DNA from: an uncultured Patescibacteria group bacterium
GTDB lineage: Bacteria; Patescibacteriota; Patescibacteriia; UBA2591; CALHIP01
Length of the DNA stretch: 32,210 bases
NCBI GenBank assembly: GCA_938030745.1
Contig: CALHIP010000002.1
Location: forward strand, 1 to 32,210
Direction of reading: 5' to 3'
Below, piece after piece: positions 1 to 32,210 of the stretch. The number at the start of each line of letters is the position of its first letter. Positions within the stretch are counted from its first letter, which is position 1. The notes under the pieces were generated by a model that was given only the letters and a program-made list of their open reading frames with translations, searched no databases and was not told the origin of the DNA. The translations under genes were made by a program, and so were the position numbers.

Positions 1-58
1 CAAGCGAAAATTAGGTTTTGTCTGTTGGCAGGCGAGGCTTCGCCCAGCTTGTTTTTTT
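1..58 (+). terminator. Stem-loop plus T-tract ending an upstream transcript cut by the window edge
   Basis: caagc (1-5) can pair with gcttg (47-51), which is followed directly by ttttttt; inner hairpin ggcga/tcgcc (31-35/40-44). Confidence 0.5.
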
Positions 59-80
59 TATCTTTTTAAATCTCTTTTCT

Positions 81-108
81 TTGATTTATGAATTAGATTT
101 GGTAAAAT
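81..108 (+). promoter_or_regulatory. Promoter upstream of sigma factor: TTGATT-N16-TAAAAT
   Basis: -35-like TTGATT 81-86 and -10-like TAAAAT 103-108, 16-nt spacer. Confidence 0.5.
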
Positions 109-158
109 GATAGTGAAAGTTTGAGTAGGTTTAATTCCCGCAGTATCTTTAAATAAAA

Positions 159-740
159 ATGAAGAGTCATTCAGATAGACAACTTATATCTAATTATCTT
201 AAAGGTGATGAAAAATCGCTTGAGGTTTTAATTAAACGATATTTAAAGCCAATCTATAGCTTTGTTTTTCGATTTGTTAGTAATATTCAGGATGCAGAAG
301 ATATTACTCAAGAGGTTTTTATTAAGGTCTGGCGAAACCTTAAAAGATTTGATCAGAACGGAAAATTTAAGACCTGGATTTTTACTATTACTAAAAATAC
401 CTGTCTTGATTGGCTAAGAAGAAAACAACAGATTTCATTTTCAGAGTTAGAAACTGACGATGAAAAATCTTTTGTTGAAAAAATTCCAGACAGCCAATCT
501 CTGCCAAATGAATTGTTGGAAAAAAAAGATTTTGCCGATTTATTGAATCGGGCGATAAAAAAACTTTCGCCAAAATATAAAATGATATTATTCCTTCGCT
601 ACAATGATCATTTAACCTTTCGCCAAATAAGTGAAATTTTAGAAAAGCCATTGAATACTGTTAAAAGTTATCATCGGCGAGCTCTAATTTTATTAAGAAA
701 TTATTTAAAAAAAGTGGAAAAGATAAATTTTAATATTTAA
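159..740 (+). CDS. RNA polymerase sigma factor, sigma-70/ECF-like family
   Basis: Region 2 motif (DAEDITQEVFIKVWRNL) and region 4 HTH (LTFRQISEILEKPLNTVKSYHRRAL). Confidence 0.93.
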   Translation: MKSHSDRQLISNYLKGDEKSLEVLIKRYLKPIYSFVFRFVSNIQDAEDITQEVFIKVWRNLKRFDQNGKFKTWIFTITKNTCLDWLRRKQQISFSELETDDEKSFVEKIPDSQSLPNELLEKKDFADLLNRAIKKLSPKYKMILFLRYNDHLTFRQISEILEKPLNTVKSYHRRALILLRNYLKKVEKINFNI

Positions 741-744
741 AATT

Positions 745-1710
745 ATGAAAAAATTTTTATTATTTTTATTTATTCTTTCATTTTTAGTAATTTTAGGTGG
801 ATTTTTTTATTGGCAAAAAGAAAAAAAGATTCCATCTAAAGGAGTTTTGAATTGTGCTAAAGAGGGAGAAAAAATTAATCGCAATCCATTAATTGGTTCG
901 ACTGATATTAAGTGTTGTTTTGGCCTTGTGGAATGGCGAGAAAGTAGATCTTTTAGTATTTGTTTGAAACCAACAAAAGAGGGGATTGTTATTGATTCGC
1001 CAAAAGAAAATGAAAAAATTAAAAGTCCATTAAAAATTAGTGGAAAGGCTAAAGGTAATTGGTTTTTTGAAGCTGAATTTACTGCTGAACTTTATGATGA
1101 AAATGAAAATTTTTTAGGAAATGCTATTTTAACTGCTAAAGAGGACTGGATGACAGAAAATTTTGTAGATTTTGAAGGAACTTTAGAATTTTCTCAACCT
1201 CAATCTGAAAATGGTAAACTTAGATTTTTAAGTGCTAATCCTTCAGGTTTGGCAGAAAATCAAAAAATTTTTGAAATACCAATTCAGTTTGAAAAAATAA
1301 AATATCGAAAAGTTTTACTCTATTATTACAACCCGGAAAAAGACAAAGATGAAACAGGAAATATTAAATGCTCAAGAGATGGATTAGTAGCAATAGAAAA
1401 AGAAATCCCAGTAACTCAAACACCAATTAAAGATACAATTAATCTTTTATTGAAAGGAAAAGATAATTTAAAATCAGAAGATATTGCTAAAGGGATAACA
1501 ACTGAATATCCGCTTGAGGGATTAAAATTAAAGTCAGTCAATCTAAAAAAAGATGGTACTTTAATTTTAGAATTTGAAGATCCTTTAAATAAAACTGTTG
1601 GTGGCGCTTGCCGAGTAGGAATTTTGTGGTTTCAGATTGAACAAACTGCCAAACAATTTCCAGAAGTCAAAAAAGTTCAGTTTTTGCCAGAAGAACTTTT
1701 TCAACCATAA
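745..1710 (+). CDS. Membrane-anchored protein with Gmad2-like and GerMN-like domains
   Basis: N-terminal hydrophobic anchor; Gmad2-like (IVIDSPKENEKIKSPLKISGKAKG) followed by GerMN-like C-terminus. Confidence 0.7.
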   Translation: MKKFLLFLFILSFLVILGGFFYWQKEKKIPSKGVLNCAKEGEKINRNPLIGSTDIKCCFGLVEWRESRSFSICLKPTKEGIVIDSPKENEKIKSPLKISGKAKGNWFFEAEFTAELYDENENFLGNAILTAKEDWMTENFVDFEGTLEFSQPQSENGKLRFLSANPSGLAENQKIFEIPIQFEKIKYRKVLLYYYNPEKDKDETGNIKCSRDGLVAIEKEIPVTQTPIKDTINLLLKGKDNLKSEDIAKGITTEYPLEGLKLKSVNLKKDGTLILEFEDPLNKTVGGACRVGILWFQIEQTAKQFPEVKKVQFLPEELFQP

Positions 1711-1734
1711 AATTATTCAGCAAAATTTAAATAT

Positions 1735-2214
1735 ATGATCAATCATTCCTTTAAAACAGGCTTTAGTTTTGGTTTAACCTCGGGAGTTGTTACAACCTTG
1801 GGTTTGATTGTTGGTTTACATGCTGGTACTCATTCAAAAATTGCTGTTTTAGGAGGAATATTAACAATAGCAGTTGCTGATGCTTTTTCAGATGCTTTAG
1901 GTATCCATATTTCTGAAGAATCAGAAGTCAAACATACTTCAAAAGAAATTTGGCAGTCAACAATTTCTACTTTTTTGGCTAAATTTTTATTTACTTTGAC
2001 CTTTGCTATTCCTATTTTTTTGTTTTCTCTTTCAAAAGCAATTATTGTAAGTTTGGTTTGGGGATTTTTTTTATTGAGTATTTTTAGTTTTTATCTTGCA
2101 AAAATTCAAAATAAAGCTCCTTGGAAAGTGATTACAGAACATTTACTAATTGCTTTGGTAGTTATCACAATCACTCATTATTTAGGAGATTTAATAAGTT
2201 CAATAAATTTTTAG
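1735..2214 (+). CDS. VIT1/CCC1-like small integral membrane protein
   Basis: Multiple TM segments; FGLTSGVVTTLGLIVGL...ADAFSDALGIHISEESE resembles the VIT1/CCC1 family. Confidence 0.6.
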   Translation: MINHSFKTGFSFGLTSGVVTTLGLIVGLHAGTHSKIAVLGGILTIAVADAFSDALGIHISEESEVKHTSKEIWQSTISTFLAKFLFTLTFAIPIFLFSLSKAIIVSLVWGFFLLSIFSFYLAKIQNKAPWKVITEHLLIALVVITITHYLGDLISSINF

Positions 2215-2296
2215 AACAAGAATCAAAATAAAATGCACCAAAAAAGATGCTTTTTTCGTATTAGTAAATAGGAGGTCGATAGTTTTTAAAATAGTT

Positions 2297-2722
2297 ATGG
2301 TAATTAAAAAATATGAAAAACTTCTTAAGAGATTAGAGCCAGTCGAACCACCGGATGGTCTTTTTGATAAGATAATTTTAGCGATAAAAAAGGAGCAAGA
2401 AAAACAAAAAACGAAAAGATTGTTACTTGGATTTTTCTCTCTTTTGATTGTCTCAGTGATTAGTATGCCACTTTCCTTAATGTTGCTGATAGAGCAAATA
2501 AAAAATTCTGGCATTCTTTATTTTATTTCTACAATAATTAATGATTTTGATACTTTCTTCATATTATGGCGAGAATTTAGCCTGGCTATTCTTGAATCTT
2601 TGCCAATTGCTAGTATTTTAATTTTTGTCATCAGTATTGGAATTAGCCTTTTTACTATTCGACTATTTCTTTATAAAAAGAGGATACTTTTAAGACACCT
2701 GTTAAATTATCAAAATATATAA
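2297..2722 (+). CDS. Small membrane protein with cytosolic N-terminus, possible anti-sigma-like
   Basis: Charged ~45 aa N-terminus (LKRLEPVEPPDGLFDKIILAIKKEQEK) followed by TM segments; anti-sigma role is inference. Confidence 0.5.
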   Translation: MVIKKYEKLLKRLEPVEPPDGLFDKIILAIKKEQEKQKTKRLLLGFFSLLIVSVISMPLSLMLLIEQIKNSGILYFISTIINDFDTFFILWREFSLAILESLPIASILIFVISIGISLFTIRLFLYKKRILLRHLLNYQNI

Positions 2723-2723
2723 T

Positions 2724-3227
2724 ATGGATCGAGAAAAAAACCAAACTAAAAAATCGACCCGTTATGATATTTTAAAATGGATTATTATTGGTTTAGCTGG
2801 TTTTGTTATTGTTATTTTGATATTTAGTCTTGGTATGTTTGTTGGCGGGCTAAAAGCAAGATTTTCTTATCGCTGGGCTGAGCAATATCATAAAATGTTT
2901 GCTGGTCCTCGACGAGGATTTTTTGGTGATTGGCAAATTCTTCCGCCACCAGCTGATTTTATTGAAAGTTATGGTAATTTTGGCGAAATTATTAAAATTA
3001 AAGAAAATGAATTTGTCATTATAGGAAGGGGAAATATTGAAAAAGTGATTTTAATTAATGATAAAACAATAATAAAAAAAGGAAGAGAAATGATAAAAAA
3101 AGAAAATTTAAAAGTCGGAGATTGGGTAGTTATTATTGGTTTGCCGAATGAAGAGGGAAAAATTGAGGCAAAATTGGTTCGAATCTTTGATAGAGGATTA
3201 AGGGGTTTGCCAGTACCATTTAAGTAA
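2724..3227 (+). CDS. Single-TM protein with small C-terminal beta domain (DUF5666-like)
   Basis: One N-terminal TM; KENEFVIIGRGNIEKVILINDKTIIKKGREMIKKENLKVGDWVVIIG pattern. Confidence 0.5.
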   Translation: MDREKNQTKKSTRYDILKWIIIGLAGFVIVILIFSLGMFVGGLKARFSYRWAEQYHKMFAGPRRGFFGDWQILPPPADFIESYGNFGEIIKIKENEFVIIGRGNIEKVILINDKTIIKKGREMIKKENLKVGDWVVIIGLPNEEGKIEAKLVRIFDRGLRGLPVPFK

Positions 3228-3246
3228 TAAATTTCTTTTTTGATTT

Positions 3247-5043
3247 ATGTTGACAAAATTATTTAAAAACAAATTTATAACTTTAATAATATTCTTATTA
3301 ATTTTAATCGGAGGCTATTTTGGCTATAAAAATTTTCTTAGAAAAGAAAGCGAAACTCGTTATACTCTGGCAGCAGTTGAGAGAGGGACGATTGTTGTCT
3401 CGGTTTCTGGTTCAGGTCAGATTTTGGCTTCAGACCAGATAGATATAAAACCAAAAATAAGTGGTGAGATTAAGAATATATATGTTGAAAAAGGAGATGA
3501 AGTTAAAGCAGGGAAGCTGATTATGAAATTAGATGATACAGATTTTCAAAAAACAGTTAGAGATGCTGAGACTTCTCTTGAAATAGCCAAAATCGAATTA
3601 GAAAAATTATTAAAACCACCTGACGAATTAACTCTTTTACAAGCGGAAAATGCTTTAGCTCAAGCAAAAGAATCAAAACAAAAAGCAGAAGATAATATTG
3701 AAAAGGCTTATGAAGACGCTTTCAATACCATTAGTAACGCTTTTTTAGATTTACCAACAATTATTACTGGATTAAGAGATATTTTATATAGTTATGAGAT
3801 AGGCGAAAGCGAAATAACAGTTAGTAGATACCAATGGAACGTAGATGTTTATCGAAATGCTTTTGATTGGCAAGATCGAGATGAAATAGAACCTTTTGTT
3901 AGAAGTGCTGAGGATAGTTATAAAATAGCCAGAAAAAACTATGATCAGAATTTCGAAAATTATAAAAATGCCAGTCGTTATTCAAAAAAAGAAATAATTG
4001 AGGCTTTACTTGATGAGACAATAGAAACAACAAAATCAATTGCCGAGACAATTAAAAACGAGACTAATCTTCTTGATTTTGTTGTTGATTATCTTTCTGA
4101 TCATAACAGGCGGATTTATAGCAAGATAACTGAATATCAATCTAATTTAAAGAGCTATACCTCAAAAACAAATAACCATCTTTTAAGTCTTTTATCAATT
4201 CAAAGATCTATTAAAGATAACAAAGAGGCTATTATCAATGCCGAAAGAACAATTAAAGAGAGAGAGCTCCAACTTTCTAAACTTAAGGAGGGTCCTGACG
4301 AATTAGATATTCGGGCCAAAAAAATTGCTATTCAACAAAAAGAAGATAATTTAGCTACAGCAAAAGAGAAACTTGCTGATTGTTTCGTTTACTCACCAAT
4401 AAATGGTCTTGTTGCTGATATAAAAGTAAAAAAGGGTGATCAAGTTTCTTCTGGTACGGTCTTGGCCACTCTTATTACTCAACAAAAAATAGCGGAAATT
4501 ACTCTCAATGAAGTTGATGCAGCAAGGGTTAAGATAGGACAAAAAGCAACTTTAACTTTTGATGCTATTCCTGATTTAACTTTAACTGGCAAAGTTTCGG
4601 AAATTGATACTATTGGAACCATTTCTCAAGGAGTAGTTAGTTATGGAGTAAAAATTGTTTTGGATACAGATGATGAAAGGATAAAACCAGCAATGAGTGT
4701 GACGGCCGATATTATTACTGATGTTAAATCTGACATTTTGGTTTTGCCAAATAGTGCTATCAAATTCCAGGGCGGAATTCATTATGTGGAATTGGTTGAA
4801 ATTCCGGAAGAAAAAAAACAAGAATTTTTAAATAACCGGGTAGGAATAATTTTGCCAACCCCTCCCAAAAGACAACAGATCGAAGTTGGAATTTCAAATG
4901 ATAATTTGACTGAGATTTTATCGGGTTTAAAAGAAGGTGATATTGTTGTTTCTTCCACGATTAATCAAACCAAAACTACTCAAACTTCAAGGATTCAGCG
5001 ATTTCAAATTCCAGGGATGGGGGGACAAATGAGAATGAGATAG
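3247..5043 (+). CDS. HlyD/MacA-family efflux periplasmic adaptor subunit
   Basis: N-terminal TM, biotinyl-lipoyl-like halves (IKNIYVEKGDEVKAGKLIMKLD / GLVADIKVKKGDQVSSGTVLATL), coiled coil, adjacent MacB-type ABC genes. Confidence 0.88.
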   Translation: MLTKLFKNKFITLIIFLLILIGGYFGYKNFLRKESETRYTLAAVERGTIVVSVSGSGQILASDQIDIKPKISGEIKNIYVEKGDEVKAGKLIMKLDDTDFQKTVRDAETSLEIAKIELEKLLKPPDELTLLQAENALAQAKESKQKAEDNIEKAYEDAFNTISNAFLDLPTIITGLRDILYSYEIGESEITVSRYQWNVDVYRNAFDWQDRDEIEPFVRSAEDSYKIARKNYDQNFENYKNASRYSKKEIIEALLDETIETTKSIAETIKNETNLLDFVVDYLSDHNRRIYSKITEYQSNLKSYTSKTNNHLLSLLSIQRSIKDNKEAIINAERTIKERELQLSKLKEGPDELDIRAKKIAIQQKEDNLATAKEKLADCFVYSPINGLVADIKVKKGDQVSSGTVLATLITQQKIAEITLNEVDAARVKIGQKATLTFDAIPDLTLTGKVSEIDTIGTISQGVVSYGVKIVLDTDDERIKPAMSVTADIITDVKSDILVLPNSAIKFQGGIHYVELVEIPEEKKQEFLNNRVGIILPTPPKRQQIEVGISNDNLTEILSGLKEGDIVVSSTINQTKTTQTSRIQRFQIPGMGGQMRMR

Positions 5044-5136
5044 AAAAAAATGAAAATTAAGAAATTGAGTCATTTAATGAAAATTGAAAATTTAATTCTA
5101 TTATCATTTTGAGATTTGCATTTTGCATTTATATTT

Positions 5137-5850
5137 ATGTTAATTGAAGTTAAAAATGTTACTAAAATTTTCAAGTCGGGAGAGGTTGAAACCGTTGCCC
5201 TAAGAGGCGTTTCTTTTTCAATAGAGAAAGGAGAATTTGTGGCAATTATTGGACCTTCAGGTTCTGGGAAATCGACTCTTATGCATATTTTGGGATGCTT
5301 AGATAAACCAACTTCTGGTCAATACTTTTTTGAAGGAAAAGATGTTTCAAAATTTTCCGATGATGAATTAGCTGAAATCAGAAAAAGAAAAATTGGTTTT
5401 GTTTTTCAACAATTTAATCTTTTACCAAGAGCAACAGTCTTAAGGAATGTTGCTTTGCCATTAGTTTATGCTGGTGTGCCAAAACAAAAAAGAGAAGAAA
5501 TTGCTAAATCAGTTTTAAGGGACTCTGCCTTTCCAGAAGAATTTTGGTTCCATTTATCAAATCAATTATCAGGCGGAATGATGCAAAGAGTAGCTATTGC
5601 TCGGGCCTTGGTTAACGACCCTTTACTGATTTTAGCTGATGAACCAACCGGAAACCTGGATTCAAAAACCGGTGAACAAGTTTTAGAAACATTTGAAAAA
5701 CTAAACAGGCAAGGAAGGACGATTGTTTTAGTTACTCATGAAAAATACATTGCCCAAAGAGCAAAGAGGATTATTTCTTTAAAAGATGGTAAGATTATTG
5801 GTGACACAAAAAATCAAAAAGAGAAAGTTTTAAAAGAAATAAAAGAATAA
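5137..5850 (+). CDS. ABC transporter ATP-binding protein, MacB/LolD type
   Basis: Walker A GPSGSGKST, signature LSGGMMQR, Walker B LILADEPTGNLD. Listed ORF begins at TTG 5116; ATG 5137 (MLIEVKNV) is the likelier start. Confidence 0.93.
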   Translation: MLIEVKNVTKIFKSGEVETVALRGVSFSIEKGEFVAIIGPSGSGKSTLMHILGCLDKPTSGQYFFEGKDVSKFSDDELAEIRKRKIGFVFQQFNLLPRATVLRNVALPLVYAGVPKQKREEIAKSVLRDSAFPEEFWFHLSNQLSGGMMQRVAIARALVNDPLLILADEPTGNLDSKTGEQVLETFEKLNRQGRTIVLVTHEKYIAQRAKRIISLKDGKIIGDTKNQKEKVLKEIKE

Positions 5851-5851
5851 T

Positions 5852-7069
5852 ATGAAAATTTCTGACCTCTTTCAAGAAACAATCTCTGCAATTTCAGCAA
5901 ACAAACTCAGATCCGGGCTGACAATTTTAGGTATTGTCATCGGCATTGGTTCAGTCATTGCTATGATTTCTGTCGGTCAAGGTGCCAAATGGCAGATTGA
6001 GAACCAAATCCAACAAATCGGTTCAAATTTAATAGTTATTTATCCAGGAGCGATGAGGACTTTTTCAATTGCTGCTGCTGCTCGTGGAACAGCCCAAACC
6101 TTAAAAATATCTGATGCCAAAACAATAAAAAAAGAAGTTTCCGGAGTTTCTGGTGTGGCGCCTATAATCAATCGAAATTATCAAGTAGTAGCAAAAAATA
6201 AAAACACTAGAACTCAAATTGTTGGTACAAGCCCAGATATACTTTTGGTTAGAAATTATCAAATTGATTTAGGTTCTTTTTTTACAGAAAAAGATGTTGA
6301 GGCAAAATCAAGAGTGGCGGTTTTAGGACCAATAACGAGAGGTGATTTATTTGGAGAAAATGCAAATCCCGTAGGTCAGATGATAAAAATTAACGGGATA
6401 AATTTTAGGATTATTGGGGTAACAAAAACAAAAGGAGGAATGGCTATTTCCGAGGATGATTTAATCTTTATTCCCTATACTGTTGCTCAAACATTTTTTA
6501 CTGGGAACGAATATGTTTCAGCTATTGCTGTTTCAGCCGAAAATCAAAAAATTATTGATCAGGTTAAATCTCAAATTACCAGGCTTTTGATGGAGCTTCA
6601 CAATATCAAAAATCAAGAACTGATTGATTTTACTCTTTTTACTCAGGAAGATATGTTAGAGATGGCAACATCTGTTACTCAAATAATGACAATTTTATTA
6701 GCCTCAATAGCAGCAATTTCTTTAATTGTCGGTGGAATTGGAATTATGAATATGATGATGACTAACGTTACTGAAAGAACAAGAGAAATTGGTTTAAGAA
6801 AAGCTATTGGCGCAAAAAATTCAGATATTACTTTACAATTTTTAGCAGAATCAGTGATACTTACTTTTGTTGGCGGATTTTTTGGAATAATTTTAGGATG
6901 GATTTTATCTTTTGGTATTTCCACATTTGGTGGGGTAACAACAAAGACCTCACTTTTTTCAATTATTTTAGCTTTTGGTGTATCAGCTGTTATTGGAATT
7001 GTCTTTGGCTATTGGCCTGCCAAAAAAGCAGCTAGACTTGATCCTATCGAAGCGCTAAGATACGAATGA
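5852..7069 (+). CDS. ABC transporter permease, MacB/FtsX-like
   Basis: MacB-type N-terminal domain plus FtsX domain (IGIMNMMMTNVTERTREIGLRKAIGAK; ARLDPIEALRYE). Confidence 0.93.
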   Translation: MKISDLFQETISAISANKLRSGLTILGIVIGIGSVIAMISVGQGAKWQIENQIQQIGSNLIVIYPGAMRTFSIAAAARGTAQTLKISDAKTIKKEVSGVSGVAPIINRNYQVVAKNKNTRTQIVGTSPDILLVRNYQIDLGSFFTEKDVEAKSRVAVLGPITRGDLFGENANPVGQMIKINGINFRIIGVTKTKGGMAISEDDLIFIPYTVAQTFFTGNEYVSAIAVSAENQKIIDQVKSQITRLLMELHNIKNQELIDFTLFTQEDMLEMATSVTQIMTILLASIAAISLIVGGIGIMNMMMTNVTERTREIGLRKAIGAKNSDITLQFLAESVILTFVGGFFGIILGWILSFGISTFGGVTTKTSLFSIILAFGVSAVIGIVFGYWPAKKAARLDPIEALRYE

Positions 7070-7070
7070 T

Positions 7071-7134
7071 AATAAATTCAAAATTATAATTCAAAAATCA
7101 AAGGTCAAAATACAAAATTAAAGATTTCAAAATT
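7071..7134 (+). repeat. Degenerate 7-nt-period repeat (ATTCAAA-type), intergenic
   Basis: aataaattcaaaattataattcaaaaatcaaaggtcaaaatacaaaattaaagatttcaaaatt. Confidence 0.6.
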
Positions 7135-7563
7135 ATGAAAATCAAAACTATTCCACTTTTTATCATAATTCTTATGATAGTTGGTGGAGGGGCGTTTTAT
7201 GGAGGAATAAAATATGGACAGGGCAAAAATCCTTTAAGTGGATTTTCTCGTCAGGGTTTACAAAATTTACCTCTTGAGCAACGTCAGCAATTTATTCAAA
7301 AAAGGAGCGGAATGGGTTTTATTTCTGGTGAAGTTATTGATAAAGATAAACAGAGTTTAACCATTAAGACACCAGATGGTAGTACAAAATTAGTCTTTTT
7401 TTCAAATTCTACCCAAATATCGAAAACAATCGAAGGATCAATAGATGATATCGAAATTGGTAAACAAATTATGGTTGGTGGTAAACAAAATCCTGATAGG
7501 AGTTATACCGCGAAAATAATTCAGATCTCTCCTCGTTTTTTAATTCCAAGAAATAGTGATTAA
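7135..7563 (+). CDS. Single-TM protein with C-terminal beta domain (DUF5666-like)
   Basis: N-terminal TM; GEVIDKDKQSLTIKTPDGSTKLVFFSNSTQISKTIEGSIDDIEIGKQIMVGGK. Confidence 0.55.
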   Translation: MKIKTIPLFIIILMIVGGGAFYGGIKYGQGKNPLSGFSRQGLQNLPLEQRQQFIQKRSGMGFISGEVIDKDKQSLTIKTPDGSTKLVFFSNSTQISKTIEGSIDDIEIGKQIMVGGKQNPDRSYTAKIIQISPRFLIPRNSD

Positions 7564-7624
7564 AAGAGCTGAACCATATAAATATTTCAAATTCGGCAAG
7601 CCAGATAAATTATTATTTGTCTCT

Positions 7625-7652
7625 TTTATTTATGAATAAAATTTAGTAAAAT
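7625..7652 (+). promoter_or_regulatory. Putative ftsE promoter, similar to the region upstream of the sigma factor
   Basis: TTTATT-N16-TAAAAT; 7628-7663 matches 84-119 at 29/36 positions by eye. Confidence 0.4.
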
Positions 7653-7687
7653 AGTAATGATAGCGAATCGATTCCTTAAATAGTTTT

Positions 7688-8368
7688 ATGATAAAATTTA
7701 TTAATGTGACGAAAATTTATCCACCAGATACTTATGCTCTAAAAGATATTAACTTATTTATCAGACCATCTGAATTCGTTTCAATTGTTGGTCAGTCTGG
7801 AGCAGGAAAAACTACTTTTATTAAACTTCTAATTGCTGAGGAAAGGCCAACCAAAGGAAAAATTATTATTGGCGATTGGGATATTTCAAATATCAAACCA
7901 GATGAGATTCCTTATCTTCGACGTCAGATTGGTGTTGTTTTTCAGGATTTTAAATTACTAAAAGAAAAAACTGTTTATGAAAATGTTGCTTTTGGTTTAG
8001 AAGTGATTGGAGCAAAAAATAAATTTATCAATGAAGTTGTTCCTTATGTTTTAAAAATAGTTGGTTTAGAAAAAAAAGCTTCAAAATTTCCTGAAGAGCT
8101 TTCAATTGGCGAAGCACAAAGAGTAGCAATAGCTAGGGCTTTAGTTTATCGACCAAAAATTCTGGCAGCCGATGAACCAACAGGAAATGTTGATTTAATT
8201 AATGCCAGAGAGATAGTTGATCTTTTTAAAAAAATTAATGAGATGGGAACAACAGTTATTTTAGTTACTCATAATCGGGAAATTGTTAATTATTTAAAAA
8301 CAAGAGTTATTATTTTAGAACAAGGTCAGATTATTTCTGATCAACAAAAAGGACGTTATATTCTCTAA
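7688..8368 (+). CDS. ftsE: Cell division ATP-binding protein FtsE
   Basis: ABC ATPase (GQSGAGKTT, LSIGEAQRVAIARAL, LAADEPTGNVD) immediately followed by ftsX. Confidence 0.9.
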   Translation: MIKFINVTKIYPPDTYALKDINLFIRPSEFVSIVGQSGAGKTTFIKLLIAEERPTKGKIIIGDWDISNIKPDEIPYLRRQIGVVFQDFKLLKEKTVYENVAFGLEVIGAKNKFINEVVPYVLKIVGLEKKASKFPEELSIGEAQRVAIARALVYRPKILAADEPTGNVDLINAREIVDLFKKINEMGTTVILVTHNREIVNYLKTRVIILEQGQIISDQQKGRYIL

Positions 8369-8376
8369 AAATATTT

Positions 8377-9285
8377 ATGACTACTATTTTTCGTTCAATC
8401 AATTGGGCAATAAGAAGTTTTTTTCGTCATTTTGGGCTTTCTTTCGTTACTACTATTATTATTGCTATTAGTCTTTTTTCTTTAACAGTTCTTTTATTCT
8501 TAAATATCTTGGCAAAAATACTGATTAAAAATCTTGAAAATCGAATTGATATCACTGTCTATCTTAAAGAAAATCTTAGTCAAGAAGAAGTAGAAAATTT
8601 TAAAAACTATTTAGCTGGTCAGCCAGAGGTTAAAGAGATAATTTACCTTAATCCTAATGAAGTATTGGAAAAATTTAAAGAAAGGCATAAAAAAGAAGAA
8701 ATAGTTTTAAAATCACTCCAGATCCTTGAGAAGAATCCTTTTGGCGGGGTTTTAATTTTAAGAGCATCTTCAATTAAAGATTATCCAATTCTTTTAGAAA
8801 AGATAAATGATCCTACCTATGAGAAGATTATTCAAGAAAAAAATTTTTATGAATATCAAAAAATTATTTCAATTGTCAAAAGTATTTCTCAAAAAATTTA
8901 TTTCGGTGGTTTATTAATAGTTTTAATTTTCACAATTATTTCAATTGTTGCAATTTTTAATAGTATCCGTCTAACCGTTTATTTAAGGAAAGAAGAAATT
9001 AAAATTATGAGATTAATTGGAGCAACAAGTTCTTTTGCCAGAGCACCATTTATTATCGAAAATATTTTTTATGGTCTTTTTGCTTGGCTTATTAATCTAT
9101 TAATATTTTTGTTAATTTTTAAATTTGCCTTAGAGAAAATAATTAATTTTTTAGAGATAGAAAAAAATCTATTTTTTTCTTATCAAAAAGAAATAATTTA
9201 TTCATTTATCGGTGTTCTAATTTTTTCTCTATTTTTAACCTTAATCAGCAGTTGGTTAGCAGTTCGTAAATACATCAAAACTTGA
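8377..9285 (+). CDS. ftsX: Cell division permease FtsX
   Basis: FtsX topology; N-terminal ECD (ITVYLKENLSQEEVENFKNYL), 4 TMs, KEEIKIMRLIGATSSFARAPFIIEN. Confidence 0.9.
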   Translation: MTTIFRSINWAIRSFFRHFGLSFVTTIIIAISLFSLTVLLFLNILAKILIKNLENRIDITVYLKENLSQEEVENFKNYLAGQPEVKEIIYLNPNEVLEKFKERHKKEEIVLKSLQILEKNPFGGVLILRASSIKDYPILLEKINDPTYEKIIQEKNFYEYQKIISIVKSISQKIYFGGLLIVLIFTIISIVAIFNSIRLTVYLRKEEIKIMRLIGATSSFARAPFIIENIFYGLFAWLINLLIFLLIFKFALEKIINFLEIEKNLFFSYQKEIIYSFIGVLIFSLFLTLISSWLAVRKYIKT

Positions 9286-9309
9286 CAATTTAAAATAAAA
9301 TTTTATATT
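9282..9309 (+). promoter_or_regulatory. mreB promoter TTGACA-N16-TATATT
   Basis: TTGACA 9282-9287 overlaps the ftsX stop codon; TATATT 9304-9309; ATG 9321. Confidence 0.6.
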
Positions 9310-9320
9310 AAATAAAGTTT

Positions 9321-10334
9321 ATGGCTTTCTTTACAAGAAAAATTGGTATTGATTTGGGGACAGCAACAGTTTTAGTTTTTTTACCTGGCCGAGGAATTGT
9401 TCTTAATGAACCATCTGTTGTTGCAGTCTCAACAATTGATAAAAGAGTGTTAGCTGTTGGTTCAGAAGCAAAAGAAATGGTTGGCCGAACACCAGACACT
9501 ATTGTTGCTTTAAAGCCGTTAAAAGATGGTGTGATTGCCGATTATAAAATTACTGAGGCGATGCTTCGTTATTTTATTGATAAAACCCTTGGTCGTTTTC
9601 GTCTTTTCAAACCAGAAGTAATGGTAGCTGTACCGGCAGGAATTACTTCAACTGAAAGGAGAGCTGTTATTGATGCAACACTAGCTGCTGGAGCAAAAGC
9701 AGCTTTTATTATTAAGGAACCAATTGCTGCCGCTATTGGTGCTAATATTCCAATTGGTTCACCATCAGGTAATATGATTATTGATATTGGTGGAGGAACA
9801 ACTGAGGTAGCAGTTATTTCTTTAGGCGGAATTGTTTCTAATGCCTGTGTTAAAGTTGCTGGCAATAAATTTGATCGAGCAATTATGGAATATGTTAGAA
9901 AAAAATATAATTTAATCATTGGTGAACAAACAGCAGAAGAAGTGAAAATAAAAATTGGAGCAGCAATGCCTTTAGAAAAAAAATTAATTACCCAAATTCG
10001 TGGCCGAGACATGATTACTGGTTTACCAAAAACTTTAACTATTTCTTCAGATGATATAACTGAAGCGATTCAAAATGAATTGGATGCGATTATCAGTACA
10101 GTAAAATCTGTTTTAGCTAACACTCCACCAGAATTAGCAGCTGATATAATAGATAAAGGGATGGTTCTTTCTGGTGGTTCATCTCTTTTAAGAAAGATTG
10201 ACAAACTTTTAACTGAAGCAACTGGTGTTCCCGCTTATGTTGCTGATGAGCCACAACTTTGTGTAGCTAAAGGAACAGGAATTGCTTTAGAAAATTTAGA
10301 GAGTTACAAAAAAAGTATTATTACATTAAAGTAA
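9321..10334 (+). CDS. mreB: Rod-shape determining actin homologue MreB
   Basis: IGIDLGTATVLVFLPGRGIVLNEPSVVAV; IIDIGGGTTEVAVISLGGIV; GMVLSGGSSLLRKID. Confidence 0.97.
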   Translation: MAFFTRKIGIDLGTATVLVFLPGRGIVLNEPSVVAVSTIDKRVLAVGSEAKEMVGRTPDTIVALKPLKDGVIADYKITEAMLRYFIDKTLGRFRLFKPEVMVAVPAGITSTERRAVIDATLAAGAKAAFIIKEPIAAAIGANIPIGSPSGNMIIDIGGGTTEVAVISLGGIVSNACVKVAGNKFDRAIMEYVRKKYNLIIGEQTAEEVKIKIGAAMPLEKKLITQIRGRDMITGLPKTLTISSDDITEAIQNELDAIISTVKSVLANTPPELAADIIDKGMVLSGGSSLLRKIDKLLTEATGVPAYVADEPQLCVAKGTGIALENLESYKKSIITLK

Positions 10335-10338
10335 ATTT

Positions 10339-11556
10339 ATGACAATTTTTAAATATATTGTTTCGACAAGGGATGGGAAAACAAAAGATGGAGAAATAGA
10401 AGCAAAAGATAAAGAGGAGGCAGTTGAAAAACTTTTAACCCAGGATTTTTTAATTATTTCTCTAAAAGAAAAGAAGAGAAGGCCTTTTTTATTAAGTTTT
10501 ACTTTAGGAAAGGTTAGTTCTTTAGAAAAAATATATTTAATTAAAAATCTTTCTTTAATGATTAAAGCTGGTTTGCCGATCTCCGAGATTATCGAGACCT
10601 TGAAAGGAATGGCAAAAACAAAAAAACTTAAAAAAATTTTAGAAGAAACAAAAGAAAGAGTTGAAAAAGGTAGTTCACTTTCTAAAGCTCTTTCCTTATA
10701 TCCTGAAACATTTTCTCCGCTTTTCCTTGGTCTTATCAGATTAGGTGAAGAGAGTGGTCAATTAGGTGAAACAACTGAACATCTTCACTCTCTTTTTCTT
10801 TCTCAATATGAATTTAAAAAAACAATCAAGTCAGCTTTAATTTATCCTTTCATTATCATCTTTACCAGCTTAGCTGTCTTTTTTTCTATTTCCCTTTTTC
10901 TTTTACCAAAACTTTCCAAACTTTTTACTACTTTAGGAGTAAAATTACCATTAATCACAAGAATCCTGATTTTTACAATGGCTTTTTTTCAAAAAAATTT
11001 ATTTTTTATTTTTTTAGCCTTTATTTCCCTTTTCTTTCTTTATTTGATTCTTTCAAAAAATAAAAAAATAAGAAAATTTTTTCAAAATCTTGATTTATCT
11101 TTACCAATTATTGGAATAATTCTTAGAAATATTAACATTGCTTACTTTGCTAAAAATTTATCTCTTCTTTTAAAAAGTGGAATGCCAATAGAAAGAGCTT
11201 TGCTTCTTAGTTTAGAAATTACAGAAAATGAAGTCTATAAGGAGAAAATTGAAAAAATTTTAAATGAGGTAAGGAAAGGAAAAACAATAGCTTCTAGTTT
11301 AGAGGAATTTCCAAGAGAATTTCCAAAAATTTTTTTAAAAACAATTGAAAGTGGAGAAAGAACTGGTAATTTAGTTGAGGCATTAAATTATCTTTCTCTA
11401 TTTTATCAAGCAGAGACAGAAAGGGAGATAAAAGATTTAAGTATTGCTTTCGAACCATTACTTTTGATTATTGTTGGTCTAATTGTTGCTTTTATCGCTG
11501 TTGCTGTTATATCTCCAATCTATCAATATCTTTCTTTAATTGAAAAATTAAGATAA
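10339..11556 (+). CDS. pilC: Type II secretion/type IV pilus inner membrane protein (PilC/GspF)
   Basis: Two GspF repeats (LIKNLSLMIKAGLPISEIIETL; FAKNLSLLLKSGMPIERALLL), C-terminal TM with PIYQ. Confidence 0.92.
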   Translation: MTIFKYIVSTRDGKTKDGEIEAKDKEEAVEKLLTQDFLIISLKEKKRRPFLLSFTLGKVSSLEKIYLIKNLSLMIKAGLPISEIIETLKGMAKTKKLKKILEETKERVEKGSSLSKALSLYPETFSPLFLGLIRLGEESGQLGETTEHLHSLFLSQYEFKKTIKSALIYPFIIIFTSLAVFFSISLFLLPKLSKLFTTLGVKLPLITRILIFTMAFFQKNLFFIFLAFISLFFLYLILSKNKKIRKFFQNLDLSLPIIGIILRNINIAYFAKNLSLLLKSGMPIERALLLSLEITENEVYKEKIEKILNEVRKGKTIASSLEEFPREFPKIFLKTIESGERTGNLVEALNYLSLFYQAETEREIKDLSIAFEPLLLIIVGLIVAFIAVAVISPIYQYLSLIEKLR

Positions 11557-11558
11557 CT

Positions 11559-12626
11559 ATGATTTTATTTGCTCCTAAAAAAGGTTTTGGTTTGGACATT
11601 TCCGATGCTTCAATTGAGGCTTTAGAATTAGAAAAGGTTTCTAAAGAAATCAAAGTAAAAAGTTATGGCCGAATTGAAATTCCTGAAAAAAAATTGATTG
11701 AAGATGGTTTGATAAAAAACAAAGAAGCTTTAGTCAAATCTATCAAAGAAGTTTTAGAAAAAACTGAACCAGAAAAAATTAAGACAAGATATGTTCTTCT
11801 TTCTTTACCAGAGTCAAAAGTCTTAACCCATATTTTTGAATTGCCAATCAATCTTACTTTAGATCAAATAAAAGAAGTACTTTCTTATGAAATTGAATCT
11901 ATTTTCCCTTATCCAGCAAATGAACTTTCAATCGATTTTAAAGTTGTCAGTAAAAAAGATAAGACTCAAGAAATTTTTTTAGCTGGAATACCGAAAAAAA
12001 TTGTTAATGATTACAAAGAAGTTTTAGAAAAATCAGGATTAATTCCGTTAGTTTTTGATATGGAATCAAAAAGTTTAGCCAGAGCTTTAATTGAAAAAAT
12101 TGAAAAAAATAAAGCAGTTATCATTTTAGATATTGGTGCCAGAACTTCAATTATTAGTGTTTTTGATGAAGTTGGTTTAAGATTTACAACCAATTTAAAA
12201 ATTGCTGGCAACCTTTTTACCCAAAAGATTTCTCAAAATTTAAATCTTTTATTTGATGAGGCAGAAAAATTAAAAATTAAAGAAGGATTTTCATCTGAAA
12301 AATTTGGTCAGATTTTAAAAAATGAAGCAAAACCGATTTGTCAAGAAATAAAAAAAGTGATAGAATATACAGAGAGAAAATATAATTTTAAAATAGAAAA
12401 AATTATTCTTGCCGGTGGCTCAAGTTTATTACCAAAAATAGAAGAATATTTTCAATTAGAAACTGGACTTTTAACTGAAAGAGGTAATCCATTGACAAAA
12501 TTGAGTAAAGATAATATTCTTTCTAAAAAAGAGAAAAATATTTTGTTTGCTAATGTTATTGGTTTAGCTTTAAGGGCTTTAGAAAAAGACCCAATAAAGG
12601 TCGATATAAATTTACTTCAAAGTTAA
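11559..12626 (+). CDS. pilM: Type IV pilus assembly ATPase-like PilM
   Basis: Actin-like fold motifs (GFGLDISDASIEALELE; AVIILDIGARTSIISVF; KIILAGGSSLLPKIEEYF). Confidence 0.9.
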   Translation: MILFAPKKGFGLDISDASIEALELEKVSKEIKVKSYGRIEIPEKKLIEDGLIKNKEALVKSIKEVLEKTEPEKIKTRYVLLSLPESKVLTHIFELPINLTLDQIKEVLSYEIESIFPYPANELSIDFKVVSKKDKTQEIFLAGIPKKIVNDYKEVLEKSGLIPLVFDMESKSLARALIEKIEKNKAVIILDIGARTSIISVFDEVGLRFTTNLKIAGNLFTQKISQNLNLLFDEAEKLKIKEGFSSEKFGQILKNEAKPICQEIKKVIEYTERKYNFKIEKIILAGGSSLLPKIEEYFQLETGLLTERGNPLTKLSKDNILSKKEKNILFANVIGLALRALEKDPIKVDINLLQS

Positions 12627-12644
12627 TTCTTAATAATTAATCCT

Positions 12645-13106
12645 ATGAAGAAAGGTTTTACTTTAATTGAACTTTTAGTTGTTATTGCTATCATTGCTAT
12701 TTTAGCAGGTATTGTTATTATTGCTGTTAACCCAGCTCGACAAGTAGCCCAAGCAAGAAATGCTCAGCGAAGAGCTGATGTTTTAACTGTTCTTAATGCT
12801 ATCCACCAATATCTTGTTGATAAGAACGAATTTCCAGAAGGTATTGATGTAACCCCTAAACAACTTGGAACCTCTACTAGTGGATGTGATGAATCTTGCG
12901 GTGATTGGACACTTCAAAGTGCTTGTTTAAATTTAACTGATGCTTTAACCCCTACCTATCTTTCTGCTATTCCTTATGATCCACAAAAAGAGAGTGCTGC
13001 AAAAACTGGCTATGCTGTAAAAAAAGATGTTAATAATCGAATTACTGTCCGTGCCTGTAAAACAGAAATTCCTCCAGCAGCTAGTATTATCGAGGTTACA
13101 AGATAA
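12645..13106 (+). CDS. Type IV pilin-like protein (prepilin)
   Basis: Prepilin signal MKKG|FTLIELLVVIAIIAILAGIVIIAVNP; paired Cys in C-terminal region. Confidence 0.95.
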   Translation: MKKGFTLIELLVVIAIIAILAGIVIIAVNPARQVAQARNAQRRADVLTVLNAIHQYLVDKNEFPEGIDVTPKQLGTSTSGCDESCGDWTLQSACLNLTDALTPTYLSAIPYDPQKESAAKTGYAVKKDVNNRITVRACKTEIPPAASIIEVTR

Positions 13107-13141
13107 TTAAAGAGATAACGACTTAGATTTTAAAAATAGTT

Positions 13142-13816
13142 ATGGCAATTATTATCAGTTTAGGAGGGTCTTTGGTTGTTCCAAAGAAAAATTTTTTAGC
13201 GACAAAATATTTATTACGATTCAAAAAATTAATTTTAAAATTTTCTAAAAAAGAAAAATTTTTTATTGTTGTTGGTGGAGGAAAATTGGCTCGCTTTTAT
13301 CAAGAAGAAGCTAAAAAGCAGAAAGTAGGAAAAGAAGATTTGGATTGGTTAGGAGTTTTTGCTACTTATCTTAATGCTCTTTTTGTTAAAAGTCTTTTTG
13401 GCAAACTGGCTTATTCCAAAATTTTTTTCACCCCTTTTAAAAAAAGAAAGATAAAAGAAAATATTATCTTTTTTGGTGGTTGGAAACCTGGTTGGAGTAC
13501 CGATTATGTTTCAGTTAAGTTAGCTCAAACTTATGGCGTTAAAGAGATAATTAATTTAACTAATGTTGATTATATTTATAATAAGGATCCGCAAAAATTT
13601 AAAGATGCAAAACCATTAAAAAAAATTTCTTGGTCAGAATATTTAAAAATCATTGGTAAAAAATGGGTGCCAGGAGCAAGCTATCCTTTTGATCCAATTG
13701 CAAGTTTATTAGCAAAAAAATTAAAAATTAGATTAATCAGTATCAATGGCAAAAATTTGAAGGCTGTGGATAACTATTTGACAGGAAAAAAATTTGATGG
13801 TACAATAATTGAATAA
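13142..13816 (+). CDS. pyrH: Amino acid kinase family, archaeal-type UMP kinase-like
   Basis: IIISLGGSLVVP, FIVVGGGKLARFYQEEA, NLTNVDYIYNKDPQKFKDAKPLKKISW. Confidence 0.75.
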   Translation: MAIIISLGGSLVVPKKNFLATKYLLRFKKLILKFSKKEKFFIVVGGGKLARFYQEEAKKQKVGKEDLDWLGVFATYLNALFVKSLFGKLAYSKIFFTPFKKRKIKENIIFFGGWKPGWSTDYVSVKLAQTYGVKEIINLTNVDYIYNKDPQKFKDAKPLKKISWSEYLKIIGKKWVPGASYPFDPIASLLAKKLKIRLISINGKNLKAVDNYLTGKKFDGTIIE

Positions 13817-13823
13817 AAATTTT

Positions 13824-13921
13824 ACCGTAGACAATAGGTCTTCGAGTTTACTCGAAGTTAAAATCCTATCGAGGTAAAAATCTTTATTTTTGTCTACGGT
13901 TTACGTAGACGTTTTAAATTT
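13824..13921 (+). ncRNA. Ribosomal protein L10-leader-like regulatory RNA upstream of rplJ
   Basis: 11-bp closing stem 13824-13834/13890-13900 around an inner hairpin (13840-13846/13851-13857); competing hairpin 13892-13898/13904-13910 uses the same strand. Confidence 0.75.
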
Positions 13922-14449
13922 ATGGCTAGGACAAGAAAAGAAAAACAAGAAATTTTAAAAAAGCTTTCTGAAAAAATTTCTCAAGCAAAATCTTTGGTTT
14001 TTATTGGTTATAAAGGGATAAAAATAAATGAGCAGGAAAAATTAAGAAAATTATTAAAGAAAGAAAAGAGTGAACTTTTTATTACTAAAAAAAGTTTATT
14101 AAATTTAGTTTTATCTAAATTCAATTTTGAAAGACTTAAAGATTTGAAATTAGAAGGAGAGGTAGGTTTGGTTTTAGGTTATGGCGATGAGATAACGCCC
14201 TTTAAGATTGCTTTTGATTTTTCAAAAGAAAATGAAAATTTAAAAATTAAAGGTGGAGTTTTTGAAAAGAAAATGATCAATCTTGAGACAATAAAATTTT
14301 TAGCTAGTTTGCCATCAAAAGCGATTCTCCAATCTCAACTTTTAATTAGTCTTCGCCAACCTTTGTTAGGATTAATTAATATTTTAGAAGCTAATTTAAG
14401 AAAATTAATTAATATTCTAAAAATTCTCTCAAAATCACCAACTATATAA
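13922..14449 (+). CDS. rplJ: 50S ribosomal protein L10
   Basis: L10 pattern with directly downstream L7/L12. Confidence 0.93.
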   Translation: MARTRKEKQEILKKLSEKISQAKSLVFIGYKGIKINEQEKLRKLLKKEKSELFITKKSLLNLVLSKFNFERLKDLKLEGEVGLVLGYGDEITPFKIAFDFSKENENLKIKGGVFEKKMINLETIKFLASLPSKAILQSQLLISLRQPLLGLINILEANLRKLINILKILSKSPTI

Positions 14450-14479
14450 TTTTTAACGGCCGCTGTATTTAATATAGTA
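14441..14479. repeat. CGGCCG-centred palindromic element, copy 1 (rplJ/rplL junction)
   Basis: ACTATATAATTTTTAACGGCCG-N9-ATATAGTA; shares 22 identical nt plus the right arm with 20903-20941. Confidence 0.75.
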
Positions 14480-14486
14480 TAAATTT

Positions 14487-14906
14487 ATGACAGAAGAGAC
14501 TAAAAAAGAAGAAAAAAAATTAGAAATTCCAGAAAAATTTAAGGATTTAGTTGAAAAAATTGAAAACCTTTCTGTTTTGGAATTGGCTGAATTAGTAAAA
14601 ATTTTAGAAGAAAAATTTGGAGTTTCAGCTCAAGCAATGGTTGCTGTACCAACTTCTGTTGCACCTTCAGTTGAAGCAAAGAAAGAAGAAGAAAAAACAT
14701 CATTTGATATTGAACTAACAGCAGCAGGTGAAAATAAAATTGCTGTCATCAAGATTATTAGAGATTTAACTGGCAAAGGTTTAAAAGAAGCAAAAGATTT
14801 AGTTGATACTGCACCAAAAATTATCAAAGAGAAAGTAGAAAAAGCGGAAGCTGAAGAAATAAAAAAGAAACTTGAAGAGGTTGGAGCGAAAGTCACTTTA
14901 AAATAG
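14487..14906 (+). CDS. rplL: 50S ribosomal protein L7/L12
   Basis: C-terminal [32 protein letters not shown]...GAKVTLK. Confidence 0.98.
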
Positions 14907-14955
14907 ATTAAAATTTTAAATTAATCTTAATAATCAAAAAAGAGATTTTCTATTT

Positions 14956-14980
14956 GCTGAGAAAAGACTCAGCTTTTTAT
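14956..14980 (+). terminator. Rho-independent terminator after rplL
   Basis: gctgag-aaaaga-ctcagc followed by ttttt. Confidence 0.85.
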
Positions 14981-14981
14981 T

Positions 14982-15009
14982 TTGACAAAACTAAATTTTA
15001 TATTATAAT
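14982..15009 (+). promoter_or_regulatory. Consensus promoter of def: TTGACA-N16-TATAAT
   Basis: TTGACA 14982-14987, TATAAT 15004-15009; ATG 15017 is 7 nt downstream of the -10. Confidence 0.85.
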
Positions 15010-15016
15010 AGTTATT

Positions 15017-15499
15017 ATGATTTTAAAAATCATAAAATATCCAAATCCTATTTTAAGAAAAAAAAGTAAAAAAATTGAAATAATTGATAGAAAAATTAAA
15101 AAACTTGCTCAAGATATGCTTGAAACATTGAAATCTGCTCAAGGATTAGGATTGGCAGCTCCTCAAGTTGGTGAAAGTATTTCCCTTTTTGTTCTCAATT
15201 TTGGCGAAAAATCACTTGTTTTTATTAACCCAGAAATTATAAAAAAAAGTAAGAAAAAAGAAGTGTTAGAAGAGGGGTGTTTGAGTTTTCCTGGCTTATT
15301 TTTAAAAATCAAAAGACCGAAAGAAATAGAAATAAAAGCCTTAGATCTTAATGGTCAAGAAATAAAAAGAAAATTCAATGGACTAGATGCCCGTGTTATT
15401 CAACACGAGATTGATCATTTAAATGGAATCTTATTTATTGATAGACTTTCTTGGTTGGAAAAATTAAAATTAAAGAAAAAAATAGCGGCAGTAGTTTAA
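15017..15499 (+). CDS. def: Peptide deformylase
   Basis: GLGLAAPQVG, EEGCLSFPG, QHEIDHLNGILFIDRL. Listed ORF starts at 14954 inside the terminator; 15017 is the supported start. Confidence 0.95.
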   Translation: MILKIIKYPNPILRKKSKKIEIIDRKIKKLAQDMLETLKSAQGLGLAAPQVGESISLFVLNFGEKSLVFINPEIIKKSKKKEVLEEGCLSFPGLFLKIKRPKEIEIKALDLNGQEIKRKFNGLDARVIQHEIDHLNGILFIDRLSWLEKLKLKKKIAAVV

Positions 15500-15556
15500 A
15501 GGTAGAATATCTCCTTCCCAAGGAGAAGGTTGTGGGTTCGAGTCCCATCTGCCGCT
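15485..15556 (+). tRNA. tRNA-Gly(CCC)
   Basis: Acceptor GCGGCAG/CTGCCGC, anticodon stem-loop TCTCC-TTCCCAA-GGAGA, T-loop TTCGAGT; no encoded CCA. Confidence 0.93.
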
Positions 15557-15557
15557 A

Positions 15558-16322
15558 ATGAAAAAATTTATTATTCAGACAATAAAAAAAGCAGGAAGGA
15601 TTTTAATTAATTATTTTCAAAAAGATAAAAAACTTCCAAAACTCAGAAGATATGGAAAAGAAATTGTTACTGTTTACGATAGATTAATTGACAAATTTTT
15701 GATTAAAAAAATTAGTCAGAAATTTCCAAATGATAATTTCTTTACTGAAGAATCTGGTTTAATTAAAAAAAATTCAGATTTTTTATGGCTAATTGACTCA
15801 CTTGATGGGACTTCAAATTTTGCTGTTGGCAATCCTTTCTTTTCAATTTCAATTGCTTTATTGAAAAATAAAAAATTAATTTTAGGAATAGTTTATTCAC
15901 CGATTATTGATGAACTTTATTTTGCTGAAAAAGGTAAAGGTGCATTTTTAAATAATCAAAAAATTAAAGTTAGCCAAGTTAAAGATCTAAAAAAAAGTTA
16001 TCTTTATTTTTGCGAAGGAGGTGAAAAAAATCGAAAAAGGACAGCAAAGATAATTAAAAAGGTCTACCCAAAAGTCATTGAATTAAGGAAACTTGGCTCA
16101 GCTGCTCTTGAATGTTGCTGGGTAGCATCAGGTAAAGGAGAAGGTTATATTACAACTAAAATTGAACCATGGGATGTTGCAGCTGGATCATTGATTGTCG
16201 AAGAAGCAGGTGGTAAAGTAACAGATTTTAAAGGAAATTTTTGGCAACCAATAAAGACAGATTTTGTTGCTTCCAATAACAAAATTCATTCATCTTTGTT
16301 AAAATTAATTAAAAATTTATAA
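15558..16322 (+). CDS. Inositol monophosphatase family protein
   Basis: FFTEESG, WLIDSLDGTSNFAVGNPFFSISIAL, EPWDVAAGSLIVEEAGGKVTDFKG. Confidence 0.93.
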   Translation: MKKFIIQTIKKAGRILINYFQKDKKLPKLRRYGKEIVTVYDRLIDKFLIKKISQKFPNDNFFTEESGLIKKNSDFLWLIDSLDGTSNFAVGNPFFSISIALLKNKKLILGIVYSPIIDELYFAEKGKGAFLNNQKIKVSQVKDLKKSYLYFCEGGEKNRKRTAKIIKKVYPKVIELRKLGSAALECCWVASGKGEGYITTKIEPWDVAAGSLIVEEAGGKVTDFKGNFWQPIKTDFVASNNKIHSSLLKLIKNL

Positions 16323-16328
16323 AAATTT

Positions 16329-16400
16329 GCCGGAGTAACTCAGCGGTAGAGTAGCGGTTTCGTAAACCGCAGGTCGTGAGTTCGAATCTCACCTCCGGCT
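16329..16400 (+). tRNA. tRNA-Thr(CGT)
   Basis: Acceptor GCCGGAG/CTCCGGC, anticodon loop TTCGTAA, T-arm GTGAG-TTCGAAT-CTCAC; no encoded CCA. Confidence 0.93.
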
Positions 16401-16405
16401 TACTT

Positions 16406-16957
16406 ATGACCCGTGATGAGGCATTAAATTTAGTTAGAGAAAGAATTAAAAATCAAAATCTTTTTAAGCATTGTTTAGCAGTTGAAGCAGTAATGTGTAA
16501 ATTAGCTGAATATTTCAAAGAAAACAAAGAAAAATGGGGGTTGGCTGGTTTACTCCATGATATTGATTATGAGGAAACAAAAAATTTTCCAGAAAAACAT
16601 AGTTTAATTGCTGCCGAACTCTTAGAAAAATTAGGGTTAGATAAAGAAATTGTTGAAGCGGTTAAAGCCCATAATGAATTTCATAATCTGCCTCGTCAGA
16701 CGAAATTAGCTAAAGCCCTTTTTTGTACTGATCCAATAACTGGTTTAATTGTTGCTGCTACCTTAGTTCTGCCTTCTAAAAAATTAAGAGATTTAACTCC
16801 AGAAAATATTTTAAATCGTTTCAAAGAAAAATCTTTTGCCCGCGGAGCGAATCGTGATGTTATTTCTACCTGTTCAGAAATTGGTTTATCAGTTGAAGAA
16901 TTCATTAAAATTTCTTTATCAGCAATGCAGGAAATTTCTTCAGAATTAGGATTATAA
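16406..16957 (+). CDS. HD-domain protein (HDIG-like hydrolase)
   Basis: LAGLLHDIDYEET, AHNEFHNL. ORF track start at 16376 lies inside the tRNA; ATG 16406 is the likely start. Confidence 0.85.
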   Translation: MTRDEALNLVRERIKNQNLFKHCLAVEAVMCKLAEYFKENKEKWGLAGLLHDIDYEETKNFPEKHSLIAAELLEKLGLDKEIVEAVKAHNEFHNLPRQTKLAKALFCTDPITGLIVAATLVLPSKKLRDLTPENILNRFKEKSFARGANRDVISTCSEIGLSVEEFIKISLSAMQEISSELGL

Positions 16958-16960
16958 AAT

Positions 16961-17920
16961 ATGAATAAAGTTTTAGTTACCGGCGCCAGCGGTTTTATTG
17001 GTGGACATTTAGTTGAACTTTTAGTTGAAAAGAAATATCAAGTTCGCTGCCTTGTTCGAGAGAGAAGTGATTTAAGTTATCTTCAACATTTTCCAGTTGA
17101 ATTTTATTTTGGTGATATTTTAGATATAGGTTCTTTGAAAGAAGCAGTAAAAGATATTGATTATGTAATTCATCTTGCTGGAGCAATTAAAGCTAAAGAT
17201 AATAAAACCTATTGGTTAGTCAATTATCAAGGGACAAAAAATATTTTAAAAGCCATTTTAAAAGAAAATCCTAAAATTAAAAAATTTGTTTTCATCAGCA
17301 GCCAAGCAGTAGCTGGACCAAATAAAGATTTAAAACCATTAAGAGAAGAAGATCAGCCAAATCCAATAAGTCATTACGGCAAAAGTAAACTTAAGGCAGA
17401 AGGTTTGGTTAAAAAATTTAGTAAAAAATTTCTAACAGTAATTCTCCGACCGAGTCTAATTTACGGGCCAAGAGATAAAGAAACTTTAATTTATTTTCGT
17501 CTTTTTAAACTTGGTTTTAAAGTAAATATAGATCGCTATTTCAGTGCCTGTTATGTCAAAGATTTTGCTAAAGCCTGTCTATTAGCCTTAGAAAGAGAAT
17601 TTCCTTCTGGCAGTATCTATTTTATCTCCGATGGTTGTATTTATTCTTTAAGAGAAATTAATTATCATCTTAAAACATTATTTAAGACTAAAATTAATAT
17701 TTCTATCCCATTTTTTCCAATTGTTCTTAATCTTTTAGCCTTAATTTTAAAAATAATTTCAAAAAAGCCGTCAATAATAAATTTCGATCGCATTCCAGAA
17801 ATTACTTCTAAATTTTGGATCTGTGATCCTTCAAAAGCTAAAAAAGAACTTGGCTATCAACCAGAGACTTTTCTTAAAGAGGGTTTAGAAAAAACAATTA
17901 AAGAGATGTATCATAATTAG
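16961..17920 (+). CDS. NAD-dependent epimerase/dehydratase (extended SDR)
   Basis: VLVTGASGFIGGHLVELL; HYGKSKLKAEGLV; GPRDKE. Confidence 0.92.
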   Translation: MNKVLVTGASGFIGGHLVELLVEKKYQVRCLVRERSDLSYLQHFPVEFYFGDILDIGSLKEAVKDIDYVIHLAGAIKAKDNKTYWLVNYQGTKNILKAILKENPKIKKFVFISSQAVAGPNKDLKPLREEDQPNPISHYGKSKLKAEGLVKKFSKKFLTVILRPSLIYGPRDKETLIYFRLFKLGFKVNIDRYFSACYVKDFAKACLLALEREFPSGSIYFISDGCIYSLREINYHLKTLFKTKINISIPFFPIVLNLLALILKIISKKPSIINFDRIPEITSKFWICDPSKAKKELGYQPETFLKEGLEKTIKEMYHN

Positions 17921-17928
17921 GGATTATT

Positions 17929-18156
17929 ATGGAATATTTTGGCAAAATTTTAATTTTTCTCGGCACTTTCTTAATTATTTTTGGTGTTATAATTTTATTT
18001 GGAACAAAACTTTCATTTCTTTTTAGATTACCAGGTGATATTTATATTAAAAAGCAAAATTTTGTTCTTTATTTTCCTTTTGTTACATCTCTTATTTTAA
18101 GCATCATTTTGTCATTGATTCTAACTATAATTTTTAAAATTTTTAAAAAGTTTTAA
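17929..18156 (+). CDS. Small membrane protein, DUF2905-like
   Basis: Two TMs with RLPGDIYIKKQNFVLYFP motif. Confidence 0.75.
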   Translation: MEYFGKILIFLGTFLIIFGVIILFGTKLSFLFRLPGDIYIKKQNFVLYFPFVTSLILSIILSLILTIIFKIFKKF

Positions 18157-18159
18157 ATT

Positions 18160-18369
18160 ATGGAATGTCAACAACAAGAAAACTTAAAAACTTGTTCTTG
18201 TACTTATCCTGGCTGTCCAAGAAAAGGGATTTGCTGTCAATGTATTCGTCATCACCGAGAAAAAGGTCAGCTTCCAGCTTGTTATTTTTCTCCTGAAATT
18301 GAGAAAACTTACGATCGCTCAATAAAAAAATTTATTGAAGCATATTTAGAAAATTCAAGAGATTTATAG
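18160..18369 (+). CDS. Small Cys-rich protein, DUF6485-like
   Basis: CSCTYPGCPRKGICCQCIRHHREKGQLPACYF. Confidence 0.6.
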   Translation: MECQQQENLKTCSCTYPGCPRKGICCQCIRHHREKGQLPACYFSPEIEKTYDRSIKKFIEAYLENSRDL

Positions 18370-18419
18370 AAACTGACCTTATTTTTAGTTTTAGAATTTA
18401 ATTTGTGTATATTTTCTAT

Positions 18420-18632
18420 ATGAATTTTTTAAATATATTTTTTCAAAGTCCATTATTCTATTTCTTTCTTGTTTGGTCTCTTGTTTGGAAGGGTCTTGCC
18501 CTTTGGCGAGCTGCCAAAAACAATCATCTAGTTTGGTTTATTGTTTTATTAGTTGTTAATACTTTAGGTATTTTAGAGATTGTCTATCTCTTAATTATTG
18601 GTAAAAAACAAAAAAAACCTCAGCCTTTATAA
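18420..18632 (+). CDS. Small membrane protein, DUF5652-like
   Basis: VWSLVWKGLALWRAAKNNHLVWFIVLLVVNTLGILEIVYLLII; ATG at 18420 preferred over GTG at 18405. Confidence 0.6.
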   Translation: MNFLNIFFQSPLFYFFLVWSLVWKGLALWRAAKNNHLVWFIVLLVVNTLGILEIVYLLIIGKKQKKPQPL

Positions 18633-18639
18633 CTTAATT

Positions 18640-18996
18640 ATGAGATTAAAACTTAAGCAAATCAGCCAGGCTGGGATATTTACTATTATCGGTTATCTTC
18701 TCTCACCGCTTTCTTGGTGGAATGATTTTTTTATTAATCTTCCAATTATTTTAGGCCTAGCTACTCTTATTAGTAAAATTCATTCCTCTCTTTTTACTAG
18801 TGCTTCAATTTTCTTTTATTGGCTTACTAATCTTACTGGTCTTATTTTGTTTCATAAAGGTATAGAAAAAATGATCACCCAAGAAAAGAAATTAGGTTTT
18901 CATTCTAGTAAAACTTTCAATATAATCATTTCCATTATTTATTCGATTTTTATTCTTATTCTGATTAAATTAAATATTTTAAAACCATTATTTTAA
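18640..18996 (+). CDS. Hypothetical membrane protein
   Basis: ORF with several TM segments; start at ATG 18640 (MRLKLKQISQAG) rather than 18598. Confidence 0.55.
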   Translation: MRLKLKQISQAGIFTIIGYLLSPLSWWNDFFINLPIILGLATLISKIHSSLFTSASIFFYWLTNLTGLILFHKGIEKMITQEKKLGFHSSKTFNIIISIIYSIFILILIKLNILKPLF

Positions 18997-19003
18997 AAAT
19001 TAC

Positions 19004-19031
19004 TTGACAAAAATTTTAATTGATTTATAAT
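19004..19031 (+). promoter_or_regulatory. Perfect consensus promoter TTGACA-N16-TATAAT
   Basis: TTGACA 19004-19009, TATAAT 19026-19031. Confidence 0.85.
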
Positions 19032-19037
19032 CTGATG

Positions 19038-19196
19038 AGATTTAAAATGGAGGATAATTTTAAACACACCGACCTTTGCTTCATTTTAATCCCTTCCACA
19101 AATATACTCCCTTCCACACGCGCGCCCAGTCCAAGACATCTAAAGCAAAGGTCGGTTTCTTAATCCGCTTTTATTTAGCGGATCCTTTCTTTTTTA
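19038..19196 (+). ncRNA. Candidate structured small RNA or attenuated leader, unknown family
   Basis: Consensus promoter; 14-bp perfect stem 19068-19081/19143-19156 closing a 61-nt C-rich, G-poor loop; terminator at 19163-19196. Confidence 0.65.
19163..19196 (+). terminator. Rho-independent terminator
   Basis: atccgct-tttattt-agcggat followed by cctttctttttt. Confidence 0.85.
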
Positions 19197-19219
19197 AAAA
19201 AATTTGTTAAAATAGATTT

Positions 19220-19765
19220 ATGTTTTGGCAAAAAATAATTGAGAAAGAAACAAAAAAATCAAAGATTACTTATTTTTATTTTAAAAAGAAAAAATATTCA
19301 TATTTGATTTTACCATTTGATTCAAGGATTTCTCCAAAATTCCAAAAAGCAGTTATTGATGGCTTCTCACAAATCTTTAAAAATGAATTAAAAAAAGCAA
19401 ATGCAATTTTGGCGATTGAAGCAAAAGGGTTTTTTCCTGCTTCTTGGTTAGCAGAAAAATATAAAAAAGATTTAATTGTTGTCAGAAAAAGAGATTATCA
19501 GATTAAAGGACAAATAAGGATCAAACAAAAAAAAGCTTATGGTAAAGGAGAACTTTTTTGTCTTGGTTTAAAAAAGAAAGATAAAGTTTTAATTATTGAA
19601 GATGTAATTTCTTCTGGCGGAACATTGATTAATTTAATTAAGGCAATTAAAAATAAATGTCGAATTGTTGGAATTGGATCAGTCTATGAAAGAGGCAAAG
19701 GAAAAGAGGAAATTGAAAAAGAAACTGGCTTTAAAGTCAAAACTTTGTTTAGAATCGAAATATGA
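19220..19765 (+). CDS. Phosphoribosyltransferase (APRT/PyrE-like)
   Basis: KVLIIEDVISSGGTLINLIKAI PRPP-binding motif; AILAIEAKGFFPASWLAEKY resembles APRT family. Confidence 0.8.
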   Translation: MFWQKIIEKETKKSKITYFYFKKKKYSYLILPFDSRISPKFQKAVIDGFSQIFKNELKKANAILAIEAKGFFPASWLAEKYKKDLIVVRKRDYQIKGQIRIKQKKAYGKGELFCLGLKKKDKVLIIEDVISSGGTLINLIKAIKNKCRIVGIGSVYERGKGKEEIEKETGFKVKTLFRIEI

Positions 19766-20310
19766 TAAAAAATATCTTTTTAACTGGCTTACCTGGTTCA
19801 GGAAAAACAACTTTAATCAAAGAAATAATTAATGAATTAAACTTAGAAGTTTCTGGTTTTTATACTTCTGAGATTAGAAAAAATGGAAAAAGAGTTGGTT
19901 TCGAAATTTTTAGTTTAGATGGTAAAAAAGGAACTCTTGCTCATCAAGATTTAAAAAGTCAATATTGTGTCTCAAAATATAAAGTTAATTTAAAGGATTT
20001 AGAAGAAATAGGAGTGAAAGCAATTGAAGAAGGAATAAAAAATAAAAAAATAATTATTATTGATGAAATTGGCAAAATGGAAATATTATCAGAAAAATTC
20101 AAAGAAGTAGTTTTAAAAGCGCTTGAAAGTAAAAATTTAGTTTTAGGAACAATAAAAGCAACTAGAGATCATTTTACTGATAAAATAAAAAACAGAAAAG
20201 ATACAAAAGTTTTTTTCCTCAAGCCAGAAAATAAAGAAGAAATAAAAAAAGAAATTTTAAATTTTTTATGGAGTATTTTAAAAACAGAGAAGAGGCAGGT
20301 CAAAAATTAG
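19762..20310 (+). CDS. THEP1-type nucleoside-triphosphatase
   Basis: FLTGLPGSGKTTLIKEI; SGFYTSEIRKNGKRVGFEI; IIIDEIGKMEILSEKF. Confidence 0.88.
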   Translation: MIKNIFLTGLPGSGKTTLIKEIINELNLEVSGFYTSEIRKNGKRVGFEIFSLDGKKGTLAHQDLKSQYCVSKYKVNLKDLEEIGVKAIEEGIKNKKIIIIDEIGKMEILSEKFKEVVLKALESKNLVLGTIKATRDHFTDKIKNRKDTKVFFLKPENKEEIKKEILNFLWSILKTEKRQVKN

Positions 20311-20894
20311 CTGAAATTTTAAAAGAAAAAATTGAAAAAGATTTTGTTTGTTTTGCTATTCCAAATGGTGGTGCAATTATTGGTTTCGAAATTTCAAAAA
20401 GATTGAAAATTCCTTTAAGATTGATGATTACAAGAAAAATTTTATATCCTTTTACTACCGAAGCAGGATTTGGTGCTGTTGATCCAGAAGGAAAAGCTGT
20501 TTTTGAAAGTGTTCCTTATGAAAAAGAAATTATTGAAAAACAAATTGATAAGGCAAGAAAAAGTGTCAGAAAAAGGTTAAAAAAATTTAAAAAATGGGCA
20601 AATTATAAAGATTTAAAAAATAAGAAAATAATTCTAACTGATGATGGTTTAGCAACTGGTTATACAATGTTAGCTGGAGTAAGATTTTTAAAAAGAAAAG
20701 AAGTTAAGAAAATAATTGTTGCTGTTCCTTGTGCTTCACTTGGCGCTGTTGATTTAATTAGACCAGAAGTTGATGAATTAATTTCTATTTTTGTTAAAAA
20801 AGAACTTCCTTTTGCAGTAGCTGATTTTTATCAGAATTGGTATGATGTTGAAGATGAAGAAGTAATAAGAATTCTTGCAAATCAAAGTGGATAA
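20268..20894 (+). CDS. Phosphoribosyltransferase family protein
   Basis: FAIPNGGAIIGFEISKRL; KKIILTDDGLATGYTMLAGVRFL. Confidence 0.85.
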   Translation: MEYFKNREEAGQKLAEILKEKIEKDFVCFAIPNGGAIIGFEISKRLKIPLRLMITRKILYPFTTEAGFGAVDPEGKAVFESVPYEKEIIEKQIDKARKSVRKRLKKFKKWANYKDLKNKKIILTDDGLATGYTMLAGVRFLKRKEVKKIIVAVPCASLGAVDLIRPEVDELISIFVKKELPFAVADFYQNWYDVEDEEVIRILANQSG

Positions 20895-20901
20895 ATCTAC
20901 T

Positions 20902-20941
20902 TACTATATAATTTTTAACGGCCGTGAAATTTTATATAGTA
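20902..20941. repeat. CGGCCG-centred palindromic element, copy 2
   Basis: 40-nt dyad; perfect 10-bp outer arms TACTATATAA/TTATATAGTA symmetric about CGGCCG 20919-20924. Confidence 0.8.
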
Positions 20942-20966
20942 ATTATTTTTCGATTTTTTACAAATA

Positions 20967-21752
20967 ATGGTAGATACTCATTGCCATCTTAATTTTAATG
21001 TCTTTAAAAATGATTACCGCGAAGTGGTTTCGCGTTCTTTTGAAAATGGTATAAAATTTTTAATCATTGCCAGTTCAAATTATAAGACGAGTCTTAAAGC
21101 AATCGAAATTGCTAAAGAATTCCCCAATTGCTATGCTAGTTTAGGTCTTCATCCTATTCATGTTACTGATGAAAAATTTGAAATTGAAAAATATTATTCT
21201 CTTATTCTTGAAAATACCAAAATAATTAAAGCTGTTGGCGAAACTGGGTTTGATTATTTTCATCAACCAGTTGATAAAGAAAAACAAAAGGAAGTTTTTT
21301 TAAAACATCTCCAATTAGCTGAAAAATTTAATTTACCAGTTATTTTTCATTGTCGAGGCACTCAAGAAAAGCCATTTGAGGCATATAAAGATTTGCTATC
21401 AGTTATTACTTCTTTATCATCTTTTCCAGCGGGTGTTATTCATTGCTTTTCAGGCAACTGGAAAATTGCTCAAGAATTTTTAAAAATTGGTTTTTATATT
21501 GGATTTACAGGAATAATCACATTTAATAATTGCAATAATTATTTATTAGAAGTAGTAAAAAAAACACCATTAAACAAAATTTTAATAGAAACAGATGCTC
21601 CATATCTAGCACCAGAACCATATCGTGGCCAACGTTGCGAACCACACTATGTAAGATTTACAGCGGAAAAAATTGCTCAGATAAAAAAAATAAATCTTGA
21701 TGAAGTGATTTCTCAAACTACTAAAAATGCAGAAGTTTTATTTAAGATTTAA
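20967..21752 (+). CDS. tatD: TatD-family metal-dependent hydrolase
   Basis: MVDTHCHLNF; ASLGLHPIHV; AVGETGFDYF; ILIETDAPYLAPEPYRG. Confidence 0.95.
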   Translation: MVDTHCHLNFNVFKNDYREVVSRSFENGIKFLIIASSNYKTSLKAIEIAKEFPNCYASLGLHPIHVTDEKFEIEKYYSLILENTKIIKAVGETGFDYFHQPVDKEKQKEVFLKHLQLAEKFNLPVIFHCRGTQEKPFEAYKDLLSVITSLSSFPAGVIHCFSGNWKIAQEFLKIGFYIGFTGIITFNNCNNYLLEVVKKTPLNKILIETDAPYLAPEPYRGQRCEPHYVRFTAEKIAQIKKINLDEVISQTTKNAEVLFKI

Positions 21753-21770
21753 AATATTAATAAAATTATA

Positions 21771-21800
21771 ATGGCTTAAATTAAGCCATTTTATATTTTA
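21771..21800 (+). terminator. Rho-independent terminator after tatD
   Basis: atggctta-aat-taagccat followed by tttatatttta. Confidence 0.75.
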
Positions 21801-21812
21801 TAAACGAAAGAT

Positions 21813-21841
21813 TTGTCAAGCTCAATTTTTTTGGATATAAT
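21813..21841 (+). promoter_or_regulatory. Promoter of helicase gene: TTGTCA-N17-TATAAT
   Basis: TTGTCA 21813-21818, TATAAT 21836-21841; ATG 21852. Confidence 0.75.
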
Positions 21842-21851
21842 TTAAAATAAT

Positions 21852-24776
21852 ATGGATCATAAAGAAATTCTTAAAGATTTAAATTCTGAGCAAAAAGAAG
21901 CAGTTACTCATGATCAAGGTCCTCTTTTAATTATTGCTGGTGCTGGAACAGGTAAAACAACGGTTATTACTCGTCGTTTAGCTTGGTTAATCTTTTCTCA
22001 AAAAGCAAAGGCAGAAGAAATTTTAGCTTTAACTTTTACAGATAAAGCTGCCGAAGAAATGGAAGAAAGAGTTGATCGCTTATTACCATATGGCTATGTT
22101 GATTTATGGGTTTCTACTTTTCATTCTTTTGGCGAAAGAATTCTAAAAGATAATGCTTTAGAAATTGGTCTTGATCCAAATTTTAAACTATTAACACCAG
22201 TTGATGCTTGGCAATTAATAAGACAGAATCTTTCTCGTTTTAAACTCAATTATTATCGACCACTTGGCTCACCAACTCGTTTTATTCAAGCCTTAGTTCA
22301 ACATTTTTCCCGTTTAAAAGATGAAAATGTCAGACCAGAAGAATATCTTAAATTAGCCGAAAAAAAATTAAAAGAAGCAAAAAATAAAGAAGAAAAAGAA
22401 GAAGCAAAAAAGATGCTAGAAGTTGCAAATGCTTATCAAGTTTATGAAGAAATTAAAACAGAAAAAAGTCGACTTGATTTCGGTGATTTAATTGTTAAAA
22501 CTTTAGAAATTTTTCAAAAAAGGCCAAGTATTTTAGAAAAATATCGTCGACAATTTAAATATATTTTAGTTGATGAATTTCAAGATACAAATTGGGCCCA
22601 ATATGAATTATTAAAGTTATTAGCTAGTCCAAAAAATAATCTAACAGTAACTGGTGATGATGATCAATCACTTTATCGTTGGCGCGGAGCTGCTTATACC
22701 AACTTAATTCAATTTACTAAAGATTATCCAGAAGCAAAAATTGTTATTTTAAAAGAGAATTATCGTAATAAGCAAAATATCTTAGATTTAGCCTATCAGT
22801 TTATTCAACTTAATAATCCCGATCGTTTAGAAGCACAACTAATTGAAAAAAAACAGACAAAAATACTATTAATTAAAAAATTAAAAACTGTCCGAGATGG
22901 TTTGGGTGTGATTGCTCATCTTCATTGTAAAACTCAAGAAGAAGAGGCAGATGAAGTAGTCAAGAAAATTATTGAGCTTAAGAAAGAAAATCCTCAACTT
23001 CTTTGGTCTGATTTTGCAATTTTAGTCAGAGCAAATGCTTATGCAGATTTGTTTGTTCAAAAACTTTCCCAATTAGAGATTCCTTATCAATTTATTGCTT
23101 CACGAGGCCTTTATCGAAAACCAGAAATTATGGATTTAATTTCTTTCTTGAAACTTTTAGATAACTATCATGAGTCAACTGCTTTATATCGAGTTATTTC
23201 ATTACCAATATTTAAGTTTGATTCTTTAGACCTAATGAATTTGATGCATTATTCCCGTCGGAAAAATCTTTCTTTATTTGAGACTTTAGAAAGATCAGAT
23301 ATTTTATCTATTAAGCCGGAGACGAGAAAAGAAATTGCTAAAATTTTGGAGATAATCAAAAAGTTTACTGAATTAGCTAAAAGAAAAACTGTCGGTCAGG
23401 TTCTTTATCAATTTGTTGAAGAATCAGGTCTATTAAAAATATGGTCGAAAGAAGAGACAATTGAAGATTTTGAAAGAATTGCCCATCTTTCTCAATTTTT
23501 TAAAAAAATCGAAGAATTTGAAAGAACCAGTGAAGATCGGTCAGTAAGGGCTTTTATTGATCAAATAAATTTAGAAATAGAGGCTGGCGAGGAAGGAGCA
23601 ATTCAAAGTTTAATTGAAGAAGGACCTGAATCAGTTAAAGTAATGACTGTCCATCAAGCAAAAGGTTTAGAATTCCCATATGTCTTTATTGTTAATTTAG
23701 TTGATAAGAGATTTCCTTCAATTGAAAGAAGAGAGCCGATTGAGGTACCAATTGAATTAATTAAAGAAATTATTCCTGAAGGTGATTATCATTTACAAGA
23801 AGAAAGGAGAATCCTTTATGTTGCAATGACAAGAGCACGTGACGGTTTATTTTTTACCTCAGCTGAAGATTATGGTGGAGCAAGAAAAAAGAAACCTTCA
23901 AGATTTTTACAAGAATTAGGTTTAATCAAAGATTCAAAAATGATTTCTTATGAGCAACAAAAGTTAAAATTAACTTTACCAACCATTGATAAAAATTTAG
24001 TTCAAGAGATAAAAAATATTGAAGTCTTACCTCAAAAATTTTCCTATACTCAATTTCGTGTTTTTGAAATTTGTCCAAAGCAATATAAATATGCCCATAT
24101 TCTTAAAATACCAGGCCGACCAAAATTTACTTTTAGTTTTGGTCATTCTATTCATAATACTTTAAGAGATTTCTATCTCCTTTATCAAAAAACAAAAAAA
24201 CTACCAACCCTTGATGAACTTTTAGCTATTTATGAAAAAAATTGGCTTGACGAGTGGTATGAATCAAAAGAACAAGAAGAGGAAAGAAAAGAAAAGGGTC
24301 GACAATCTTTGATTGAATTTTATAAAAAAAATCAAGGAAAATTTAAAATACCAAAATTTATTGAGAAAGGATTTAATGTTAAAATAGGAAATTATACTAT
24401 TAAAGGGATAATTGATCGAATTGATGTCTTAGAGAGTTGCCAATTAAATGGTAAATCTTTTGATAAAGTTGAGATTATTGATTATAAAACTGGTGAAATA
24501 CCAAAGGAGATAAAAAATGAATTAGATCAACTTTTAATTTATGCTATAGCTGTCCGTGAGATTTTTCATGATATTCCAGTCAAATTAACCTACTATTATG
24601 TTGAAGATAATTATCCAGTAACTATTGATAAATTTGAGGATGAATTAGCCAATTTTAAAGAAAGGATTATTAATCTGATTGAAAAAATTATAAAAAGTGA
24701 TTTTTCTGCTACCCCAAATCCTTGGAAATGTCATAATTGTGATTTTCGAGAGATTTGTGAAGATAGACAACTTTAA
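21852..24776 (+). CDS. UvrD/PcrA-type superfamily 1 helicase fused to RecB-like PD-(D/E)XK nuclease with Cys cluster
   Basis: Walker A GAGTGKTT, VDEFQDTNWAQYELL, GDDDQSLYRWRGA, TVHQAKGLEFPYVFIV, YVAMTRARDGL; C-terminal IIDYKTGE and FEICPKQY...CHNCDFREIC. Confidence 0.93.
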   Translation: MDHKEILKDLNSEQKEAVTHDQGPLLIIAGAGTGKTTVITRRLAWLIFSQKAKAEEILALTFTDKAAEEMEERVDRLLPYGYVDLWVSTFHSFGERILKDNALEIGLDPNFKLLTPVDAWQLIRQNLSRFKLNYYRPLGSPTRFIQALVQHFSRLKDENVRPEEYLKLAEKKLKEAKNKEEKEEAKKMLEVANAYQVYEEIKTEKSRLDFGDLIVKTLEIFQKRPSILEKYRRQFKYILVDEFQDTNWAQYELLKLLASPKNNLTVTGDDDQSLYRWRGAAYTNLIQFTKDYPEAKIVILKENYRNKQNILDLAYQFIQLNNPDRLEAQLIEKKQTKILLIKKLKTVRDGLGVIAHLHCKTQEEEADEVVKKIIELKKENPQLLWSDFAILVRANAYADLFVQKLSQLEIPYQFIASRGLYRKPEIMDLISFLKLLDNYHESTALYRVISLPIFKFDSLDLMNLMHYSRRKNLSLFETLERSDILSIKPETRKEIAKILEIIKKFTELAKRKTVGQVLYQFVEESGLLKIWSKEETIEDFERIAHLSQFFKKIEEFERTSEDRSVRAFIDQINLEIEAGEEGAIQSLIEEGPESVKVMTVHQAKGLEFPYVFIVNLVDKRFPSIERREPIEVPIELIKEIIPEGDYHLQEERRILYVAMTRARDGLFFTSAEDYGGARKKKPSRFLQELGLIKDSKMISYEQQKLKLTLPTIDKNLVQEIKNIEVLPQKFSYTQFRVFEICPKQYKYAHILKIPGRPKFTFSFGHSIHNTLRDFYLLYQKTKKLPTLDELLAIYEKNWLDEWYESKEQEEERKEKGRQSLIEFYKKNQGKFKIPKFIEKGFNVKIGNYTIKGIIDRIDVLESCQLNGKSFDKVEIIDYKTGEIPKEIKNELDQLLIYAIAVREIFHDIPVKLTYYYVEDNYPVTIDKFEDELANFKERIINLIEKIIKSDFSATPNPWKCHNCDFREICEDRQL

Positions 24777-24803
24777 TAGAAAATTATATAATCTTATCCT
24801 GAT

Positions 24804-25196
24804 ATGACTGTTAAAAAATCACTTTCTCTCATTTTAATTTCAACTATTTTTTTCTGGTTAATTCTTGCTTTCTTTATTTTTGTAGTTGACCCTCAAGAGG
24901 CTGGTATTTTTGGTTTAATTATTTTTTTCTTCTCTTTGTTCTTTTCTCTTTTGGGTATCTTGACTCTTCTTTTTATTATCTTAAAATTTAGAACTCTTAA
25001 GAATTCAGATGAAATCTTTGAAAAATTTTCAACAGGCTTTCGTCAAGCAACTCTTTTTTCATTTTTTTTAATTTCTTTGATTCTTTTAAGATTTTTTAAA
25101 TTTTTAGAATGGCAGACCTTAGTTGCTTCATTTTTATTTTTTTTCCTTTTAGAATTAATTTTTTCTGCTCATAAATTAAGAAAAAGTTTAAGATAA
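24804..25196 (+). CDS. Hypothetical membrane protein
   Basis: ORF with about four hydrophobic segments, located between the helicase gene and pheS. Confidence 0.6.
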   Translation: MTVKKSLSLILISTIFFWLILAFFIFVVDPQEAGIFGLIIFFFSLFFSLLGILTLLFIILKFRTLKNSDEIFEKFSTGFRQATLFSFFLISLILLRFFKFLEWQTLVASFLFFFLLELIFSAHKLRKSLR

Positions 25197-25199
25197 GAT

Positions 25200-26231
25200 A
25201 TGGAAGAAGAAATAAAAAAAATAAAAGAAAAAGCAATTGAAGAAATTTCTCAAATTTCCGATTTATTATCATTAGAAAATTTAAAAAGAAAATATTTAGG
25301 TCGAAAAGGACTCCTTCGAGAAATTTTACAAAAAATTACTCAGTTACCAGAAAAAGAAAGACCAAAAATTGGAAAGTTGATCAATCAGATAAAAACTGAT
25401 TTAGAAAAAATTATTGAAGAAAAAAAGACTTCTATTTATAGTTTAGAATCGAAAGTTGAAAAAATTTTTGATTTCACCCTTCCTCCTCAAAAAATTTTTT
25501 TCGGTCATTTACATCCAATAACTCAAGTTAAAAATGAAGTAACAGAAATTTTTCAATCAATGGGATTTGAAGTCTTAGAAGGACCGGAAGTTGAAACAGA
25601 CTGGTATAATTTTGAAGCATTAAATATGCCAATCGAACATCCAGCCAGGGATGTTTGGGATACTTTCTATATAAATCAAAAATCCAAAATCAAAAATTCA
25701 AAATTATTATTAAGGACACATACTTCTAATATGCAGGTGAGGGTAATGGAAAAAAGAAAGCCACCTTTAAGAATTTGCGTTATCGGCAAATGTTTTCGCC
25801 ATGAAGCTACTGATCAAACCCATGAACATACTCTTTATCAAATTGAAGGATTTGCCGTTGATGAAAAAATAAGTTTAGCCAATTTAATTTATACAATCAA
25901 AAATTTTCTTAATGCTTTGTATAAAAAAGAGATTAAAATAAGAATTCGACCAGGCTATTTCCCTTTTGTTGAGCCAGGTATTGAAATTGATATGAGATGC
26001 GAAAACTGTCAAGGAAGAGGTTGTTCAGTTTGTAAAAATTCTGGTTGGATTGAAATCTTGGGTGCTGGAATGATTCATCCAAAAGTTTTCGAATCAGCTG
26101 GCTATCCTAAAGGGAAATATACTGGTTTTGCCTTTGGTGTTGGTTTAGATCGTTTAGTGATGATGCTTTATAAAATTGATGATATTCGATGGCTTCATAG
26201 TGGAGATCTTCGTTTTATTCATCAATTCTAA
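25200..26231 (+). CDS. pheS: Phenylalanyl-tRNA synthetase alpha subunit
   Basis: LLLRTHTSNMQVRVM, GKCFRHEATDQTHEHTLYQIEGFAVD, GFAFGVGLDRLVMMLYKIDDIRW. Confidence 0.97.
   Translation: MEEEIKKIKEKAIEEISQISDLLSLENLKRKYLGRKGLLREILQKITQLPEKERPKIGKLINQIKTDLEKIIEEKKTSIYSLESKVEKIFDFTLPPQKIFFGHLHPITQVKNEVTEIFQSMGFEVLEGPEVETDWYNFEALNMPIEHPARDVWDTFYINQKSKIKNSKLLLRTHTSNMQVRVMEKRKPPLRICVIGKCFRHEATDQTHEHTLYQIEGFAVDEKISLANLIYTIKNFLNALYKKEIKIRIRPGYFPFVEPGIEIDMRCENCQGRGCSVCKNSGWIEILGAGMIHPKVFESAGYPKGKYTGFAFGVGLDRLVMMLYKIDDIRWLHSGDLRFIHQF
25673..25708 (+). repeat. In-frame 7-nt-period repeat within pheS
   Basis: aaatcaaaaatccaaaatcaaaaattcaaaatta encoding NQKSKIKNSKL. Confidence 0.65.
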
Positions 26232-26235
26232 TATT

Positions 26236-28641
26236 ATGAAGTTGAGTTATCAATGGTTAAAAGAAATTTTAGGGAAAATAAAAATATCACCAGAAAAACT
26301 GGCTAATCTTTTAAATTTAAAAGTTGCCGCAGTTGAGAAAGTAAAAAAATTAGCTCATGGATTAGATAAAGTTGTTGTTGCTGAAATTTTAGAAATAAAA
26401 AAACATCCTCAAGCAGACAAATTACAATTAGTGACATTAAGATTCAAAATTCAAAATTCAAAATTTAAGATTCTTCAAGTAGTCTGTGGTGCTTTTAATA
26501 TTAAAGTTGGCGATAAAGTACCTTTGGCTTTAAAAGGAGCGATCTTGCCTAATGGTGTAGAAATTAAAGAATCAATTATTCGTGGTATTAAATCAGAAGG
26601 TATGCTTTGTGCTGAAGATGAATTAGGAGTAGGTGAGGATCATACAGGGATTTTGATTTTAGATAAATCAGCAAAAATTGGTGAGAAAGTTTCAAAAGTT
26701 TTAGGTCTGGATGATACGATTATTGAAATTGAAAATAGTGCGTTAACTCATCGACCAGATCTTTTTAGTCATTATGGATTTGCTAGAGAAATTGCTGCCA
26801 TAACAAATTCAAAATTTAAAATTCAAAAGTCAAAAGTCAAAGTTAAAACCAAAAAGTTATTTAATCTAAAGATTAAAATTGAGGATCCAAAGGATTGTTT
26901 ACGGTATATGGCTGTCGTGATAGATAATGTAAAAATTGCGCCTTCACCAATCTGGCTTCAGAATCGATTAAGAAATTTAGGGATTCGACCAATTAACAAC
27001 ATTGTTGATATTACCAATTATGTCATGCTTGAAATAAATCAACCACTCCATGCTTTCGACTACGAAAAACTTTCAAGTATACAGAATCAAAATTCAAAAC
27101 AGATTGTTATTAGAAGAGCTAGAAAAGAAGAAAAACTGTTATGTTTAGATGGTGTTGAAAGAAAATTAGATAATAATGTTTTGGTGATTGCTGATAGTAA
27201 AAAGCCAATTGCTTTAGCTGGAATTATGGGTGGAGAGGAATCTGGAATTACTGAAAAAACAAAAACCATTGTTATTGAATCAGCCAATTTCAATCCAGTT
27301 GTTATCAGAAAAGGGATGAGAAAACTTGGTTTGCGGACTGAAGCAAGTTTAAGATTTGAAAAAGGATTACCATTAGTTTTTGCTAAAGATGGAATCTTAA
27401 GGGCAATTGAACTAATTGAAAAAATTGCTAATGGTAAAGTTGTTTCAAAAATTTATGATATTAAAGATAAAAAAACAGAAAAATTATTAAAAACACCAAA
27501 AAAAATAAATTTAGAAGTCGAAAAAGTTTCTAATTTAATTGGTGAAAAAATTTCTGAAAAGCAGATTGTTAAATATCTTAATAATCTTGGCTTTACAGTA
27601 AAAAAAATAGGTAAGATGCTAAAAGTAATTGTACCAATGTTTCGTAACGATGTTGAATTTGAAGAAGATGTCATTGAAGAAATTGCCAGGCTTTATGGTT
27701 ATCAAAAAATTAATCCTAAACCAATTGATGGAAAATTAAACTTTCTTCCTTATGATCCGCTTTTGAAATTAGAAAAAAATTTAAAAAATATTTTAATTGG
27801 CCTTGGTTTTGACGAAGTTTACAATTATTCTTTTTATGGAGAAAAAATAATCAATCTTTTAAAACTAAAAAGAGAACATCTTGAATTGACTAATCCATTG
27901 AATCCAGATCAAAGATATTTAAGAATTAGTCTTTTACCAAAAATTTTAGAAAATGCTGAAAAAAATGTTTCCTTTTATGATCGATTTAGAATTTTTGAGA
28001 TTGGAAAAGTATATTTTTTATCTGACAATAAAATAGAACAACCAAAATATTTAGCTGGTCTAATTTTGGAAAAAAATGAAAAAATATTTTATTTAGCTAA
28101 AGGAGTAATAGAAATAATTCTAAAAAAAATTGGAATAAATATAATTTCCTATCAAAAAAATTCTGATCAAAATTATCAATATCTTGATAATCCTACTACA
28201 ATAATGATAAACAACGAAAAAATCGGTGTTTTCGGCTTAATTAAAAAACATATAAAAGATAATTTGAAGATAACTGATGATCTTGCTGTTTTTGAAATCG
28301 ATCTTGAAAAATTGAGTAAGCTAAAAATAGAAGTTAAGACTTTTGAAAAAATCTCTTCTTATCCACCAATCCTTCGTGATCTTGCCTTTATTGTTTCAAA
28401 AAATATTATTTTTGAAGAATTATATCAGATAATTAAAAATTTCCATCCCTTAATTTATTCAGTTGAGCCATTTGATGTCTTTGAATCAGAAAAATTAGGA
28501 AAAGATGTGAGAAATATTGCTTTTCATTTAATCTTTCAATCTCCTGAAAGGACTTTAAAATCGGAAGAGGTTGAAAAAATCATTTCAGATTTAGTCAAAA
28601 CTTTAGAACAAAAATTTGGAGCAAAGTTAAGAACATTTTAA
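26236..28641 (+). CDS. pheT: Phenylalanyl-tRNA synthetase beta subunit
   Basis: MKLSYQWLKEI start, EMAP-like tRNA-binding domain, B3/B5 motifs (EEDVIEEIARLYGY), C-terminal FDX-ACB-like. ATG 26236 preferred over 26176. Confidence 0.96.
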   Translation: MKLSYQWLKEILGKIKISPEKLANLLNLKVAAVEKVKKLAHGLDKVVVAEILEIKKHPQADKLQLVTLRFKIQNSKFKILQVVCGAFNIKVGDKVPLALKGAILPNGVEIKESIIRGIKSEGMLCAEDELGVGEDHTGILILDKSAKIGEKVSKVLGLDDTIIEIENSALTHRPDLFSHYGFAREIAAITNSKFKIQKSKVKVKTKKLFNLKIKIEDPKDCLRYMAVVIDNVKIAPSPIWLQNRLRNLGIRPINNIVDITNYVMLEINQPLHAFDYEKLSSIQNQNSKQIVIRRARKEEKLLCLDGVERKLDNNVLVIADSKKPIALAGIMGGEESGITEKTKTIVIESANFNPVVIRKGMRKLGLRTEASLRFEKGLPLVFAKDGILRAIELIEKIANGKVVSKIYDIKDKKTEKLLKTPKKINLEVEKVSNLIGEKISEKQIVKYLNNLGFTVKKIGKMLKVIVPMFRNDVEFEEDVIEEIARLYGYQKINPKPIDGKLNFLPYDPLLKLEKNLKNILIGLGFDEVYNYSFYGEKIINLLKLKREHLELTNPLNPDQRYLRISLLPKILENAEKNVSFYDRFRIFEIGKVYFLSDNKIEQPKYLAGLILEKNEKIFYLAKGVIEIILKKIGINIISYQKNSDQNYQYLDNPTTIMINNEKIGVFGLIKKHIKDNLKITDDLAVFEIDLEKLSKLKIEVKTFEKISSYPPILRDLAFIVSKNIIFEELYQIIKNFHPLIYSVEPFDVFESEKLGKDVRNIAFHLIFQSPERTLKSEEVEKIISDLVKTLEQKFGAKLRTF
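26442..26475 (+). repeat. In-frame 7-nt-period repeat within pheT (copy 1)
   Basis: attcaaaattcaaaattcaaaatttaagattc encoding FKIQNSKFKI. Confidence 0.7.
26806..26850 (+). repeat. In-frame 7-nt-period repeat within pheT (copy 2)
   Basis: aattcaaaatttaaaattcaaaagtcaaaagtcaaagttaaaacc encoding NSKFKIQKSKVKVKT. Confidence 0.7.
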
Positions 28642-28654
28642 TAATCAAAAAGCA

Positions 28655-28697
28655 GTCCTACACTTTTCGGACGGCCGCAGAAAATAGACTATATAAA
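28655..28697 (+). promoter_or_regulatory. ACGGCCG-containing intergenic region with -10-like TATAAA upstream of the PfkB gene
   Basis: ACGGCCG 28671-28677; actatataaattt 28688-28700; ATG 28706 is 8 nt after TATAAA (28692-28697). Confidence 0.4.
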
Positions 28698-28705
28698 TTT
28701 GGACT

Positions 28706-29632
28706 ATGATTTACGATATCATTACTATCGGTGGGGCTATTCGGGATTTTACTTTTTATGTTGAGAAAACGAAAAAAAAGATTTCGGGTACACTTTGTTT
28801 TCCTTTGGGAGCAAAGATTAACATTAAGAATGCTTACTTTACTCATGGTGGTGGAGCCTGTAATGTTGCTGTTGGTTTAGCAAATTTTGGTTTAAAAGTT
28901 GCTGTGATCACTAGAATTGGTCAAGATTATTCTGGCCAAGCGATTTTAGAAAAATTGAAAGAAAAGAAAGTTGATATACGTTTTGTTCAAATTGATAAAA
29001 AATTACATACCGGCATTTCTGCAATTATTCAACCAAAAGAAGGTGAAAGGACAATTTTTACCTATCGTGGGGCAAATGACGCTTTAGAAATTAAAAATTT
29101 GGAATCAAAAATTAAAACAAAATGGATTTATATAGCTTCATTGTCAGGCAATTGGGAAAGGATATTAAAAAAAATTTATGAAAGAAAAGATTTGCCAAAA
29201 ATTGCTTGGAATCCAGGAGTTTTACAAATTAAAGCAGGCAAAAATAAATTAGCAAAATTTTTAAAAAGGACAGAAGTTTTGATTTTAAATAGATCAGAGA
29301 GTGCTCTTTTGGTTAGAAAAAGTGAAAAAAATATAAAAGAATTATTAAAATCACTTTATCGACTTGGGCCAAAAATCGTTGTTGTTACCTGTGGTAAAAA
29401 TGGTGCTTATGTTATGAATAAAGATGGTATCTTATATCATCCAGCTAAGCAAGTTAAAAGAGTTGATACAACTGGTGCTGGCGATGCATTTTCTTCAGGA
29501 TTTTTAGGTGGTTTAATTTTGTTTAATAATATAAAAAAAGCACTTAAATTAGGAATCTTAAATAGCGCCTCTGTCCTTAAAAAAGTTGGCGCTCAAGAAG
29601 GTCTTTTAACAAAAAAAGACTTAAAAATATAA
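28706..29632 (+). CDS. PfkB-family carbohydrate/nucleoside kinase
   Basis: THGGGACNVAVGLANFGLKVAVITRIGQDYSG and DTTGAGDAFSSGFLGGL. Confidence 0.94.
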   Translation: MIYDIITIGGAIRDFTFYVEKTKKKISGTLCFPLGAKINIKNAYFTHGGGACNVAVGLANFGLKVAVITRIGQDYSGQAILEKLKEKKVDIRFVQIDKKLHTGISAIIQPKEGERTIFTYRGANDALEIKNLESKIKTKWIYIASLSGNWERILKKIYERKDLPKIAWNPGVLQIKAGKNKLAKFLKRTEVLILNRSESALLVRKSEKNIKELLKSLYRLGPKIVVVTCGKNGAYVMNKDGILYHPAKQVKRVDTTGAGDAFSSGFLGGLILFNNIKKALKLGILNSASVLKKVGAQEGLLTKKDLKI

Positions 29633-29636
29633 AACT

Positions 29637-31505
29637 ATGAAAGAAAAACTATTTTATCCTTCAAAAGAAATTTTAAAGTGGGCTTTAATTAAAGATTATG
29701 AAAAAGTTTATCAGGAATCAATTAAGAACCCAGAAAAATTCTGGGAGAAGGAAGCATCTGAGTTAAAATGGTTTAAAAAATGGGATAAGGTTTTGGATTG
29801 GCAGCCACCATTTGCTAAATGGTTTATTGGTGCTAAATGTAATTTAACTTATAATGCGCTTGACCGACAATTAAAAAATGGGTTGGGTAATAAAATTGCT
29901 TTAATTTGGGAAGGACAATCAGGTGAGGTGAAAAAATTGACTTATCAAGAACTTTATGAAGAAGTCTGCCGTTTTGCCAATGTTTTGAAAAAATTTGGTT
30001 TAAAAAAGGGTGATCGAGCAACAATTTATTTGCCGAGAATTCCCGAACAAATTATTTCAATTTTAGCTTGTGCAAGAATTGGTGTGATTCATTCAGTTGT
30101 TTATTCCGGATTTTCTGTTGAAGCTTTAAAAACAAGAATTTCAGATGCTCAATCGAGAGTTGTTATTACTGCCGATCATGGTCGTTATCGTGAAAAACTA
30201 GTTAAATTAAAAGAAATCGTTGATGAGGCAATAAAAGAAATACCATCAGTTGAAAAAATTATTGTTGTTAAAAATTCTGGCCAACCAGTACCAATCAAAG
30301 ATGGTCGTGATTTTTGGTGGCATGAAATTTCTCAAACAGTCTCAAACAATTGTCCAGCTGAAGAAATGGATGCTGAAGATCCACTTTTTTTATTATATTC
30401 ATCAGGAACAACTGGCACACCAAAAGGCGTTATTCATACTCAGGCTGGTTATATGGTTGGCATTTATTCAACTATGAAATATATTTTTAATCCGATTGAA
30501 AATGATATTTATTGGTGTACAGCTGATCCAGGCTGGATTACTGGTCATTCTTATATAGTCTATGCACCCTTTATCTGTGGTTTAACTGAAGTTTTATACG
30601 AAGGTGCGCCTGATTTTCCTGATCCTTCAAGATTTTGGCAGATTATTGATAAACATAAAATCACAATTTTTTATACAACACCAACAGCTTTAAGAGCTTT
30701 AATGAGATATGGTGAGGAATATCCAAGAAAATACAAACTTAATTCTTTAAGAATTTTAGGTACTGTTGGCGAGCCAATTAATCCTGATGTTTGGCTTTGG
30801 TATTATCAAGAGATTGGCCATAATAAATGTCCAATTATGGATACTTGGTGGCAAACAGAAACAGGAATGCAAATGATTAGCCCAATTCCATCAATGCCAT
30901 TGAAGCCAGGTTCAGCAGGAAAACCATTCTTTGGAATCGAAGTTGATGTTTTAAAAGAAGATGGTCAACCAACCAAAATTGGCGAAGAAGGTTATTTAGT
31001 CATTAAAACTCCTTGGCCTGCAATGTTAAGAACTTTATATAAAGATGAAAAAAGATATCGTGAAACTTATTGGGAAAAAATAAAAGGTGTTTATTTTACT
31101 GGTGATTCAGCAAAAAAAGATAAAGATGGATATTATTGGATTATTGGTCGAGTTGATGATGTCTTAAAAGTTTCTGGTTATCGTTTAGGAACAGCTGAAA
31201 TTGAAAGTGCTTTAGTTGCTCATCCAGCTGTTGTTGAAGCAGCTGTTATTGGCAAACCAGATCCAATTAAAGGTGAAGCAATTAAAGCCTTTGTTATTTT
31301 AAAAAATGGTTATTCTGGTTCATCAGAATTAATTGAAGAATTGAAAATGTGGGTTAGAAAAGAAATTGGACCGATTGCTATTCCTTCGGAAATTGAATTT
31401 GTTGATTCTTTACCAAAAACCCGCTCTGGTAAAATTATGCGCCGTATCTTAAAAGCAAAAGAGCTTGGCCAACCAATAGGTGACATTTCAACACTTGAAG
31501 AATAA
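29637..31505 (+). CDS. acs: Acetyl-CoA synthetase (AMP-forming)
   Basis: LLYSSGTTGTPKGVIHTQAGYMV, MDTWWQTETGMQMI, TRSGKIMRRILKA. Confidence 0.95.
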   Translation: MKEKLFYPSKEILKWALIKDYEKVYQESIKNPEKFWEKEASELKWFKKWDKVLDWQPPFAKWFIGAKCNLTYNALDRQLKNGLGNKIALIWEGQSGEVKKLTYQELYEEVCRFANVLKKFGLKKGDRATIYLPRIPEQIISILACARIGVIHSVVYSGFSVEALKTRISDAQSRVVITADHGRYREKLVKLKEIVDEAIKEIPSVEKIIVVKNSGQPVPIKDGRDFWWHEISQTVSNNCPAEEMDAEDPLFLLYSSGTTGTPKGVIHTQAGYMVGIYSTMKYIFNPIENDIYWCTADPGWITGHSYIVYAPFICGLTEVLYEGAPDFPDPSRFWQIIDKHKITIFYTTPTALRALMRYGEEYPRKYKLNSLRILGTVGEPINPDVWLWYYQEIGHNKCPIMDTWWQTETGMQMISPIPSMPLKPGSAGKPFFGIEVDVLKEDGQPTKIGEEGYLVIKTPWPAMLRTLYKDEKRYRETYWEKIKGVYFTGDSAKKDKDGYYWIIGRVDDVLKVSGYRLGTAEIESALVAHPAVVEAAVIGKPDPIKGEAIKAFVILKNGYSGSSELIEELKMWVRKEIGPIAIPSEIEFVDSLPKTRSGKIMRRILKAKELGQPIGDISTLEE

Positions 31506-31526
31506 ATTTCAATTTTGAGAAAGCTC

Positions 31527-31577
31527 TTGACTTTTTTTGAAAAATATTCTATTATTTATTTAGTCTTAACAAGGAGG
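31527..31577 (+). promoter_or_regulatory. Promoter TTGACT-N17-TATTAT plus strong SD AAGGAGG
   Basis: TTGACT 31527-31532, TATTAT 31550-31555, aaggagg 31571-31577, ATG 31583. Confidence 0.8.
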
Positions 31578-31582
31578 AAATC

Positions 31583-31984
31583 ATGAACAGTGATTATTAC
31601 AAGAAGTTAGTTTTATCAAATGAAAGAAAAATAAAAATTTTGCGGAAAAAATTAATATTGATACTCCTTATACTTCTTGTTTGGTTTCTTTTTGGATATC
31701 TTTACGGAACTCATTTAACTAAATATCTTTTCTATGGAACCTCTTCTTGGACATTTCCGTTCCCCAAACACCACTCTCCGTTACTTGCTACACTTTTAAA
31801 CATCCAACCAAGAAATGATCTCTTATCAGTCTTTCATAAGATGATTTTTGGTCCAATTTGTGCTTTTATTGTTTATCTTTTTGCCGGAATTGCCTGGATT
31901 CTTTATGGCTGTCATGAACTAATTGTTTGGCTAATTAGATTTTTTGGAGGGTTACCAAAAATTATCTATCCATTTATTTTTTAA
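31583..31984 (+). CDS. Hypothetical membrane protein
   Basis: Own promoter, canonical SD, two or more TM segments, followed by a strong terminator. Confidence 0.8.
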   Translation: MNSDYYKKLVLSNERKIKILRKKLILILLILLVWFLFGYLYGTHLTKYLFYGTSSWTFPFPKHHSPLLATLLNIQPRNDLLSVFHKMIFGPICAFIVYLFAGIAWILYGCHELIVWLIRFFGGLPKIIYPFIF

Positions 31985-31990
31985 GATAAG

Positions 31991-32017
31991 GGAGGGGTTT
32001 TTACCCCTCCTTTTTTA
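31991..32017 (+). terminator. Strong Rho-independent terminator
   Basis: ggagggg-ttttta-cccctcc followed by ttttttatt. Confidence 0.93.
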
Positions 32018-32018
32018 T

Positions 32019-32046
32019 TTGACCAAAAAGGAAAAAATGATAAAAT
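32019..32046 (+). promoter_or_regulatory. Promoter of GT2 gene: TTGACC-N16-TAAAAT
   Basis: TTGACC 32019-32024, TAAAAT 32041-32046; ATG 32053. Confidence 0.65.
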
Positions 32047-32052
32047 TAAAAA

Positions 32053-32210
32053 ATGATGAATAAATTAGTAAAAGTTTCTGTTGTTTTGCCATGTTTAAAT
32101 GAAGAAAAAACAATAGGTATTTGTATTGAGAAAATAAAAACTGCTTTTCAAAAATACAATTTAGATGGAGAAATTATTGTTGTTGATAATGGTTCAACTG
32201 ATAAATCTGC
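32053..32210 (+). CDS. Family 2 glycosyltransferase (truncated by window end)
   Basis: Translation MMNKLVKVSVVLPCLNEEKTIGICIEKIKTAFQKYNLDGEIIVVDNGSTDKS. Confidence 0.88.
   Translation, partial: MMNKLVKVSVVLPCLNEEKTIGICIEKIKTAFQKYNLDGEIIVVDNGSTDKS

Follow-up and report, generated by a model that had tools for sequence, protein, structure and literature searches.

How can one stretch of DNA encode both the last codons and the stop codon of an essential gene and the 5' end of a tRNA, when excision of the tRNA would take the stop codon out of the message? The question is raised by the peptide deformylase gene def and a tRNA-Gly(CCC) gene in an uncultured Patescibacteria group bacterium (G000), located on the 32,210-nucleotide stretch of DNA analysed here, referred to as the window, which belongs to a 760.6-kb draft genome in 35 contigs. 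The preliminary description had placed the first 15 bases of the tRNA on the end of def, and these coordinates and codons proved correct with ARAGORN, with Rfam and by reading of the sequence (Table 1). The 3' codons of def are aaa ata followed by gcg gca gta gtt TAA, and the final 15 nt are positions 1-15 of the tRNA. The tRNA spans 15484-15557 according to ARAGORN and 15485-15556 according to Rfam (68.4 bits, E 4.2e-13), corresponding to distances of -16 and -15 nt, respectively, where negative values denote overlap. The overlap is thereby confirmed.

Table 1. Features at the def/tRNA-Gly locus, in window coordinates
Feature	Position	Strand	Remarks
Terminator-like hairpin behind rplL	14956..14973	+	Separates the ribosomal-protein unit from def
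Consensus sigma-70 promoter, TTGACA-16-TATAAT	14982..15009	+	12/12; 7 nt from the end of the -10 element to the def ATG
def, peptide deformylase	15017..15499	+	160 aa; stop TAA at 15497-15499
tRNA-Gly(CCC)	15485..15556	+	No encoded CCA
Shared stretch	15485..15499	+	def 3' end and stop codon; tRNA-Gly positions 1-15
U8-A9-G10 (TAG) of tRNA-Gly	15492..15494	+	Out of the def frame here; def stop in four relatives
Second built-in TAG, D-loop GG-UAG of tRNA-Gly	15503..15505	+	In the def frame
Inositol-monophosphatase-family protein (IMPase)	15558..16322	+	ATG at 15558-15560; no Shine-Dalgarno motif
tRNA-Thr(CGU)	16329..16400	+	6 nt behind the IMPase stop
HD-domain protein	16406..16957	+	ATG 5 nt behind tRNA-Thr

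The product of def contains the peptide deformylase domain (Pfam PF01327, E 2.4e-54) with the conserved motifs up to HEIDH, and its homologues terminate close to the same place in the alignment. The tRNA folds into a canonical cloverleaf with a CCC anticodon that is conserved across relatives. In all 13 tRNA-Gly(CCC) genes the acceptor stem is paired at 7 of 7 positions, with compensatory changes at positions 4-7, and since these covarying positions also encode the C-terminus of the deformylase in the overlapping genomes, the fold of the tRNA constrains the last def codons. A reading in which this tRNA-Gly is a pseudogene undergoing decay, or def a misread frame, leaving the overlap without functional meaning, is highly improbable on these data: a tRNA-Gly with a UCC anticodon is also present in the genome and could read GGG through wobble, but the score of the tRNA-Gly(CCC) match, the covariation of its 7-bp acceptor stem across 13 genomes, the full Pfam match of def and the common end point of its homologues all speak against it. 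The pseudogene, which the preliminary description had named as a possible objection, is ruled out by the perfect and covarying acceptor stem, and a spurious def frame by the Pfam match together with the alignment of homologues.

The position of the stop codon depends on the bases of the tRNA. In G000 the def frame skips U8-A9-G10 and terminates at bases 13-15, because base 13 is a T where related tRNAs with a similar D-arm have a C. The TAG in the D-loop would act as a backup stop for def should the TAA mutate. To place the overlap in context, we inspected 26 genomes of the order, 22 of which had a def match; in 13 of these 22, the gene after def was tRNA-Gly(CCC). The distance between the last base of the def stop codon and the start of the tRNA was -15 nt in G000 and -10 nt in each of the genomes G001, G024, G023 and G013, in which the def stop is the TAG at U8-A9-G10. 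The two genes abut directly in G010 (0 nt), while def ends 8-264 nt before the tRNA in the remaining seven genomes (G019, 8; G021, 32; G012, 51; G025, 115; G018, 125; G014, 143; G002, 264 nt). Overlaps are thus present in 5 of the 13 genomes with this adjacency and are spread over three families; in each of two genera, an overlapping species stands beside a separated one (G013 and G002; G023 and G025). Conservation in relatives therefore holds in the sense that the overlap recurs but not in the strict sense, since it is lost within two genera, indicating that it is recurrent but readily gained or lost. Given the adjacency in 13 of 22 genomes and the recurrence of overlap or abutment both there and at other tRNAs, the arrangement is beyond chance.

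Some of the separated junctions carry additional sequence. A truncated tRNA-like fragment is located between def and the intact tRNA-Gly in G018 (L015) and G002 (L026), which gives the impression of a past insertion or duplication at the junction. In G025 (L028) an inverted repeat lies between the two genes, with CCCCGTTAGAGGAT in the 3' end of def and ATCCTCTAACGGGG further on, and the def frame runs into this repeat. Judging from the repeat and the fragments, insertions may be one route by which def and the tRNA were separated. Elsewhere, the def match falls into two pieces with a 30-base gap and an open frame of 187-189 aa across them (G016:C57:6422-6940 and G022:C8:1217-1735), which we read as a protein insertion relative to the query.

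The distribution also bears on whether the overlap is a regulatory switch, in which the cut by RNase P would yield either deformylase or tRNA-Gly from a transcript, with tmRNA-tagged deformylase in the tRNA branch, and would couple the deformylase level to tRNA processing. Such a molecular logic is possible, with tmRNA, SmpB and RNase P RNA all present, and the overlap is found in three families. However, retention by selection across relatives was not what we observed (5 of 13, with differences within two genera): congeners do without the overlap (G002 versus G013, G025 versus G023), as does the majority of genomes that share the gene order. The loss in close relatives leaves a dedicated def/tRNA switch unsupported, and with similar overlaps at the unrelated genes rplT, a methyltransferase gene and a DUF3419 gene, nothing about the arrangement is specific to def. 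We regard a switch as very unlikely.

These other overlaps were identified by reading the sequence around the tRNAs. In G000, four of the 47 tRNAs share bases with a coding sequence that lies on the same strand and has a Pfam match: besides def at positions 1-15 of tRNA-Gly(CCC), rplT stops on the TAG at positions 8-10 of tRNA-Asp, the methyltransferase gene at positions 20-22 of tRNA-Gln and the DUF3419 gene at positions 35-37 of tRNA-Ser. About a dozen further tRNAs begin 0-13 nt after a stop codon. Tight packing of coding sequences against tRNAs, almost without spacer, is thus found at the def locus and at several others, involving a minority of the 47 tRNAs. In the sister species G001, 4 of 46 tRNAs overlap an upstream coding sequence, namely def with tRNA-Gly (-10), the DUF3419 ortholog with tRNA-Ser (-14), and two frames judged by codon usage only, one of 277 aa that ends with TAG in tRNA-Thr (-10) and one before tRNA-Arg (-1). 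The rplT stop coincides with the tRNA-Asp TAG(8-10) in G000, G024, G019 and G014, while the two are separated by 1-8 nt in seven other genomes. In G000 the rplT (L20)/tRNA-Asp pair (C28:17155-17563; L050, L205) is located shortly downstream of smpB and the tmRNA gene (C28:15619-16441). The overlap of DUF3419 with tRNA-Ser(UGA) is conserved with differing stop positions, spanning 37 nt in G000 (C23:19408-19494; L060) and 14 nt in G001 (C16:11717-11803; L246). A control in distant bacteria comprised only 6 tRNAs. A single open frame ended within one of them (L112), and on inspection this frame seems to be non-coding.

Whether def and tRNA-Gly compete for the same RNA depends on how they are transcribed. 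Since the -10 element of the consensus promoter ends 7 nt from the ATG, the def mRNA is predicted to have almost no leader or none at all. Further upstream in the window, a ribosomal protein L10 leader (13807-13926; RF00557, 56 bits) precedes rplJ-rplL, and a promoter-like site lies at 13778-13806. We found no terminator-like site between def and tRNA-Gly, for which reason RNA from the def promoter is expected to run through the tRNA. We then took the best promoter score in the region 7-30 nt upstream of each tRNA and set it against control positions further upstream, placing the tRNAs in classes manually on the basis of the gap tables. Free-standing tRNAs in G000 scored on average 9.5 of 12 against 7.5 for the controls, and 12 of 21 reached 10, whereas tight and overlapping tRNAs scored on average 8.0-8.1 against 7.6-7.7, and 1 of 17 reached 10. 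The difference between the classes was significant in both species (Mann-Whitney test; G000, p = 6e-4; G001, p = 0.03). Overlapping and abutting tRNAs are thus likely to be on a transcript shared with the upstream gene.

The chief rival reading is that tRNA-Gly has its own promoter in the 3' end of def, so that the two genes would be on separate transcripts, the overlap would merely be shared DNA and there would be little conflict. A weak promoter-like match (TAGACT-17-TAAAAT, 9/12) is indeed located at 15442-15470, its -10 element ending 14 nt before the tRNA, and another such site (16276-16305) precedes tRNA-Thr; the best score for tRNA-Gly, 9, is borderline, and no control position equals it. 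Matches of the 9/12 type numbered 10 against about 14 expected in shuffled sequences. As a class the tight and overlapping tRNAs are near background, unlike the free-standing ones, and even with a private promoter the RNA from the def promoter would still traverse tRNA-Gly. We therefore consider a private promoter unlikely. The preliminary description had listed a separate promoter and processing path for the tRNA among the possible objections; no strong promoter was found, as for the other tight tRNAs, with the 9/12 site remaining a borderline candidate.

On a shared transcript, cleavage by RNase P at 15485 is predicted to strip def of its stop codon, as had been proposed, and the genes for RNase P RNA, tmRNA and SmpB are all present in G000. 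The stronger proposal, that one primary transcript cannot give both a mature tRNA-Gly and an intact def message, stands for simultaneous products but not for successive ones, since an RNA copy may be translated first and cut later. At the other end of the tRNA, the geometry underlying a predicted A-AUG end of the IMPase mRNA is as described (discriminator T15556, one A, then ATG). Such an end presumes RNase Z, but none scored above the cut-off in the 35-contig draft (best TIGR02651 match 27 versus 293 bits). By inspection this best match reads as RNase J, and the other two metallo-lactamase matches read as a UPF0173-type hydrolase and ComEC. The tRNAs of G000 have no encoded CCA, yet no RNase Z was found above the family cut-off. 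If the 3' end of tRNA-Gly were trimmed from a downstream cut, this cut would fall within the IMPase frame.

The IMPase gene (PF00459, E 6.5e-64) starts in a genome that makes little use of Shine-Dalgarno motifs. GGAGG or AGGAG was found within -20 to -4 at 0 of 90 gene starts in the G000 sequence examined, four-base Shine-Dalgarno-like words were rarer at starts than at control positions (2 versus 10), and the 3' end of the 16S rRNA is CCUCA rather than CCUCC. The anti-Shine-Dalgarno core was CCUCA or CCUCU in 11 of the 15 readable genomes of the order (L088 in G000, L170, L171, L172, L173, L174, L176, L177, L183, L184 and L185) and CCUCC in four (G003, G004, G007 and G009), all of which are without the def-tRNA-Gly adjacency. 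Loss of this core is already known in other bacteria (PMC6107228). Since the starts examined in G000 are without Shine-Dalgarno motifs, IMPase is at no particular disadvantage in this genome from having its ATG 1 nt after the tRNA. No clear genome-wide leaderless signal, in the form of TATAAT at a fixed distance before the ATG, was seen in G000. In the sister species the sequence 3' of tRNA-Gly is not IMPase (L002), and the tRNA-IMPase half of the arrangement is thus not conserved within the genus.

Taken together, we consider genome compaction, with the tRNA supplying the stop codon of def and the RNA being translated and then cut, to be the best explanation of the overlap, with a probability of roughly two in three. 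Compaction would have removed the spacer and the original def stop codon in front of a co-transcribed tRNA-Gly(CCC). The conserved D-arm bases would often provide one TAG at U8-A9-G10 and a second in the D-loop (GG-UAG), and therefore a frame entering such a tRNA can close within about 10-22 nt, as reasoned from the sequences at these loci. The genes def and tRNA-Gly, and probably also IMPase, tRNA-Thr and the HD-domain gene, would be transcribed from the consensus promoter upstream of def. Translation of each RNA copy would come first, with the tRNA part unfolded or covered by the terminating ribosome; once the ribosomes have cleared, the tRNA would fold, RNase P would cut at 15485 and expression of def from that copy would end, while ribosomes still upstream would be rescued by tmRNA-SmpB. 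We infer the cotranscription, the order of translation and cutting and the rescue by tmRNA, and likewise that the overlap persists because it is tolerated, not because it is selected for.

Transcripts that contain both an mRNA and a tRNA are familiar from bacteria. In the secG-leuU operon of E. coli, the two are separated by nuclease processing of one transcript, an organization that resembles the one proposed here; in such classical operons the stop codon is located ahead of the tRNA and processing leaves the message intact. Another likeness is offered by the model of tRNA punctuation in animal mitochondria (Ojala, Montoya and Attardi 1981; see PMC10941002), in which tRNAs also separate coding sequences and the spacer is short or absent, so that excision would set the mRNA ends and downstream mRNAs would be nearly leaderless. 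The present case differs in being bacterial, in involving a minority of the tRNAs, in a predicted excision with no RNase Z identified, and in having the stop codon within the tRNA, at 13-15 nt. In metazoan mitochondria, tRNA genes that overlap likewise share nucleotides, so that each molecule yields one complete product; there, a tRNA overlaps a tRNA and is repaired by 3' editing (PMC4284800), whereas here a coding sequence overlaps a tRNA and translation can precede cleavage. Same-strand gene overlaps of about 10 nt have arisen by genome reduction in Blattabacterium and Carsonella (PMC2768785), but these concern neighbouring genes in general, while the partner here is a tRNA whose processing destroys part of the coding sequence. 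The open literature searched yielded mitochondrial cases but no account of a stop codon placed within a tRNA in bacteria; most subscription papers lie outside it, and this is weak evidence for novelty.

Annotation practice discourages coding sequences that overlap tRNAs and may conceal further cases of this kind. More broadly, tRNA genes might act in this small-genome lineage as a joint stop codon and RNA-cutting signal for upstream messages, giving transcripts a fixed life, an idea that we consider rather improbable. If it were true, translation would last until the tRNA folds, the message would become non-stop after the RNase P cut and be cleared via trans-translation, and tRNA maturation would be a timer for def, rplT and other genes. 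A stop codon inside a tRNA would make one RNA a message and then a tRNA precursor, a conflict that textbook bacterial operons avoid, and conserved D-arm bases can serve as a ready-made stop codon. The recurrence of such overlaps at the essential genes def and rplT within one order would provide natural tests of how termination, tRNA folding and RNase P compete, and test cases for routine ribosome rescue.

Follow-up and report, generated by a model that had tools for sequence, protein, structure and literature searches.

We found, in the genome of an uncultured Patescibacteria group bacterium, a locus that is probably an independent, strongly transcribed small RNA (sRNA) gene of about 155–160 nt, restricted to the species or a close group. 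The window, i.e. the whole stretch of 32,210 nucleotides that was analysed, is one entire contig of a 760-kb genome (35 contigs, about 30% G+C, rated 100% complete) whose size and gene content point to a Patescibacteria-like organism, and the candidate lies within a 223-bp gap (18997–19219) between two co-directional plus-strand genes, for a small membrane protein upstream and a phosphoribosyltransferase-domain protein downstream. Despite a contamination estimate of 0.3%, this assembly may hold foreign contigs, since several (C5, C9, C18, C22 and C32, among others) have no close matches in the genome of the sister species and some of these contain more Shine-Dalgarno-like starts. Elsewhere in the window, an L10_leader (RF00557; 56 bits, cut-off 44) was recognised at 13807–13926, ahead of an L10-like gene at 13922.

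An earlier, sequence-only reading of this DNA had pointed to a perfect promoter, and direct inspection bears this out: the −35 box TTGACA (19004–19009) and the −10 box TATAAT (19026–19031), separated by a 16-nt spacer, match the sigma-70 consensus at 12 of 12 positions (19004–19031, plus strand). Perfect promoters of this type occur 26 times genome-wide, as compared to 1.8 expected from Markov genomes, and because other copies precede the 16S rRNA, tmRNA, tRNAs, a def-like gene and rpsL- and rpsB-like genes, strong transcription can fairly be inferred. The predicted transcript would run from 19038 to 19196 on the plus strand, its ends being placed from the promoter and the terminator. The latter, likewise announced as ending near 19196, is an intrinsic-terminator-like element at 19163–19195 (plus strand), composed of a hairpin (19163–19183) and the T-rich tail CCTTTCTTTTTT; shuffles of the region contain 0.1 such elements on average. 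As the tail starts with CC, its strength is probably moderate, which counts against the sRNA reading. In a genome scan for a promoter, a noncoding stretch and a terminator in succession, the candidate was among very few non-tRNA units, and the discrete transcription unit that had been claimed is thus supported at the level of sequence.

Between promoter and terminator lies a 14-bp stem without mismatches, whose 5′ arm (19068–19081, plus strand) and 3′ arm (19143–19156, plus strand) enclose a 61-nt loop (19082–19142, plus strand). This loop is as C-rich and G-poor as described beforehand (24 C, 17 A, 15 T and 5 G), with three of the five G residues belonging to the palindrome GCGCGC, and it carries TCCCTTCCACA twice on the plus strand, 18 nt apart (19090–19100 and 19108–19118). 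The expectation that the loop is largely unpaired agrees with the prediction for the two copies (96% and 94% unpaired, respectively). When we counted mismatch-free 14-bp inverted repeats in which six or more pairs are GC and the loop measures 15–120 nt, nine were found genome-wide and none in each of six Markov genomes; the other matches that we inspected by eye include known RNAs, namely the 5S rRNA and an SRP-like RNA. An exact 11-nt duplication appeared in 0.09% of shuffled loops, and the fold energy is 4.7 standard deviations under that of shuffles (z = −4.7). Stem, duplication and fold energy hence all exceed chance, which, together with the open repeats and a promoter of the kind that precedes 16S rRNA, tmRNA and tRNAs, argues for the sRNA reading.

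The main rival reading holds that the element acts in cis as a leader (attenuator or riboswitch-like) of the phosphoribosyltransferase–NTPase genes beginning at 19220. We consider this reading, in which transcription would begin at 19038 and either end at the hairpin 19163–19183 or continue past it, unlikely, yet it deserves more weight than the remaining alternatives. The succession of a promoter, a structured leader, a terminator and, 24 nt further on, a gene start on one strand is what such a leader would look like, and part of the 5′ end is predicted to be able to pair with the 3′ side of the terminator. A weak 5′ hairpin (UUUAAAAU-GGAGGAUA-AUUUUAAA; 19041–19064, plus strand) emerged from fold prediction, part of which pairs with the 3′ tail instead in the predicted full-length fold. 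However, this fold retains the long stem and the terminator, a strong antiterminator is missing, and known riboswitches and leaders score below the Rfam cut-off. Besides, the downstream gene has an extended −10 element of its own, TGnTAAAAT, whose TAAAAT (19208–19213, plus strand) lies 6 nt before the ATG, the commonest such spacing in the genome, and is likely a separate leaderless promoter of the phosphoribosyltransferase gene. In the sister species (G001), the one orthologue comes immediately after a deoC-like gene, and no leader separates the two. It is mainly this leaderless-type promoter and the arrangement in the sister species that make the leader less likely than a free-standing sRNA.

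Judging by the genomes compared, the candidate, which the sequence-only reading had put forward as a possible new structured RNA, does not represent a new, conserved family of such RNAs. The Rfam scan that this reading called for returned nothing above cut-off for the region, the best match being Phe_leader (RF01859) with 26.9 bits against a gathering cut-off of 55, and the 6S RNA model (RF00013) matched neither the locus nor any other place in the genome, in agreement with the statement that the RNA was not recognisable as 6S. BLAST of the region against 59 near-relative genomes gave, outside the own genome, only promoter, AT-rich or short pieces. Of 27 genomes of the order, one contained the doubled motif in a pattern search; within the own genome its 10-mer is confined to this locus (all but about 9 kb of contig ends were covered in these searches), and viral contigs did not match the doubled motif. 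A covariance model yielded nothing convincing in the 59 genomes, in the own and sister stretches or across 384 phylum genomes; built on a single sequence, it rests mainly on sequence and could miss a diverged homologue. Two apparent homologues were discarded: the one at G002 C1:113245 falls between trxB-like and lspA-like genes that converge on it, and its stem looks like a terminator serving both directions; the one at G240 C1:318711 sits within an open reading frame, on the opposite strand, and has retained little of the stem. The lack of conservation in relatives that had been named as speaking against a new RNA thus holds among the genomes compared, where the family is represented by two genomes, the own and that of the one sister species. 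The absence of homologues and of covariation in the genomes searched also weighs against the sRNA reading itself.

The sister genome places the candidate at a synteny breakpoint: the genes upstream and downstream of the locus are on different contigs there, and a segment of about 18613–19224, lying between two conserved blocks, has no counterpart. The small membrane protein gene (18640–18996) is missing from the rest of the order, with relatives in scattered and few genomes of the class, and was possibly acquired horizontally at this same breakpoint; in the best six of its homologues, no RNA of this type was seen behind the gene. A MITE-like insertion was considered as origin and dropped, as no target-site duplication was visible by eye. 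Both the unmatched segment between blocks that are separated in the sister and the lack of conservation in the other genomes searched would suit a structure without function that arose by chance or is decaying where a rearrangement took place, and that may still be transcribed. We nevertheless find this explanation improbable, because an ordered set of a perfect promoter, a GC-containing 14-bp stem and a terminator is unlikely to persist without selection. The least credible alternative is that the locus yields a short mRNA whose 38-residue peptide is encoded by chance across the inverted repeat: an open 38-codon ATG frame (19047–19163, plus strand) does cover the whole hairpin, a qualification to the earlier description of a stretch with no long ORF, and the 18-nt repeat spacing is divisible by three, yet a frame of this length arises in 4.9% of shuffles, a search for protein-family matches of the product found none, and the codon score (−0.31, whereas real genes average +0.20) falls under that of 99.8% of equal-length real-gene pieces from the same genome. 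On these grounds the frame was treated as non-coding.

How a free-standing sRNA would act is suggested by its architecture. The 14-bp stem may serve as a clamp that holds the 61-nt C-rich loop single-stranded and might in addition shield the RNA from decay, while the terminator hairpin would close the 3′ end. The likeliest action would be base-pairing of the doubled UCCC/CUUCC motif in trans with G-rich segments in a small number of RNAs, rather than a general masking of Shine-Dalgarno sites. The latter, i.e. a C-rich seed binding G-rich translation start regions, had been the original suggestion and came out weakened, given few Shine-Dalgarno genes and start-region pairing worse than that of shuffles. 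Across 577 genes, GGAG, GAGG or AGGA occurs 83 times in the −12 to −7 bin and about 32 times per bin elsewhere, a Shine-Dalgarno-like excess over background of roughly 9% of genes, and TATAAT-like boxes are most frequent 6 nt ahead of the ATG, the position expected for leaderless mRNAs. The loop was predicted to pair with start regions (mean −7.86 kcal/mol) less strongly than shuffled loops do (−8.86 kcal/mol), and less strongly than with internal regions (−10.28); GTGGAAGGGA is absent from the genome, and the exact 10-mer of the loop has no complement there. Pairing with ribosome-binding sites is therefore not supported by these predictions. As the test used longest-frame starts and simple duplex energies and included some possibly foreign contigs, a few specific targets may still exist, and so the sRNA is kept as the best reading even though start-region energies no better than those of shuffles tell against it. 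A more specific version, which we regard as rather doubtful, is a recently arisen sRNA in a reduced genome that makes little use of Shine-Dalgarno sites, where a clamped C-rich loop with the doubled seed would regulate mRNAs by other routes, for example through coding-region pairing or as an RNA dimer via the GCGCGC palindrome. Self-pairing of the loop via this palindrome (−13.5 kcal/mol) was not significant, 11.6% of shuffles being as good.

Other hairpins of this genome were also surveyed. A promoter–hairpin–terminator unit outside the window, common to the genome and its sister (L136:16360–16525, minus strand; L054:1405–1580, plus strand), has 79% mean column identity over 176 columns and the hairpin GGUAAGGAWUUGAAGAWCCUUACU; it has no Rfam match at E ≤ 1, and its covariance model matches these two genomes only, out of 39. 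This unit is a better conserved-sRNA candidate than the RNA at 19038–19196. A perfect 16-bp stem whose 40-nt loop is C-rich (CCUCUC, CCCCCC, UUUCCC) lies directly after a gene's stop codon (L120:6664–6735, minus strand), and a 13-bp stem with a 60-nt C-rich loop containing GCCUCUC, GCCUCCUUUC and GCCCUCC is preceded by a promoter-like site (L114:7831–7916, minus strand), on a contig that has no close genes in common with the sister genome and is perhaps foreign to the bin. With the former belonging to a gene's 3′ end and the latter perhaps foreign, these are insufficient for a C-rich-loop RNA family within the genome.

A single unconserved candidate predicted from sequence is a modest finding. 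Still, an sRNA with a strong promoter in a genome with few Shine-Dalgarno genes could test how sRNAs act when their usual target is mostly missing, and the literature, as far as our partial coverage extends, yielded no work on small RNAs in genomes reduced to this extent. Among known systems, Phe_leader (RF01859) shares with the candidate a long stem followed by a terminator, but the 26.9-bit match rests on this layout, and the candidate has no phenylalanine-rich leader peptide (its peptide begins MEDNFKHTDLCFILIPS). RsaE/RoxS of Staphylococcus and Bacillus uses a seed that binds G-rich sites and for which Hfq is not known to be obligatory. The candidate resembles it in being short and intergenic, in having a promoter and a terminator of its own and in carrying a duplicated C-rich seed; it differs in showing no sequence match in Rfam scans, in presenting both copies together in a single large loop closed by a 14-bp stem, and in residing in a genome where Shine-Dalgarno sites are scarce and the target signal was not found. 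In RsaE, the duplicated seed is UCCCC (PMC9217828), and both RsaE and LhrC bind Shine-Dalgarno sites (PMC9217828; PMC4132741). In the G-poor LhrC of Listeria, several CU-rich UCCC sites, redundant with one another, are exposed both in loops and in a single-stranded stretch (PMC4132741), a likeness to the exposed, repeated UCCC-type sites seen here. LhrC, however, exists in multiple copies, distributes its sites over separate structures and has been proven to bind Shine-Dalgarno sites, and the candidate is single-copy. Of the traits that unite RsaE and LhrC, preferential Shine-Dalgarno pairing is thus not seen in our candidate (−7.86 versus −8.86), whereas the unpaired, repeated UCCC motif is (94–96% unpaired, by prediction). 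It also has, as far as sequence can tell, the promoter, the terminator and the non-coding character of a trans-acting sRNA. We regard the candidate as a plausible small RNA that belongs to a known kind and is restricted to its lineage.
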